From the IMG/VR virus record IMGVR_UViG_3300044824_000040, positions 1-46,814 of that record: a stretch of DNA of 46,814 nt; one strand, written 5' to 3'. The translations under genes were made by a program, and so were the position numbers. Of this stretch, positions 1 through 46,814 are shown one piece after another; position 1 is the first letter of the stretch, and each line of letters starts with the position of its first letter. This DNA is from a virus. A model generated the notes under the pieces. The model was not told the origin of the DNA, made no database searches, and worked only from the letters and a program-made list of their open reading frames with translations.

Positions 1-127
1 AGATAACGTATGAAATGTTGCTGCTCGTGTATATTAGCACCGCGATCTGCGAGCTCTGCAGTTGAGGCCGAGCCGAATATATTTTTGGCTGACAGGTTAA
101 TTTCCATCCACCCACGCTCGGGAAGAC
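1..127. repeat. Terminal overlap, copy 1 (circular closure)
   Basis: These 127 bases are identical to the last 127 bases (46688-46814). The minus-strand PrimPol-helicase gene reads in frame through the join, so the two copies are one genomic segment. An exact length of 127 is the usual signature of an assembler closing a circular graph with k-mer 127. It is therefore more likely an assembly overlap than a biological terminal repeat. Confidence 0.95.
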
Positions 128-1364
128 GTTGCTTGAGAATGAGGTTAAACTCGCCTCGCACTTCGCCAGTTTGTACACAATCAAGAAAGATGGGATACCG
201 ACTAACAACAATATCGACAGCACCCCCAGTAGTGCCTGTTTTTGTGATAAGCGCGCCATCGGCCCTCCAGTAAAAATCATGCGGCAGTTGCGGCAGTTCA
301 CCTAGCTGATCTTGTGCTTGTCCTTTGAGCGACGCGCCGAAGATGTCGGTTTGAACGCTACTTTCCAGCGCTTCTTGTTCTTGTGCCCGACCCAACGAGA
401 TCGGGCTTTTGATCTTTTGCCAATGCGGACATGCTTCGCAAGTTTTCGGGTTGAGCGAGTGGAAGTGTTCGCAGGTACTAGCTCCCGTAAGCGATCGAAC
501 TCTTTCCAGTCGACTTTGAGTTTCTTCTCGAGTGTATCCTGAATATCCACTGGACCACTCATGAGCGAACTGCTCTCCGTCATCGCACCAAGCGAGGACT
601 CCAAGGCCGGCATACCAAAGTGGTTCCGGCAGACATCCATGAGAACTACGCATTCCTCCAAGCTGTCCACACGCACTTGCAATAGGCTCACTAAAGCGCG
701 GCTCGTCTGTAGAAGTATTTGCAAGCGCGAGTGCAAGACGCGGAGCTGTTCTTCGTGGTTCTGATCCATGTTCCAGCAGCCTCTTGAATGCTTCGATCGG
801 GTACGGCCCAACGAGCGGGCCGCAGACGACTTCCTTGTTCAGTCCGTTCTTTCGGTTGTGAGTTCCTGGAGCGCGTAGTATCGACGCAACGTCAGCCGTA
901 CGAGAGGGATCGGCCTCCAAGCCTTCCCTTTGACAAAGCACCTTAAGCCCTCGCGCGTATGATGCCCACGTAGCAGGGTCAAGTGCATCGACCAGGGGCC
1001 AATGAAGATAGATGCCATTACCCGATCCCACGTAGACCGGATCGGGGAGTCCTGTTCGCTTGCAGAACTCACTGGCGGCGCGAGCGGCATCAAAAGCGTC
1101 GGCATAGGGCTTGTCCTCTCCCGCATCTACGTCGAGCCAGAATTGCTTAACGCATCGCGCATTAGTTCCAAAACGGCGAGACGAATCCTTATATACCGCG
1201 CAAGCGTAGTAGGTCGTTTGACCACTTCGCGATGCTGCAAGCAGCGCAGTAGCCAGCTCATCCGTGTTTGTAAACCACTGATGTCTTTTTGTTTCTTTGA
1301 CGAACGCGACATACCATCCCTCATCGGGCAAGACGTGTTTGAGAAAGTCCACCGTTGAGGGCAT
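1..1364 (-). CDS. PrimPol-helicase, N-terminal part (continues at 46687 across the circle)
   Basis: This is the N-terminal half of a 936-residue protein that starts at ATG 1364 and runs through base 1 into the segment ending at 45241. Read by hand in this frame there is no stop from 1394 down to 1. The archaeo-eukaryotic primase (AEP/PrimPol) core is visible: metal-binding FWLDVDAG (Asp78, Asp80), SGNGIYLHW (114-122, His121) and RAPGTHNRK (164-172). A Cys-rich segment follows (Cys298, Cys309, Cys312, His314), then KIKSPISLG, as in phage primase-helicases. It probably primes or copies DNA at the phage fork. ATG 1364 is preferred over ATG 1382 because an AGGT lies 5 bases upstream. The start overlaps the preceding gene by 44 bases. 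Shorter ORFs on this strand at 302-811, 839-1126 and 1127-1324 lie out of frame and are shadows. Confidence 0.9.
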   Translation of the reverse strand, partial: MPSTVDFLKHVLPDEGWYVAFVKETKRHQWFTNTDELATALLAASRSGQTTYYACAVYKDSSRRFGTNARCVKQFWLDVDAGEDKPYADAFDAARAASEFCKRTGLPDPVYVGSGNGIYLHWPLVDALDPATWASYARGLKVLCQREGLEADPSRTADVASILRAPGTHNRKNGLNKEVVCGPLVGPYPIEAFKRLLEHGSEPRRTAPRLALALANTSTDEPRFSEPIASACGQLGGMRSSHGCLPEPLWYAGLGVLAWCDDGEQFAHEWSSGYSGYTREETQSRLERVRSLTGASTCEHFHSLNPKTCEACPHWQKIKSPISLGRAQEQEALESSVQTDIFGASLKGQAQDQLGELPQLPHDFYWRADGALITKTGTTGGAVDIVVSRYPIFLDCVQTGEVRGEFNLILKQRLPERGWMEINLSAKNIFGSASTAELADRGANIHEQQHFIRY

Positions 1365-1623
1365 ATCGGACCTGCTGGACATGTTCGCGCCGGGCTATGG
1401 GCGACAGACGCACGGGGACGGGGAAGCCGCGGCGTTTTTTGATGGCATTCTCAAGCACCCCTAAGAGCCTCGTCGACTCCTCCCCGTGTGGTCCCCAGGG
1501 ATCATAACCCTGGAGCCACCCGCGCACCGTAGCGTACGGCCGATCGAACCAGACTGACAAGTCCGCCGTGGTCAAGCTGCCGTCGCGCTTGACACGCTCC
1601 AGACGCTTCTGAAAAGACTTCAT
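1321..1623 (-). CDS. Small HTH-like protein
   Basis: 100 residues. Residues 17-38 (SLTTADLSVWFDRPYATVRGWL) look like a helix-turn-helix of the MerR/excisionase type, with a basic C-terminal half. ATG 1623 has GAGGT at good spacing. It lies 6 bases after the 1630-2676 gene and overlaps the PrimPol start by 44 bases, so it is translated as part of the replication operon. It may be a DNA-binding regulator or replication accessory; the domain call comes from sequence pattern only. Confidence 0.7.
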   Translation of the reverse strand: MKSFQKRLERVKRDGSLTTADLSVWFDRPYATVRGWLQGYDPWGPHGEESTRLLGVLENAIKKRRGFPVPVRLSPIARREHVQQVRYALNGGLSQTRLAR

Positions 1624-1629
1624 GTGACC

Positions 1630-2676
1630 TCACGTCTTTAAGCCGAACACGCTCTCAAGTGCCTTATTCAGTTCAGGGTTCGGTGCCGGCGCGTTCTGCT
1701 GGATGCCCGGCGCCGCAGGCTGCTCACGCCGCAAGAACGGCGGGATCGCGGCGTCGGCAGGCTGCTCAGCCTGCGGGAACGGGCCGGCGGGACCATTGCC
1801 GGCCGGTGCCGTCTCTTTGGGCTTGCGAGTGCGCTTAGGAGGGGATGCAGCCGCAGAAGCCGGTGCCGCGAACGGCCCCACAGGCTGCGCAGCGGGTGCC
1901 TGCTGCGTCGCTGCAGGGGCAGGTGGGGGGAGCGGTGCAGCAGTCTCCTGCCTGGGGGGCGCGAGCACCTGCTGCACCGCCACGTCGCCGCGGCCGACTA
2001 GGCCATCGGTGGCGTGCGCCGTGAGAATTTTGTCGACCATCGCCTCGGTCGCGTCGTCGGTGAAGCCGAGCGCTTGGAAGTCGAGCTCGCCGACTTGACC
2101 GTGGACGAAAATGACACGGGTCATAACGTCCGACACGTCGAACTCTTGCCCTTGGAACTTAGCGCTGTAAGCGCGCAGGTTCTCATGCGACATGACAGGC
2201 ACGCGCAAGAGGAACGGGAACTCCCACTCGGGCACGAGCACGGCGATCTTCTTGGTAGCCTGGCAGGCTTTGACACCCTTACCGGAGACCTTCGACGTAG
2301 CCGAGCCCCACACGTTCCACCTGCACGTCGAGCAGTTCATCGACTGCGGCTCGGCAGCGTTGCGAGAGGCGCCAACGCCGTTGTCCGAGAAGCACACGGG
2401 CGGGACGAAAGTGTCCGCGTTCGGGTCGTACGGCTTCGGGCGGCCCTGCTCGTCCACGCCCCAAAACACGCGCGACACGCCAGCGTTGGTGTCGATAATG
2501 ACGCAATCGAGCGGGCCGGCGATCGGGTCTTGCTCGCCGTTGGCGTCAACGAGAGTGAACGAGCCGCCCTTGATCGACACGTAGGGCGGCGACGCGGAGC
2601 CTAAGCCCGTGGCCGCGGCTTCGGCAACGGTGCGGCGGTTCTGCCGGTTCTGAAAACGTGCAGGGAGCTGGTTCAT
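1630..2676 (-). CDS. Zn-binding-like phage protein with Pro/Ala-rich tail, possible ssDNA-binding protein
   Basis: 348 residues in two parts. Residues 1-225 form a compact domain with cysteines in VCFSDNG, NCSTCRW and KACQATK, in a GSATSKVSGKG context, followed by beta-rich segments. Residues 230-348 are low-complexity Pro/Ala/Gln with a basic patch (PKRTRKPKE) and a short hydrophobic C-terminal end (ESVFGLKT). The globular core plus disordered tail and the position just upstream of the primase suggest a single-strand DNA-binding or replication accessory role. That is inference, since I do not recognise an OB-fold signature. The start overlaps the upstream gene by ATGA; AGAGGAA precedes it. 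Confidence 0.8.
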   Translation of the reverse strand: MNQLPARFQNRQNRRTVAEAAATGLGSASPPYVSIKGGSFTLVDANGEQDPIAGPLDCVIIDTNAGVSRVFWGVDEQGRPKPYDPNADTFVPPVCFSDNGVGASRNAAEPQSMNCSTCRWNVWGSATSKVSGKGVKACQATKKIAVLVPEWEFPFLLRVPVMSHENLRAYSAKFQGQEFDVSDVMTRVIFVHGQVGELDFQALGFTDDATEAMVDKILTAHATDGLVGRGDVAVQQVLAPPRQETAAPLPPPAPAATQQAPAAQPVGPFAAPASAAASPPKRTRKPKETAPAGNGPAGPFPQAEQPADAAIPPFLRREQPAAPGIQQNAPAPNPELNKALESVFGLKT

Positions 2677-2909
2677 TTTGCAGGTTCCTCTTTCTTGGGT
2701 TCATACTTGGCTTCGAGTTCCTTGACACGCTCCTGCGCCTGACGCAGCGCGGTCTGCAGCCCATTGCGCTCGACTTGAAGCGAGTTGTTTTGAATGACGA
2801 GCCGACCGATGTCGGATGCCACGGCTTCGTTGACGGCACTGGACTGTTGCGCATGCCCCTCGGCCGCCACAACTAGCAGTGCTGCTACCAGCAGTACGTA
2901 CTTACGCAT
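2673..2909 (-). CDS. Small secreted coiled-coil protein
   Basis: 78 residues. Residues 1-20 form a Sec signal peptide ending in GHAQ. Residues 30-70 are a heptad-patterned Leu/Gln/Glu coiled coil, with a charged KKEEPAK end. A strong GGAGGT lies 7 bases before ATG 2909. An exported coiled-coil protein among replication genes is odd: it might act at the envelope early in infection (superinfection exclusion) or resemble an o-spanin without the lipobox Cys. The function is unknown. Confidence 0.75.
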   Translation of the reverse strand: MRKYVLLVAALLVVAAEGHAQQSSAVNEAVASDIGRLVIQNNSLQVERNGLQTALRQAQERVKELEAKYEPKKEEPAK

Positions 2910-2927
2910 TTCATGAACCTCCGAATG

Positions 2928-3149
2928 TTAGCGGCAGTACCAGCCGCGAAGACGCGAAAGAGAGTCGAGAATCAGCTTAATGTCACGCTTGCTGATTTTA
3001 GTGTGGTCATGCAGAAGAATGATAATGGCGTCACGGTTGAGACCGCTTGCGGACAGTTTGGTAAACGCTTCGCTGATGCGAACGATAGCGTCTGCCAAAA
3101 TTTCTTTTGACTCGGGCGGCGTTGACTTAGTAATTTTGATAGCCATCAT
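2928..3149 (-). CDS. Hypothetical early protein
   Basis: 73 residues, mixed charge, predicted helical, no family recognised. Segment DAIIILLHDHTKISKRDIKLIL looks like a helical pair that could be a small HTH. It starts at ATG 3149 with ATGA overlap to the upstream gene. An 18-base gap separates it from the secreted coiled-coil gene. Confidence 0.7.
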   Translation of the reverse strand: MMAIKITKSTPPESKEILADAIVRISEAFTKLSASGLNRDAIIILLHDHTKISKRDIKLILDSLSRLRGWYCR

Positions 3150-3541
3150 GAACGCCTTATGTTCACACGGACGAATTGCGAAGTCTCGACACCTGGCGGG
3201 TCGATCTTGTTAGTCTCGACGTATTGCTTGACGGCATCCTTGGCGGCAGAGACGATGAGCATATCGCTACCGCCTTGGTTATAATAAGTCGAGACGTATT
3301 TCATGAAGGCGTCGCGGTCGATGACCTTGACATTCATAAGCGTTGACTTGTACGCGGTCCCGGCCTCGGTCTTGGTGTTGTCGGCGCCGCGCTCGTCCAG
3401 ACGGCGCAGAAACTCGTTCTCGATCGTCGCCATGCCGTCGACGTAGGGCTTAAGCTCGGCCTCAAACGCTTCCTTGCGTGAGGCGACGAGCCCTTTGAAC
3501 TCCAGATATTTCTCGACCAGTTGAGCGTCGGTGATGTTCAC
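3146..3541 (-). CDS. Hypothetical early protein downstream of SNF2 helicase
   Basis: 131 residues. The N-terminal 45 residues are charged and helical, followed by a conserved-looking block with LDERGADNTKTEAGTAYKS (47-65) and a basic C-terminus. I have a sense of similar proteins next to phage SNF2 helicases but cannot name a function. The start is GTG 3541, overlapping the helicase stop (GTGA), so it is translationally coupled to it and probably works in the same DNA transaction. Confidence 0.8.
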   Translation of the reverse strand: MNITDAQLVEKYLEFKGLVASRKEAFEAELKPYVDGMATIENEFLRRLDERGADNTKTEAGTAYKSTLMNVKVIDRDAFMKYVSTYYNQGGSDMLIVSAAKDAVKQYVETNKIDPPGVETSQFVRVNIRRS

Positions 3542-5130
3542 AGTTTCCCCTCCCTCACCATCTCTAGCAGCAGTCCCTGCAGTCCTTCGTTATTTTCTAA
3601 ACGTCGGTAGATCTCACGCTCTAAGGCAGTCGATACGAGTTGCACTATAGTAACGGGATGTTTTTGCCCTGGCCGATGTGCGCGTTTGTTGGCCTGTAGA
3701 TATAGCTCGGTCTTGTCTGTAGCTCCGTACCAGACAACCGTCTGAGCCATGAAAAGGTCGAGCCCATGTGCCATTGTGCCGGGATCAGCAATGAGAAGTC
3801 GCGGGTCGGGACTTTGCTGGAAAGCCGAAAATATCTCAGAGCGTTCTCGTTGGCTGACATTGCCGTTCACCACTGCGCAGGAAACCTTGTCTTTCAATTC
3901 CTTATATAACATGTTCACCACGCTTGTAAAGGGCACAAAGCACAAAATTTTTCCCGGTGCGTTTTCAATGACTTGCTTTAATTCTGCAATGCGCGGCGCT
4001 GCGTCTATGACGTGCGAATCGTGCGCCTCGTCATACACCGCCCCGAGACTGATTTGAATGAACTTCTGCCGCGCTGCGGCTTCGTTGACGGCAGTGATGG
4101 GATGCCCCGACTTGACCACGATCTGCAGGTCGCGTTTTAACTGCCCCATCGCGCGCTTCTGCTCGTCAGTCAGCGCGACCTCACGCTGCTGCGTGGTCAT
4201 CTCTGGCCCGTCCCACACGTCCTTGATGTCGAAGCGGATCGCAGGAGACAGCAACGCCCGTGCGGCTTCGTAAGAGCCCGCGCGCGGTATCCACTTGAAC
4301 TGCGACACGCGCATCATGGTGCGGTTGTGAAAGCTCGTGTACGACTCACCCTTAGCGTTGTTGGCGAGCTTGGCTAGGCCGTACGCATCTGTAGGTCCAT
4401 TCGGTGTCGGCGTCCCGGTAAGTTGCCACAGATAATCTCGACGGCCGAGAATTTCTCGCGCAATTCGATGGCGCTTTGTTCGGCTATCTCGGTAAGCAGA
4501 GCACTCGTCCACGATCGCGAGTCGAATGTCAGTGCGATCGTGAAGCTCCTTTGACAGCCCGGCGAGAAGGAACTTCCCACGGGTATGCGCGCCAATTCCC
4601 ACACCATCGAAATTGATAATGTAGAAGTCGGCGGGAACGGCCAAAGCGGCGGATCGCACTGCTGCGCTGCCATACACAAGTGCCGCAGTTCTTCGGCCAA
4701 GAAAGTTGGCAAATATTGCGTCTCCCCAAACTCTTTGTAGGATAGATAGCGGTGCGACGATAACCGCACGGCAGTTCTCCTTCTGCATGACGAAATCAGC
4801 GGCCCACAGCGTCGCCAGCGTTTTCATGGTGCCCATGTCGGAAAGATTAAAACAGCGCGGGTGTGCCACCATGAACTCGGCCATGAGCTTCTGGTGCGCA
4901 AGCGGTTTGCGCCCGCGCTCGATCGGCCAGTCGTAGCCCGACGCCTCCATAATGCCCGGCACCGGGTAGTCGAGGATGCGGAGTAACTGCGCGTTGTGGA
5001 GCGTAGCCGGCGCCGCGACGTAAGAGCCATTGAGGCGCTTCGCCTCGGGGATGTACTGCAGCACACGATCGGGCTCGCCGGTACGATAGACCAGAAGCCC
5101 GCGAGCCCGATCGTGGTAGAGTGCAATCAT
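3538..5130 (-). CDS. SNF2/SF2-family helicase
   Basis: 530 residues, the usual length of phage single-polypeptide SNF2 helicases. Motif I is DMGTMKT (98-104), a GxxxKT variant of the usual DMGxGKT. Motif II is IVDECS (Asp208, Glu209), motif III is LTGTPTPN, and lobe 2 ends with motif VI QANKRAHRPGQ. These ATPases translocate on duplex DNA; in phages they are thought to aid replication or recombination or to remodel DNA. ATG 5130 overlaps the stop of the 50-residue gene upstream (ATGA), and the 3' end overlaps the next gene. Confidence 0.93.
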   Translation of the reverse strand: MIALYHDRARGLLVYRTGEPDRVLQYIPEAKRLNGSYVAAPATLHNAQLLRILDYPVPGIMEASGYDWPIERGRKPLAHQKLMAEFMVAHPRCFNLSDMGTMKTLATLWAADFVMQKENCRAVIVAPLSILQRVWGDAIFANFLGRRTAALVYGSAAVRSAALAVPADFYIINFDGVGIGAHTRGKFLLAGLSKELHDRTDIRLAIVDECSAYRDSRTKRHRIAREILGRRDYLWQLTGTPTPNGPTDAYGLAKLANNAKGESYTSFHNRTMMRVSQFKWIPRAGSYEAARALLSPAIRFDIKDVWDGPEMTTQQREVALTDEQKRAMGQLKRDLQIVVKSGHPITAVNEAAARQKFIQISLGAVYDEAHDSHVIDAAPRIAELKQVIENAPGKILCFVPFTSVVNMLYKELKDKVSCAVVNGNVSQRERSEIFSAFQQSPDPRLLIADPGTMAHGLDLFMAQTVVWYGATDKTELYLQANKRAHRPGQKHPVTIVQLVSTALEREIYRRLENNEGLQGLLLEMVREGKL

Positions 5131-5279
5131 ATTTCACGTTTTATCCGCGCAAGCAAGCGCTGCCGTTTTCGATAGTGTTCGAGCGTGTCTACGGGTTCTC
5201 TTTCAAGATCGCGAATAAACTTGATGCACGCGCGCAAGAGGCGCTGATAGCGATCGAAGCGTGACCAATAACGTGTCAT
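5127..5279 (-). CDS. Small basic protein upstream of helicase
   Basis: 50 residues, very rich in Arg/Leu, starting MTRYWSRFDRYQRLL and ending ARIKREI. It is predicted as two amphipathic helices, which could bind nucleic acid or a partner. It is supported as a gene by full coverage of the gap and by an ATGA overlap with the helicase start. A second possible ATGA overlap joins it to the broken frame upstream (5276-5397). No family recognised. Confidence 0.65.
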   Translation of the reverse strand: MTRYWSRFDRYQRLLRACIKFIRDLEREPVDTLEHYRKRQRLLARIKREI

Positions 5280-5397
5280 CTAAGTTCGATCCACAGCCGT
5301 CGGATTACTTCTATCCAAGCACCTATCGCACCATCGCTTCCGGCGCGTAGGTGTCTCGATACTGAAATGGCTCGCCCTGTGGAAAAGCCAGCACCAT
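5276..5397 (-). pseudogene. Probable frameshifted small gene
   Basis: From ATG 5397 one frame reads MVLAFPQGEPFQYRDTYAPE and stops soon after. Another frame then reads WIEVIRRLWIELR and ends in a TGA that overlaps the next gene's ATG exactly as other genes of this operon do. A single indel around 5330 would join them. The end LWIELR also matches the last six residues of the VRR-NUC protein just upstream, which suggests a local duplication. It could be a sequencing error, a decayed gene or programmed frameshifting. Confidence 0.4.
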
Positions 5398-5412
5398 AGA
5401 GTCATGGCTTTC

Positions 5413-5691
5413 TCATCTCAACTCGATCCACAGCAGTTCTCCATCTCGCATGGTGACGAGGTATGTGACGGCGCCGGCCTTGCGCATCTCGCGCATCACC
5501 GCCGCTTGCCGAGGCGTCGGCTCCTCGATCCCTTCGCGCTTGCACTCGATAGCCGTGAAGCGCCCGTTCCAGCAAGCTAGGCAGTCAACGGTCTGCTTGC
5601 CGTAGCCTACGGGCACAGGCCAATACTGGTAGATGCCGAAGGCGGCGAGGTACTTCTTGACGGCAGCTTTTGTGCGGCCCTCGGGGGTCAT
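5413..5691 (-). CDS. VRR-NUC domain nuclease
   Basis: 92 residues, a stand-alone VRR-NUC (PD-(D/E)XK superfamily) as found in many phages. The fold starts with TKAAVKKYL. Catalytic pieces are TVDCLACWNG (Asp36) and FTAIECKRE (Glu49, Lys51), followed by PTPRQAAVMREM typical of the family. Relatives cleave branched structures such as Holliday junctions. Together with the PrimPol, polymerase and Cas4-like nuclease it would process replication intermediates before packaging. It starts with ATGA overlap to the 62-residue gene. Confidence 0.9.
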   Translation of the reverse strand: MTPEGRTKAAVKKYLAAFGIYQYWPVPVGYGKQTVDCLACWNGRFTAIECKREGIEEPTPRQAAVMREMRKAGAVTYLVTMRDGELLWIELR

Positions 5692-5876
5692 GGTCTACAC
5701 TCTCGCCAAATCAGCTCTACGCCTTGCATAGGCTTAGGCCAAACTTCCTCAGTGTGCTCGTGAACGTAGCAAGGCACGCCGCGTATATCTCTAACTTGCT
5801 TTTTAATCGCGTCAAAATCTTTGGCGCGGAGAATGCAAAGAGGAAAGTCGACACCTTTGTATCGCGCGATAATCAT
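5688..5876 (-). CDS. Hypothetical early protein
   Basis: 62 residues from ATG 5876, which overlaps the upstream stop by ATGA; the longer in-frame start at 5930 would intrude on the neighbour. Pattern MIIARYKGVDFPLC then VEHTEEVWPKP-like acidic/aromatic end suggests a small alpha/beta protein. No family recognised. It is coupled to the VRR-NUC gene by ATGA. Confidence 0.7.
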   Translation of the reverse strand: MIIARYKGVDFPLCILRAKDFDAIKKQVRDIRGVPCYVHEHTEEVWPKPMQGVELIWRECRP

Positions 5877-6103
5877 GCCTGCCCCGCTGCCTGCATAACC
5901 TGCAGTCCTTGAGCCGGCACGCCCTTGCACAGCATCATCGCTTTGATCTCGTCATGGACGATGTAGCCGAACTCGCCGAGCACAAAGCCCTCAAAGCGCG
6001 TCTGCATGACGAAATCCTGAAAGCGCGTGCCTGTCGCCAGCGGGAAGTCGAACCAGCGCACGGGCTCGCCTCTCAAAAACACGCGGACAAAGTTACTGTT
6101 CAT
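5873..6103 (-). CDS. Hypothetical early protein
   Basis: 76 residues from ATG 6103, chosen because AGGAGGGGGAG lies directly upstream and ATGA overlaps the nuclease stop. The sequence has beta-like aromatic strands (VRWFDFPL, FEGFVLGEFGYIV). No family recognised. Position between two nucleases suggests a DNA-processing accessory. Confidence 0.75.
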   Translation of the reverse strand: MNSNFVRVFLRGEPVRWFDFPLATGTRFQDFVMQTRFEGFVLGEFGYIVHDEIKAMMLCKGVPAQGLQVMQAAGQA

Positions 6104-6756
6104 CTCCCCCTCCTGTTGTGCGCGCAATCTAAAACCGGACACCACCCGCACAGCGGCCCCGGCGTCTTGTCGAACCGATTAGTCGCAATAGAGTGCTCGA
6201 TGTCGCCCATGATTGACTGCACCATCGCCCATGTCCTCGCCGTGTCGCTCAAGTCGTGCGGCTGGCCCTTCTGCCGCTCCTTGAGCCAGACGTAACAGCC
6301 CACGAGCTTCGTAATCTCAGGCCTATGCGCCTGGAGGAGCAGCGCGCCGATCTCCAGCTCGAACGGCTCCTCGCGCTTCTTCCCCGTTTTCCAATCCACG
6401 AGCACCGCGGCGTCGGTTGACAGCCGCACAGGCGCGTCGAGCACACCGCGCAGCCACACATCATCGTCCCAAAAACTCACTGGCCGGCCGCTCTTAGTCA
6501 TGCCTAGCTTCTGCTCGGGCTCGACGTGACAGGCGTCGAGCGGAGCGACCAGGGGCTCGAAGGCGAGCATGGCCTCGGGCAGTGGCGTCTTACTCCGTAC
6601 GCGCTTCTCCATCGCCCTGTGAACCTCGTTGCCGTAGCGCATCTCAGGCGTCTCGGGCTCTTTAGGCAAATCGCGGGCGATGTACATGCGGTAAGCCTGA
6701 TGCGGGCAGGTGGCCCACTTGTTGAACAGCGAAAATGAGGCGACTAAGCGTTTCAT
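6100..6756 (-). CDS. PD-(D/E)XK nuclease (Cas4/RecB-like)
   Basis: 218 residues, matching single-domain phage exonucleases of the PDDEXK_1 type. It opens with SFSLFNKWATCPHQAY, typical of RecB/Cas4 proteins, whose first Cys often binds an Fe-S cluster. Then GNEVHRAME (42-50), Asp107 in RGVLDAP and VLVDWKTGK (Asp121, Lys123) form the active site. The C-terminus CGWCPVLDC supplies three more cysteines, consistent with a 4Fe-4S cluster. The expected role is 5'-3' end resection for recombination or host DNA degradation. It overlaps both neighbours by ATGA. Confidence 0.92.
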   Translation of the reverse strand: MKRLVASFSLFNKWATCPHQAYRMYIARDLPKEPETPEMRYGNEVHRAMEKRVRSKTPLPEAMLAFEPLVAPLDACHVEPEQKLGMTKSGRPVSFWDDDVWLRGVLDAPVRLSTDAAVLVDWKTGKKREEPFELEIGALLLQAHRPEITKLVGCYVWLKERQKGQPHDLSDTARTWAMVQSIMGDIEHSIATNRFDKTPGPLCGWCPVLDCAHNRRGR

Positions 6757-6926
6757 TTGGTTTCTTGTGCTTCAAACCAGGCGCGAATATCAGCCTTCAT
6801 TTCTTCACAGACATTCGGATCTTCAAGTGCAGCGGACATCCACGGCCCTAGCTTCTCGTTCCCCTTACGCAAAGCGTTGCATTGGCGAAAGCAAGCTTTT
6901 ATGTTTTCGACAAGCTCATTCTCCAT
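6753..6926 (-). CDS. Hypothetical small early protein
   Basis: 57 residues from ATG 6926, preferred over upstream Met codons because AAGAGGA lies 6 bases before it. Helical and charged, with cysteines at KACFRQC and VCEEMK and a WFEAQETK end. No family recognised. ATGA overlap couples it to the Cas4-like nuclease. Confidence 0.7.
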   Translation of the reverse strand: MENELVENIKACFRQCNALRKGNEKLGPWMSAALEDPNVCEEMKADIRAWFEAQETK

Positions 6927-7026
6927 CGTTATCCTCTTGATCCGGCTCGCCGCAAGGGTCGTCGAGCGCATCCTCGACCCCCTCCAGGTCCTCGCCGTAG
7001 CCCGTGCCCCAAAAGTCGGGGGTCAT
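6916..7026 (-). CDS. Acidic 36-residue microprotein
   Basis: Reads MTPDFWGTGYGEDLEGVEDA and continues strongly acidic (net about -13) to QEDNDGE. The start shares TGATG with the upstream stop, and the end overlaps the next start by 11 bases, so it fills an otherwise empty gap in a compact operon. A small, highly acidic phage protein could be a DNA mimic or a docking peptide, but no function can be assigned. Confidence 0.55.
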   Translation of the reverse strand: MTPDFWGTGYGEDLEGVEDALDDPCGEPDQEDNDGE

Positions 7027-7304
7027 CACTCGAACATGATCCTAAGCGTCGCCACCACGCGCCCAGGGTCTTGCGCCTGGCGCAGTTTTTTCATGCACGC
7101 CTTGAGGATAGCCTGGTCGTCGACGGCCTTGCGCGTGCGGCGCTTACGCTGAACTTTGTTATCCGCGGCTACGGCTTCGATAATACGCTCCGCCTTTGTT
7201 GTGCGCGTGCGCTTTGGCTTGGCGGTCTCTGTAACGTCTTGACCTTGCGCGTTCGCCTTGGTCGGTGCCGGCGCAAACAGGCTAGTCAATGCTGTGTCGC
7301 TCAT
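7026..7304 (-). CDS. Hypothetical basic early protein
   Basis: 92 residues. The N-terminal 30 residues look disordered, with a Lys/Arg patch KPKRTRTTK; a second patch VQRKRRTRK precedes a helical end (QAILKACMKKL). Probably nucleic-acid binding; no family recognised. The ATG overlaps the upstream gene by ATGA and the stop overlaps the microprotein start. Confidence 0.75.
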   Translation of the reverse strand: MSDTALTSLFAPAPTKANAQGQDVTETAKPKRTRTTKAERIIEAVAADNKVQRKRRTRKAVDDQAILKACMKKLRQAQDPGRVVATLRIMFE

Positions 7305-7612
7305 ACTGCTTTCCCTTCTAAGCGCTTTTCACGGCGCTTGCTGGCCTTATGACCGTACTTGCCACGGTCGGCGTTGTGGAACTCCTTGGCAACCTTTGTC
7401 GGGATGCCTGCTTTCTTGGCGAACTGCGGATTGTGCGCCGCTGCAGCCATAAACTTTTTCTGCTTTGGACTCTTACTTGGCATTTTTAGAACTCCTTTTC
7501 CTGACATAGTATCGAATTTGTTTAGCACGCCCACACTGTCGGCATTGCCGCCAAAGCCTGAATTTGGTTCAGGAATTGAGCGCGCTTCAATTTTATTTAG
7601 AATATCGTTCAC
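7301..7612 (-). CDS. Phage protein with SPKQKKF motif; two in-frame starts
   Basis: 103 residues from GTG 7612, or 60 from ATG 7483. Residues 45-100 match a small protein common in phages (MPSKSPKQKKFMAAAA, then FAKKAGIP and KEFHNADRGKYG); its function is unknown. Both starts have good ribosome sites: AAGGAGG five bases before GTG 7612 and AAAAGGAG eight bases before ATG 7483. The gene may make two products. The longer start overlaps the polymerase stop by 20 bases. The conserved part lies wholly in the shorter form, so that may be the main product. Confidence 0.8.
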   Translation of the reverse strand: MNDILNKIEARSIPEPNSGFGGNADSVGVLNKFDTMSGKGVLKMPSKSPKQKKFMAAAAHNPQFAKKAGIPTKVAKEFHNADRGKYGHKASKRREKRLEGKAV

Positions 7613-9407
7613 CCAATCCTCCTTCACAATCAAGAGGTATCCCCGGCAACCATGCCGGCGTGCGCTTCATTTCGTTAGTGATGTACTCCAGAGCCTCGTC
7701 CTTGTGATCGTCATCCTTGACCAGAAAGCTCCACTCGTCATGAGATGACAACACAGGCTTGAAGCTCGTAGCGATGCGCGCACAAGCTTGCGACATGACC
7801 ATGCGCGCAAGCGCCTGCACGACGTTCTCCACGAGCTTCGCGCCGTACATCTTTGTCCACCCTTTGCGGAGTTTCAAGCGCCAGTGCGGGCTCTGGAGCT
7901 CCTCGCCCTCCTCCTGGTGATGCCACGAGAGCGTGTCATAGATGACCGGCGCCCCATTGGGCAGGTAGACGCGATGGTCCTTGATCTGCATCGGTCCCCA
8001 CTCGCGCTCCAGCCCGCCGTTGATCCAGCTTAAGATGTTACCGGCCTCGTGCCAGTATCGGACCACTTGTGGGTGCGTTCTTCGATATAGGTCAACTGCC
8101 CTTTGAGAATCTTCGTCTGAGAGATGCACAGGCGGGCCGTAAATGCCCAGTCGAGCAACGCCTTTGAACTTTGCTGATCCGCAGCCAAAGCCGCAGGAAA
8201 GTTCAGCTTGTTTGCCAGTGCCGCGTTCAGCAGAGTCAGCCTTTGTAATAGATCTCCCGTAGAACTCAGAAGCGATGCCCACGTAGGGATCGGCGCCTGC
8301 TCTAAATCGCTCGATGACATCTTCCTGCCCCGCTAAATAGTTGAGAATGCGACACTCGATCTGACTTAGGTCGACGGTGACGAGGAGGTAACCTTCGGGG
8401 GCCATAATGGCGCGTCTAATGTCGGACCCTCGCTTAAAGTTTTGAAAATTACTGCTATCTCCACCCGACCATCTGGTCGTGTGCGCTCCACAATAGCGTA
8501 GATAGACGGCGAGCGGGCCGCGAGACGCCATAAAGCCAAGAGTCTCCGCTCGCGTCTGTAAGAGAGTGCTTTTGATACCCAATCTTGCCTCAGCCAGTGC
8601 CCTAACGCGGTCATCGTCATCTTCCAATAACTCCCTCATGAACTCGTCAGTCTTGGCGAACGCTGGTATCAGCCCGTTTTTACCAGACTTATAAGCGATC
8701 TCAACACCCTCATTTGCCAGAAGTTGAGCAAATTTATCGCTAGACTGGAGATCAGCAGCACTAACACAAAGTCCGTCAAGTCGCTCCCGCTTACGCACAT
8801 TTTCCTCGCTCCAGATTTTGCCCAATAGCTCCACGTCGGCACGCAGCACAGGCTCGGTAAACATGCGTACGGTCAAGTCTACGATCTGGTACTCCTCGGC
8901 GGGGAAGGACGCGGCGAGCTTGCCAAAGATTGTCCAGATTGACTCAACCTCATCGCAGCAGCCTTCCGCGAGTTCCTCTTGCGTCGCCTGGTCTAGCTCT
9001 CGCCAGTGCTTGCCTTTGAATTTTTCGTATGGCGTGCGCTTGTTCGGAAGATTAAAGGTAGTACGCACATTATCGAGAGATACAGACAGATGATTGCCAA
9101 GCAGTAGCCTAGCCATAGATAAGGTGCAGAGCCATAGTCGCGGTGAAACACCGAAATGGTGAGACAATATAAACCCATCGAATTGAACATGATGGCAAAT
9201 GATAGCCGTCTCAGACCAGTCCTCGTCTGCGAGCACTTGCTTGAGCTGTCTCGCGTCGTACCATCTGGCGGCATGATCCGGTCCCCACTTGATCGCTGCA
9301 CCGAGCGCCTCGAAGCGCGAATCTCTGACGTAAGCCTCAGTAGACAATTTTTTGAGGCTGTAAACGTCAGAGAACTCGGTTTCAAAGTCGAGCGCAACGA
9401 TCCGCAT
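7593..9407 (-). CDS. Family A DNA polymerase with 3'-5' exonuclease
   Basis: 604 residues from ATG 9407 (AAAGGGA upstream); the in-frame extension to 9578 looks non-coding. Exonuclease motifs: Exo I ALDFETEF (Asp7, Glu9), Exo II HHVQFD (Asp77), Exo III region around CCDEVESIW. Polymerase motifs: A VDLSQIECR (Asp346), B RGTGKQAELSCGFGCG (Lys399), C SSHDEWS (His556-Asp557-Glu558). This is the usual layout of phage replicative PolA enzymes. It presumably extends primers made by the PrimPol encoded later in the operon. No 5'-3' exonuclease domain is present. Confidence 0.96.
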   Translation of the reverse strand: MRIVALDFETEFSDVYSLKKLSTEAYVRDSRFEALGAAIKWGPDHAARWYDARQLKQVLADEDWSETAIICHHVQFDGFILSHHFGVSPRLWLCTLSMARLLLGNHLSVSLDNVRTTFNLPNKRTPYEKFKGKHWRELDQATQEELAEGCCDEVESIWTIFGKLAASFPAEEYQIVDLTVRMFTEPVLRADVELLGKIWSEENVRKRERLDGLCVSAADLQSSDKFAQLLANEGVEIAYKSGKNGLIPAFAKTDEFMRELLEDDDDRVRALAEARLGIKSTLLQTRAETLGFMASRGPLAVYLRYCGAHTTRWSGGDSSNFQNFKRGSDIRRAIMAPEGYLLVTVDLSQIECRILNYLAGQEDVIERFRAGADPYVGIASEFYGRSITKADSAERGTGKQAELSCGFGCGSAKFKGVARLGIYGPPVHLSDEDSQRAVDLYRRTHPQVVRYWHEAGNILSWINGGLEREWGPMQIKDHRVYLPNGAPVIYDTLSWHHQEEGEELQSPHWRLKLRKGWTKMYGAKLVENVVQALARMVMSQACARIATSFKPVLSSHDEWSFLVKDDDHKDEALEYITNEMKRTPAWLPGIPLDCEGGLGERYSK

Positions 9408-9450
9408 GGCAGTCCCTTTAACGAGCATTATGCACTTAACGAGACCGCTG

Positions 9451-9693
9451 TCAAATCCACTCCCACCTATCCACATTCTCAATATTATACTGCATGAGCA
9501 CGCGCACGGCCAGGCACGCGAGCTTGTAACGGCGCCAGGCGTGCGCCGCGTGCGGCTGGCGCTTGGAATTAAGGCCACGTTCCATCAAGAAAATTGCTTC
9601 GCGTGAGTAGCCTGTAAGGTCGGCCAGCTGGTCCATAGTCAAGCCTAGGCGGTTGCGCCAGGCTTTTGCTTTAGCGTGTTCGGAATCAGACAT
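9451..9693 (-). CDS. XRE-like HTH regulator
   Basis: 80 residues with a helix-turn-helix at about 14-37 (LGLTMDQLADLTGYSREAIF) of the Cro/XRE type, followed by a helical tail. GGAGAGAG precedes ATG 9693. It is the best local candidate to bind the dyads in the 11.1-11.65 kb control region, or to autoregulate, but it sits inside the operon rather than next to those sites. A 51-base hairpin lies just upstream of the gene. Confidence 0.8.
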   Translation of the reverse strand: MSDSEHAKAKAWRNRLGLTMDQLADLTGYSREAIFLMERGLNSKRQPHAAHAWRRYKLACLAVRVLMQYNIENVDRWEWI

Positions 9694-9722
9694 TGTTTTT
9701 CTCTCTCCGGCATGTCGCCACT

Positions 9723-9773
9723 GAGGCTCGCAAGGGGCCGTACGGCACGGACCACTCTCCCCTCACGAGCCTC
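9723..9773 (-). promoter_or_regulatory. Strong hairpin upstream of HTH gene
   Basis: Left arm GAGGCTCGCAAGGGG (9723-9737) and right arm CCCCTCACGAGCCTC (9759-9773) pair over 8 + 5 bp around a 2-base internal loop; the loop begins with the palindrome CCGTACGG. There is no T-run on either side, so it is not a simple terminator. It is 30 bases from the HTH start, between that gene and the 26-residue gene, and could control translation or RNA stability. Confidence 0.5.
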
Positions 9774-9787
9774 GATTGTGGCACCTC

Positions 9788-9868
9788 CTATGGCACAAGG
9801 TTTGAAATGAGAGCGGCGTACGCGAACAGGATCGCCGCTCCAGTGAGAGTGTAGAGAGTGAGGCGCAT
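9788..9868 (-). CDS. 26-residue membrane peptide
   Basis: Reads MRLTLYTLTGAAILFAYAAL then ISNLVP. One hydrophobic segment (about 8-24) suits a transmembrane helix. Its ATG shares TAATG with the stop of the upstream gene, which supports translation by coupling. A tiny early membrane peptide might block superinfection or act on the envelope; nothing specific is known. Confidence 0.5.
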   Translation of the reverse strand: MRLTLYTLTGAAILFAYAALISNLVP

Positions 9869-10212
9869 TAGCCTTCCTTCATCGCTTGGTCAATGGCGGA
9901 ATGCTCGAGCGCCTCTTGCCGCGTGGCAAACGGACCTATCGCTTCGCTATCGGGCAAGCACCCTGGAAAACAATACCAGTAGAACCACCCGCCGTTGATC
10001 CCCTGCTCCTCGATCAGCGCATCTAGCGCGCGCTGCCGATCACGACTGTTAAAACCCGCAAAGCGAAATTCGTGGCGCTTGCAGAGCTCAAAAATTTCGT
10101 CTTCGTACTGACCAGAAGTGACCACTTCTTCGGCGGTCATCTGAAACACCTCGAGGTCTGGCAAAGCGTGTGGATCGGACTCTCGCGACGGATCGCTGTA
10201 GTGCTGTGACAT
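9868..10212 (-). CDS. Hypothetical early protein
   Basis: 114 residues. The N-terminus is Ser/Asp-rich, then acidic helical, then an aromatic, Cys-containing core GGWFYWYCFPGCLPDSEAIG (about 74-93) and FATRQEALEHS. This core is seen in small phage/plasmid proteins of unknown role. AGAGGAGA sits 7 bases before ATG 10212, and a promoter-like site is just upstream. Confidence 0.75.
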   Translation of the reverse strand: MSQHYSDPSRESDPHALPDLEVFQMTAEEVVTSGQYEDEIFELCKRHEFRFAGFNSRDRQRALDALIEEQGINGGWFYWYCFPGCLPDSEAIGPFATRQEALEHSAIDQAMKEG

Positions 10213-10239
10213 GGCAGTCTCCTCTTGTTGGCAGCATGT

Positions 10240-10268
10240 AGATTAGTATAGGGTACTAAGGAAGTCAA
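10240..10268 (-). promoter_or_regulatory. Promoter-like site with TTAGTACCCTAT motif
   Basis: On the minus strand TTGACT (10268-10263), a 17-base spacer, then TAATCT (10245-10240). The spacer contains TTAGTACCCTATAC, the motif repeated in the divergent region at 11406, 11455 and 11579. It would drive the operon from the 9868-10212 gene onward, bypassing the two HNH genes. The -35 overlaps the end of the HNH gene. Confidence 0.5.
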
Positions 10269-10762
10269 GGCTTTCGCAAAAATAATTTTTCGAATTGCGG
10301 CAAAGGCTCAATAGCGCGATAGTCGTCTGTGCGCCGTAGATATGACGCAAGCCCCTCGAGGCGCTTTATTTCGTCGTACACTAGCCCGAGTGCCTGGTTG
10401 CAATTTCGGCATAGCATCCCGCGAATGCGTCCAGTCTTGTGGCAATGGTCGATAGCGCGCTCGCGCCCAAGCAGGTCAATAGGTGAGCGACAACCAGGAT
10501 TAGCGCACTTACCGCCTTGCGCGCGGTGCATCGCTTCAAGCTGTTCGAACGTAATTCCGTATTTTTCCTGAAACATTTTCCAATAGCGATCTAAAGTCGG
10601 CTTGCTTTTCGGCTTACGCTCCTTCCACTGCCACTGGCGGCGATTTTCAAGCGCAGTCACTAGCGCCACGCTGCGCTTGTACGACTCTTTGAAATATAGC
10701 TCTGGCAGCGGCGCTTCACGCAATAGCTTCTGCCCGAGCTCGACCAACGCAATCTTAATCAC
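10265..10762 (-). CDS. HNH endonuclease (endonuclease VII-like)
   Basis: 165 residues. The C-terminal domain has the treble-clef of the phage endonuclease VII/HNH family: CANPGC, RAIDHCHKTGRIRGMLC and RNCNQALG. The N-terminal half is basic and probably binds DNA (QWQWKERKPKSKP). Start GTG 10762 overlaps the stop of the next HNH gene (GTGA). The two neighbours are paralogues, probably a tandem duplication. They could be homing-type nickases or junction resolvases. Confidence 0.88.
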   Translation of the reverse strand: MIKIALVELGQKLLREAPLPELYFKESYKRSVALVTALENRRQWQWKERKPKSKPTLDRYWKMFQEKYGITFEQLEAMHRAQGGKCANPGCRSPIDLLGRERAIDHCHKTGRIRGMLCRNCNQALGLVYDEIKRLEGLASYLRRTDDYRAIEPLPQFEKLFLRKP

Positions 10763-11100
10763 AGTGGTTTCTCCAAATACGTGAGGAGGCCAGTGAGACG
10801 CTTAGGTTCACTATGTACTAAGGCAAGTGCTTGGCTACAGTTCCTGCACAGCATACCACGAACATTGCCGGCGTTGTCGTGATCCACCGCGCGAGTGCGG
10901 CCAGTGAGGGCGATAGGCACGCGACACGCTATATTAGCACATTTGCCGTCTTGCGCTCTGTGCAGACTGGTAATCTGGAGCATGGTCAGACCAGCTTTGC
11001 CGTATGTTGGCCAAATTTTGCGCTTGGCTTTTGACGGCTTAGGAGTGCGAGCGCGGCGTTTGACCTGCTCGGACCAGTCCTTTCGAGTGAAGTCAACCAC
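10759..11100 (-). CDS. HNH endonuclease (endonuclease VII-like), first early gene
   Basis: 113 residues, a shorter paralogue of the next gene: CANIAC, RAVDHDNAGNVRGMLC and RNCSQALALV. In place of DHCH the metal-site segment reads DHDN, so activity is uncertain. GTG 11100 has TAGGAGGG 7 bases before it. It is the promoter-proximal gene of the early operon. The shared block with the downstream HNH supports duplication followed by divergence. Confidence 0.86.
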   Translation of the reverse strand: MVDFTRKDWSEQVKRRARTPKPSKAKRKIWPTYGKAGLTMLQITSLHRAQDGKCANIACRVPIALTGRTRAVDHDNAGNVRGMLCRNCSQALALVHSEPKRLTGLLTYLEKPL

Positions 11101-11146
11101 TTTTAAGCCCTCCTAGGTGGCGAGCATCAACGGAGTACACTAACGC

Positions 11147-11175
11147 CTCCTAGCAGAAAAAACGTTACGCTGCAA
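11147..11175 (-). promoter_or_regulatory. Candidate early promoter
   Basis: Minus strand TTGCAG (11175-11170), 17-base spacer ending TGC, then TAGGAG (11152-11147). The same TTG-N-17-TGCTA(G) layout recurs at 12848 and 36240 on the plus strand and resembles alphaproteobacterial sigma-70 promoters with a GCTA -10. Transcription would start near 11140, about 40 bases before the first early gene. Confidence 0.45.
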
Positions 11176-11197
11176 GGGCTAAGGAGAACTAACAAAG

Positions 11198-11214
11198 TGT
11201 AATACTGTGTTACG
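11198..11214. promoter_or_regulatory. Operator-like dyad, site 1
   Basis: TGTAATACTGTGTTACG is an imperfect 17-bp dyad of TGTAAYAC half sites. It matches the reverse complement of the site at 11307-11323 at 15 of 17 positions. It lies just upstream of the candidate early promoter, suiting control of leftward transcription. Confidence 0.65.
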
Positions 11215-11270
11215 GAGGGCAAAGTGTTTGGATGTGGAGGAGTGAGGTGTGCTACGCGGTGCGGAATCAG

Positions 11271-11279
11271 GTATTACAC
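11271..11279. promoter_or_regulatory. Operator-like half site
   Basis: GTATTACAC repeats one arm of the flanking dyads (GTATTACA) and lies between them, 57 bases after site 1 and 28 before site 3. Confidence 0.4.
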
Positions 11280-11306
11280 ATCGCTCTTTCTAGACGACCC
11301 CCATTG

Positions 11307-11323
11307 TGTAACACTGTATTACA
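11307..11323. promoter_or_regulatory. Operator-like dyad, site 3
   Basis: TGTAACACTGTATTACA has arms TGTAAcAC and GTaTTACA around a central T. It sits directly before the AT-rich TATAAT stretch, so a bound protein would overlap a -35 element for plus-strand transcription. Confidence 0.65.
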
Positions 11324-11405
11324 TTAGTTAGTAGTATAATATAATATATAACAACCCTTATAAAACGCCTATTTCCTGGACATCCGCGCTAACCCATTTA
11401 GCGAG

Positions 11406-11594
11406 TGGTACCCTATGGATATTCGCTTAGAGCGCTGGTTTACCGCTCGCCACCCTAGCACCCTATACACAATATGTCACACGATACTACCGAACTCGGG
11501 ATCGGACCAGGGATCGCGGCGGAAAAATAAATTTTAGTGCCCTGGCAATTTTACCGCGTCCCATTTTTCAAATCAACATTAGTACCCTATCATA
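11406..11594 (+). repeat. Repeated TAGTACCCTAT motif array
   Basis: Copies TGGTACCCTATGG (11406), CTAGCACCCTATAC (11455), a weak TTTAGTGCCCTGG (11533) and TTAGTACCCTATCATA (11579). A fifth, TTAGTACCCTATACTA, is on the minus strand at 10259-10244. Each good copy is in non-coding DNA near a promoter-like site, so a binding site for a phage or host regulator is likely. Confidence 0.5.
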
Positions 11595-11595
11595 C

Positions 11596-11626
11596 TTGAC
11601 ATCCCCACCCTCTCATGCCCTACTCT
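11596..11626 (+). promoter_or_regulatory. Candidate rightward promoter
   Basis: TTGACA (11596-11601), 19-base spacer, TACTCT (11621-11626), 27 bases before ATG 11653. The -35 is consensus but the spacing is long. It follows directly after a TTAGTACCCTAT copy. Confidence 0.4.
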
Positions 11627-11652
11627 ATGCTTCACCACCAAGGGGCTTCACG

Positions 11653-12081
11653 ATGCTTCGCACTATCACGCTCGCACTTTGCCTGCTGGTCTCCCTCACC
11701 ACCCTGGCCATTGCGCACCCGCGCCATCATTACCGCGGACACCACCATCACTGGCGGCATCGCTACGATACTTACGACTATTTCACTCGCGCGCCGCGAC
11801 ATACCTTCGCCGACCCTCGTCCCCGCGCTTGGTGCGGCTGGTACTTGCGGCACCAGCTCGGCGTCGCGGATCGTTCGTACAACTTGGCAATCAACTGGCT
11901 GCACTATGGCCGGCCGCATCCTGGTCCGTGCGTCGGCTGCATCGCCGTGGGGCATCACCACGTCGCGCGCATCGTTGGCTATCAGTCTGGTCAGTGGGTG
12001 ACGGAGGATGGCAACTACAACGGTCGCGCGCACGTCGGCCCGCGCAGCTTGCGTTGGGCGATCGCTTACCGTACACCGTGA
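11653..12081 (+). CDS. Secreted NlpC/CHAP-like cysteine hydrolase
   Basis: 142 residues from ATG 11653 (AAGGGG upstream; the in-frame ATG-like start at 11596 is too long for the signal peptide). Signal peptide 1-21, then a His-rich linker (RHHYRGHHHHW). The domain has RAWCGWYLRHQ (Cys61), HHHVARIVGY (His102/103) and WVTEDGNYN, in the order Cys-His-polar of CHAP/NlpC-P60 folds, and ends with SLRWAIAYR. Similar secreted proteins are common in Bradyrhizobium. A peptidoglycan amidase or peptidase is likely. It may have been taken from the host. Confidence 0.75.
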   Translation: MLRTITLALCLLVSLTTLAIAHPRHHYRGHHHHWRHRYDTYDYFTRAPRHTFADPRPRAWCGWYLRHQLGVADRSYNLAINWLHYGRPHPGPCVGCIAVGHHHVARIVGYQSGQWVTEDGNYNGRAHVGPRSLRWAIAYRTP

Positions 12082-12084
12082 CGC

Positions 12085-12570
12085 ATGCACCACCTTGCCC
12101 CCATCTGGTCCGCCCCCCTGGTCGATCGCTTGCGCACTCTCGTCGCCGAGGGCCTTAGCGCTGGCGGTATCGCTGCCGCACTTAACGCGACCTACCACAC
12201 AGCCTTCACGCGCAACGCTGTCATTGGGAAGATGGGGCGGCTTGGCTTGCGTTCGCAGAATAAGGACGGGAAGCGCACGAACGCCTCCCCCGTCGGCACG
12301 CGCTCCCACCACAGCAAGCGCAAGCCGCCGATCAAGCGCGGCTCGATTTATCAATATCCAAACTCGCCACGAGTTTTCGTCGACCATCCTGTCACCACGC
12401 CTGCTCTCGACGCACGGCCGTGTTCTCTCCTTGAGTTGGACAACGACACCTGCCGCTGGCCGCACGGCAACGTGGGCAACCCCGACTTCCACTTCTGCGG
12501 TGCCCCTGCCAACCTGACGTTAGGTAAGCCTTACTGTCCTGTTCACACGCGGTCTGCCACGCGGCTATGA
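12085..12570 (+). CDS. gcrA: GcrA-family cell-cycle regulator
   Basis: 161 residues, the size of bacterial GcrA. The N-terminal DNA-binding domain reads LRTLVAEGLSAGGIAAALN and TRNAVIGKMGRLGL (residues 16-56). The C-terminal sigma-binding part has SLLELDNDTCRWPHG, FHFCGAP and KPYCPVH. In alphaproteobacteria GcrA binds sigma-70 and GANTC-methylated promoters to drive S-phase genes. A phage copy could redirect host RNA polymerase or cell-cycle timing; that is inference. It is 3 bases after the hydrolase gene and overlaps the next gene by ATGA. Confidence 0.92.
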   Translation: MHHLAPIWSAPLVDRLRTLVAEGLSAGGIAAALNATYHTAFTRNAVIGKMGRLGLRSQNKDGKRTNASPVGTRSHHSKRKPPIKRGSIYQYPNSPRVFVDHPVTTPALDARPCSLLELDNDTCRWPHGNVGNPDFHFCGAPANLTLGKPYCPVHTRSATRL

Positions 12571-12782
12571 CGCCGCGCCGCCATCGCCGCCGTCGCCGTA
12601 AGGGCTACCCCCTCAAGCTCGCTCTCTGGTCTCGCCTGCACTGGCGGCAGTGGGAGGCGCTGACGCCCGCCGAGCGGCTGGCCTACGAGGTCTACGTGGA
12701 GGACACCGACAACGAGAAGGTCGCTGCGCGCGCTCGCGCTGTTGCGCGCTCGAGACGCACGCCGAGCAAGCGTCGCTCATAA
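12567..12782 (+). CDS. Small Arg-rich protein
   Basis: 71 residues, extremely basic at both ends (RRHRRRRRKG, RSRRTPSKRRS) with a middle helix WEALTPAERLAYEVYVEDT. Probably binds nucleic acid or an acidic partner. ATGA overlap with gcrA indicates a joint transcript. Followed at once by a strong stem-loop. Confidence 0.65.
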   Translation: MTPRRHRRRRRKGYPLKLALWSRLHWRQWEALTPAERLAYEVYVEDTDNEKVAARARAVARSRRTPSKRRS

Positions 12783-12787
12783 AAAAT

Positions 12788-12835
12788 CCCCGCCACGCGG
12801 GGGGTGTCGGGGGGAGGGGATGCCGCGTGGCGGGG
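12788..12835 (-). terminator. 13-bp perfect stem with G-rich loop; T-run on minus strand
   Basis: CCCCGCCACGCGG (12788-12800) pairs perfectly with CCGCGTGGCGGGG (12823-12835). On the minus strand the stem is followed by ATTTTTT, a textbook intrinsic terminator. On the plus strand there is no T-run, although the stem may still slow transcription after the gcrA operon. The loop has runs of G (6, 6, 4), which can form a G-quadruplex. Confidence 0.7.
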
Positions 12836-12847
12836 CTCAGACTGCCA

Positions 12848-12876
12848 TTGCCCCCGGAGGGGAGCGGTGCTAGGCT
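12848..12876 (+). promoter_or_regulatory. Candidate late promoter
   Basis: TTGCCC (12848-12853), 17-base spacer ending GGTGC, then TAGGCT (12871-12876). Same GTGCTAGG core as at 36258 and, on the minus strand, TGCTAGG near 11150. It lies between the stem-loop and the first packaging-module gene. Confidence 0.45.
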
Positions 12877-12913
12877 ATGCCTGACAGCATGGGGCTGTCA
12901 ATGGAGTTCCCAC

Positions 12914-13414
12914 ATGGCCGACGATCAAGCGACACCTGCTGCACCCTTCGATCATTTCAATACCGAGCATCTGCGCCGTCTGCGCACGGGGCTCGCGAAC
13001 CCAATCCCTGGCGATCCGACGTTTCACGCGACCGTGGCGCAGATACTGCGCGCGCTGCTCGACATCGAGATCAGGCATCCGAAACGCATCGAGCGCGACA
13101 AGGCGGAAGCCGAGAAGGCGCGTGTCGAGGCTGAGAAGAAGGCCGCCGACGACATGAAAGCTCGGCACGAGCAGGAGCAGGCGGCTCTGCCACTGGTCGA
13201 CGGCAAGCCGGAGCCGAAGGCCAAGGCAGACCTGGACAAGAAGCAGGCTGCCGAGATCGCCGCGGTCGCCACGGAGAAGCAGCGTCTTGCGCTGCAGGGG
13301 AAACAAGCCGACGAGCGCAAGGCGCTTGCCGACAAGCAAGCCTCGGAGAGCGCGCCGCCGGCCGTCGCCGGCACTGCACCCGCACCGCGCGGCAGCACAT
13401 TCACGGGGGACTAA
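12914..13414 (+). CDS. Coiled-coil protein, candidate small terminase subunit
   Basis: 166 residues from ATG 12914 (GGAG 9 bases upstream). Residues 5-55 form a short globular helical start with LRRLRTGLANPIPGD. Residues 58-150 are a Lys/Glu/Ala coiled coil (KAEAEKARVEAEKKAADD). Its place ahead of the large terminase suggests TerS, but coiled-coil composition alone is not specific; the gene at 44380-44829 is a second candidate. It could also be a head protein. Confidence 0.7.
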   Translation: MADDQATPAAPFDHFNTEHLRRLRTGLANPIPGDPTFHATVAQILRALLDIEIRHPKRIERDKAEAEKARVEAEKKAADDMKARHEQEQAALPLVDGKPEPKAKADLDKKQAAEIAAVATEKQRLALQGKQADERKALADKQASESAPPAVAGTAPAPRGSTFTGD

Positions 13415-13417
13415 GCC

Positions 13418-13576
13418 ATGCTCGGCACCATCCTCCTGTGCTTCGCGTTCGTCTTCGCTTGCATCGCGGCGTTCGTGCCGGGGCCCATCTACGGGCGCTG
13501 GCACTTCGGCTGGCTGGCGTTCGCGTTCTATCTCGCCAGTCTGCTGTTCGGCTCGGTTGAGCGGCTGCTGCACTGA
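13418..13576 (+). CDS. Small two-helix membrane protein
   Basis: 52 residues, MLGTILLCFAFVFACIAAFV as the first transmembrane helix and FGWLAFAFYLASLLFG as the second, with a short GPIYGRWH turn. It starts 3 bases after the previous stop and its own stop shares TGATG with the next start. Holin-like topology, but a separate holin candidate exists at 24697; no family recognised. Confidence 0.65.
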   Translation: MLGTILLCFAFVFACIAAFVPGPIYGRWHFGWLAFAFYLASLLFGSVERLLH

Positions 13577-13779
13577 TGCCAGCCAAGCCTATCCCGCTCA
13601 ACTCGTCGGCGATCACGACGATAAGCTACGACCCTGACACTGAGGATCTGGTTGTGACGTTCGTCAACGGTCGTAGCTACACGCACCCTGGCGTGCCGCA
13701 GGATGTGGTCGACGGGTTCATGGCGGCGCCGTCGCCCGGCAGTTACTACAACGCGGTGGTCAGGGGCGTGTACGGATGA
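13576..13779 (+). CDS. KTSC domain protein
   Basis: 67 residues forming one KTSC domain: SSAITTISYDPDTEDLVVTF, then NGRSYTHPGVP and SPGSYYNAVVRG. The KTSC family occurs in phages and bacteria, sometimes fused to lysyl-tRNA synthetase; its role is unknown. It overlaps the terminase gene by ATGA and so is co-translated with packaging genes. Confidence 0.88.
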   Translation: MPAKPIPLNSSAITTISYDPDTEDLVVTFVNGRSYTHPGVPQDVVDGFMAAPSPGSYYNAVVRGVYG

Positions 13780-15836
13780 CGCGTCGCGAGCACCCCCGCG
13801 ACGCTGCCATACTCAAACTCGGGCGCGATCGGCGGCTGGCGCATCAGGCCCTGTTCAAGCACCGGCACTCCGACGACACGCCGGCCTTTCACTACGAGCT
13901 CACCGACATCTGGCACTCTCGAGCGCCGCGTGTGAACACGATGGCGTTCCGCGAGGGAGGTAAGTCGACGATCGCCGAGGAGGCCCTGGTCGTCGGCGCG
14001 GAGTACCAGCTGTTCCACAACTGTATCGTCGTCGGTAACACCGAGAAGCGGGCATGCGAGCGCTTGACTGCCATCAAGTACGAGCTCTCGACGAACGACA
14101 TGCTGACCGAACTGTTCGGCGAGCACTCAGAGCGCACGGCGAAAGTGTGGAACGAGGCCGAGATCATCCTATCCAATAACGTGCGCATCGCAGCGCTCGG
14201 GCGCGGGCAGTCGCTCCGCGGCACTAAGTACTTGCAGTACCGGCCGGATTTCTTGTTCTGTGACGACGTGGAGGAGGTCGAGCCGGGGCAGTTCTACACT
14301 GAGGAGGAGGCCGCCGAGACGGTGCGGTGGTTCTACAAGGTGCTGATAGCTGCACTGGATAAAAATGCGCGCATTCGCGTCAACGCGACGCCGCTATCTT
14401 CCAAGGCGCTGCCGATGGTGCTCGCGCACGACAAGGACTGGCTGACCAAGACTTACCCGATCGAGTACGTCGACCCACAGGGAGAGCGTCAGCCCACTTG
14501 GCCATCGCGCTATCCGCTTCCGTGGATCGACCAGAAAAAAGATTCGTTCGTGCGTGTCGGGCTCCTGGCCGACTACATGCAGGAGTACATGTGCGTTGCG
14601 GAAGACCCGAAGGCTAAGGTGTTCAACGCTTCGATGTTCAAGGTCGAGCCGCGCGTGCATACGTGGCAACCCACCTTCGCCATGTACGACCCGGCGCGGT
14701 CGACCAAGGAGACGAGCGCGACGACGGGATGGGCGGTGTGGTCATGGCTCGGCAACCGGCTCGTGGTGTGGGACGGCGGCGGTGGGATGTGGCGGCCTGA
14801 TGAGTTGATCGCGCACCTGTTCGCTACTGCCGAGAAATTCTCGCCCGTGACGATCGGCGTCGAGGAGGACGGGCTCAACGACTGGCTCAAGCAGCCGTTG
14901 CGGCACGAGATGCTGCGGCGTAACATGCTGATCCCGTTCGAGCCGATGAAGGCCCCTAAAGGGAAGATTGCGTTCATCGAGGGGCTGCAGCCATTTTTTC
15001 TTGCGAGGGAGGTTAGCTTTGCGAAAGAGTTACCTACTCTCGTCCAGCAGTTCTTATCGTTTCCTGCCGGCCGGATCGACGCGCCGAACGCTCTCGCTTA
15101 CGCCCTTCGGATGCGCCCTGGCCTGGTGGTGTTTGACGAGTTCGCTTCTGCGAATGTCGTTGACGAGTTGCCCGTTCGCAAGAACTCGCCTTGCTGGCTC
15201 TGTCTCAACACCGGAGCCGGAGTGACGAGCGGCATCGTCGTACAGGTCGTCAATGGAGGCTTGCATGTTCTTGGTGATTACGTGCGAGAAGGCGATCCGG
15301 GTTCTGTATTGGCTGGCCTTGTCACTGACGCAAGCCTTGAGTTTGACGGTCTGCGTCTTGTGGCTTCTGCTCAACATTTTGGTGTTTATGATCGCCTCGG
15401 CCTTCGTGGTGCTGTTGCACGTCTGCCGAGCGATCTTCGTCGGGGGGGCGCGGAGAGCGTAGGGCGCGAGGAGATCCGTGCGCTTCTGCGCCGGCAGATC
15501 GGCGGGTTCCCCGCGCTACGAGTCTCGACCAAGGCGCAGTGGACGCTCAACGCGCTCTCGGCCGGCTACGCACGCGCGGTCGACAAGCGTGGCGTCGTGC
15601 AGGAGGAAGCGCGGGAGGGCGTGTATCGCGTTTTGATCGAAGGACTTGAGACCTTTACAGCGCTCATGAAGATCGGTACTCTAAGCGAGAGCGCGCCGAA
15701 CGTGCGCGTGACCGAAGGGGGCCAGCGTTATGTCTCGGCACTTCCCACGCGCACCGCGCCAACGCCTAGCAAAGATGAGTTTATGCGCGACTTTGGTCGC
15801 GTTACTGACGTGGGGTCTCTTACCGCAAAGCGCTGA
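13776..15836 (+). CDS. terL: Large terminase subunit (TerL) with extra C-terminal domain
   Basis: 686 residues. ATPase: Walker A REGGKST (59-65, Lys63), Walker B FLFCDDVEE (Asp163-Asp164), coupling segment NATPLS. RNase H-like nuclease: MYDPARS (Asp305), GVEEDG (Glu363/364) and GRIDAPNALAYAL (Asp435). About 230 further residues follow (455-686), with strands resembling another RNase H-like fold (SGIVVQVVNGGLHVLGDYV). The ATPase drives DNA into the prohead and the nuclease cuts concatemers. The last 107 bases also encode the start of the next gene in another frame. Confidence 0.92.
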   Translation: MTRREHPRDAAILKLGRDRRLAHQALFKHRHSDDTPAFHYELTDIWHSRAPRVNTMAFREGGKSTIAEEALVVGAEYQLFHNCIVVGNTEKRACERLTAIKYELSTNDMLTELFGEHSERTAKVWNEAEIILSNNVRIAALGRGQSLRGTKYLQYRPDFLFCDDVEEVEPGQFYTEEEAAETVRWFYKVLIAALDKNARIRVNATPLSSKALPMVLAHDKDWLTKTYPIEYVDPQGERQPTWPSRYPLPWIDQKKDSFVRVGLLADYMQEYMCVAEDPKAKVFNASMFKVEPRVHTWQPTFAMYDPARSTKETSATTGWAVWSWLGNRLVVWDGGGGMWRPDELIAHLFATAEKFSPVTIGVEEDGLNDWLKQPLRHEMLRRNMLIPFEPMKAPKGKIAFIEGLQPFFLAREVSFAKELPTLVQQFLSFPAGRIDAPNALAYALRMRPGLVVFDEFASANVVDELPVRKNSPCWLCLNTGAGVTSGIVVQVVNGGLHVLGDYVREGDPGSVLAGLVTDASLEFDGLRLVASAQHFGVYDRLGLRGAVARLPSDLRRGGAESVGREEIRALLRRQIGGFPALRVSTKAQWTLNALSAGYARAVDKRGVVQEEAREGVYRVLIEGLETFTALMKIGTLSESAPNVRVTEGGQRYVSALPTRTAPTPSKDEFMRDFGRVTDVGSLTAKR

Positions 15837-17274
15837 CGCGCAAGCACTCGTCGTCACCACCTGCGGCTCCTTGCCAAAAGCCTATTCGGCGGGCTCGACG
15901 CGGCAAGCCACTGTCGACGTTAACGGTAATCTCTGTTCTTCAGCCACGTCCACGGCGACGACTGCTGCCACTGCGGCGAGTGCGCTGCCGACAATCAGCG
16001 CTGGTGCGGGCGCGGCGGTCTACGAGAGCCTCGCGGGTGCGCTCTACGTGCAGCCGGTCTTTAGCTCGGCGACGGGCGGCGGCACGCAGGTCGATGCGAC
16101 GCACGGCTTGCCGGTTAATATCGTCGCTGGCAGCACAACAGGTGTTGCGCAGGGGGCGGCGTACTCGGCGCAGTTATTCACCCCTGTCATGGGCCTAGCC
16201 TCGACGAACGCGCCGACAGCGACGACTGGCGATCTGTGGGCGCTGAGCATATCGCCAGCTAGCGGCGGCGTGAGGATTGACCTGAAGGATAGTGCGGCGA
16301 ACACCAATGCGTTCATCGTTAATCCGGCTACGATTGCCACCTGGGGCCTCGCGGCGAGCACGCAGAATGTAGCGAGTCCGACGAACGGCGGGCTTGTGCT
16401 TGGGCAGTTCAATACTACGCCGACAACGATCACGACCGGCAATGTTAGCCCACTGCAACTTGACAGCGCGGGCAATTTGCTCGTGAACGTCAAGGCTGGT
16501 GGTGGCTCGGGCGGCACATCGTCCTCCTTCGGCTCCTCGTTTCCTTCGACGGGCACGGCCATCGGCCTAACCACTGGCACGAACATGGTCGCGTGGTCGG
16601 CGAGCAGCAACTACGGCACTGCGCCGGGTGCGATTGCTGTCCCGGCGGTCAACGCCTTTGTGACCAACGGCACCTCGCTTACCGTCAATCCGACGACCAT
16701 CGCCACCTGGGGCCTGACGCCCGTGGGCGGCACGACCAGTTCGCCGACGAACGCGATGCTTGCGGGTTGCCAATATCTCGTCTCTGCGCCGACTTACACG
16801 ACAGGCGACTCGGGCGCCGTGCAGTGTACGATCAACGGGTATCCCATCGTTAACGTTAGCAACACCAACGCGAACGGCCAAGCGCTAGCGGCGAATAGCT
16901 CGCCCGTCGTTGCCCCGGTACTGACTGCTGCTGGCGTTGCCGTTGTCACCGGCGGCATCCCGGTGGTGAATGGCGCCAGCACGTACAACACTATCGCTGC
17001 TTCGCAGACGGCACAGGCCATGACTGGCGGCAGCGGTGGGGCGACAGGAGACTATCTCTCCCAGTGTACCATTGTCCCGGCAACGACCGCGCCAGGCGTG
17101 GTAACGATCCTCGACAACGCAACGGCGATTTACTCGTACCCAGGTGGGGGCACGACGGCGCTAACGACGCTTGTGCCGTTTACCATTCCCGTCGGCGCAG
17201 TCAGCGTCAGCGGCGCATGGAAAGTGACCACGGGCGCGAACGTCTCGGTCGTCTGTGTTGGGAAATTCCACTAA
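15730..17274 (+). CDS. Secreted Gly/Ser/Thr-rich repeat protein (virion appendage candidate)
   Basis: 514 residues. Signal peptide to about residue 38 (cationic start, CATLVALLTWGLL, then SADAQA). The body is low-complexity beta-rich Ala/Thr/Gly/Ser. Two segments resemble each other: INVNPATIATWGL-type strings at about 196-206 and 317-327 (NPxTIATWGL), suggesting an internal repeat. A few Cys pairs (TCGSLP, NLCSS, AGCQYL, VQCTING) fit an exported, disulfide-bonded protein. It starts inside terL (GAAGGGGG 8 bases before ATG 15730) and its stop overlaps the next start (TAATG). Function unknown. Confidence 0.75.
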   Translation: MSRHFPRAPRQRLAKMSLCATLVALLTWGLLPQSADAQALVVTTCGSLPKAYSAGSTRQATVDVNGNLCSSATSTATTAATAASALPTISAGAGAAVYESLAGALYVQPVFSSATGGGTQVDATHGLPVNIVAGSTTGVAQGAAYSAQLFTPVMGLASTNAPTATTGDLWALSISPASGGVRIDLKDSAANTNAFIVNPATIATWGLAASTQNVASPTNGGLVLGQFNTTPTTITTGNVSPLQLDSAGNLLVNVKAGGGSGGTSSSFGSSFPSTGTAIGLTTGTNMVAWSASSNYGTAPGAIAVPAVNAFVTNGTSLTVNPTTIATWGLTPVGGTTSSPTNAMLAGCQYLVSAPTYTTGDSGAVQCTINGYPIVNVSNTNANGQALAANSSPVVAPVLTAAGVAVVTGGIPVVNGASTYNTIAASQTAQAMTGGSGGATGDYLSQCTIVPATTAPGVVTILDNATAIYSYPGGGTTALTTLVPFTIPVGAVSVSGAWKVTTGANVSVVCVGKFH

Positions 17275-18236
17275 TGTATCGCATAGCTCTCATAGCCTGC
17301 CTGCTATTCTCGCAGGCGGCGCTCGCGCAATCTCCTGTTCTTCCCGGTTTCCCGCCGGGAGTGTTTCAGGACACTGCGGCTATTGAGGCATCGGGGAGCG
17401 GCGCGCCCGCCTACTCCGGCCCCGGTGATCTTGCAAGCGGTTGGGCGTTCTGGTGGGGGCTGCGAGGGTTCAGTGCCGCCTACTCAACGGGTAGCAATCC
17501 GGCTATCGACATCTGCGATACGGCGACGGGGCTAACTTGCACAACGGGCATCAAAATTTTATCCAACGGAAATCTCGATGTTGCAACGGCAGCGGCGGCC
17601 CCAGCCTGCGCTGTATCTTGCAGCGTGACAAAATGGTACGACCAAACCAACCACGGCTACCATCAAACGCAGGTCGGTTTCGGCATTGCGTATGCGCCAA
17701 TCCTTAAATTCAACTGCATTGGAACCTTGCCGTGTCTTAGTTTCACCGGCACGCAATTCTTTGAAAATATAGCAAACCTTTTTGGCGGACAGGCACAACC
17801 ATTAACTGTTTCATTCGCTGGCGAGCAAATAGCTTCCGGTGCTTATGAAAGCGTGCTCAATGATGACGGCCATGCCGTTTCAACGCTCTTCGGCAGTAGT
17901 TCTAACACCGTTGCTGATTATGCCGGATCAGTAGCCACGGCTCCTGCAAACACAGGAGCATTTCATGCTGTGCAGATGGTTATGAACGGTGCTGCATCTG
18001 CCTGTTCTGGAACTACATCTTGCATTTATGTTGATGGAAACTCGACGGCAGGCTCGCCTGGGACGAATGGATGGTCGGCGAATGCTGCGATTTCTATAAG
18101 TTATAATTCGGGAAGATACATAACCGGCTATCTACTTGAAGATGGAATGTTGGCTGCGGGTATGACTACAACTCTTGCCAACCAAGTTTGCCACCAACAA
18201 GCGGCTTACTGGGGAATAGCGGGTACGACATGCTAA
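17274..18236 (+). CDS. Secreted arabinofuranosidase-B-like / jelly-roll protein
   Basis: 320 residues from ATG 17274. Signal peptide 1-19 (ends AALAQ). The order WGLRGFSAAYS, AIDICDTATG, NGNLDVATAAAA, CAVSCSVTKWYDQTNHG resembles the catalytic-domain start of family GH54 arabinofuranosidase B, which is reused in phage tail proteins. The rest looks like a LamG-like sandwich. Many paired Cys (PACAVSC, NCIGTLPC, ACSGTTSC) support export. It probably binds or cuts host polysaccharide; hydrolase activity is not established. Confidence 0.7.
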   Translation: MYRIALIACLLFSQAALAQSPVLPGFPPGVFQDTAAIEASGSGAPAYSGPGDLASGWAFWWGLRGFSAAYSTGSNPAIDICDTATGLTCTTGIKILSNGNLDVATAAAAPACAVSCSVTKWYDQTNHGYHQTQVGFGIAYAPILKFNCIGTLPCLSFTGTQFFENIANLFGGQAQPLTVSFAGEQIASGAYESVLNDDGHAVSTLFGSSSNTVADYAGSVATAPANTGAFHAVQMVMNGAASACSGTTSCIYVDGNSTAGSPGTNGWSANAAISISYNSGRYITGYLLEDGMLAAGMTTTLANQVCHQQAAYWGIAGTTC

Positions 18237-21049
18237 AGCGCGCTGTTATTTCGATTGTATCTCTGATCTCAATGACGTTCTGCTGCTTGACGGCGCAAAG
18301 AAGTGCCATTGTGGCAGCTTCATTGTTTGTATTTTCACTGTTCGCATCGGCAGATGGTTTCGCTCAATCCAATGCGACATCTTCCTTGGGTACGAATGTA
18401 GCGGGCGTAGCTTACTGGACCTCTGAGCAGCCATTTCTCAACATCTTCAAGACTGCCGGCGGCTGGTCAACGATAACTTTGGGCAGCAACAGTGATACTA
18501 ACGAGGAAGTTGCGCTATATCAGCATTTCCTCGACTCAAACGGTTATCCAACGACTTTGACCCCCGGCGGATCATATCAATTCAACGCCCTTTCCGTGCT
18601 AGTCTTGCGCCTTAGCTCGCCCTATTATAGCTCGCCCTATTATCTTGCGGGCGACTATCTGTTGCAATGGAATGGGAGCGCAAATTTTTCCTATGGTTTT
18701 GACCCTGGGAGTGGTATGTGCACCTCTAGTCCATGCAAGATCACCGTTACCTCGCCCTCGGGTCAGGGTATTTTCCTTAAAATGCAGTGCACGGGCACGG
18801 GTTGTCCTGGGGGCTCTGCGTACGCGACAAATATCAGCCTAATATATTGCGGTACTTATAACAGTTCCGCTCCCGCCGGCCAGCAATGCAGCGCCACAAA
18901 TTCTGCCGGCGTTACTTACGATACGCTCCTTTCTCAGTGCAATTCGGGAACACTTACGAGTTGCTTTAACCCGGCCTTTCTCAATCTTATCCAACCCTTT
19001 AAGACGCTGAGGTTTATCGATTGGATGAATACTGCGGGAAATTTCCAGACCAATTGGACTGACCGGCCGCAAGTGGGATGGGTATTCTGGGACGACAGTC
19101 GCACAAACGCAACGATTAATGGCGCCGATCCGCGTAGTTTTAGTGATGGTGTCCCAGCTGAGGTCATGTTTGCGCTGTGCAACGTCCTTAACGCGGACTG
19201 CTGGTTCAACATGCCGCCGCTGGCGACCGACGATTACGTCACTCAATTTGCTACATTGGCTCACTCGATGTTAAACAGCAACTTGAAGGTCTACGTCGAA
19301 TACGCCAACGAGCTCTGGAACTCAGTATTTGCACAGCAGCAGCCGGGAAATACCGGTGCACCGCTGGATTTGGCGTCGGTGTGGACGCAACTCGAGACAT
19401 TAGGAGAAAATACTTACCCTGGTCTTGCCGGCAACCCCTGGGGCGCAGCATTCCAGTATGGCATCATGCGTATGGTCCAGGTCGGACACGACTGGAAAAG
19501 TGCATGGGGATCGGATGCGGCACGCGTCATTCGTCTCGCAGGTGGGCAAAACGGTTATACGTATCGTAACCAGTGGATACTGACGAGCTTACCAAACGGG
19601 TCGAGCGTTGGGGGGGGCTCTCAAGGCGGCCCGACATATTGGTATGGCACGACGGGCGGTACGGTGGGCCAGAACGTAGATGCCTTCGCGGTTGCTCCGT
19701 ATTTCGGCTACGGCGTGCCGGATGCTTGGACTGGCTTTGCCGATAAAGGGCTGACGGCACTTTTCACCGAGATCAATAGCGGTGGCCTAATTGCAGATAC
19801 AGTGGGATGCACGACAGGCGGAACGATAGCGGCATCGACTTGCAGCGGGGTGATCTCATCTCCAGCGAATGGGGCGACGATTGCATTTACATTACCTGAC
19901 AACAACAACACGACCATTTTATCTGGCAGCTATAATTCGGGCACGGGAGTGGTCAGTCTAGCTCTTTATAGCCCTATTCCAGGGTTGGCTCCTGGGACTA
20001 TCATGCAGGTAAGTAGTGCGAGCGGAACAGGTAGCTTTTCAAGCATAAACGGTACTTGGACAGCCGGTTCTGGGACAAGCAGCAGCACGTTAAATTTCAC
20101 AATAGCCACGGGTTTGACGCTAACTATTAGTAATGCAAATGTTAAGACAACCATTTCATCTGGTAGCTATAATTCTGGCACAGGAGTAGTAAGTCTAACT
20201 CTTTCGCCGTCTACTCCAGGGTTGGTTTCTGGGACTGTCGTGTCAGTAAGTAATGCGACAGGAACAGGTAGCTTTTCAAGCATAAACGGTACTTGGACAG
20301 CCGGTTCCGGAACAAACAGCAGCACGTTAAATTTCACAATAGCCACGGGTTTGACGCTAACTATTAGTAGTGCAAATTTTGAATTTAGCACGGCTCCTGG
20401 CGTTACGCTCGGCCCTTCTGGCGGCACAGCTTACCCGATACAGGTCAACGACGGCGCTTGCGCGGGAACGTCAATCCCCAGCGGCACGCTGGGGCCCGGA
20501 GGCACCTACACCGCGGCATTTACTTCGGCGGTTGACACAGGAAGCTGTAGCGGCGGCGGTAGCATTACTCCTGGCTGGCGCATGTTCCAGTACGGTGTGC
20601 AGGACTACACGACGGGCAGTGTCGATACCGGCATGATCGCCCAAACTCTCAACTGGGCTACTGTAAATCTCGCTACCGCCCAGTCATATGGGCTTCCATT
20701 GGTGGCCTATGAGGGTGGCCAGACCTTTCAGTCTGGCTCAGATACGGTGTTGCAGACGCTTTTTGCAGCAGTGAATGTGGATGCTCGCATGGGAACGTCT
20801 TACACTAGCTACTTAAATGCCTGGAAAGCTCTCGGCGGCACGATGCTCAATCACTACACTGATATCGCCTCGTATAGTCAATATAGTTATTGGGGCGCGC
20901 TGCAAAGTGTGCTCCAAACAAGTTCACCAAAGTACGACGCACTGGTAGGATTCATTGCGAGCAATCCCTGTTGGTGGAATGACTTGAATGGCTGCACTGC
21001 GAGCAGTCCGCCCGGCGGCTCCTGGGCTGGCTTCATGGCGCATCACTGA
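18230..21049 (+). CDS. Secreted TIM-barrel glycoside hydrolase with tandem insert
   Basis: 939 residues from ATG 18230 (7-base overlap with the previous gene). Long signal sequence to about residue 46 (ASADGFA). A clan-A-like hydrolase pattern follows: TLRFIDWMN, then LKVYVEYANELWNS with acid/base candidate Glu361, and LVAYEGGQ with nucleophile candidate Glu828. Between them, residues 561-718 are two near-identical 79-residue beta repeats. Cys-rich N-terminal region (TSSPC, CTGTGCPGG, CGTYN). It probably degrades capsule or exopolysaccharide. Confidence 0.75.
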   Translation: MLKRAVISIVSLISMTFCCLTAQRSAIVAASLFVFSLFASADGFAQSNATSSLGTNVAGVAYWTSEQPFLNIFKTAGGWSTITLGSNSDTNEEVALYQHFLDSNGYPTTLTPGGSYQFNALSVLVLRLSSPYYSSPYYLAGDYLLQWNGSANFSYGFDPGSGMCTSSPCKITVTSPSGQGIFLKMQCTGTGCPGGSAYATNISLIYCGTYNSSAPAGQQCSATNSAGVTYDTLLSQCNSGTLTSCFNPAFLNLIQPFKTLRFIDWMNTAGNFQTNWTDRPQVGWVFWDDSRTNATINGADPRSFSDGVPAEVMFALCNVLNADCWFNMPPLATDDYVTQFATLAHSMLNSNLKVYVEYANELWNSVFAQQQPGNTGAPLDLASVWTQLETLGENTYPGLAGNPWGAAFQYGIMRMVQVGHDWKSAWGSDAARVIRLAGGQNGYTYRNQWILTSLPNGSSVGGGSQGGPTYWYGTTGGTVGQNVDAFAVAPYFGYGVPDAWTGFADKGLTALFTEINSGGLIADTVGCTTGGTIAASTCSGVISSPANGATIAFTLPDNNNTTILSGSYNSGTGVVSLALYSPIPGLAPGTIMQVSSASGTGSFSSINGTWTAGSGTSSSTLNFTIATGLTLTISNANVKTTISSGSYNSGTGVVSLTLSPSTPGLVSGTVVSVSNATGTGSFSSINGTWTAGSGTNSSTLNFTIATGLTLTISSANFEFSTAPGVTLGPSGGTAYPIQVNDGACAGTSIPSGTLGPGGTYTAAFTSAVDTGSCSGGGSITPGWRMFQYGVQDYTTGSVDTGMIAQTLNWATVNLATAQSYGLPLVAYEGGQTFQSGSDTVLQTLFAAVNVDARMGTSYTSYLNAWKALGGTMLNHYTDIASYSQYSYWGALQSVLQTSSPKYDALVGFIASNPCWWNDLNGCTASSPPGGSWAGFMAHH
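19910..20383 (+). repeat. Two tandem 237-bp direct repeats inside hydrolase gene
   Basis: Units 19910-20146 and 20147-20383 are each 237 bp, in frame, 79 residues. They are nearly identical over long blocks, for example GGAACAGGTAGCTTTTCAAG and the following 100 bases. Both encode SGSYNSGTGVVSL ... GTGSFSSINGTWTAGSGT. Synonymous differences are few, so the duplication is recent or is being homogenised. Confidence 0.95.
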
Positions 21050-21058
21050 GGACTTAGA

Positions 21059-21118
21059 ATGGCCAGACTTAACCTGCTCGGCGGAACGTACCTTGCGCGC
21101 TCAACGACAACGCCGTGA
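21059..21118 (+). pseudogene. 19-residue remnant of a MARLNL-type phage gene
   Basis: Open frame MARLNLLGGTYLARSTTTP then TGA. The start resembles the N-terminus of phage packaged-DNA-stabilisation-type proteins that open with M-x-R-L-x-L-x-G-x-x-Y-x-A-R-S. Only the first codons remain. A decayed gene start is suggested; a functional microprotein is not excluded. Confidence 0.3.
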
Positions 21119-21134
21119 CACTGGATAAGGTGGC

Positions 21135-21163
21135 TTAACGGGTGACCGTTTAGGTGCTATAGG
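21135..21163 (+). promoter_or_regulatory. Promoter-like or SD-containing site before 21172 gene
   Basis: TTAACG (21135), 17 bases, TATAGG (21158-21163) with extended TGC. The AGGA also serves as ribosome site for ATG 21172. A near copy GGTGTGCTATAGG lies at 21543-21555 before the portal gene, so this could be a duplicated leader rather than a promoter. Confidence 0.35.
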
Positions 21164-21171
21164 ATGGCGAC

Positions 21172-21483
21172 ATGAGCAGTACCTATCCCAGCCCCAGCGC
21201 CCTATCGCCGTCCACGGTCAGCAATTCGAGCGTGCAGGTCGCGGCGGCTAATTTACAGCGGGCGGGGCTTTATGTCTTTAATCCCTCCGCCACGATCACG
21301 ATCTGGGTGTCCCCGACGGGCACTGTTGCCGCCGTCAACGGCACCGGCTCGGTGGCGATCCAGCCATATCAGGGCGTCGCGTCGGGTACGCTCTACTTCG
21401 ATCAGCACGGACAGAACTTGTCGTCCGCCCCCGGCTCGATTCCGACCAACGGGGATTTCAGCACTTGGATAACGCCGCTATGA
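21172..21483 (+). CDS. Small beta-rich structural protein
   Basis: 103 residues, Ser/Thr/Val-rich, alternating strands (RAGLYVFNPSATITIWVSP, GSVAIQPYQGV). Looks like a small beta-sandwich decoration or head protein. It is followed by a 20-residue ORF and the portal. No family recognised. Confidence 0.7.
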   Translation: MSSTYPSPSALSPSTVSNSSVQVAAANLQRAGLYVFNPSATITIWVSPTGTVAAVNGTGSVAIQPYQGVASGTLYFDQHGQNLSSAPGSIPTNGDFSTWITPL

Positions 21484-21542
21484 CCGCCCATGCGCTGATG
21501 AATTGGGCACGTCCGCAGTTCGGCATGGCGAACCCGTACTAA
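21480..21542 (+). CDS. 20-residue microprotein before portal
   Basis: MTAHALMNWARPQFGMANPY, starting with ATGA overlap to the upstream stop. The NWARPQFGM-NPY string resembles pieces of small phage structural proteins. Too short for a firm call, but the coupling and composition are coding-like. Confidence 0.4.
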   Translation: MTAHALMNWARPQFGMANPY

Positions 21543-21562
21543 GGTGTGCTATAGGCTAACAA

Positions 21563-23725
21563 ATGGCCGATGATGACGAGGACGTGCGCAGCGGTGAGAC
21601 CGACGAGGACGAAGGTCCGCCGCAGCCTGTGCAGCTTGAAAGCCGCGAAGCCGAGCTTCTTAAAAAGTCGGGTGTGAAGAAGGCGTGCCTCGATCTCTAT
21701 AGGGACATCGCGAAAGGTTTTCAGGACCAGTGGGACCGCGCCAATGCGGGGATGGACTATTGGGATATTTACAACTGCCAGCTCGGTCCTAATCAGTTTT
21801 ATTCCGGCAATTCCAAGATTTTCATGCCGATCGTTCACGACGCGATTAACGCGCGGGTGACACGGTTCGTCAATCAGATATTCCCGCAGTCCGGTAAGCA
21901 CATAGAAGTTTCGGCGAGTGAAGACAAGCCGCAAGCGATTATGTCGCTTTTGGAGTTTTATATCCGCAAGTGCAAGCTGCGCACCAAGGTCATGCCGGCG
22001 CTTCTGCGCAACGGCGACATTGAGGGTCAGTATAACCTTGTTGTCGGGTGGCAGCGTAACGAACGCCATGTCGCAATGCGCGTGCATAAATCGCCGACTG
22101 TCGAGGCTCTGATGTTGGCGGGCGAGGAGGAGTACGAGGACATCCAAGAGGAGACGATCGTCCATCAGTACCCTAAGGTCGAGGTTATCGCCGATGCCGA
22201 TATCTGCATCCTGCCGCCAACGGCTGACAGCATAGAGGGCGCGATCGACGCGGGCGGTTCGGTGACAATCCTACGGCGGTGGTCGAAAGCCAAGATCCGC
22301 CAGCTCATTCGCGAAGGTGAAATCGACCAGGAAGAAGGCGAGGATCTGCTCAAGTCGATGAATAATAAGCGTGAGCAGCAGTATCCTGACAAGCCGAAGG
22401 CGATGGCGGACGCCGCCGGTATCAAGATCGAGCGCGGTGGCAAGTTCATGTGCCAGGTTTATGAGACTTGGACGAAGCTAAAAGTCGAAGGCGAGCGACG
22501 CATTTGCCGGATTTATTTTGCTGGCGATAACCAAGCGCTCTCGGTGCGGCGTAACCCGTATTGGTGCGACAAGGTGCCGGTGCTCTCGGCGCCGGTTGAG
22601 AAAGTCGAGGGTGCTTTCAAGGGGCAGAGCAAGGTCAAGTTCGTCGACACGATGCAGTACGCAGCGAACGATGCGGTCAATGAGGGTATGGACGCAGCCG
22701 CTTATGCGCTATTGCCCATCATCATGACTGACCCCGAGAAGAACCCGCGTGTCGGCTCGATGGTGCTCAACGTCGCGGCGATTTGGGAGACAAATCCGAA
22801 GGACACGCAGTTTGCGCAATTTCCGCCATTGTGGAAGGATGCCTTGACGCTTGTCGGCTCGTTCAAGGATCAGATTTTTCAGACGCTCGGGGTCAACCCG
22901 GCGATGATGCCGCACCAAGTTACGGCACCTGGCAAGAAGCCTAACCAGGCGCAGATCGCCAATGAGCAGCAGGTCGACATCTTGACGACGGCCGACGTGG
23001 TGACGGGCGTCGAGAACGAGATACTGACGCCACTCCTGCAGTGGTTTGTAGCGCTTGACCACCAGTATCGCGATGAAGTCATGACTGTGCGGGCGTTCGG
23101 TGAGATGGGCGTGCGTGCTGAAATGGAGGAGATCGAGCCTATCCAGATGGATCGGCGGTTCGAGTTCCGCTGGTTCGGCGTTGAGGCGGCGCGCAACGCG
23201 CAGCAGCTTCAGATGCAGATGGCGGGGCTCAATATGATGAAAGGCATCCCGCCGCAATCCTACCCCGGTTACGAGTTGAATATCGCGCCCGCCATTTCGC
23301 AGTTCATGGAGAACCTGTTTGGCCCGAGACTCGCGCCGCAGATATTCACCGACATTAGGAAGAAGCTGTCGCTCGACCCGCAGTTCGAGAACACGATGCT
23401 TGAGGCTGGTTATCCGATGATGGTGCATGCTCTCGACAACGATATTGAGCACATGCAGGCGCACATGCAGATGTTTCAGGCGCAGGGCGATTGGCACGGC
23501 ACAGTGCGCGAGCACATGATGCGTCATCAGATACAGATGCAGACTAAGCAGCAAGCAATGATGGCGCAGCAGCAACAGATGCTCCAGCCGCAGGGCGCGC
23601 AGGGCGGCGCTTCCGGTGGTCCGCGGCAAGGCGCTGTTCCCGCGGGGCCGCGGGCGCAACAGCCGCCTGGGGCTATCCATAGAGATCGTATGCCGATGGG
23701 CATGCCGAGGGCTGCGAGGGGTTGA
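21563..23725 (+). CDS. Portal protein (P22-like head-tail connector)
   Basis: 720 residues, the usual size of P22-type portals. Acidic N-terminus (DDDEDVRSGETDEDEG), then the conserved start ACLDLYRDIAKGFQDQWDRA, NSKIFMPIVHDAINARVTRF, and the stem/crown region with VKFVDTMQYAANDAVNEG. The C-terminal 100 residues are Gln/Met/Gly/Pro-rich coiled coil and disordered tail. It forms the dodecameric channel for DNA packaging and ejection. Confidence 0.9.
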   Translation: MADDDEDVRSGETDEDEGPPQPVQLESREAELLKKSGVKKACLDLYRDIAKGFQDQWDRANAGMDYWDIYNCQLGPNQFYSGNSKIFMPIVHDAINARVTRFVNQIFPQSGKHIEVSASEDKPQAIMSLLEFYIRKCKLRTKVMPALLRNGDIEGQYNLVVGWQRNERHVAMRVHKSPTVEALMLAGEEEYEDIQEETIVHQYPKVEVIADADICILPPTADSIEGAIDAGGSVTILRRWSKAKIRQLIREGEIDQEEGEDLLKSMNNKREQQYPDKPKAMADAAGIKIERGGKFMCQVYETWTKLKVEGERRICRIYFAGDNQALSVRRNPYWCDKVPVLSAPVEKVEGAFKGQSKVKFVDTMQYAANDAVNEGMDAAAYALLPIIMTDPEKNPRVGSMVLNVAAIWETNPKDTQFAQFPPLWKDALTLVGSFKDQIFQTLGVNPAMMPHQVTAPGKKPNQAQIANEQQVDILTTADVVTGVENEILTPLLQWFVALDHQYRDEVMTVRAFGEMGVRAEMEEIEPIQMDRRFEFRWFGVEAARNAQQLQMQMAGLNMMKGIPPQSYPGYELNIAPAISQFMENLFGPRLAPQIFTDIRKKLSLDPQFENTMLEAGYPMMVHALDNDIEHMQAHMQMFQAQGDWHGTVREHMMRHQIQMQTKQQAMMAQQQQMLQPQGAQGGASGGPRQGAVPAGPRAQQPPGAIHRDRMPMGMPRAARG

Positions 23726-23726
23726 G

Positions 23727-24293
23727 ATGGATATCCAGGCGCTAAAGATCGCGAACCAAAAGCGATGGGACGCAGTGAATATCTCCCCGGCACGGCGTCC
23801 GCTTTTGCAGGTCGTTTGCGGCCGGCTTCTATTGGGGAAAGCGCGCTACATGGACGTTAGCCAAAAAGCTAAAGTGCCTTGGCCCTTGATCGCGGTCATT
23901 CATGAGCGGGAGGCGTCGGGCAGTTGGAATGCCAATATCGCGAATGGCGATCCTTGGAAGGGTGAAACTATACATGTCCCTCGGGGGCGAGGTCCGTTCA
24001 CTTCGTGGGAAGATGCCGCGGTAGACGCACTGACAAACTGCGCCCCCTACGCCGGGCGATGGACGGATTGGACTTTGGGCGGGGCGCTGACGCTGCTTGA
24101 AGAATACAACGGGCTCGGCTACGCTGCTCGCGGCTTGCCATCCCCCTACGTTTGGGCGGCTACCGACCAGTACGTGAAGGGCAAGTACGTGGCTGATGGA
24201 CATTTTGACCCTGATGTTGTAGATCAGCAGCTTGGGTGTGCAGCCCTGCTGCTCGAACTGCAAGCCCTTGACACGAGTCCAGTGCTGTCATGA
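23727..24293 (+). CDS. Endolysin (lysozyme-family)
   Basis: 188 residues from ATG 23727, one base after the portal stop codon. Catalytic segment WPLIAVIHEREASGSW (His59-Glu60-Arg61-Glu62), then GDPWKGETIHVPRGRGPF, ALTNCAPYAG and LEEYNGLGYAARGLPSPYVW, the conserved order of a phage lysozyme-like family that uses one Glu. No signal peptide, so export depends on a holin. It starts the lysis group and overlaps the next gene by ATGA. Confidence 0.88.
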   Translation: MDIQALKIANQKRWDAVNISPARRPLLQVVCGRLLLGKARYMDVSQKAKVPWPLIAVIHEREASGSWNANIANGDPWKGETIHVPRGRGPFTSWEDAAVDALTNCAPYAGRWTDWTLGGALTLLEEYNGLGYAARGLPSPYVWAATDQYVKGKYVADGHFDPDVVDQQLGCAALLLELQALDTSPVLS

Positions 24294-24508
24294 AACTAGC
24301 TCTATTCATAGTTCTTTGCATGGTCATCGCCGCCGCAGCGCGGGCGCAGACTTACGAGGAAGCTAAGGCGTGTGTGGCTGACGCTTTCCGTCTTTGCAAA
24401 GCCGAGGCAAGTTCTTCAGATATGGCTGCGATCAAGAGTTGTTTGACTGCGCATCGCAACAAGGTCAGTTACAGGTGTCGCGAGACGCTTAGAAAGCATG
24501 GGGCCTAA
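24290..24508 (+). CDS. Small secreted four-Cys protein
   Basis: 72 residues. Signal peptide 1-19 (ends ARAQ), then four Cys in KACVADAFRLCKAE, KSCLTAHR and YRCRETL, spaced like two helical hairpin disulfides. Similar short Cys-rich exported proteins occur in rhizobia. In a lysis cassette it may act in the periplasm; it has no clear o-spanin lipobox. Confidence 0.7.
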   Translation: MKLALFIVLCMVIAAAARAQTYEEAKACVADAFRLCKAEASSSDMAAIKSCLTAHRNKVSYRCRETLRKHGA

Positions 24509-24509
24509 A

Positions 24510-24695
24510 ATGGCAACACAGCAAGATTACGCTGTGGGCGCTGCTGCTGCGCAGGCGTACGCAGAAGCGTTCGTCAAGGCAAAAGTACCCGGCATGTTTG
24601 AAGGTACGGCGGAAGGGTTTATTACGCAGATGATCGCGCCTTTGTCGAAAGCGGTCATCGACGCCGTTGACGCAAGTCGAGCGAAGGGGGCGTAA
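24510..24695 (+). CDS. Hypothetical Ala-rich lysis-region protein
   Basis: 61 residues from ATG 24510 (GGGG upstream; the ATG at 24498 would overlap the previous gene). Ala-rich amphipathic helices, AVGAAAAQAYAEAFVKAKVP, then FITQMIAPLSKAVIDAV. It lies between a Cys-rich secreted protein and a holin-like protein. No family recognised. Confidence 0.6.
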   Translation: MATQQDYAVGAAAAQAYAEAFVKAKVPGMFEGTAEGFITQMIAPLSKAVIDAVDASRAKGA

Positions 24696-24696
24696 G

Positions 24697-25023
24697 ATGC
24701 CGTTCGTCGATCCGAGTATACGCTTCTGGATTGGCCTAGTCGTCACGATCGCTGTGGCTCTTAGCCAAGGCACCTTGTCGCTAACTCACGCTGTTCCTGT
24801 GGACTGGATACCCTACGTTACAGCTTGGGCGGGCATCTTTGCTTTCATCGGTTCGGCGCTATTGACGGCTCTTAACGGCGCAGGAATGACGACACAAAGT
24901 CGGCTTGCCAGCGCGGCGTCCATCCCTGAAGTCAAGTCCATCGTTACGACGCAGGCAATAGCTGAGGTTACGTCGAGTGACAAAATCGTTGGCCCGCCGA
25001 AAGCAACGGGAACCAAGGTCTAG
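24697..25023 (+). CDS. Holin-like protein (two transmembrane helices)
   Basis: 108 residues from ATG 24697. Transmembrane segments at about 9-27 (IGLVVTIAVALSQGTL) and 33-56 (VTAWAGIFAFIGSALLTAL) with a short polar turn, then a hydrophilic tail. This matches class II holin topology. The neighbourhood (endolysin two genes upstream, other small exported proteins) supports a role in releasing the endolysin. Confidence 0.7.
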   Translation: MPFVDPSIRFWIGLVVTIAVALSQGTLSLTHAVPVDWIPYVTAWAGIFAFIGSALLTALNGAGMTTQSRLASAASIPEVKSIVTTQAIAEVTSSDKIVGPPKATGTKV

Positions 25024-25032
25024 GAGAGAAAC

Positions 25033-25632
25033 ATGCGGCGTTTAATCCTCGTCGCGCTTGTGCTGGCGCTTGCGTCGCCCGCGTTTGCGCAGGCTAAACG
25101 ACAGCCCTTGACTGGCAACCCGGTCAGTGATTTTGAAAGTGCCATTGGCAAACGTCCGCCGCTAACCGGCAATCCAATCGCTGACATTGCGAATGCTAAA
25201 AACGCTAATAGTACGGCAACTCCAGCCTGCACCTTTCAGGCTTTCGCGCAGTTGACCGCCAACAACATCATCAACTTTATTAAGGCTTGCGCGACGCTCA
25301 TGGAGACCGATTCGCAAGCCGCACTCACGTCGGCAGAGGCTGCTAAAGACACTACCGCCATCGCCTGTCTGACGCCTGGAACGGCTTTGCTTACCGCGGC
25401 GATCGGGGTGCCCGAGGTTCCGGGGGTTCCGGCGATCCCGGCAACGGCCACGACCGCCGAGGTTCCGGCAGTAGCGGCGATCCCGGCGAAACTCGCCGGT
25501 CCCATCCTGATATTTCAGAAGTTCCGCGAGTTCGTCATGTCGGCGGGCTTGTCGAACTGCAACGCTTGGGTCAACACGACCATCGCTTCTACGATCGGTA
25601 GCGCAGCCCTCATCCCGATCCCCATCCCATGA
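25033..25632 (+). CDS. Secreted protein with PLTGNP repeat
   Basis: 199 residues. Signal peptide 1-19 (ASPAFAQA). Two copies of PLTGNPxxDxxxA (QPLTGNPVSDFESA and PPLTGNPIADIANA) follow the cleavage site. The middle has two further Cys, and a Val/Pro/Ala repeat VPEVPGVPAIPATATT precedes a helical end. Probably periplasmic, in the lysis region; function unknown. Confidence 0.75.
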   Translation: MRRLILVALVLALASPAFAQAKRQPLTGNPVSDFESAIGKRPPLTGNPIADIANAKNANSTATPACTFQAFAQLTANNIINFIKACATLMETDSQAALTSAEAAKDTTAIACLTPGTALLTAAIGVPEVPGVPAIPATATTAEVPAVAAIPAKLAGPILIFQKFREFVMSAGLSNCNAWVNTTIASTIGSAALIPIPIP

Positions 25633-25636
25633 TAAT

Positions 25637-25726
25637 ATGAGAGCGTTGGCGTTCATCGCAATGTGGCCGTTCTACGTATGGCGGTTAAGGCGAGCAAAAA
25701 AGCGATGGGAGAAGAAGAAAATGTAA
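25637..25726 (+). CDS. 29-residue membrane/basic peptide
   Basis: MRALAFIAMWPFYVWRLRRA then KKRWEKKKM: a short hydrophobic stretch followed by a highly basic tail, as in tiny membrane-active phage peptides. It overlaps the start region of the next gene in another frame. Support is composition and position only. Confidence 0.45.
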   Translation: MRALAFIAMWPFYVWRLRRAKKRWEKKKM

Positions 25727-26166
25727 CGACGGCAATGACGGCGTTAACGGAGGCGCTTTCTTCCGGCAACGCCGTTAATCAGCCGCTACTACTCTCGCTC
25801 ATCAAAGGGCTCGATGAAAAAGTCGGGCTGCTCATCAACGCTCAAAAAGAAGGTGTGAAGACTGCTATGGACGCGGCCGAGAAAGCTGTGGCTAAAGCTG
25901 AATCTGCGGCGGACAAACGGTTTGAGGCCCTGAACGAACTGCGCGGCATGGCCGCAGATTGGCGTACTGAGTTTGCACGGCAGAGCACGGTCGACTTGCA
26001 GGTCAAGGGGCTAGAAACTCGCTTATATAACATCGACTTACTGCTACGTGATCAGCACGGTAGGGGCAGCGGGCAGGTAGATTTAGTTAAATGGCTCTTT
26101 GCCGGAGTGTTAGCCGGCGCAGGGCTAGTCTCAGTCATCCAGTTTGTTTTGAAATTCGCGCATTGA
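25705..26166 (+). CDS. Tail-anchored coiled-coil protein
   Basis: 153 residues from ATG 25705; starts at 25663 (GTG), 25678 and 25735 are also possible because no ribosome site stands out. Residues 10-120 are helical and Ala/Lys/Glu-rich coiled coil. A single C-terminal transmembrane segment WLFAGVLAGAGLVSVIQFVL lies at about 129-148. The topology mirrors an i-spanin, with the anchor at the opposite end. Lysis-related or membrane-tethering role suspected. Confidence 0.65.
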   Translation: MGEEENVTTAMTALTEALSSGNAVNQPLLLSLIKGLDEKVGLLINAQKEGVKTAMDAAEKAVAKAESAADKRFEALNELRGMAADWRTEFARQSTVDLQVKGLETRLYNIDLLLRDQHGRGSGQVDLVKWLFAGVLAGAGLVSVIQFVLKFAH

Positions 26167-26192
26167 CACCGCTCGGCTTTTCGCCGTATCCT
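26163..26192 (+). promoter_or_regulatory. Strong sigma-70-like promoter before scaffold/capsid genes
   Basis: TTGACA (26163-26168), 18-base spacer, TATCCT (26187-26192). A hairpin AACCCC/GGGGTT (26207-26223) follows in the leader before ATG 26266. A separate promoter here would allow high expression of scaffold and capsid. Confidence 0.6.
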
Positions 26193-26265
26193 GTGCAATC
26201 TCGACTAACCCCCGTTAGGGGTTGCCTCGACTGGCGACCGTAAGCCGCCGCAATGGAGCGTGTGC

Positions 26266-26994
26266 ATGGCTGAGAAGCCCGGTGAACTTGAGGTCGAGCT
26301 TGAGCCGGAAACGGAACTTGAACCGGAGCCGGAAGCAGAGCTCGAATCCGAAGCAGATCCCGAGCCCGAAGTAACGGAGCCCGAGTCTGAACCGGAACTT
26401 CACGCTGAACCAGAACAACCATCCCGCCGAGATCGCCGTATCGAGACGTTGACTACCTCGCTTGCCGAGGAGCGTCGTCTACGTGAGGAGACCAATCGGC
26501 GCCTGGATGCCTTGCTTGCTGGTCAGCAAAATCGGCCACCCGCGGGCGAAACGTCCGAAGCACGCGCGCAGCGTTTGGCACTGTTGACCCCCGAGGAGCG
26601 GATCACTGCGGAACTGCATGAAGCGCGGCGAGATTTCTCGCAGCAGATGCAGGTCGTGCAGTTCCAATCCCAGGACAATAGCGACAGGGCCGCCTACGAG
26701 GCGAAGGCGACGGTCGATCCGTTGTACGCAAAGTGGCGTCCGAAGGTCGAGACGGAACTCGCGGAATTGCGCAGGCAGAACATGAACGTGTCGCGTGAGC
26801 GGCTGATGTACTACCTGATCGGCAAGAACGCGGTGGAGGGACGGCAAGCTGTGAAGGGCCAGCAACGTGCCGAAGGGCGCAGGCGGGTCGAGCAGCAGCG
26901 AACTCGTCCAGCCAATTCCGGCTCCGACGTAGCGGGCTCCCGGCGGGATCGCAACGCTTCTCTCGAAAGGCGGCTGGAGAACCAGTCACTTTAG
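26266..26994 (+). CDS. Scaffold-like protein
   Basis: 242 residues from ATG 26266 (GGAG upstream). Residues 3-55 are an acidic Glu-Pro repeat (ELEPEPEAELE), 56-120 coiled coil with many Arg/Glu, and the C-terminus is basic (RRRVEQQR, SLERRLENQ). A charged N-terminus, coiled coil and basic capsid-binding C-terminus directly before the capsid gene are typical of podovirus scaffolding proteins. No protease is seen nearby. Confidence 0.8.
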   Translation: MAEKPGELEVELEPETELEPEPEAELESEADPEPEVTEPESEPELHAEPEQPSRRDRRIETLTTSLAEERRLREETNRRLDALLAGQQNRPPAGETSEARAQRLALLTPEERITAELHEARRDFSQQMQVVQFQSQDNSDRAAYEAKATVDPLYAKWRPKVETELAELRRQNMNVSRERLMYYLIGKNAVEGRQAVKGQQRAEGRRRVEQQRTRPANSGSDVAGSRRDRNASLERRLENQSL

Positions 26995-27020
26995 GCGGCT
27001 AGTGCCGCAGGAGAGAGCAG

Positions 27021-28367
27021 ATGGCCGTCAATCAGTCTAGCAGCTTCCAGGCTGACGTAGAGGCATATATTGCCGACAAAACGCTGCCTCTGGCGCGGCG
27101 GCAACTCGTCGTCTACCAGTTCGGCGATCCCCTGACGCTCCCCAAAGGGCGCGGCGTGACCTATACCGCAACGCGGTATAACCGTGTGCCGCTGCCCTTC
27201 GCACCGCTCTCCGAGGGCGTGCCGCCGATCGGCGAACTCATGACCATCGGCCAAGTCACGGCGACCGCCCTGCAGTGGGGCGACAAGATCACCATTACCG
27301 ACATCGCCGAGATGACGATCAAGCATCCGCTGTTCAAGAAGGCGATCGAGCTTCTTGGCCTGCAGATCGCTGAAACACTGGAGCGCAACACATTCAACAA
27401 CCTCATGGGCGGCGCGCAGGTCAATTACGTCAACGCGCGCGGTTCGCGTGGCGGTCTCGTTGCCGGCGACGTACTCAATATCCACGAACTCAACCGCGCC
27501 TACGCCATGCTGGTCACACTCGGCGCCCCGCGCTACATGGGCGACGAGATGACCGATACCAAGCTCGAAGCCGACGCAGGCGGGGCGAAGGCGTCGAGCA
27601 ACCCGCGGTCGATGCCGCACTACGCTTGTGTGATACATCCGTTCGTGGCGGGCGATCTTCGCGAGAACCAACCGATCCAGTACGCCTGGTCGCAGTCGGA
27701 CATCAACCGGCTCTACAACTACGAGCTTGGCGAATGGTCGGGCATCCGGTTCTGCATGTCGAACATGGTGCCGTCGTTTACCGGCGTCGCGCTGATTCAG
27801 CCGACCGCCGGGACAGCCGGCAACCTCGCGACGAGCGCCACTTACTACGCCATCGTTACGGCTTCCGACACGCAGAATCAGTACGAGTCGCAGATCTACC
27901 AAGTTTCCGCCGCGACATCCGTTACCGGGCCGAACGGGTCTCTGACTGTCGTGCTGCCGACGCTCGCCGGCTACACCTTCAGCGTCTACATCGGTACGAC
28001 AAACGCTCCGGCCAATCTTGGTTTGAGCGCTGCAGGGCCGACAGTCGGTCCGATGCAGGGACAGGCGACGCAGATGGCCGGCGGCCAGACGGTCGTGATA
28101 ACGGGCATCGGCGCTTCGCAGATCCCCCCGGCTGCGCCGGGTACGGGCATTACGGTCTATCCGAACTACGTGTTTGGCCGCGGCGCTTACGGGCAGGTGA
28201 TGCTCGACGATACGAAGTTCACGTATCTCAAGGAAGCTGACAAGTCAGATCCTTTAAATCAATTACGCGTTGTAGGCTGGAAGTTAATGTACGGCACAAT
28301 TTACGAAAACCAGCAGTTCATGTTGCGCATCGAGAGCACGAGCGCGTTCAACTCCACCTTCGGGTAA
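27021..28367 (+). CDS. Major capsid protein, N4 gp56 family, with Ig-like insert
   Basis: 448 residues. The N-terminal 248 residues match the N4-gp56-type HK97-fold capsid: VAYQFGDP-like LVVYQFGDPLTLPKGRG, RYNRVPLPFAPLSEGVPP, QWGDKITITDIAEM, HPLFKKAIELLGLQIAETLE. Residues about 255-350 are a Thr/Ser/Gly-rich beta domain (TSATYYAIVTASD, SLTVVLPTLAGYTFSVYIG) resembling FN3/Ig-like folds. The capsid fold then resumes (NYVFGRGAYGQVMLDD). AGGAGAG precedes ATG 27021. The 3' end overlaps the antisense HNH gene by 20 bases. Confidence 0.93.
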   Translation: MAVNQSSSFQADVEAYIADKTLPLARRQLVVYQFGDPLTLPKGRGVTYTATRYNRVPLPFAPLSEGVPPIGELMTIGQVTATALQWGDKITITDIAEMTIKHPLFKKAIELLGLQIAETLERNTFNNLMGGAQVNYVNARGSRGGLVAGDVLNIHELNRAYAMLVTLGAPRYMGDEMTDTKLEADAGGAKASSNPRSMPHYACVIHPFVAGDLRENQPIQYAWSQSDINRLYNYELGEWSGIRFCMSNMVPSFTGVALIQPTAGTAGNLATSATYYAIVTASDTQNQYESQIYQVSAATSVTGPNGSLTVVLPTLAGYTFSVYIGTTNAPANLGLSAAGPTVGPMQGQATQMAGGQTVVITGIGASQIPPAAPGTGITVYPNYVFGRGAYGQVMLDDTKFTYLKEADKSDPLNQLRVVGWKLMYGTIYENQQFMLRIESTSAFNSTFG

Positions 28368-28851
28368 GGTAGTTGATAGCTGACTGAAGGATGGTAATGT
28401 CGTGATGCAGTTGTCCGATACCAACATTGCAAGCGTGGCAAAGCAAGCCACGCTTGCGGCCCGTATCGTGGCAATGATCTACAAACAAACGGCCGTTGTT
28501 TCTGTAGCCTTTTGGCTTTTGTTTGCAGATGGCGCACAAACCATTCTGCGCAGCTTCCATCGTTTCGTATTCAGCGACAGTCATTTTTTGGTTGCTTCTG
28601 AGCGCAGCAGCAAACGCTCGGTCGGGGTAGCGCTTGCGCCATATACGCGCGTACAGCGCTACTTTTTCGGGATTTTTGCGGCGCCATTTTTTAACTTGCG
28701 CGCGAGCCTTTTCAGGGTGTTCTTTTTTGTATTTGCGCGCATAAATGCGGTTGCATTCAGAACACAAATAGCCGCGCCCTTCAGGTTTGTTTTTAGCTTT
28801 GACAAACTCAGTAATTGGCTTTGTTGCTTTGCAGGTGTAACAAGTGCGCAT
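28348..28851 (-). CDS. HNH endonuclease (endonuclease VII-like), antisense after capsid gene
   Basis: 167 residues from ATG 28851, chosen because AGGAGGGAG lies just upstream; an upstream Met at 28890 is not needed. N-terminal zinc knuckle CYTCKATKP ... LCSECNR, basic helical linker (KYKKEHPEKARAQVKKW), then the HNH core CAICKQKP, VDHCHDTGRKRGLLC and CHACNVGIG. Sits antisense in the late operon and overlaps the capsid stop. Typical of a free-standing homing-type nuclease inserted near a conserved gene. Confidence 0.9.
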   Translation of the reverse strand: MRTCYTCKATKPITEFVKAKNKPEGRGYLCSECNRIYARKYKKEHPEKARAQVKKWRRKNPEKVALYARIWRKRYPDRAFAAALRSNQKMTVAEYETMEAAQNGLCAICKQKPKGYRNNGRLFVDHCHDTGRKRGLLCHACNVGIGQLHHDITILQSAINYLTRRWS

Positions 28852-28861
28852 GACTCCCTCC

Positions 28862-28885
28862 TGGTATGTAGAGCATGACATACCA
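28862..28885. repeat. 8-bp inverted repeat upstream of HNH gene
   Basis: TGGTATGT (28862-28869) and ACATACCA (28878-28885) flank AGAGCATG. It lies between the divergent HNH start and the next late gene, so it may be an operator or a recognition site of the nuclease. Confidence 0.4.
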
Positions 28886-28907
28886 TACATCGACAGGAGA
28901 GTAAAGT

Positions 28908-29189
28908 ATGGCTTACCGATTGCGCTATTCGTTCAACGTAGATTACGTGGGACCGGGCCAAGGTCCGACCGGCTCGCCGCAAGTCGGCCCCGGCAACTCG
29001 AACTCTCAAACGCTTGGCTTGTTCAACCAAGCGGGCGGGCAGAACTCGCCGGGTCTTGGCAGCGGGGGCATCATCAACGGCACCGACATTACGAACTTGA
29101 CCAACGCGGCGGCGGTCGACATGGCGGCGCAGCTCAACCTCGCGGTCAATCTCAGCAAGATGACAGGCTGGCCGACAGGGAACCCGTAA
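28908..29189 (+). CDS. Small head protein
   Basis: 93 residues, Gly/Asn/Gln-rich middle (GPGQGPTGSPQVGPGNSN, QAGGQNSPGLGSGG), then NLTNAAAVDMAAQLN. Position after the capsid gene suggests a head decoration or vertex protein. AGGAGAG precedes ATG. No family recognised. Confidence 0.7.
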   Translation: MAYRLRYSFNVDYVGPGQGPTGSPQVGPGNSNSQTLGLFNQAGGQNSPGLGSGGIINGTDITNLTNAAAVDMAAQLNLAVNLSKMTGWPTGNP

Positions 29190-29190
29190 G

Positions 29191-29544
29191 ATGGCGCTGC
29201 GCACCCTTGGCACAAACGCCAATAACTCGTTCAAGGCATTTCTCGTCGGCACTGACGATTTAGTGGCGGCGACGGTTGCCTTGCTCATGAACGGCATCCT
29301 TGCCGATCCACCGGGTTACGGCGCCTGGCCGAAGGTCAACACGTCTGGGTTGATAGACTCCTCTAGCGGCACTATCCGCCCTCGCGTCAACCAGGCGTAC
29401 GTGCAGACGGGGCGGCTCATCATCCCCAACCGCGGGCAGCTCCAACTCAAGCCCGGCGACTTCGTTGCCTTCGATCCGACGACCGGCTGGCCGATCGTGA
29501 TCTCGGGCGATTGCGCCGCGAATGGCGCCGTTACGCACACCTAA
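29191..29544 (+). CDS. Small structural protein with beta-rich core
   Basis: 117 residues; the first half is helical (NSFKAFLVGTDDLVAATVAL), the second beta-rich (GRLIIPNRGQLQLKPGDFVAF, DPTTGWPIVI). It overlaps neither neighbour and follows the preceding stop by one base. Head or head-tail joining role by position only. Confidence 0.7.
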   Translation: MALRTLGTNANNSFKAFLVGTDDLVAATVALLMNGILADPPGYGAWPKVNTSGLIDSSSGTIRPRVNQAYVQTGRLIIPNRGQLQLKPGDFVAFDPTTGWPIVISGDCAANGAVTHT

Positions 29545-29556
29545 AGGAATCTACCA

Positions 29557-30057
29557 ATGGCACGACGTACTGTTGCTGCTTCGCTCTCGGAGATCGAGCA
29601 GCGCATTGACAGCGATCCGCTCCTTACCCCGGAAGTCCGCGCGCAGATCAAGGAGAAGGCGCGCGATCACGTCGCCAAGAAGCGGCGCGACGCGGCGGAA
29701 GCCAAGCTTCTCGCGCAAGAGATCCGCAACGAGGAGATCGCACACAACCCTCTGGAGCAGTACGAGGACGTGCAGATCGACCTCGCTCCTTATGTGGCGT
29801 CGGCGAAGTTCTCATCGTCCTACATCTCGCTCGACGGTCGCATGTACGTGCATGGCCTTGTCTACTCGGTGCCGTACTCGGTCGCGCGCACGCTTGACGA
29901 CATCATGGCGCGGGCGTGGGAGCACGAGAACGAGATCCACGGCCGGCGCCGCCGCGGCGACCTTGTGCGCAAGCCGATGCAACCCCGGCTTAGCCCGCAT
30001 GACGCAGGCGTGCCGGCGAACGTCATCAACACCCGCTCATCGGTTATGAGCGTGTAA
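29557..30057 (+). CDS. Hypothetical structural-region protein
   Basis: 166 residues. A helical Lys/Arg/Glu start (IKEKARDHVAKKRRDAAEAK) is followed by a beta-like SSYISLDGRMYVHGLVYSVP core with aromatic and charged residues. AAAGGAA precedes ATG. The stop shares TAATG with the next start. No family recognised. Confidence 0.7.
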   Translation: MARRTVAASLSEIEQRIDSDPLLTPEVRAQIKEKARDHVAKKRRDAAEAKLLAQEIRNEEIAHNPLEQYEDVQIDLAPYVASAKFSSSYISLDGRMYVHGLVYSVPYSVARTLDDIMARAWEHENEIHGRRRRGDLVRKPMQPRLSPHDAGVPANVINTRSSVMSV

Positions 30058-30506
30058 TGCTGGACAAAACCAAGGGACAGACCGAAGCCGAGACGGTCGA
30101 GAAGGGGCTTGGCGTCGGCGTGCGCTTCGCCTGCACGGTTGGCAATGGCCGCCAGATCGAGATGACGGCAGGCGTGCCGCTTGACTGGGAGTCGCAAGAT
30201 TTCAACACGCTCATGGACAAGCTCGCCGGGGTGATGGACCGACAGGCGTTGCGCTACGAGTTGCACGATCGGAAGGAAGCACTGGCGAAAGCCGAACGCG
30301 ACCTCATGACAAACCGCCAGCAGCTCGCCAACTACGAGCAGCAGTGCCAGAACGACTGGGAGCGGCGCGGCAAGCAGGGCGACTTCCGCATGAGCGAGAA
30401 CCAGAACAAGCAGGCGCTGAACTTCAAGAATACCGAGGGCCATCTGTCCGAGATGATCCGACGTATGCGCGTTGACATCGAGGAAGTTGAAAGGAAATGC
30501 CGTTAA
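30057..30506 (+). CDS. Coiled-coil structural-region protein
   Basis: 149 residues: a beta-like N-terminal part (VRFACTVGNGRQIEMTAGVP), then a long coiled coil (ALAKAERDLMTNRQQLANYE; EGHLSEMIRRMRVDIEE). It ends 10 bases into the next gene. Probably a virion assembly factor; no family recognised. Confidence 0.7.
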   Translation: MLDKTKGQTEAETVEKGLGVGVRFACTVGNGRQIEMTAGVPLDWESQDFNTLMDKLAGVMDRQALRYELHDRKEALAKAERDLMTNRQQLANYEQQCQNDWERRGKQGDFRMSENQNKQALNFKNTEGHLSEMIRRMRVDIEEVERKCR

Positions 30507-32932
30507 CGGCTGCACAGATATGCGCCCGCGCTGCTTCGATCGCACGAGTTCCGGGCTTCCTGTCACAAGCCGGGGACTCGCTTAACATCGTATTGGCCGA
30601 GCTGGCGCAGGACTACGATTTCGCCCTGCGCAAGAAAACCTACAACTTCAGTTTCAACACATCAGCGCTGAACGCGAACGGACAGGCGTACCAGAACTTG
30701 CCTGCCGATTATTTGCGTTCGATTCGTAACCAGTGTTTCTACTACATCAGCGGCGTGCCGTACCCGATGATCCCGCTCGATCAGGCGGAAGGCGACATGC
30801 TGGTCGAGCAGTCGGGCGTGTCTAACTTCCCGATCTTCTACTGGACCGACATGACGCTGATGGGCGAGACCAACGACGGTACGCAGGGCGTGCCGGTGAT
30901 GCTGTTCTGGATGCCGCCGAGCGGTGCGTATCCGGTGACGCTGCGGTACTACTCGGCCTCGACCGACATCCCTAACCCTTCGACAAGCGCCGCTGTCCCG
31001 TGGTTCCCGAACCAGAACTATCTCATCACGCGGGTTGCCGGCGAATTGATGAAGGATGGCGATGACGAACGGACCACGGCGTACTTGTCTGACAGCGAGC
31101 AGTATCCGAACGGTGCGGGGACGATTCTCAGGAAGTATTTGCAGATGAAAGACGACAAAGGCGATCGGGCGCAGGTGGTGCAGCTTGATCGTCGGCGGTT
31201 CGGGCGGGCATTTGACCGTTTGAAAAACACGAAGCAAATCGGATGGGCCTTGCCACTAATCATATCGGGTGGTATAGCCCTCGCAGCGTTGCTGGCTTTC
31301 AGCGCCCCTGCGCTCGCGCAGAAAACCAAGGCGGCGTTGATAACCGAGATCGGCGTGAACTGGCCCGACAACACGACGGGCGCGATCACACCTGCGCTGC
31401 TGCGCTCGACGGTCATCGACATTGTTAATTCGTACTTTGATTTCGCCGGGTCTACGTCTTTGACCTGCTCGGCGAATCAATTTGTAACGGCTTTCCCAAC
31501 GCTCAGTACGGCGACGTGCGCGCAACCGAGCGCTGCTAATTTATCTGGTTTGGGCACAGGCGTTGCCACCGCCCTCGGCAACAATGCTAACAGTACAGGA
31601 GGCGTGGCGACTTATGTGCTCGCCACCAACGCCGCGAAAGGTTTGATGGAAGGCGACGGCTCGACGATCACCTGCACCGCTGGTGTTTGTTCGGCGATCG
31701 GCGCCGTAGCGGCAAGCGTCGGAGTAGGCAGCACCACAGTCACCAGTTCTACAGGTAGCAACTACCTGCTCGGCACTGGCACGGTAGTCGCCGGGACAGG
31801 CACCCTTGCTAACTACGCACTCGGCACTGGGCTTATGCTAACCGGCAGCACGATCAACACTCCCTGGACGGTTAGTGGCAGCAACGTCGCTAGCAACAAC
31901 GCTGGTACGGTTACGGTCTCCAGTGTGGTATTCAGCGGCAGCAACTTCACGGGCGGTGCTGGTGGGTATCTCAACAAGTTCCGCAACGGGACGTTCGACG
32001 TGTGGCAGCGGGGGATTGGACCGTTCCCAAGCGCATCAGGCGGTGGATACTTCGTCGATGGTTGGCTAGTAACGGCCACAGGCGCTAATGGTTCCTGCAC
32101 TCAGGATGCAGGAAACGCGGGCACGACTTATTCGGCAAAGTGTGTTGGAGCAGCAAGCAACACTGATACGACATACACGCAGCGAATTGAGAGCTATGTC
32201 GCGACTCCACTTGCCGGACAAACGGTCACGTTCCAAATTCAATACAAACAGACCAGCGGGTCGTCGGTCACGCCTAAGCTCTCGACTATTTATCCAACTG
32301 GCGGGCGTGATCTATACTCTACTTACAGCACCGACCTTGCCTCGACTTCGCTAACCTCGTGCGCCAGTGGCTCGTGGTGCACAGAAAGCTATACATTCAC
32401 CGTCTCTGCAAATGCAGCGAGTGGCTATCAGGTCACCTTCGACTGCAACACGGCGCTGACGAGTGCTCAGGCGTGCTGGATCACTGCAGCCGACATTCGC
32501 GTGACGCCCGGCGTGGCGACGGGGATCAACTCCAACCCGCCGCCGCCGGAGCTACGGCCGATCTGGGTAGAGTTGGCATTCTGCCAGAGATACTTCGAGA
32601 CAAGCTATGATCTTGGCGTCACGCCAGGGACGATTACGTTTCCAGGAGTGTTTTGGAATTATGTTCTTTTTATAAGTGGTTCTGCGGGACAAATCGGCGG
32701 CGATGTCCGCTTCAAAGTCACCAAGCGGGTCGATCCGACGGTGACGATATATTCCCCAAATAGCGGCAACGGTGGATATGTGTTTTATGACGGCTCGTCG
32801 TCACCACCAGGAGACGTAACAGCAGCAGCAGGCCATACTGGGCAAAGCGGGTTTACATGGTACACCACACAGACCTTCACAGAATCTAACATGCAAGTTT
32901 ACGGTCAATTTGCAGCGAGCGCGGAGCTTTAA
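30497..32932 (+). CDS. Adaptor-type protein fused in frame to a signal-bearing fibre protein
   Basis: 811 residues in three parts. Residues 1-250 resemble a podovirus head-tail adaptor/tail accessory protein (RAASIARVPGFLSQAGDSLN, NLPADYLRS), and end with NTKQIGW, a natural C-terminus for such proteins. From 251 a signal-peptide-like segment follows (LPLIISGGIALAALLAFSAP, then ALAQ). The rest is a Thr/Gly-rich fibre with NKFRNGTFDVWQRG and PPPPELRPIWVELAFCQRYF, known from phage tail fibre ends. A stop codon expected at 31247 is absent. Mutation, or a second start at TTG 31250, is possible. Confidence 0.8.
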   Translation: MPLTAAQICARAASIARVPGFLSQAGDSLNIVLAELAQDYDFALRKKTYNFSFNTSALNANGQAYQNLPADYLRSIRNQCFYYISGVPYPMIPLDQAEGDMLVEQSGVSNFPIFYWTDMTLMGETNDGTQGVPVMLFWMPPSGAYPVTLRYYSASTDIPNPSTSAAVPWFPNQNYLITRVAGELMKDGDDERTTAYLSDSEQYPNGAGTILRKYLQMKDDKGDRAQVVQLDRRRFGRAFDRLKNTKQIGWALPLIISGGIALAALLAFSAPALAQKTKAALITEIGVNWPDNTTGAITPALLRSTVIDIVNSYFDFAGSTSLTCSANQFVTAFPTLSTATCAQPSAANLSGLGTGVATALGNNANSTGGVATYVLATNAAKGLMEGDGSTITCTAGVCSAIGAVAASVGVGSTTVTSSTGSNYLLGTGTVVAGTGTLANYALGTGLMLTGSTINTPWTVSGSNVASNNAGTVTVSSVVFSGSNFTGGAGGYLNKFRNGTFDVWQRGIGPFPSASGGGYFVDGWLVTATGANGSCTQDAGNAGTTYSAKCVGAASNTDTTYTQRIESYVATPLAGQTVTFQIQYKQTSGSSVTPKLSTIYPTGGRDLYSTYSTDLASTSLTSCASGSWCTESYTFTVSANAASGYQVTFDCNTALTSAQACWITAADIRVTPGVATGINSNPPPPELRPIWVELAFCQRYFETSYDLGVTPGTITFPGVFWNYVLFISGSAGQIGGDVRFKVTKRVDPTVTIYSPNSGNGGYVFYDGSSSPPGDVTAAAGHTGQSGFTWYTTQTFTESNMQVYGQFAASAEL

Positions 32933-32933
32933 G

Positions 32934-33464
32934 ATGTTGCGCCTAGCCCTGATAATCCTCGTCGCTCTCACGTCGGTTGCGAACGCCGCGACGCTGTATC
33001 AACTGACCAACAACTCGCTCGCCACCAACGCGCAGCCAGTGATCCGCGAAGCCGATGGCGCGACGATCCCGAACGCTGCTGGCAATACGGACTGGCAAGC
33101 CTATCTCGCATGGCTCGCCGTTCCGAACACGCCGGACGCCGCTCCTACGCCGGTATCAGTGACGTACACATTGCAGATCATCAGCACGTCCTACGGCGGC
33201 GCGCTGAACGGAACTTATCGCATCGACCAGATTTCCCAAGCGAACATCACGGCGATCTCAACATTCATTCTCTATGCTGGAAAGTTTCCAGCAACGACTG
33301 CCGATCCGACAGGCGCGACGCTGGCGTGGCTCGACAGTAGCAAGGTCTATCACACGTTTCCGAATGTAACGGAGTTCCAAGCCTTCGCCGCCGCGGTCGC
33401 CACCTATGTAACGAACTACCAGATTTCGGGCACCGCAGGATCGCAGCCGGTGACGATACCCTAA
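32934..33464 (+). CDS. Secreted structural-region protein
   Basis: 176 residues from ATG 32934, immediately after the previous stop. Signal peptide 1-18 (VALTSVANAA). The body is a Thr/Ala-rich beta domain with TLQIISTSYGGALNGTYRID and a helical end (FQAFAAAVATYV). It lies between a fibre-like and a tail protein and ends with overlap into the next gene. Function unknown. Confidence 0.7.
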   Translation: MLRLALIILVALTSVANAATLYQLTNNSLATNAQPVIREADGATIPNAAGNTDWQAYLAWLAVPNTPDAAPTPVSVTYTLQIISTSYGGALNGTYRIDQISQANITAISTFILYAGKFPATTADPTGATLAWLDSSKVYHTFPNVTEFQAFAAAVATYVTNYQISGTAGSQPVTIP

Positions 33465-35176
33465 TGCAGCGCAACTCCAAACCTATCGCATGGCGTGCTA
33501 AGGGACTCTCAGACGCGCTTGACGCGACGGACGCTTTCAATGGCGCTATGGCTTCGCTGCAGAACCTCATCCCCGACCCGTCGACACAGACGCTCTGGCA
33601 GTGCCGTCCAGCGGCTGTTCAAATTGCTGGTTTTGCTATAGGCGGCGGGACAGGGCCTTTCAGCTCAGGTTTCAGTTCGGGGTTTGCTTCTGGCGGGGGT
33701 TATCCCTGGAATAATCCCGGTTTTATTTCCTGTCTGAAAGTTGTTGGCTCCTATGCCTACGGCATGATCGCGCAATCAAACTACCTCGGTAAAGACGCCC
33801 CATTCTGCTTTGACCTAGTACACAGTGTTTTTGTCCCTGTGACGGGTGTCATATCGAGCGCGCAACTCCCCAATTCTCCGCTGACGACCGGCGCCTGGGT
33901 GCCGCCGTCGATGGCTGTCGTCGGTGCCGATCTCCTCGTCTGCTCGCAGGGCTTCACCGGGGCGGGCGGCAATTACTTTGGCTGGTTCGACATCTCAGTG
34001 CCGGGGGCGCCCGTGTGGCACGCCGGCAACCTGACCGGCCTCGTGCAGTTCACCGTGGCGCCGACCGCTGTCGCGCAATTCAACGATCGTGCCTATTACA
34101 TCCACAACTTGGTGGCGCAACCCGCAGTGATTTTCTCCGACCCGCTGTTCGCGACGAACGTCACGAACGCCAGTCAGGTATTGACCTTTAACGACAACGT
34201 GCCGTTGACCGCGCTCGGCGGTCTGCCCCTGGACAACCAGCTTGGCGGCGTTCTCCAGTCGCTTATCGTGTTCAAGGGCGTCACCAATATGTACCAAATC
34301 ACAGGTGACTCTGCTTTGAGCACCTTGACGATTAACTCGCTCAATGTCGCGACCGGCACTTTTGCGCCCAACTCGATCGCCTCGACACCGAAGGGACTGG
34401 CTTTCCTCGCTCCCGATGGCATGCGTCTGATCGACTTCAACGGCAACGTCACCGACCCGATCGGCTTCGATGGCCGCGGCGTGACGGTGCCGTTCATCTA
34501 CTCAGCCGTGCCCTCGCGCATGTGTGCGGCATGCAATGGCAACCTTATCCGCTTGTCGGTACAGAACGGCTCGCCTTCGGCAGTCGGCTCTCCGACGCAG
34601 GAATACTGGTACGATTTCGGCCGGCAAGTCTGGTCGGGGCCGCACACGTTCCCGGCTTCCCTGGTCCAGCCTTACATGCAGACATTCATCATGACGCCGA
34701 CCGGCGTGCTGGCGTCGCTGTGGCAAAGCGATGCCGTGCAGTCTAACACGTCGGTCTTTGTCGAGAACGGGCAGCAGATGCTGTGGAACTGGCAGACGGC
34801 GGATCTGCCGGATACCGAGTACATGACCAACAACTGCATGACCGAGGCGAGCCTTGACCTTGCGCTGCCCCCGTCCACACCGCCGATTACCGTAGCCGCG
34901 CAGGATCAAGCGGGGGCGTCCATTAACGCGGTTTCCATCGCTTCGTCCCCCGGCACAGGGACGTATTGGGGGCAGTTCCTATGGGGTCAGGCGAAGTGGG
35001 GAGGCGGCGGCTCCGCAGCTTTAGCGCCCTACCAACTCCCCTGGACGATACCGATCGTCTTCTCACGCCTGCGCATAAACGCGAACGGTACGTCAGCGAA
35101 CGCGCTAAAGATCGGCGCGCTGCACATGCGCTATCAGATCCTTCGGCAACTCGTTAACACGGCGGCTGCAGCATGA
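33464..35176 (+). CDS. Tail hub/plug protein, beta-propeller-like (P22 gp10-like role)
   Basis: 570 residues. It opens with NSKPIAWRAKGLSDALDATD and continues in repeated beta strands with Gly/Trp-rich ends (YWGQFLWGQAKWGGGG). Many phages place such a large beta-rich protein after the adaptor, where it closes the portal. Size and position fit; the family assignment is inference from layout. It overlaps both neighbours (single base or ATGA). Confidence 0.65.
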   Translation: MQRNSKPIAWRAKGLSDALDATDAFNGAMASLQNLIPDPSTQTLWQCRPAAVQIAGFAIGGGTGPFSSGFSSGFASGGGYPWNNPGFISCLKVVGSYAYGMIAQSNYLGKDAPFCFDLVHSVFVPVTGVISSAQLPNSPLTTGAWVPPSMAVVGADLLVCSQGFTGAGGNYFGWFDISVPGAPVWHAGNLTGLVQFTVAPTAVAQFNDRAYYIHNLVAQPAVIFSDPLFATNVTNASQVLTFNDNVPLTALGGLPLDNQLGGVLQSLIVFKGVTNMYQITGDSALSTLTINSLNVATGTFAPNSIASTPKGLAFLAPDGMRLIDFNGNVTDPIGFDGRGVTVPFIYSAVPSRMCAACNGNLIRLSVQNGSPSAVGSPTQEYWYDFGRQVWSGPHTFPASLVQPYMQTFIMTPTGVLASLWQSDAVQSNTSVFVENGQQMLWNWQTADLPDTEYMTNNCMTEASLDLALPPSTPPITVAAQDQAGASINAVSIASSPGTGTYWGQFLWGQAKWGGGGSAALAPYQLPWTIPIVFSRLRINANGTSANALKIGALHMRYQILRQLVNTAAAA

Positions 35177-36243
35177 AGAAACTTTTAGCACTCCTGTTCT
35201 GCCTGTTTGCGTCTCCTGCTGCAGCGGGCGTCTCCTGCACGTTGCCGTTCCAGTTGACCAACGGCACGCTCGCCGACGCAACGCAGGTCATGGCGAACTA
35301 TAACGCCTTGACGGCGTGCCTGCTCAACGCCGCGCAGACGGGGGCCAATACCGATATTACTTCGCTTGCCGGGCTGACGACGCCGATTTCGCTCAACCAA
35401 GGTGGCACGATCGTCTACACAGGCGGTACGTCGAGCGGGTCGGCGAACTCGCAAAGCATTACGACGACCTCACCGACGTTTTTCTACCAGACAGGCGCGG
35501 TCGTCACTTTCATCGCCGGTTTCACGAACACGGGGCCGCTACAGGTCAATGTGCAGGGGCTTGGGCTGAAAAATGTGTTCCGTCGTTCGCAGCTTGGCGC
35601 GACGATGAGCGTAGGCGGCGAGGTCATCGTCGGGCAAACGGTGCAGTTGCAGTGGGACGGCAGCGAGTTTCAATGCGTATCATGCGGCATTTATCTTGTT
35701 GGAGAGATTAAGACGTTCGCCGGGGCGCCGCCTTCCGGTTGGCTTTTATTAGACGGCAGTTGCCAGCTACAGACTTCTTATGCTGATCTTTACAGTGTCG
35801 TCGGCAATGCTCCTGGAGGTTCCTGTAGCTCGGGCAGTTTTGCTTTGTTCGACGGGCGCGGCAACGTGCTGGCGGGGCTTGATACGCAAGGCTCGAACGG
35901 CAACGCTAACAGGCTTTCAACATACTGCACGAGCGGGACGCTTGGCGAACTTTGCGGAGCGCAAAGTCAAACGCTTGCACAAAGCGGATTGCCAAACGTG
36001 ACGCTCAGCATTCCGTCAGGACAGGGCGCGCATGATCATACAATTAATTATACTATTTCAGCACAGTCTGGTAGTTCAACCCTCGTTGTTACCTACCCAC
36101 TTGGCAGCGGCGTGCAGGTGGCTTCAACTTCAACAAATACTCTTCCGGCTATGACTACTGCCTCGATCAATGGCGGCGTAACGCAAACAGCCCACGAAAC
36201 CGTGCAGCCAACCCTCATGGTTTACACGATAATCAAGTATTGA
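35173..36243 (+). CDS. Secreted tail-collar domain fibre protein
   Basis: 356 residues. Signal peptide 1-18 (MKKLLALLFCLFASPAAAG). Phage tail-collar domain: GEIKTFAGAPPSGWLLLDG, then SYADLYSVVG, ALFDGRGNVLAGLD, ending with ETVQPTLMVYTIIKY, as in many fibre tips. Eight or more Cys (EFQCVSCG, GSCQLQ, GGSCSS, YCTSGTLGELC). A normal cytoplasmic fibre would have no signal peptide. Starts with ATGA overlap. Confidence 0.85.
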   Translation: MKKLLALLFCLFASPAAAGVSCTLPFQLTNGTLADATQVMANYNALTACLLNAAQTGANTDITSLAGLTTPISLNQGGTIVYTGGTSSGSANSQSITTTSPTFFYQTGAVVTFIAGFTNTGPLQVNVQGLGLKNVFRRSQLGATMSVGGEVIVGQTVQLQWDGSEFQCVSCGIYLVGEIKTFAGAPPSGWLLLDGSCQLQTSYADLYSVVGNAPGGSCSSGSFALFDGRGNVLAGLDTQGSNGNANRLSTYCTSGTLGELCGAQSQTLAQSGLPNVTLSIPSGQGAHDHTINYTISAQSGSSTLVVTYPLGSGVQVASTSTNTLPAMTTASINGGVTQTAHETVQPTLMVYTIIKY

Positions 36244-36268
36244 GCCTGTAACGACAACGTGCTAGGTT
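36240..36268 (+). promoter_or_regulatory. Candidate promoter before tail/ejection genes
   Basis: TTGAGC (36240-36245), 17 bases, TAGGTT (36263-36268) preceded by GTGC. A short stem (GCCC/GGGC at 36275-36286 region) follows before ATG 36305. Same layout as 12848-12876. Confidence 0.45.
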
Positions 36269-36304
36269 CCAACCGCCCTGCGGGGCAAGCGAAGGGTAAC
36301 GACG

Positions 36305-36802
36305 ATGAAAAAGCTTCTGGCAGTATTGAGCGCGGTGATCGCGAGCGCGGCGCTCGCTTATGCGGCGAATTTGCCGTTAGTCCCATCCAGCCCGACTTAC
36401 AGCGAGCCCTCACAAATCATCGGGACTCTCAACAGTGTCATTCAACAGCTCAACGGGCAGACAGGCTACGCAGCGGCGCAGGTTGTTTCGTTGGGCACAG
36501 GTGGCACGGCATCGGGGGGCAGCGGTGCGGTTACGCTCAACGCGCAGCATGGAGTAGCATCGTTTACCGGCGTAGCCACGCTCGTCACTGGCGCGGTGGT
36601 AACTCTGACACTGACCAATTCCACCGTTGCAGCTAACTCGGTTTGCTTCGCGCAGGTGCTCTCGGGCGGCGCTGCCGGCTCGGGGCCTTATGTCTCAACG
36701 GCTACGCCCACAGCGGGGCAACTCGCATTTATCGTCGCTAACGGTGGCACGACGGCGACCGGCTCAACAGTGACTTTCGCAATCGGTTTCAACTGCATGT
36801 GA
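36305..36802 (+). CDS. Secreted beta-rich tail protein
   Basis: 165 residues. Signal peptide 1-20 (MKKLLAVLSAVIASAALAYAA). N-terminal PSSPTYSEPSQIIGTLNSVI is followed by a repeat-like beta domain rich in Gly/Thr/Val (TGVATLVTGAVVTLTLTNST) and two Cys. Looks like a fibre-base or decoration protein. Gene starts its own transcript candidate. Confidence 0.7.
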   Translation: MKKLLAVLSAVIASAALAYAANLPLVPSSPTYSEPSQIIGTLNSVIQQLNGQTGYAAAQVVSLGTGGTASGGSGAVTLNAQHGVASFTGVATLVTGAVVTLTLTNSTVAANSVCFAQVLSGGAAGSGPYVSTATPTAGQLAFIVANGGTTATGSTVTFAIGFNCM

Positions 36803-36809
36803 GGATGAC

Positions 36810-36989
36810 ATGAGCGGTAATCAAAGCGGCAAGGCTTCGGAGACAAGCGTTCACCAGAAGGGCATGCGGGATCGCGCAGCCGAGCCGGTCGACAAGAGCA
36901 TGAAGCTCGGCAAAGCGAGCGTTAATGATGAAGCGACACGCAGCGGCGTTGCGCCTACCCCCAAGACCCTCGGCGAGCGTTGCGCCTGA
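36810..36989 (+). CDS. Small hydrophilic protein before GNAT gene
   Basis: 59 residues, MSGNQSGKASETSVHQKGMR, then charged and Ser/Lys-rich, predicted disordered. It ends 65 bases inside the GNAT gene, in another frame. GAGGATGAC precedes the ATG. No family recognised. Confidence 0.55.
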   Translation: MSGNQSGKASETSVHQKGMRDRAAEPVDKSMKLGKASVNDEATRSGVAPTPKTLGERCA

Positions 36990-37437
36990 ACTGACCGCGC
37001 AGGAAGAATTCTTTCTTAAGATCGCGGACGAATTGCCGCCTCTGTTCGTCCGCTACGGTCGAGAGTTTCCGAGGGTCGAAGGGGTCGTGGCCGACCCGAA
37101 TTGGCCGATGATGTTCCGCATGGCGGCGGCAGGAGACTTGCGAGTGGTGACGGCACGCGATGCCTCGTCCCTGATCGGCTTCGCGTTCAACATCGTGGGG
37201 CCGCACCTGATGTATAAGAACGTCTGCTACGGCATCACTAACGCGATCTTCCTCGACAAGCCCTATCGGTTCGGCTGGTTCCCAGTCAAATTCTTGCGTC
37301 ACAACCTCGACTGCCTGCGCGAGTGGGGCGTCAAGGAGACGTTCATCGCCCGCGACGTGGCTAACCAGCGGCTCGGCAAGGTGTTCGAGCGGCTCGGTTA
37401 CAAGGCCGTGGAAGTCGGCTACACGAGGTCATTATGA
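36925..37437 (+). CDS. GNAT-fold acetyltransferase-like protein
   Basis: 170 residues from ATG 36925 (36928 possible). GNAT-like order: SLIGFAFNIVGPHLM, then YGITNAIFLDKPYRFGWFPV, CLREWGVKETFIARDVANQR and GKVFERLGYKAVEVGYTRS. The canonical R/QxxGxG/A CoA loop is replaced by KPYRFGWF. Such proteins occur among phage tail/ejection genes; whether they acylate a substrate or are structural is unknown. The end overlaps the next start by ATGA. Confidence 0.75.
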   Translation: MMKRHAAALRLPPRPSASVAPELTAQEEFFLKIADELPPLFVRYGREFPRVEGVVADPNWPMMFRMAAAGDLRVVTARDASSLIGFAFNIVGPHLMYKNVCYGITNAIFLDKPYRFGWFPVKFLRHNLDCLREWGVKETFIARDVANQRLGKVFERLGYKAVEVGYTRSL

Positions 37438-38276
37438 GTCTTGCCTCCGGCGTACAGACCCCGAGCATGATCCAGGCGCCAAACATGAACCAGGCGTTCG
37501 GCAACGCTTACGGACAGACAAACCAGCTTGGCTCAACCTACGGCGGGCTTGGGTCGAGCGTGCTGCCGCAAGCGCAGCAGACGGCGCAGAACCTTTACAA
37601 CAACCCGTACGCTACGGGAGCGATGACGGGGGCAACGGGCGCCGCCAACATGGGCGCGGGCGCGGCGAACACGCAGTACAACACGGGCGCAGGACTGGTC
37701 AACACGACCGTTCCTTACGCGCAGCAGGTCGCGCAGAACGCCTTCGACCCGCAGAACGCGCTCTATGCGCAGCAGCAGAACTTGACGCAGCAGCAGGTGA
37801 ACGCGCAGAACGCCGCCTCGGGCGTCGGCGCAACGCCGTACGGCGCGGGCGTAGCCGATCAGGCTCTCGGCAATTTCAACATCGCATGGCAAAATAATCA
37901 GCTTCAGCGCGAGCAGACGGGCGCGAACACTATCAACACGCTTGGGCAGACGGCGCAGACCGGCACTAACATGATGAGCCAGGCGCCGACAACGCTGTCG
38001 CAGACTTCCGCCATCCCGTACGCGACCTACTCAGGCATCGGCACCGGGCAGGACACGGCGCTGTCGCAGCTCCTCGGCATCGGTGGGCAGGGAGCAAACA
38101 TCGCCAACATGCCGATTTCCGATTTGCTCCAGTACCTCGGTATTGGCAACCAGACGACGAGCGTGGCAAATCAGACGGCGCAGACTGGCCTCAATCAGTC
38201 GCAGCTTGCGTTCAATCAATACGGTACGCTGGCGGCCGGTGGTCTAGGGCTCGCTGGCCTTAGCATGTTCTTGTGA
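37434..38276 (+). CDS. Gln/Asn/Ala-rich internal virion (ejection) protein
   Basis: 280 residues, low complexity with repeated QxxxNA patterns (QNAFDPQNALYAQQQNLTQQ), NQTAQTGLNQSQLAFNQYG, and a hydrophobic Gly-rich C-terminus (AAGGLGLAGLSMFL). Composition and position match P22 gp7/gp16/gp20-like ejection proteins that enter the host with the DNA. No enzymatic motif. Confidence 0.75.
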   Translation: MSLASGVQTPSMIQAPNMNQAFGNAYGQTNQLGSTYGGLGSSVLPQAQQTAQNLYNNPYATGAMTGATGAANMGAGAANTQYNTGAGLVNTTVPYAQQVAQNAFDPQNALYAQQQNLTQQQVNAQNAASGVGATPYGAGVADQALGNFNIAWQNNQLQREQTGANTINTLGQTAQTGTNMMSQAPTTLSQTSAIPYATYSGIGTGQDTALSQLLGIGGQGANIANMPISDLLQYLGIGNQTTSVANQTAQTGLNQSQLAFNQYGTLAAGGLGLAGLSMFL

Positions 38277-38283
38277 GTGCGCT

Positions 38284-39420
38284 ATGCCGCAGCCGTGGGA
38301 TTTAGCCGGGGCATTTGAGAGCGGTGCCAAAGGCGCACAGCAGATCAGCGCAGGTCAGATAGACGCCGCAGCGCAAGCCGCCGCCGGCAACGCGCTGATG
38401 ACGATGTTTAATGCGCCGATGCCCGGCGCGCAGCCGATGCCTGGACAACCGCCCCCCGGTCAACCGGGAATGGGCGGGATGCCGCAGCCGGGGCAACCTC
38501 CGCAGCCGGGAATGGGCGGTCAGCCTGGCGGGGGGCAGGGCAACATCATCGCCCAAATCCTGCAGCGGCTACAGAGCACGGCTGCACCCCCTCAAGGCGG
38601 CCAGATGCCTCCCCAGGCGCCTCCGCAGATGGGGCCTCCTTCGGCCGCCCCGATGCCCGGCGCGCAGCCCATGCCGCCCGCTATGGCGCCGCAAGGCCCT
38701 CCACAGGGAGGCATGGCCCCGCAACCGGGGGGTCAGCCCGGTATGCAGCCACAGGGCGGGGCACCACAGCCGGGAATGCCGCCTGGCGGCGGTCAGCCGC
38801 AGCTCGACTGGAAGACGGTCGTGCAGAGCGTGGTCAAGTCTAACCCCGGCATTAAAGACCCCCGCGTCATCGCCGCCGCGGTCGACCGCTTCCTGCCGAT
38901 CATGAACCAGCAGGCACAGCAGCAATGGCGGCAGATCGGGCTCCAGCTTCGCGCCGAGCAGGTCGGCCAAGGGCAGCAGCGCCTTGAGCAAGGCGAAGAG
39001 CGCATTGACGTGTCGAAGCAGCGTGAGACCCGATTAGAGGGTGCGCAGCAGTGGCGGCAGGACCATCAATTTCAAGAACTTGAAGTAAAGAAGCAGAACC
39101 TTCAGCGACAGATCCTACAGGGCAACCAGCGTAATTTGATCGGTCAATGGCGTTCGATCGTAGAAGCGCAGCACAAGCGAGCGCAGGAGATCATTTCATC
39201 CGCCGCTGCCGGCGGCACGCCGATGGACCCCAAGGAGCGCAAGAAGTTGATCGACGAGGAGCAGACATTCTACGAGAGCCAGATCAAAGACATGCGCAAG
39301 ATGATGGAGGGCGGTGGCGAGAAAGGATCTTTCGGCGATCGCTTCTCGGGAGAACAATCTTCTAAGCCCGCGCCGCAAGGCGACTCGCACACCTACGTGC
39401 CGGGACAGGGATGGCAATAA
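38284..39420 (+). CDS. Pro/Gly/Gln-rich internal virion protein
   Basis: 378 residues. Residues 40-175 are a collagen-like low-complexity segment with PGQPPPGQPGMGGMP and MPGAQPMP units. Residues 180-330 are a globular/coiled coil with many Gln/Arg/Glu (RIDVSKQRETRLEGAQQWRQ). Likely a second ejection protein. The next gene's ATG follows its TAA directly. Confidence 0.75.
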   Translation: MPQPWDLAGAFESGAKGAQQISAGQIDAAAQAAAGNALMTMFNAPMPGAQPMPGQPPPGQPGMGGMPQPGQPPQPGMGGQPGGGQGNIIAQILQRLQSTAAPPQGGQMPPQAPPQMGPPSAAPMPGAQPMPPAMAPQGPPQGGMAPQPGGQPGMQPQGGAPQPGMPPGGGQPQLDWKTVVQSVVKSNPGIKDPRVIAAAVDRFLPIMNQQAQQQWRQIGLQLRAEQVGQGQQRLEQGEERIDVSKQRETRLEGAQQWRQDHQFQELEVKKQNLQRQILQGNQRNLIGQWRSIVEAQHKRAQEIISSAAAGGTPMDPKERKKLIDEEQTFYESQIKDMRKMMEGGGEKGSFGDRFSGEQSSKPAPQGDSHTYVPGQGWQ

Positions 39421-42165
39421 ATGCCCGACGACTTCCAAAGCGTCGATGTGCCCGGCTACGGCACGTTTAATTTTCCCAAGTCGTTCACACGCGAGCAGAT
39501 GGCCCCTCTTATCGAAGGCCGGGTCAAGCAACTCGGACAACCACAGACCGGCCTCGCCCCGCAGCCCTCGCCCGAGACCGCCGGGCAGCATGGCAACCCG
39601 ATCCTTATTCAGAAGCAGAAGGGCTTTGTCGATACGGCGAAGGAGGAGGTCGGCAAGGGTGCCGAGCAGATGAAAAAGGCCGTGACCGAGCCCGGTATCA
39701 TGCCGACTGCCGTCCCGCAGCTTCTCAGCGGCTTCATGCAGATCGTCGGCGCCCCGATCACGGCGGCAGGCGCCAAGATCGAGGAGATGGCTCCGAGCTT
39801 AAAGACAGCGCAACAGCAAGGCCAACTCCTGCCACTTGAGTCGCCTGCCGATGTGATGGGAACGGCACTAAGTCTCGCCGGTGGACGCGTTGGTGCCGGT
39901 AAACCTCCCGCTGTACCGGAAGAATCATCGCTATTCCGCAAGCTCCTGTCGCCCGGCACAGTGTCGCCAGAGGCGCAGCGCGGACAGACGCTACTGCGCA
40001 CTGCGACCGGCACAGCGGCGCAAGACACGGCGCAGACGCAAGCCGCGCTGCGGCAGAGCGAGCGGCAAATCAACGCGCTGCAGCCGCAACAGCAGCTTGG
40101 CTTGCTCAATTATATCGAAACCCGCAGCCAGGGTGCGCGCGTGCCCGACCCGAAGCTGCAAGGCTTCGCCGACCAATTCCGCGATGCGATGAATTTGCGC
40201 AGGCAAAAGATCGAGGCAAGCCCGCGTACTCACAACGCGAACCTCCTCGAAGACTATGTGACCCACTACTGGACCGATCCAGTCAAGGCGCGCGTGTTTG
40301 TCAATAACTGGATGGGCAAGCAGGGCTCGTCACGGTCATTGAAAAAGCGTGTCATCCCGACGATTGCCGAAGGCATCCAGGCTGGTCTTCAGCCCGTCAC
40401 GACGAACCCGATCGACATCGCGCTTCGCTACACCGCCAGCATGGACCGCTACATCGCCATGAACGAGATGCTGGAAGCCGGCAAGCAAGCGGGCGACGTG
40501 AAATTTTTTAGCCCCGGCTCGAAGCACATACCGGAAGGATGGGTGCCGCTCGAAGGGCATATCCCGCAACGGCAAACGCCGGTCGGGCAGATGCAGGCTC
40601 ATGCGCCGGAGGATTGGGCGCGCATTTGGAACAACCATATCCATCAGGGCATTGGTGGCGACTGGCGCGATGCCTACAACGCCTTTCGACTAGCATCCAA
40701 TACGATCACACAGACTGTGCTCGGCTTCTCCGGCTTTCACCATATCGCGATGGCGAAGCACGCCATTCACTCCGAGTTCGCCCGTGCTCTTAGCCAGATC
40801 GTCGGCGGCGCTAAGACGGTCGCTAAGGGTGCCTGGAAGCGCGACGGCGCTGAGATCCTGCGCGGCGGCACGATGCTCGGCAAGGGCGTAGTAGGGCATG
40901 CGACGGCGCTCGCTGCCCCCATCACCCGCGCGTTCGGTACCGGTCGCAAGCTGCAGCAGGTCTATCTCGGCCGTGTGCCAGGCTCGCCCGACTTTCGGCG
41001 GCTCTCCAAGCTCTACGCCGAAGCAGGAGGCCGCGGCACTGGCAAGGCGCACGCGATCGACTACGAGTTTTCTCGCGCTGGCTCTTACTTCTCGGCATGG
41101 CGCCGCCGCTCGCTCAAGCACGAGATGCGGCAAGGCCTACGCGAGATTGGCGAAGCCAAGCGGCCAGTGCTCAAAGGCGCGCTGTTTGTCATCGACTCCA
41201 TCGGAAGGGTGATGGACAGCTTCACTGAGCCGCTGTTCAAGCACTACATTCCTCTCCTGAAAAACGGCATTTGGGCCGACACCATGCGAGCGTGGCTTGA
41301 AGCCAATCCGCATGCGTCCTACGACGAGCAGCTTGCGGTAGCGTCGAAGATCGTCGACTCGGTGGATAACCGTCTCGGTGAGATGATTAACGACAACATC
41401 ATGTGGAAGACGACGGCGAAGCAGGTCGCCTCGATCGGCATGCTGTCCTATTCTTGGAACATCGGCAAAATACGCGAGATCCTCGGCGGCATGCAGGCGG
41501 GAGCCAAGACCTTCGGCAAAGGGCTCGACATCGCTTCGGCTGACTATGATCCGCGCGTCGCCTACGTCGTCGCCTTTCCGATGGCTGTCGCAACGGTCAA
41601 CGCCATCTATCAATACCTGAAGACTGGCAAGCCGCCAGAGAGCCCGCACGATCTCATGGCCCCACGGACAGGTGGCATGGTGCCTGGCTCTGGGAAGCAG
41701 GGCAGGAGCACCCCGGTACCGGAGACTGCCCTTCTCCCTGGCGACGAGAAGGAGATTTTCGGGTGGTACAATATGCTTGCCGGCAATACCCCGATCTCGC
41801 AAGAAATATACAACAAGGCTAATCCACTCATCCGTACCGGCATCGACCTAATGCGCAAACAAGACTGGAAGGATCAGCCGTTTGTGCATCCCGACCCGAC
41901 CGCGCCGCAGTGGCTCAAGGACTACTTCGATCATGTCGTCGGCGGGGTCGATCCGATCAGCGTTCAGCGCTTCATGCAGGGCGAAAAGCGTGGCTCGCAC
42001 ATGAGCTGGCCTGAAGAAGCTCTAGGCATTCGGCAATCGCCGCAGTATGTTCAAGACCCGGAAGGTTACGAGCGCACCATGAAAGCCGTGCGTGAGCGCA
42101 AGTGGAAAGACAAGGAACGCGGCGAACGCAATCTACAGCGGCAGTACGGAGGACCACAGGAATGA
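39421..42165 (+). CDS. Large internal virion / ejection protein
   Basis: 914 residues. It begins MPDDFQSVDVPGYGTFNFPK. The first 60 residues resemble a virion-tip segment; 100-330 are helical; amphipathic or hydrophobic stretches occur near 700-730 (PRVAYVVAFPMAVATVNAIY). No hydrolase motif found. Its size and the order of three large proteins after the tail genes suggest a P22/T7-type channel-forming ejection protein. Ends with ATGA overlap to the next gene. Confidence 0.8.
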   Translation: MPDDFQSVDVPGYGTFNFPKSFTREQMAPLIEGRVKQLGQPQTGLAPQPSPETAGQHGNPILIQKQKGFVDTAKEEVGKGAEQMKKAVTEPGIMPTAVPQLLSGFMQIVGAPITAAGAKIEEMAPSLKTAQQQGQLLPLESPADVMGTALSLAGGRVGAGKPPAVPEESSLFRKLLSPGTVSPEAQRGQTLLRTATGTAAQDTAQTQAALRQSERQINALQPQQQLGLLNYIETRSQGARVPDPKLQGFADQFRDAMNLRRQKIEASPRTHNANLLEDYVTHYWTDPVKARVFVNNWMGKQGSSRSLKKRVIPTIAEGIQAGLQPVTTNPIDIALRYTASMDRYIAMNEMLEAGKQAGDVKFFSPGSKHIPEGWVPLEGHIPQRQTPVGQMQAHAPEDWARIWNNHIHQGIGGDWRDAYNAFRLASNTITQTVLGFSGFHHIAMAKHAIHSEFARALSQIVGGAKTVAKGAWKRDGAEILRGGTMLGKGVVGHATALAAPITRAFGTGRKLQQVYLGRVPGSPDFRRLSKLYAEAGGRGTGKAHAIDYEFSRAGSYFSAWRRRSLKHEMRQGLREIGEAKRPVLKGALFVIDSIGRVMDSFTEPLFKHYIPLLKNGIWADTMRAWLEANPHASYDEQLAVASKIVDSVDNRLGEMINDNIMWKTTAKQVASIGMLSYSWNIGKIREILGGMQAGAKTFGKGLDIASADYDPRVAYVVAFPMAVATVNAIYQYLKTGKPPESPHDLMAPRTGGMVPGSGKQGRSTPVPETALLPGDEKEIFGWYNMLAGNTPISQEIYNKANPLIRTGIDLMRKQDWKDQPFVHPDPTAPQWLKDYFDHVVGGVDPISVQRFMQGEKRGSHMSWPEEALGIRQSPQYVQDPEGYERTMKAVRERKWKDKERGERNLQRQYGGPQE

Positions 42166-42314
42166 AACGTAAAATGCAAAAATCGCCGAAGGCGCTACGC
42201 GGCGCCCTGAAGCAAACCGACACGCTGGCTGAAAAGCCGACGATGGGCAACCCAGGTGCAGTCAAGCGCGCTGGCAAAGCCCGCGAGAAACGATTGTTAA
42301 AAGCCAGTGTGTAA
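42162..42314 (+). CDS. Small basic protein
   Basis: 50 residues from ATG 42162 with ATGA overlap to the large virion gene; MKRKMQKSPKALRGALKQTD then KPTMGNPGAVKRAGKAREKR. Net charge strongly positive, probably disordered and nucleic-acid or peptide binding. First of two tiny genes before the ATP-grasp gene. Confidence 0.65.
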   Translation: MKRKMQKSPKALRGALKQTDTLAEKPTMGNPGAVKRAGKAREKRLLKASV

Positions 42315-42328
42315 CTATATAACACTGG
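42304..42328. repeat. 7-bp inverted repeat at end of 50-residue gene
   Basis: CCAGTGT (42304-42310) and ACACTGG (42322-42328) around GTAACTATATA. The inner AT-rich segment includes TGTAAC, one arm of the 11.2-11.3 kb operators. May be an operator or a weak hairpin; no T-run. Confidence 0.35.
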
Positions 42329-42396
42329 AAACTCTCCACGCTAATCAGCTTGTCATCATCGGCAAGCTGAACCAGCTTCTCAAACAGGAGGCCAAA

Positions 42397-42642
42397 ATGG
42401 CTATAGACCTCACTGCACTGACCGCCGAAGTCGCCAACAACACCACCGTTGACGCTTCGATCGAGCAACTTGTGACGAACCTCGTGGCGCAGATTGCCGC
42501 AATCTCGGCCGGCTCGACCGACGCCGCGACGCAGGCAGCGCTCAACGCGCTAACGACTACGCTGCAAGCCAACGACACCGCGATCGCCGCGGCAGTCACA
42601 GCCAACACCCCCGCAGCCACGCCGTCTGCAGCGAAAGCCTGA
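42397..42642 (+). CDS. Small Thr/Ala-rich protein before ATP-grasp gene
   Basis: 81 residues from ATG 42397 with AGGAGG 6 bases upstream; an in-frame GTG at 42307 would give 111 residues, adding LETLHANQLVIIGKLNQLLK. MAIDLTALTAEVANNTTVDA, then helical Ala/Thr repeats, ending SAAKA. Stop shares TGATG with the ATP-grasp start, so the two are co-translated. It may be a virion component or a substrate of the ligase; unproven. Confidence 0.65.
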   Translation: MAIDLTALTAEVANNTTVDASIEQLVTNLVAQIAAISAGSTDAATQAALNALTTTLQANDTAIAAAVTANTPAATPSAAKA

Positions 42643-43964
42643 TGAGACTACTGATCGTTGACCCGGAAGGGTCGAGCGGTCTTGACCTCGCCATCCGCGC
42701 TCAAAAAGACGGACACGAGGTCAAGCTCGCTATCAAGCCCAACGAAAAGGCCAAGCTGCGCGGCAAGGGCTTCGTCGAGGTCGTGCCCGACCCGCGCGAG
42801 TGGCTGCGCTGGTCGAACCTCGTCGTCGCCTGCGACAACTCAATTTATCTTCGCGACCTCGACGCGCACCGCGCCGCGGGCGGCAAGGTGATCGCCGCGT
42901 CGCAAGAAACCGCGCAGTGGGAGATCAACCGACAGGTCGGGCAGGAGATCCTGCGCAAAGCCGGCATCCCCGTCATCCCTGTGACCGAGTTCACGGATTA
43001 TGACACTGCGATACAATTCGTGAAGAAGCGCATGAAGCGCTACGTCTCCAAGCCTACCGGCGAGTTCGAGAAGGACAAGTCGCTATCCTACGTCTCCTCC
43101 GGGCCCGACGATATGGTGTTCATGCTGGAGCGCTGGAAGAAACTCAACAAGCTCAAGACGCCCTTTGTTCTGCAGGAGTTCGTCGCCGGAACCGAGATGG
43201 GCGTTGCCGGCTGGTTCGGCCCTGGCGGCTGGAACGAGGGCTTTGAGGAAAATTTCGAGTTCAAGAAGTTCATGAACGGCGATCTTGGCCCCGCAACCGG
43301 CGAGCAAGGCACCATCCTGCGCTACGTGCGGAGCTCCAAGCTCGCCCGCAAGATGCTGCTGCCGCTGACCAGCGTGCTTGAAAAGGTGGGCTATGTCGGC
43401 GATATTGATGTCAACTGCATCATCGACGACAAGGGTCACGCCTGGCCGCTTGAGTTCACGACACGGCTCGGCTGGCCGGCGTTCATGCTGCAGACGGCGC
43501 TGTGCCAAGGAGACGTAGCGCAATGGCTGATGGATCTGGCGAGTGGAGTGGATTCGCGCAGCATTCTGCTCGACAAAATCGCCTGCGGCGTCGTCATGTC
43601 CATACCGGACTATCCGTACTCGAAAATGACGGGCCGGGAAGTGGCGGGCATCCCGATCTACGGCTTGAAGGGCTCTTTGTGGCAGCACGTCCACCCGTGC
43701 GAGATGGCGATCCAGCCGGCGCCGATCACAGTGGACGGCAATATAGTCAGCACCCCGCAGCCAGTAACGGCGGGGGACTACGTGCTGGTGATGACGGCGA
43801 TAGCGGACACGGTGAAGGACGCGGCTTTGACGTGCTACCGTCGCTTGGAGCGCTTGACAGTGCCCAACAGTCCTCAATGGCGTACGGACATTGGTAAAAA
43901 ATTAGCAAAACAACTTCCGAAGATTCAAGCACACGGCTACGCTATAGATCTGCAGTACGGCTAG
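42642..43964 (+). CDS. PurD-like ATP-grasp ligase
   Basis: 440 residues, the length of PurD (glycinamide ribonucleotide synthetase). N-terminal Rossmann-like start MRLLIVDPEGSSGLDLAIRA; ATP-grasp core RYVSKPTGEF (Lys137), VLQEFVAGTEMGVAGWFGPG (178-195), GDIDVNCI and PLEFTTRLGWP (Glu271, Arg275) for Mg-ATP. PurD ligates glycine to phosphoribosylamine; here no other purine gene is present and the gene ends the late operon. It might ligate an amino acid to a protein, peptide or DNA. Stop CTAG overlaps the antisense HNH stop. Confidence 0.85.
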   Translation: MRLLIVDPEGSSGLDLAIRAQKDGHEVKLAIKPNEKAKLRGKGFVEVVPDPREWLRWSNLVVACDNSIYLRDLDAHRAAGGKVIAASQETAQWEINRQVGQEILRKAGIPVIPVTEFTDYDTAIQFVKKRMKRYVSKPTGEFEKDKSLSYVSSGPDDMVFMLERWKKLNKLKTPFVLQEFVAGTEMGVAGWFGPGGWNEGFEENFEFKKFMNGDLGPATGEQGTILRYVRSSKLARKMLLPLTSVLEKVGYVGDIDVNCIIDDKGHAWPLEFTTRLGWPAFMLQTALCQGDVAQWLMDLASGVDSRSILLDKIACGVVMSIPDYPYSKMTGREVAGIPIYGLKGSLWQHVHPCEMAIQPAPITVDGNIVSTPQPVTAGDYVLVMTAIADTVKDAALTCYRRLERLTVPNSPQWRTDIGKKLAKQLPKIQAHGYAIDLQYG

Positions 43965-44365
43965 TTGCGCATATAGGCAACAATTTTTTCAAATTCTTCA
44001 AGCGTTCCATCACGTTTAAGCATATTTGCACGCCATGAAATGACGCGCACATTTCCTTTAACGTACCCTAATTTATTGTCGAAGCGGTCTAAAGAAGGCG
44101 CTGTAGGCACGCGTTTGCCTTTTACACCTACCAGTTTAAGACCGAGCACAGGACAGTGTGTAGGAATCATGATGTCCGCAACCGTTATGTTAAAGGCAAG
44201 TCCTGCAGACTTAGCACGCATCTGCGCAAGATTGTTTTTGCGCCATTCAGTATTTTTCGCTAGGTAGCGCTTTCTATTTCTCTGATAGTCGTCGGCATGC
44301 TGAAGCTTGAGACGCGCGCTGTTTGTTTTTCGATACTGTTTTTGGTATTCTGGATCGTAAACCAT
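43961..44365 (-). CDS. HNH-like homing endonuclease, antisense
   Basis: 134 residues. Basic N-terminal helix (YQKQYRKTNSARLKLQHADD), then THCPVLGLKL and APSLDRFDNKLGYVKGNVRV with ISWRANMLKRDG, the pattern of phage HNH proteins whose catalytic loop is PSLDRxxxxxGYxxGNVxxIS. It lies antisense and its stop shares the CTAG palindrome with the ligase stop. It resembles a selfish insertion after a conserved gene. Confidence 0.8.
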   Translation of the reverse strand: MVYDPEYQKQYRKTNSARLKLQHADDYQRNRKRYLAKNTEWRKNNLAQMRAKSAGLAFNITVADIMIPTHCPVLGLKLVGVKGKRVPTAPSLDRFDNKLGYVKGNVRVISWRANMLKRDGTLEEFEKIVAYMRN

Positions 44366-44379
44366 AGGAGTGAACCCCC

Positions 44380-44829
44380 GTGGACCTTTTTGAAAGGCTT
44401 GCTGCCCAACATCTCACAAAAAATGAGGATGTCAAGCAGGAAATAAAGCTTGAAAGTCTAGATACTGTTGAAATACCCGCTGGTTCTTTGCAAGAAACTA
44501 AGGCGCTTGTCGAACCATATCCGCAACCGCGCGACGAACCTAATGTACTCGCAGGAAGGATAAAGGACGGTGCCGATCGCGGCGCCGACAAGCTCCTCGA
44601 ACTGCTCAAGCTCGCCGTCGACCGGGGTAGCTACGAGAGCGAGGAAGGTTGGCTTGCCGCCCTGCGCGTTCTCTCCGGCGCGGTGCAGACAGCGCTCAAC
44701 ACGCAGCTTCGCGTCGACGAGGGCGTGATGCAGCAGCAGCGGTTCGACCGTCTACCGGAACTCTTGAAGATCATCAAGGATGAGGAGAAGCGGTTGCCGA
44801 TGAAGCTGGTTGAGGCAGTGATTCATTGA
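44380..44829 (+). CDS. Last late gene; possible small terminase or hypothetical
   Basis: 149 residues from GTG 44380 (AGGAG 9 bases upstream). Acidic N-terminal half, then helical LLELLKLAVDRGSYESEEGW, QTALNTQLRVDEG and LPELLKIIKDEEKR. No HTH visible. It converges on the early operon and overlaps the gene 44774-45001 by 56 bases tail to tail. Role unclear: TerS is one possibility, a replication gene of the late set another. Confidence 0.65.
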   Translation: MDLFERLAAQHLTKNEDVKQEIKLESLDTVEIPAGSLQETKALVEPYPQPRDEPNVLAGRIKDGADRGADKLLELLKLAVDRGSYESEEGWLAALRVLSGAVQTALNTQLRVDEGVMQQQRFDRLPELLKIIKDEEKRLPMKLVEAVIH

Positions 44830-45001
44830 GCGTTAAAAGTTCATCGTGCGGCAACCCACATAGACCAACATCATCGCCGCCAAAATGCCGAATAACTTGT
44901 CGCCAGGTTGTATCCAACGAACGACGATGGATGTTTTGCAACGGCCTATTTTTTACTTCGGTTTCCCATCGGGAAACCGCCCAACGCACATGCTCATTCA
45001 T
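44774..45001 (-). CDS. Hypothetical early protein, last gene of operon
   Basis: 75 residues, starting MNEHVRWAVSRWETEVKNRP with HRRSLDTTWRQVIRHFGGDD and GLCGLPHDELL. The WRQVIRHFGGDD block recalls a short protein seen in phage replication operons; no function known. Begins with ATGA overlap to the upstream gene and ends inside the convergent late gene. Confidence 0.7.
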   Translation of the reverse strand: MNEHVRWAVSRWETEVKNRPLQNIHRRSLDTTWRQVIRHFGGDDVGLCGLPHDELLTLNESLPQPASSATASPHP

Positions 45002-45231
45002 GGTTTCCGCCTCAATGTTGAACGCGCAGCCAAAGCTATGTCGGGAAAGGCTTTATCCAGTTCAATTAGTAAATCATCGCACCGTTGCTCACCCGCCGCT
45101 AACTTCACCTTTTTGCACATAGTTTTTAGAACTATGATACCGAGATAGGCGGAAAAGATCGCTTGATCCTGCCGTGCAATTTTGTCTTTAGCTTCCGCTA
45201 GTTCGACGAGCGTTATAGCCATCGCATCCAT
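44998..45231 (-). CDS. Hypothetical early protein after PrimPol
   Basis: 77 residues from ATG 45231. N-terminal helix LVELAEAKDKIARQDQ, then FSAYLGIIVLKTMCKKVKLAAGE, with basic end. Amphipathic and helical; no family recognised. It follows the PrimPol stop by 9 bases and overlaps the next gene (ATGA), so it is co-translated with it. Confidence 0.7.
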   Translation of the reverse strand: MDAMAITLVELAEAKDKIARQDQAIFSAYLGIIVLKTMCKKVKLAAGEQRCDDLLIELDKAFPDIALAARSTLRRKP

Positions 45232-45240
45232 TTTGCACTC

Positions 45241-46814
45241 TCAAAGTGAAACTCTCTGCTGCATCGGCACGACATTCTCGGCTTTCGGCAGAACAGTACC
45301 GGAGATCGCCTCGTGCGCCGTGTTGATCTCTACGCACCACACCTGCCCTCCGGGGATGTCGGTGCCGGCTCCTAGCGTCGCCTGCATGCGCTTTCGCGTC
45401 ACGATGCCCTGCGCCTCCAGTGCCCGCAGCATCTCCTGGTAGCCAAGCTCGCGCTTGACCAGCCACTCGCGCAGTGCCGTCGACGCAATCAGGCAACGGC
45501 TGTTGTTGACCTCAAAGCGCATCGAGAGCCGATGCCCGCGGAACTCCTGCAGCGGGCGCTGCTTGTGACCGGGGACGTAGGCGGTAGTCATAATCAGCGC
45601 GTCGTGGATATTGTCGTTTAAGAACTCAGCCAGTGCGGGCATGGCCCACTCGCGGACGTGCTGTGTATCACGCGCCCCCATCGCCTCAAAGAGCCAAGCC
45701 ATGATGCGCTCGACGGAGAACTCGACAAGCCCAAGCTGCTTGACGATCACGCCGGCAACGGCAATGGCTGCAAGCGTACGAACCCAAAAGCGGTGTTCTG
45801 ACCTGAATCCCGTCCGGTCCCAGGTCTGCTGCGTGACCTGCTGCAGTGTCGCTTTCGTCCAAGCGAGATTGCCCGGCTGCACTAGCCATTCGAGGAACGC
45901 CTTTCCTGCATGACCTGAGTTGTTGCGCAACCCCTTGCGCAGCCGGTCGCCCTGCTCGTAGCCCTTGGGGATATCAAGTGAGAACTCCATGATGCGGTAG
46001 GCTGGCGCCTCGGGGTTGTTTTGCACCGACAGCGCGTCGACAAGCGAGGAGTTGGCGGCCGAGATCAGAATGGTCTGCCACGTCGAGGCCGTATGGTGGA
46101 TGGCGCCAGCGCGGGTCGCGCGCATCTTGTCGCGACCGTTGGTGAAGTTGACGACGAACTGGCGGATGGCCTCGGGGTCGCGCAGCGTTATTTCGTCGTA
46201 GACGACGGGGAGGTTGCCGAGCGCGCCGAGCGTGAGCGCTTTTGAGACTTTCGTGTCTTCGTTGGTGAGCCCGAGCCCTTCTCGTCGTCCCCATACGGAA
46301 GCCGCACCAATAAGCGCCGTAGATTTTCCTGTGCCAGACTCACGGGTGACAAGATGGATAATCGCTCCTCCCTCGTCACGCTCTTGGAATCGCATAAGAG
46401 GCGCTGCAAAACTTGCGAGTAGCGCGACAGACTGAGGCTCACATCCTGCAGCAAATAGCGCGTTGACAGCCTGTTTCCATCCTTCAAGATCGCCTCCCTT
46501 GCATGGTCCTACCCAATCTTCCTTGCAGCGCACCTGCAGCTCGTCGTTGCCCATGACGCGCGTCACACCAGCGGGGCCATAGAGATCGAGCCCGTAGAGA
46601 AAGGCCGTGTCGTTATCCTTCCAGCCGAACTGGTCGTAGCGCATGGTCAGTTTGTTGGCTCCGTAGAATAGGTCGATGGCGCCTCGCAGATAACGTATGA
46701 AATGTTGCTGCTCGTGTATATTAGCACCGCGATCTGCGAGCTCTGCAGTTGAGGCCGAGCCGAATATATTTTTGGCTGACAGGTTAATTTCCATCCACCC
46801 ACGCTCGGGAAGAC
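45241..46814 (-). CDS. PrimPol-helicase, C-terminal part (SF3/DUF927-like ATPase)
   Basis: Residues 413-936 of the PrimPol-helicase; the N-terminal part is at 1-1364. This half is a DUF927-like hexameric helicase ATPase. Walker A is RESGTGKST (Lys577), Walker B is VVYDEIT (Asp619-Glu620), and sensor Asn lies in SAANSS. The arginine-finger region is near YRIMEF and a winged-helix-like C-terminus follows. A primase fused to a helicase can unwind and prime the phage origin without host DnaB/DnaG, which fits with the phage polymerase in the same operon. The Met at 46794 is internal, not the start. It is followed after 9 bases by the small gene at 44998-45231. Confidence 0.92.
   Translation of the reverse strand, partial: LPERGWMEINLSAKNIFGSASTAELADRGANIHEQQHFIRYLRGAIDLFYGANKLTMRYDQFGWKDNDTAFLYGLDLYGPAGVTRVMGNDELQVRCKEDWVGPCKGGDLEGWKQAVNALFAAGCEPQSVALLASFAAPLMRFQERDEGGAIIHLVTRESGTGKSTALIGAASVWGRREGLGLTNEDTKVSKALTLGALGNLPVVYDEITLRDPEAIRQFVVNFTNGRDKMRATRAGAIHHTASTWQTILISAANSSLVDALSVQNNPEAPAYRIMEFSLDIPKGYEQGDRLRKGLRNNSGHAGKAFLEWLVQPGNLAWTKATLQQVTQQTWDRTGFRSEHRFWVRTLAAIAVAGVIVKQLGLVEFSVERIMAWLFEAMGARDTQHVREWAMPALAEFLNDNIHDALIMTTAYVPGHKQRPLQEFRGHRLSMRFEVNNSRCLIASTALREWLVKRELGYQEMLRALEAQGIVTRKRMQATLGAGTDIPGGQVWCVEINTAHEAISGTVLPKAENVVPMQQRVSL
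46688..46814. repeat. Terminal overlap, copy 2 (circular closure)
   Basis: Exact second copy of bases 1-127. Removing it gives a 46687-bp circle, which could be a circularly permuted headful-packaged genome or one whose true ends were lost in assembly. Confidence 0.95.

Follow-up and report, generated by a model that had tools for sequence, protein, structure and literature searches.

A primase-helicase gene read through the ends of a phage genome, with tyrosine at the motif II histidine site of its primase domain

The two ends of a 46,814-base virus record each hold part of a minus-strand gene. This raises the question of whether a single protein is encoded across them and, if so, whether its AEP (PrimPol) domain, which has tyrosine where the motif II histidine is expected, may serve to prime replication. 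The window analyzed here comprises the full 46,814 bases of IMG/VR virus record IMGVR_UViG_3300044824_000040, and residue numbers refer to its joined frame of 942 codons.

A gene across the ends of the record

Positions 1-127 of the window are identical to positions 46688-46814, forming an exact direct repeat of 127 bp, the longest within the window. The left copy (1..127, unstranded; circular overlap) and the right copy (46688..46814, unstranded) may reflect either a circular genome cut open by the assembler or a direct terminal repeat. Elsewhere, within late genes of the plus strand, exact direct repeats lie at 20092-20390 (spacing 237 bases) and at 38416-38670 (spacing 234 bases); tRNA genes were not found in the window by ARAGORN. 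When one copy of the terminal repeat is counted, a minus-strand frame runs from 1382 to 1 and then from 46687 to 45241, giving 943 codons, of which the last is the sole stop. In the linear record the gene appears as an N-terminal part of 460 codons (3..1382, minus strand) and a C-terminal part of 523 codons including the overlap (45241..46812, minus strand). The product measures 942 residues from the ATG at 1382 and 936 from that at 1364; the latter is the better guess, since it coincides with the start of relatives.

Assemblers run with k = 127 leave exact overlaps of 127 bp, and the exact overlap at this join would suit an assembly artefact, whereby two separate proteins are made. This explanation is nevertheless hardly credible and is refuted in practice by relatives with contiguous ORFs of 931-993 residues through the same point. 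The join is no assembly accident, because phage relatives hold the same protein there as a single ORF. One such relative, L008, a contig of 46,695 bp, has 63% identity over residues 10-939 within one ORF. In every domain, its mismatches with the window are concentrated on the third base of codons, and in the 80 residues around the join they number 25, 18 and 54 at the first, second and third codon positions. The first-pass annotation had read one protein through the linear ends, a claim that stands on the uninterrupted joined frame and on the coverage of both halves by L008 and by the PHROGs family phrog_25314; an inner stop codon, named there as a refutation, was sought in the joined frame and none was found. 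It had also dismissed the small ORFs at 302-811, 839-1126 and 1127-1324 as shadows; as ORFs they do exist and are open, but they lie in other frames of the conserved primase-helicase gene. The gene hidden across the ends is therefore real, and its kind is already known.

The family itself is widespread. One pattern scan of IMG/VR yielded 468 stretches, 460 of them encoding a relative of the primase-helicase, of which the best 80 were retained. The phrog_25314 family (1010 positions), annotated as of unknown function, matches both halves of the window protein in order as well as all 28 relatives scanned. Among 50,697 phage records, 5 match the N-terminal half and 17 the C-terminal half. Pseudomonas phage Rollin (WNV50619.1) and Rhizobium phage RHph_TM3_14A (QIG67541.1) carry both halves in one gene, and these genes are labelled hypothetical and "putative integrase". 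All three share the architecture of the window protein. A scan of bacterial genome contigs matched five stretches, none of which was confirmed as a relative. The public label of the family is poor: a protein present in hundreds of environmental phage contigs, and called unknown, hypothetical or integrase, is in fact an initiator helicase with a primase attached.

Primase, cysteine and helicase portions of the protein

The AEP (PrimPol) catalytic domain (residues 8-205; 768..1361, minus strand) was delimited by an AlphaFold2 model together with Foldseek and VIA-align. The mean pLDDT of the model is about 90-98 per ten-residue block up to residue 200, and its best Foldseek matches are all AEP enzymes, namely S-2L PrimPol, RepB', CAPP and an archaeal primase. 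The model aligns to structures 6zp9, 3h20 and 7p9j by Foldseek/VIA-align, and residues 6-206 align with S-2L PrimPol, RepB', CAPP, PriS and LigD. In VIA-align the S-2L PrimPol structure (6zp9) gives a Z of 18.1 and an rmsd of 2.6 with 171 residues aligned, the absence of a PDB family from these rows excluding no family. Among Pfam families, only DUF927 is matched in the window protein; LigD_Prim-Pol is under its cut-off in the relative shown, with E values up to 0.01 in 15 of 30 relatives.

The metal ligands of motif I, D84-V-D86 (1125..1133, minus strand), and Asp164 of motif III (891..893, minus strand) are kept in 74 of 74 relatives. Motif IV, R170-APGTH-N176 (855..875, minus strand), was placed by the alignment of relatives, in which R170 is retained in 74/74 and N176 in 72/74, and its two end residues are spaced six apart, as are R231 and N237 of PolpTN2. 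The protein thus displays the features of the AEP superfamily, namely the modelled fold and the acidic ligands D84, D86 and D164, as well as the PrimPol-PV1 supergroup feature of a motif IV arginine downstream of motif III. The dN/dS of the domain between the window and L008 is about 0.28, and no sign of relaxed selection was seen on the window AEP, dS being near saturation and some values not computable. The purifying selection resembles that in pairs of HxY relatives, this designation giving the residues at sites 125 and 127 of motif II.

A helical module follows (393..695, minus strand), with invariant C238, C304, C315 and C318. These four cysteines are present in 74/74 relatives and do not vary in 142 further-sampled rows, and AlphaFold2 models residues 230-330 as helical, with a pLDDT of 72-91. 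The window has no Pfam match to PriCT, and an alignment with 3h20 that extends to residue 309 reaches an rmsd of 21. The module is PriCT-like by position and cysteines only, and in outline it might correspond to PriCT and the Fe-S part of PriL.

The C-terminal half contains a DUF927 ATPase core (46096..46764, minus strand; Pfam E 9e-23, 81.8 bits against a cut-off of 22.6), and Pfam detects DUF927 in 30/30 relatives. Walker A (G581-K582, the codon of Lys582 lying at 46324-46326, minus strand) and Walker B (D625-E626) are invariant in five aligned rows. The helicase assignment is further supported by matches to 8tch (SaPIBov1 Rep; E 6.9e-33) and 5dgk (SCCmec Cch; E 5e-24). The fold over the full length comes from the model of L008, the window standing by homology: residues 372-940 of this 952-residue model align to Cch (5dgk) with a Z of 30.0 and an rmsd of 8.4 over 486 residues, and to SaPIBov1 Rep with a Z of 28.7, followed by MCM helicases at a Z of 10-12. 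The NCBIfam model SCCmet_Cch1 was matched by 26 of 28 relatives, far under its cut-off where shown. As reported in eLife 2020 (PMC7581432), Cch contains DUF927 and is a relative of SaPIBov1 Rep; SaPI Rep, for its part, is an initiator that loads itself and uses its C-terminal domain to bind iterons. SCCmec Cch and SaPIBov1 Rep share both fold and sequence with the C-terminal half of the window protein, yet neither has an AEP domain.

This arrangement had been proposed from the letters of the DNA, and each part was upheld: the AEP fold within residues 1-200 by the model, Foldseek and VIA-align, the Cys-rich segment after the primase by the conservation of its four cysteines, and the DUF927 helicase by the Pfam search. 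A structure prediction lacking the AEP fold in residues 1-200 had been named as a further refutation, and the model, which has that fold, does not bear it out. Of the AEP motifs proposed with it, DVD (84-86) and RAPGTHN (170-176) were retained, whereas SGNGIYLH (120-127) lacks the canonical motif II histidine.

Tyrosine for histidine in motif II

The motif II of the window protein, SGNGIYLHW (residues 120-128; 999..1025, minus strand), has Tyr125 at the canonical histidine site and His127 at the tyrosine site. Compared with the canonical SGxGxHxYW, the SGxG is retained while the nucleotide-binding histidine site is occupied by tyrosine; in an ungapped alignment the corresponding segments are SGRGLHIYW in L008, GGKSIHHYW in S-2L and KGLHLY in LigD. 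The AEP motifs are thus not all canonical, since the motif II histidine is displaced. Residue 125 among 74 unique relatives is His in 72 and Gln in one, the window itself having Tyr, and residue 122 is Asn in the window but usually Arg. With Asn122 and Tyr125 the protein falls outside the c+xsxH motif B group of human PrimPol and PriS, which is marked by a positive residue and an invariant histidine.

The nature of this residue varies by family, and the histidine is therefore not defining for AEP. In the part of Kazlauskas et al. 2018 at hand (PMC5862659), the motif II nucleotide-binding residue is given as His in most AEP families and as Gln or Tyr throughout others, and PolpTN2, with Gln at this site, is reported as active in vitro. 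In S-2L PrimPol, as described in the accessible text, the triphosphate is held by K115, H118 and R157. On the other hand, the H169Y mutant of human PrimPol is reported to be completely inactive, and H169A inactive, in the available text of PMC10778844.

The notion that YxH is unique to the window was rejected, as a wider pattern gave 101 stretches, of which 68 are AEP relatives. A first pattern, which allowed a single second base at residue 126 and required CC following TGG, had returned seven stretches and no AEP relative (0/7); likewise, none of 11 YxH stretches with an AGY serine codon was an AEP relative. YxY stretches included 21 AEP relatives out of 75, counting three fragments of 41-47 residues and the poorly aligning L497, and HxH stretches at least 80 among the 120 retained, counting three fragments of 28 residues. 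In the HxY control scan, which retained at least 120 stretches, 120 of 120 were AEP relatives. A coupled swap of His and Tyr as a strict rule was also discarded, AEP relatives with HxH and with YxY being found. HxH is common and is likely a stepping stone. In the literature searched, no description of YxH in AEP proteins was met.

Among 36 distinct YxH rows of at least 800 residues, in which Tyr and His occupy both sites in every row by construction of the search, D84 and D86 are present in all 35 rows having a letter there. R170, K178 and the four cysteines are kept in 36/36, and D164 in 34/36, with Asn in the remaining two. Trees of the AEP and Cys module and of the helicase, built from 66 of 143 rows as quick trees without bootstrap and with motif columns 117-130 excluded from the former, group the window with HxY relatives (97*; 99* with L008). 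The alternative that the window AEP was taken from the YxH clade was rejected, a grouping with 28 YxH rows giving a p-AU of 2.3e-5. Tyr125 of the window, which branches among HxY relatives, therefore has a history apart from the YxH clade, having been either gained or retained independently of it. Parsimony counts two changes at motif II in the sampled rows, of unspecified direction, and more are likely because the rows in the trees include neither HxH nor YxY.

These variants may be explained in two ways. The AEP of the window, and of the YxH and YxY relatives, could be non-catalytic, a template- or primer-binding module, while host DnaG or another factor primes. The inactivity of the human H169Y and H169A mutants is in line with such a loss, as are Asn122 in place of the usual Arg and the Asn for Asp164 in 2/36 YxH rows, yet we regard it as rather unlikely in view of the retention of the metal ligands, R170 and K178 in YxH rows, the purifying selection like that of HxY pairs, and the natural Gln and Tyr families, among which PolpTN2, of the Gln type, is active in vitro. 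Alternatively, these proteins may constitute widespread phage primases with a rewired incoming-nucleotide site, in which Tyr replaces the motif II His as YxH or YxY; this replacement would have occurred on at least two occasions, and the window would represent a separate instance. Together with a helicase of the Cch/SaPI-Rep type, such a primase would make up a self-contained enzyme for origin opening and priming, a proposal for which we consider the chances to be even. Natural HxY, HxH, YxH and YxY relatives provide ready-made mutants bearing on the role of the motif II histidine in AEP enzymes.

The replication module, a possible mechanism and known systems

The gene belongs to a minus-strand module that also encodes endonuclease VII-like proteins, a family A DNA polymerase (PolA; 7593..9578, minus strand) with a weak 3'-5' exonuclease match, a PD-(D/E)XK nuclease (6100..6756, minus strand) and an SNF2-type helicase (3538..5130, minus strand). 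Two neighbouring minus-strand genes, at 10265-10762 and 10759-11100, both match endonuclease VII families; they probably reflect either duplication in tandem or the splitting of one gene. A possible HTH gene lies just upstream of the primase-helicase. Also upstream is a 348-residue gene (1630-2676) that matches unknown phage families only; in L002 and L003, too, the primase is preceded by a gene at this location. A defence or repair role in place of replication, as proposed for ICETh2 Ppol in the available text of PMC7693054, is very improbable for a gene that, in different lineages, is situated in the phage replication module beside PolA, a helicase and nucleases.

PolA was found in 23/24 records of the first set and 23/25 of the YxH set, or 46/49 together, and records without it may be fragments. 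Its presence is a family trait, as 46 of the 49 records with the family carry it; the first-pass annotation was right to note a PolA in the same module, which is common to the whole family. In four records (G029, G033, G036 and G045, behind L132, L138, L143 and L169) the PolA frames measure 978-1132 residues and a long insert splits the Pfam match; inteins or other inserts are possible. Since NrS-1, an AEP-helicase fusion, is described as working as a replicase, and S-2L PrimPol is said to be the sole polymerase, the protein might be the main replicative polymerase, with PolA as an accessory. This is improbable given a full-length PolA in 46/49 family records.

Toprim_2 had no match in any of 20 records, the window included, and Zn_ribbon_DnaG none over its cut-off in 20 records including the window, with one under it (E 7e-4). 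The AEP domain is consequently the sole recognized primase, host DnaG being the alternative.

A candidate origin was sought in the same genome. A divergent intergenic gap (11101..11595, unstranded) contains GTRTTACA repeats together with the 60-bp segment that is richest in AT in the whole window. All four GTRTTACA copies in the window, and five of the six of GTRTTAC, fall at 11198-11323, adjoining this AT-rich segment, and the minimum of cumulative GC skew is at 12641. The gap also has five promoter-like sites against 0.8 expected, and fits an origin and, equally, operators of divergent promoters. Three relatives (L095-L097) likewise show an AT-rich gap, 445-670 bp long, where gene blocks diverge; GTRTTACA is absent there and other repeats occur, three of the k-mer sets being simple runs (C, AT, AG). 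Downstream of the primase-helicase gene, where Cch/SaPI origins lie, no convincing origin repeats were seen.

We hold with moderate confidence that the protein is a phage replication initiator with its own primase, which combines an AEP, a four-Cys PriCT-like module and a complete MCM-like AAA+ helicase of the Cch/SaPIBov1-Rep type and passes primers to PolA. By analogy, the C-terminal part would bind origin repeats, for which the 11.1-11.6 kb gap is a candidate, whereupon a hexamer would load and unwind 3'-to-5'. The AEP and Cys module would lay short primers on the exposed strand, to be extended by PolA. The AEP is inferred still to do chemistry despite Tyr125, because relatives bearing Tyr retain the metal ligands, Lys178 and the arginine of motif IV, and because the searches recovered no primase of the DnaG type. 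Counting against an own primase are the inactive H169Y of human PrimPol and host DnaG, which could prime.

Several known systems resemble this protein in part (further literature drawn on, as far as its text was available: PMC8211822, PMC10345425, PMC8065100, PMC8718748, PMC12205980). AEP-DUF927 fusions are in print as the PrimQH and all3500 families, in the portion of PMC5862659 referred to above, so that fusions of this sort have precedents. These families, like the window protein, belong to mobile elements and have a PriCT or a Zn-binding module as the link between an AEP and a DUF927 ATPase, with a motif IV Arg and a variable motif II, a likeness in features. There DUF927 is a domain name, whereas in the window the match spans a whole Cch-type protein, and YxH is not among the features described in that portion. 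The nearest solved AEP domain is that of cyanophage S-2L PrimPol (6zp9), likewise an AEP-PriCT-helicase, which differs from the window protein in keeping K115 and H118, in its VirE-like helicase and in being the reported sole polymerase. The NrS-1 phage polymerase is likewise a single chain with a PrimPol, a helix bundle and a ring helicase, yet its helicase is different, and a sole replicase of its type stands without another replicative polymerase, whereas the window additionally has PolA at 7593-9578. The Rollin and RHph_TM3_14A proteins are HxY at motif II, unlike the YxH of the window, and it is this displaced motif II histidine that constitutes the point of interest in the window protein.

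Follow-up and report, generated by a model that had tools for sequence, protein, structure and literature searches.

A tail adaptor gene repeatedly merged in frame with a signal-bearing fibre gene in a family of short-tailed phages

In the viral DNA studied here (the window, 46,814 nucleotides at full length), a tail adaptor and a fibre with a signal-peptide-like start are encoded by a single reading frame, which raises the question of how such a frame arose and what becomes of its product. The ORF (30497-32932, + strand, ATG start) has 811 codons and no internal stop, and its residues 244-250 (NTKQIGW) are followed in the same frame by ALPLIISGGIALAALLAFSAPALA↓QKTK (Table 1). A sequence-only reading of this DNA had described an adaptor and an exported-type fibre in one frame, with a signal-peptide-like segment ending ALAQ between them. 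This description was borne out in both respects, as the frame is open throughout, residues 251-274 end in PALA↓Q, and a phrog_4492 match lies downstream.

Table 1. Features of the fused frame and of the genes that follow it, in window coordinates.
Feature	Position	Strand	Basis
Tail adaptor (head-tail connector) domain, residues 1-250, ending NTKQIGW	30497..31246	+	PF24175, structure matches
Signal-peptide-like hydrophobic helix ALPLIISGGIALAALLAFSAPALA, residues 251-274	31247..31318	+	sequence
Degenerate second copy of the adaptor gene's 3' end, GCCACTAATCATATCGGGTGGTAT	31252..31275	+	profile match
Site of signal peptidase I type, PALA↓Q, fibre side Gln275	31318/31319	+	sequence
Fibre N-terminal domain QKTKAALITEIGVNWPDNTTGAITPALLRSTVIDIVNSYFDFAG	31319..31450	+	kept in separate and fused fibres
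Fibre shaft region, low-complexity, Ser/Thr/Gly-rich	31451..31972	+	sequence only
C-terminal fibre domain, residues 493-811	31973..32929	+	phrog_4492
Signal-peptide-bearing gene MLRLALIILVALTSVANA after the fusion, DUF4376-like C-terminal half	32934..33464	+	PF14301
Conserved gene closing the slot, nozzle-like by position only	33464..35176	+	synteny
Second fibre gene, tail collar domain, signal peptide MKKLLALLFCLFASPAAA	35173..36243	+	PF07484 above cut-off
Signal-peptide-bearing small protein MKKLLAVLSAVIASAALAYA	36305..36802	+	rule-based call

Adaptor and fibre domains

Residues 4-196 match the Pfam family PF24175 (SU10_adaptor) with 31.7 bits in a profile search, against a cut-off of 27. 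Since a profile search of the PDB sequences with the adaptor gave no match, the fold was tested via a predicted model (AlphaFold, residues 1-400, confident over about 1-220), in which a helix was also predicted at residues 245-265 with low pLDDT. The adaptor model aligned with VP1 (8zkk_B, Z 14.4) and SU10 (7z47_A, Z 13.3, rmsd 3.3 over 198 residues), while T7 gp11 (7box_M, Z 8.5) was further off than the other podophage adaptors; the adaptors of cyanophage A4 and Pa223 were also among the best solved matches. By its predicted fold, the segment 1-250 is a podophage tail adaptor of the SU10/T7 type. It has the fold, the length and the position before the tail genes in common with this group (PF24175; SU10 gp11, T7 gp11), but the known members finish at the embracing loop, whereas the window adaptor continues in frame into the signal-like helix and the fibre.

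At the other end of the frame, residues 493-811 match positions 793-1096 of phrog_4492 (phage tail fibre) with an E-value of 1.6e-29. The C-terminal region also gave tblastn matches to tail fibres of Stenotrophomonas and Synechococcus phages, and homologues of the domain at 59-62% were found in three IMG/VR contigs. Neither the adaptor nor the conserved gene downstream (window 33464) had a match in the phage collection, and from their sequences these are short-tailed phages of a family that has no cultured member in that collection.

The fibre N-terminal domain (KTKxxLxTEIxxNWPDNTTGxITPALLRST), which is common to the window fibre and to the separate fibres encoded in the same slot after the adaptor in relatives, is probably a docking domain. 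It resembles the N-terminus of the neck protein of Guernseyvirinae (44-57% identity over 37-45 aa, E 1e-3 to 0.2); in these siphophages, the neck protein (phiWAO78-1 gp19, Shemara 018) starts with MAKTKTEMFALIGTNLADNTTGAITPELLRE, similar to the first mature residues of the fibre. The match is short, and it gains credibility from a common gene position, as the neck-protein gene overlaps or comes after the head-tail connector gene, and the fibre gene also lies beside the connector gene. Unlike the window fibre, the neck protein has no signal peptide and no cysteine, and it is not fused. If the likeness is right, a fibre freed of its signal would present an N-terminus for docking on the connector, like that of the Guernseyvirinae protein.

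Two genes as the rule, recurrent fusion as the exception

Relatives were collected by searching viral contigs, with the adaptor or the fibre as query, and by a genome scan, keeping the best 80 loci per query. The matches listed comprise 121 non-redundant adaptor loci, all of them metagenomic, among which the fused fraction is not a population estimate. Adaptor ends were checked in 28 relatives first and later in all 121. At 98 of the 121 loci listed, the adaptor stops directly after [N/S/D]TKxxGW, in agreement with the earlier view of NTKQIGW as a natural C-terminus. The alignment with relatives that the sequence-only reading had proposed as a check likewise confirmed that adaptor and fibre are two genes in other relatives. 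In 57 of the 114 rows of an adaptor tree, the slot after the adaptor is closed immediately by the conserved next gene; in other relatives it holds a separate fibre gene.

Among the matches listed, 5 of the 121 relatives have an in-frame adaptor-fibre fusion, which makes six with the window. The five fused products have 622 aa (L045), 459 aa (L175, = L127/L125), 745 aa (L177, = L132), 562 aa (L138) and 782 aa (L180, = L143/L142). The six fused rows stand at six places in the 114-row adaptor tree, with no sister pairs. Exchange of gene modules can inflate this count, and we claim at least three origins (the window, L045 and the L127 group). L175 and L177 have the helix xIAAMFLWFFAWQxPAEANC in common, and their fusions probably go back to a single origin.

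Both of these genomes are fused although their DNA is only about 72% identical (about 28% different) and dS in the adaptor is saturated. In the 20 codons past GW, they differ by 6 synonymous and 2 non-synonymous codons (dN 0.09, dS 0.89); between L127 and L125, 4,139 nt align gap-free with 59 differing sites. Judged by these substitutions, the fusion frame is kept by selection in L175/L177. Taken across the listed loci, the sequence comparison indicates that the connector gene is repeatedly merged with the neighbouring signal-bearing fibre gene in this phage family.

One additional adaptor that reads into the next gene (L015, near 2802) has a frameshift near residue 238 relative to L011/L012, probably a read error, and was left out of the fusion count.

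Anatomy of the junction

Separate slot fibres begin, in nearly all tabulated cases, 2-5 nt beyond the last codon of the adaptor (for example TGG TGA G ATG AAA AAG), with an ATG start and usually a Lys/Arg n-region; many begin MKK...PAxA↓Q. These starts are Sec-type signals (MKKLLAAFLCLSLVTAAYA↓QKTK, MKRLLIALGFMSALMSPAYA↓QKTK and others), and the signal segment of the window fusion is the same segment that heads the separate fibre genes of relatives. All six fusions lack the adaptor stop and the MKK start of the fibre, and all six retain the hydrophobic core and the PAxA motif (PALA↓Q, PAHA↓Q, PAEA↓N twice, PAHA↓N and PAKA↓C). As the stop and MKK are lost and PAxA is kept, the KNTKxIGW of the adaptor stands in as the charged n-region of the signal. 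The features of a Sec/signal peptidase I substrate (charged n-region, hydrophobic core, AxA site) were found by the rule used throughout, with KNTKQIGW of the adaptor as the n-region and PALA↓Q as the site in the window fusion. On this evidence the fusion is intact and recurrent, with KNTKxIGW replacing the start codon and Lys-Lys n-region of the fibre.

Trivial causes explain these junctions poorly. Sequencing error is ruled out as a general cause, because the fusion recurs and the frame is open across deep divergence. Between 31225 and 31309, no single-base substitution, insertion or deletion gives a stop together with a separate start with a charged n-region; since such edits never restore two normal genes, a lost stop or a read error fails to explain the arrangement in the window. 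With the fusion present in other genomes as well, sequencing or assembly error was discarded as the cause. Recent loss of a stop codon, which the sequence-only reading had offered as its second option, was dropped as a general cause, as the fusion occurs in five other relatives listed and every fusion is also without the start codon and the Lys-Lys n-region of the fibre.

A more specific form of this option is an accident confined to the present genome, by stop loss or recombination at the gene end, recent and either neutral or harmful. We consider it very unlikely, given that five other non-redundant relatives listed have the same architecture across deep divergence, with signal core and PAxA intact in the fused relatives. 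It draws some support from the window itself, since no close fused relative was found for a test of selection at its junction (the exact junction DNA had no match in the viral contigs searched), and since an out-of-frame copy of the adaptor 3' end resembles a recombination scar. This degenerate copy (GCCACTAATCATATCGGGTGGTAT), 26 nt past the first, is identical to the adaptor end of L001 at 18 of 24 positions, and, with true adaptor ends set aside, ranks third to fourth by profile score among 785,000 positions. Noticed post hoc, it may, with moderate support, be the scar of unequal recombination at the gene end.

A promoter candidate picked by eye in the same region (31250-31278, TTGCCA-17-TATAGC) was absent from the promoter scan and would start transcription within the signal core; it was dropped.

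In L070, L010, L092/L017, L160, L023, L153 and L147, the adaptor ends in a hydrophobic tail of 18-28 residues with no fibre. The GRAVY values of these seven tails (0.9-1.7) are matched by 7.5% of the read-ons beyond the stops of other adaptors, and the tails are consistent with tolerance of a hydrophobic end on the adaptor.

In L004, L010 and L017, the adaptor is followed immediately by ORFs that, judged by eye, look like homing endonucleases of the HNH type. Besides taking up fibre genes, the slot after the adaptor may also be a target for homing.

Signal peptides and cysteines as possible signs of export

Signal peptides were called throughout by one hydropathy/AxA rule. Signal-like starts were found by this rule in 0 of 117 adaptors, 0 of 59 MCP, 0-1 of 88 copies of the gene after the slot and 0-2 members per family of the other head-side genes. 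Among homologues of the collar-domain fibre (window 35173), the same rule called 37-43 of 48.

Cysteine content follows a similar division. Slot fibres reach a median of 2.1%, compared with 1.19% for adaptors (P 4e-8) and 0.90% for the gene that follows the slot (P 6e-11), where the P values are guides only, the rows being related. Even cysteine counts, the expected outcome of disulfide pairing, prevail among slot fibres (21 of 23, or 19 of 22 when a fixed cut is used) and collar fibres (16 of 19), whereas MCP (21 of 56) and the gene that follows the slot (24 of 52) are unbiased in this respect. The window fibre, with 11 cysteines, is among the few with an odd count. Together, these patterns suggest that slot and collar fibres are exported and disulfide-bonded. 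The Sec-type signals and apparently paired cysteines of the fibres contrast with the other structural proteins of the family, which lack signals.

Alternatively, the exported products could be secreted proteins acting at the cell surface (such as receptor decoys or Lom-like proteins) whose genes lie among the tail genes. Sec-type starts and paired cysteines would suit such a role, and there is a known case in lambda, whose exported protein Lom has its gene between tail genes (PMC12309495). Lom, however, is an outer-membrane beta-barrel, unfused and not fibre-like, unlike the window product. The C-terminal domain found here matches phage tail fibres, the N-terminal domain is similar to that of a neck protein whose gene adjoins a connector gene, and a decoy fused to a connector would be odd, all of which leaves the secreted role rather improbable.

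One chain or two products

With the connector and the exported fibre in a single chain, either the host signal peptidase would split them or they would enter the particle jointly. In L138, there is no ATG, GTG or TTG within 14 codons on either side of the junction, so the signal core of this fusion can be made only as part of the fused chain. This argues for translation of a single chain in which the segment keeps its function as a signal. Retention of PAxA despite the changed surroundings argues for cleavage.

An alternative to translation as a single chain is a nested arrangement, in which the fibre is also or mainly initiated inside the adaptor gene, giving both a fusion and a free fibre. 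In-frame TTG codons are found in the window at 31220 (which would give MKNTKQIGW...) and at 31250, L045 has an ATG at the junction, and L175, L177 and L180 have one four codons further on. Internal initiation may accordingly occur in some members (TTG/ATG near the junction in five of the six), but not in L138. Only 26 of 113 adaptors use TTG for the Leu that precedes KNTK, one among several Leu codons at this position, no clear ribosome-binding site was seen upstream by eye, and the ATG and charged start of the separate fibres are gone in all six fusions. We regard nested initiation as improbable on balance.

The main rival to a cleaved precursor is an uncut fusion in the virion, with the whole chain in the tail, the fibre covalently tethered to the adaptor ring and the helix serving as a buried linker. 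The absence of a stop and the selection on the frame in L175/L177 are in its favour. The excerpted account of SU10 (PMC9509320) bears on it in both directions. There, long tail fibres dock on the adaptor, so that a tether would link natural neighbours. The adaptor is a dodecamer and the fibres are six trimers, however, so that 12 tethered chains would face 18 fibre chains, a mismatch that the mix of tethered and free chains expected from nested genes would ease. In the same account, the C-terminal embracing loop of the adaptor is directed into the portal, where it threads between and is buried among the portal subunits, which makes an uncut fibre hard to place. A linker, moreover, would not require PAxA and signal-like hydropathy, yet both are retained. 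We consider the uncut form unlikely, and the idea in the sequence-only reading of a novel tail built from a single uncleaved chain is doubtful for the same two reasons: the buried loop in the excerpted SU10 account, and the signal-peptidase site retained in every fusion. Together they make cleavage into two products more likely.

As described in these excerpts, the SU10 long tail fibre gp12 is likewise a neighbour of the adaptor and binds it via its N-terminus. They mention neither a signal peptide nor a fusion for gp12, unlike the window fibre, the comparison being one of descriptions only (PMC9509320).

We give about an even chance to the reading that the frame encodes an adaptor-signal-fibre precursor, directed to Sec by its internal signal and then cleaved by the signal peptidase I of the host. 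The ribosome would make the adaptor first. The hydrophobic helix would then engage Sec/YidC, the adaptor staying in the cytoplasm and the fibre passing into the periplasm, and signal peptidase I of the host would cut after PAxA. The cut would release the fibre, with disulfides now possible and the docking domain as its new N-terminus, and would leave the adaptor carrying a short hydrophobic tail. In the least certain step, the exported fibre would join virions once the envelope opens at lysis, or act outside the cell. Translation as a single chain, export and cleavage of the product, its disulfides and the entry of the fibre into virions are our inferences from the sequences.

An internal signal behind 250 folded residues is an unusual Sec substrate. 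Tailed virions, as far as known, assemble in the cytoplasm, so that an exported fibre would require a hypothetical assembly step. It is a tentative proposal, which we think may well be wrong, that a family of tailed phages exports its fibres via Sec, folds them with disulfides in the periplasm and adds them from outside at lysis, with several lineages having fused the fibre to the adaptor and using signal peptidase to mature a connector-fibre precursor. If true, part of the virion would be made across the inner membrane, contrary to textbook cytoplasmic assembly, and the fusions would be a rare example of a host housekeeping protease maturing a structural precursor of a phage. The open literature searched, seen mostly as titles and abstracts, yielded neither tail fibres with signal peptides nor adaptors fused to fibres, which is weak evidence of novelty.

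Neighbouring genes

The gene that directly follows the fusion matches PF14301 with 24.1 bits, slightly below the cut-off of 25. The conserved gene closing the slot had no profile matches of its own. A signal peptide like that of the small protein at 36305 was also found in all three of its homologues with a comparable start.

Signal-like segments also occur far upstream in the window. After the terminase gene (15730-21049), there are three long cysteine-rich ORFs with such segments at or near the start (MSLCATLVALLTWGLLPQSADAQ, MYRIALIACLLFSQAALAQ, MLKRAVISIVSLISMTFCC...), one of which resembles LamG weakly, with a score under the Pfam cut-off. A small protein with a signal peptide and four cysteines (MRRLILVALVLALASPAFAQ...) is encoded before the capsid genes (25033-25632). 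Directly after the major capsid gene, and antisense to it, lies an ORF (28348-28890, - strand) with CxxC and DHCHDTGRKRGLLCHACN motifs, which we read, by motif, as a putative homing endonuclease of the HNH/endonuclease-VII-like type.

Follow-up and report, generated by a model that had tools for sequence, protein, structure and literature searches.

What does a phage do with an enzyme that looks like a purine-synthesis enzyme? The viral DNA analysed here (46,814 nucleotides, referred to as the window) encodes an ATP-grasp ligase resembling PurD (GAR synthetase) directly behind two very small genes. An earlier note, made from the sequence of this DNA, had described an intact ligase unaccompanied by other purine genes, and had suggested that it may join an amine to a carboxyl group, possibly on a virion protein, a peptide or DNA, with the small proteins as its substrate or partner. 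A literature search found no published description of the ligase family.

Organization of the ligase locus

The features discussed in this work are as follows.

39421-42165, plus strand: large virion protein of the ejection type, 914 aa, so assigned from its position and its Paraburkholderia prophage counterpart; most loci have a relative of this gene 5' of the ligase
42145-42162, plus strand: codons of the C-terminal tail of the 914-aa protein, Y-G-G-P-Q-E, which partly double as a Shine-Dalgarno sequence (GGAGG)
42162-42314, plus strand: basic protein, 50 aa, known only from the two nearest relatives
42397-42642, plus strand: Ala/Thr-rich protein, 81 aa, with a possible start as far upstream as GTG 42307; not conserved alongside the ligase
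42642-43964, plus strand: PurD-derived ATP-grasp ligase, 440 aa (TIGR00877, AlphaFold2, Foldseek, residue census)
43961-44365, minus strand: HNH/endonuclease-VII-like gene, convergent, behind the ligase (phrog_3322, E 9e-31)
44380-44829, plus strand: 149-aa protein, whose homologue lies directly 3' of the ejection gene in ligase-less relatives (locus comparison)
45241-46794, minus strand: 3' part of a DUF927 primase/helicase gene, whose 5' part lies at 3-1364, minus strand

The three open reading frames described in the earlier note (42162-42314, 42397-42642 and 42642-43964) are all present, as is the TGATG overlap between the 81-aa gene and the ligase gene, at 42640-42644. Moreover, the gene of the 914-aa protein overlaps that of the 50-aa protein in an ATGA, so that the virion protein, the two small proteins and the ligase are encoded in one operon. 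In the window, the ligase gene lacks a good Shine-Dalgarno sequence, so its translation may depend on coupling. Its start at 42642 is supported by its relatives, nearly all of which start at the corresponding residue, with M[RK]-x-L-x-I-D. The ATG of the Ala/Thr-rich protein at 42397 is preceded by a strong AGGAGG (42386-42391); the frame continues upstream without a stop as far as GTG 42307, and residues of this stretch are conserved in homologues (KLNQLL.KEA.MA). The protein may be 81 or up to 111 aa long.

The two parts of the DUF927 gene both match a single protein of the related locus L001. The gene is split between the ends of the window, which thus very probably represents a complete phage genome in circularly permuted form. 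In addition to the HNH gene behind the ligase, two tandem endonuclease-VII-like genes are found at 10265-11100 (minus strand).

A complete PurD fold without the PurD signatures

In a search of NCBIfam, the sole match of the ligase is purD (TIGR00877), with 59.1 bits against a curated cut-off of 288. The Pfam families GARS_A and GARS_C also match below cut-off, and no PHROG matches. In the PDB, every match found by sequence is a GAR synthetase. The same is true of structure: an AlphaFold2 model built from 45 relatives has a mean pLDDT of 93.2, and its best 15 PDB matches in Foldseek are all GAR synthetases (TM 0.69-0.75, approx. 20% identity). The predicted model contains the N, ATP-grasp and C domains of the PurD fold, which bears out the description of the 440-aa product as an intact PurD-like ligase. 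Among viral structures, BFVD holds no full-length match, and the viral library gave only partial ATP-grasp matches (best TM on the query, 0.45). The dN/dS values of the ligase family (0.02-0.29) indicate purifying selection; together with hundreds of relatives, they place the open reading frame far beyond chance.

The residues tell how far the ligase has diverged. Forty-five family members were aligned with 30 bacterial PurDs and with the PurD of a gut-phage fragment, and the roles of residues in binding ATP, Mg and glycine were taken from Yamamoto et al. 2022 (PMC8880213). Among the 30 PurDs, which all come from one phylum, 91 columns are invariant. At least 90% of ligase-family members share the PurD residue in 24 of these columns, and fewer than 10% do so in 47; the PurD of the gut-phage fragment keeps 88. 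In particular, the family has lost the GGREHA loop of the N domain, of which the R, E, H or A is kept in none of the 45 members, as well as GPE, the K-G loop and the end of GPNTGGMGAYSPAP, where five residues are deleted after GPNTGGMGA. The Asn of EFN.R.GDPE, a Mg ligand, is replaced by Thr (T273) in all 45 members, and the DPE that helps to hold glycine is lost. The fragment itself (L019, MT839088.1) derives from a human-gut 'phage'; with its 88 retained residues, the enzyme encoded at positions 5325-6602 looks like a true PurD, either as a real auxiliary gene or because the contig is bacterial.

The ligase retains E94, K137, E185, K208, E271, R275 and R414-D416-I417. Relative to Aquifex PurD, E100, K143, E192, K214 and R287 correspond to E94, K137, E185, K208 and R275, while K103 and D212 are conservatively changed to R97 and E206. 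Residue E185 in Aquifex numbering has become Q178, and E292 is lost; the glycine site of PurD (D212, R287 and E292; PMC8880213) is therefore not intact, being represented by E206, R275 and a missing residue. K137, E185, K208, E271 and R275 are invariant in the 45 members, so that the lysines, acidic residues and fold expected of an ATP-grasp enzyme are found, with T273 as the exception. In the strand that bears an acidic Mg ligand in other ATP-grasp enzymes, the ligase has D256. The altered N domain bears invariant residues of its own across members that are 42-78% identical to the window ligase, and the family forms one clade apart from the 30 PurDs (SH-aLRT 100).

These data bear on two alternative functions. 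The ligase could be an ordinary auxiliary metabolic gene, i.e., a functional GAR synthetase that increases purine synthesis in the infected cell. Virome surveys have reported viral purD, purD-like or GART genes as auxiliary genes of purine metabolism (PMC11360552, PMC11097641, PMC12043954), and the ligase keeps the PurD fold and the C-terminal RxDIG. However, the low TIGR00877 score, the complete loss of the GGREHA residues and the loss of 47 invariant residues, against 88 kept by the true PurD of the gut-phage fragment, make this function unlikely. Moreover, a scan of window proteins revealed no further purine gene, in line with the earlier note, and a Paraburkholderia host that carries a relative of the ligase has a PurD of its own. 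A PurD-like protein without catalytic activity, serving as a scaffold or for binding, is slightly less probable again: the replacement of the Mg-binding Asn by Thr and of Lys by R97 would fit it, but the five invariant residues named above, which include listed binders of ATP and carboxylate, and the strong purifying selection argue against it.

The two small genes are not conserved with the ligase

The TGATG coupling, the order of genes in the operon and the poor Shine-Dalgarno sequence of the ligase gene in the window would all suit the proposal that the 50- and 81-aa proteins are substrates or partners of the ligase. The relatives speak against it. In 39 of 83 ligase loci (not de-duplicated), the ligase starts within 20 nt of the stop codon of the large virion gene, usually with a 4-nt overlap, which leaves no room for small genes. 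The 50-aa gene is limited to the two nearest relatives; phmmer detects the protein in L026 (E 7e-10) and weakly in L001/L021, and a pattern search of IMG/VR found none. The Ala/Thr-rich protein has no homologue in ligase loci and 42 homologues in other phages, where none of the 42 loci has a ligase, a window-type primase or a window-type ejection protein nearby. Other small genes, unrelated to these, fill the slot before the ligase in L026 (a CxxCxxCC protein) and L027 (a weakly HiPIP-like protein). Since the small genes are absent or replaced in ligase-bearing relatives, the trio is not a conserved unit; as a conserved system it is refuted, and a role of the two proteins as substrate or partner is extremely improbable. 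The Ala/Thr-rich protein (window 42307-42642; L281-L322) belongs to a common family of small phage proteins with a conserved N-terminal extension.

The upstream virion protein and its C-terminal tail

The 914-aa protein itself matches no Pfam or PHROG family; in the Paraburkholderia prophage, the corresponding protein matches phrog_26400, a PHROG for DNA ejection (E 8e-27). The virion proteins upstream of the ligase fall into several groups without mutual BLAST similarity. The tail Y-x-G-x-x-E/Q ends 29 of 60 representative neighbours of the ligase, compared with 5 of 1050 other proteins of the same loci. Two of these five are copies of the large upstream gene cut off at a contig end, and a third is a small open reading frame next to it. 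Among others, the tail is seen in the window and in L024, L026, L028, L041, L063, L070, L097, L151 and L160; it is nearly unique to the ejection-type protein in each genome, whether a ligase is present or not. An embedded Shine-Dalgarno sequence was considered as the whole cause of the tail and rejected, because GGC, GGT or GGG often serve as the G-G codons, and variants with CAG-GGA also exist; it contributes in some genomes, including the window. The tail is a genuine feature of the virion proteins and could serve as a tag for packaging or assembly.

A further possibility is that the ligase modifies the C-terminus (Y-x-G-x-x-E/Q-COOH) of the adjoining ejection-type protein, as RimK and tubulin-tyrosine ligase do with their substrates. 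The two genes adjoin and often overlap, the tail is concentrated on ligase neighbours and shared by proteins without mutual BLAST similarity, and many of its codons are not Shine-Dalgarno-like; this candidate looked strong until ligase-less relatives were examined. Among family-A proteins, the tail occurs in 6 of 9 from ligase-less phages and 21 of 45 from ligase-bearing ones, and four of the ligase-less carriers are contigs of 45-47 kb with no ligase anywhere. Many ligase phages, moreover, lack the tail. Because it is equally common without the ligase, the tail does not track it, and we consider such a modification very unlikely, more so than either of the functions weighed above.

Distribution and inheritance of the ligase

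In viral contigs, an alignment search recovered at least 552 relatives of the ligase, whereas a pattern-limited search of 84,980 bacterial and archaeal species genomes found relatives on only six contigs; judged by these searches, the family is phage-specific. One of the six, of 90,494 bases (L104), is from Paraburkholderia phenoliruptrix LMG 22037 and contains a prophage flanked by chromosomal-looking genes. Its ligase is 44% identical to that of the window and lies directly behind a DNA-ejection-protein gene; the host genome also bears a normal full PurD (573 bits).

On a tree of the neighbouring primase, which over-samples ligase-bearing loci because many were found via the ligase, the presence of the ligase requires 4 changes, compared with 12.7 when shuffled, and none of 500 shuffles was as low. 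Thus, the ligase is stably inherited with the phage lineage in a large clade of environmental phages. The ligase is missing altogether from nine related contigs of 40-47 kb. In several relatives without it, the next gene after that of the ejection protein encodes a homologue (126-140 aa) of the 149-aa protein, which places the ligase between genes that are neighbours elsewhere. An apparently opposite pattern of presence of the 149-aa gene and the ligase is probably an artefact of overlapping open reading frames, as homologues stand behind the ligase in L001, L002, L003, L014 and L015. No partner gene co-segregates with the ligase among 19 near-complete genomes (13 ligase-bearing and 6 ligase-less). 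In L018 (MW202796.1, positions 1988-2233), a tail-region protein is annotated 'ubiquitin', and it has no Pfam match.

Proposed function

We propose that the ligase is a phage-specific ATP-grasp amide ligase that descends from PurD and has acquired a substrate other than that of GAR synthesis, and we consider this the probable function. The enzyme probably binds Mg-ATP; to judge from the retained residues, it would phosphorylate a carboxylate to an acyl phosphate and then pass the acyl group to an amine, so that the amine-carboxyl ligation suggested previously fits. As the PRA-side motif of the N domain and the site of the glycine amine have been rebuilt, the product is probably not GAR. The score below the PurD cut-off and the lost signatures likewise point to a ligase that is probably not making purines. 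However, GAR synthesis by an atypical PurD whose motifs have shifted is possible in principle, and the change of the Mg ligand from Asn to Thr could mean weak or absent catalysis, although D256 lies in a strand where other ATP-grasp enzymes have an acidic ligand.

The acceptor of this changed ligase would be one common molecule, i.e., a host metabolite, a conserved host factor or a conserved viral component, which is more likely than the adjoining small proteins, since the invariant residues of the N domain are conserved while the neighbouring virion proteins belong to groups unrelated by BLAST. The carboxylate and the amine would be ones found across many hosts or phages, and a virion protein may serve as substrate in some way other than through the tail of the neighbouring protein. 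DNA, which the earlier note had also listed, is disfavoured as a substrate, since a scan of window proteins revealed no gene for base modification. The position of the gene inside a structural operon suggests that the enzyme probably acts late in infection.

Comparison with known systems and significance

The ligase shares with PurD (TIGR00877; PDB 2yw2, 5vev and 1gso) the whole-length fold, the ATP-grasp lysines and glutamates, the carboxylate-binding Arg and RxDIG. It differs in being only approx. 20% identical, in lacking the signature motifs for PRA and glycine, and in belonging to a phage-only clade with invariant W, H and N residues of its own. Amine-carboxyl ligases of unknown substrate are also encoded by LUZ24-like and OM43 phages, as sets of amidoligase, GATase and ATP-grasp genes (PMC3890496, PMC10580990). 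Those sets comprise several genes in the early or replication part of the genome, with small ATP-grasp proteins, whereas the window has a single PurD-type gene in a structural operon and no amidoligase or GATase among its scanned proteins. The phage R2K ligases (ATP-grasp peptide ligases), for which a role in modifying host proteins has been proposed (PMC4431377, PMC7824862), belong to a different ATP-grasp clade, while the window ligase has the N and C domains of PurD. Both groups are functional analogues and not family relatives. RimK and tubulin-tyrosine ligase, which add amino acids to C-termini, were considered because of the conserved tail of the neighbouring protein; they share ATP-grasp chemistry, but the ligase shows no membership of these families by sequence, and the tail does not follow it.

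The prophage in the cultured P. phenoliruptrix LMG 22037 makes the function of the ligase testable. It is conceivable, and we put it forward tentatively, that a very common clade of uncultured phages uses an undescribed amide-ligation reaction, derived from purine synthesis, late in infection on a conserved host or virion molecule. Stable inheritance of the gene in a large clade, together with its near lack of annotated relatives, suggests that the reaction is likely important to the phages. These findings suggest, on sequence grounds, that a large phage-only family of PurD-like enzymes without the substrate signatures of PurD probably does something else.
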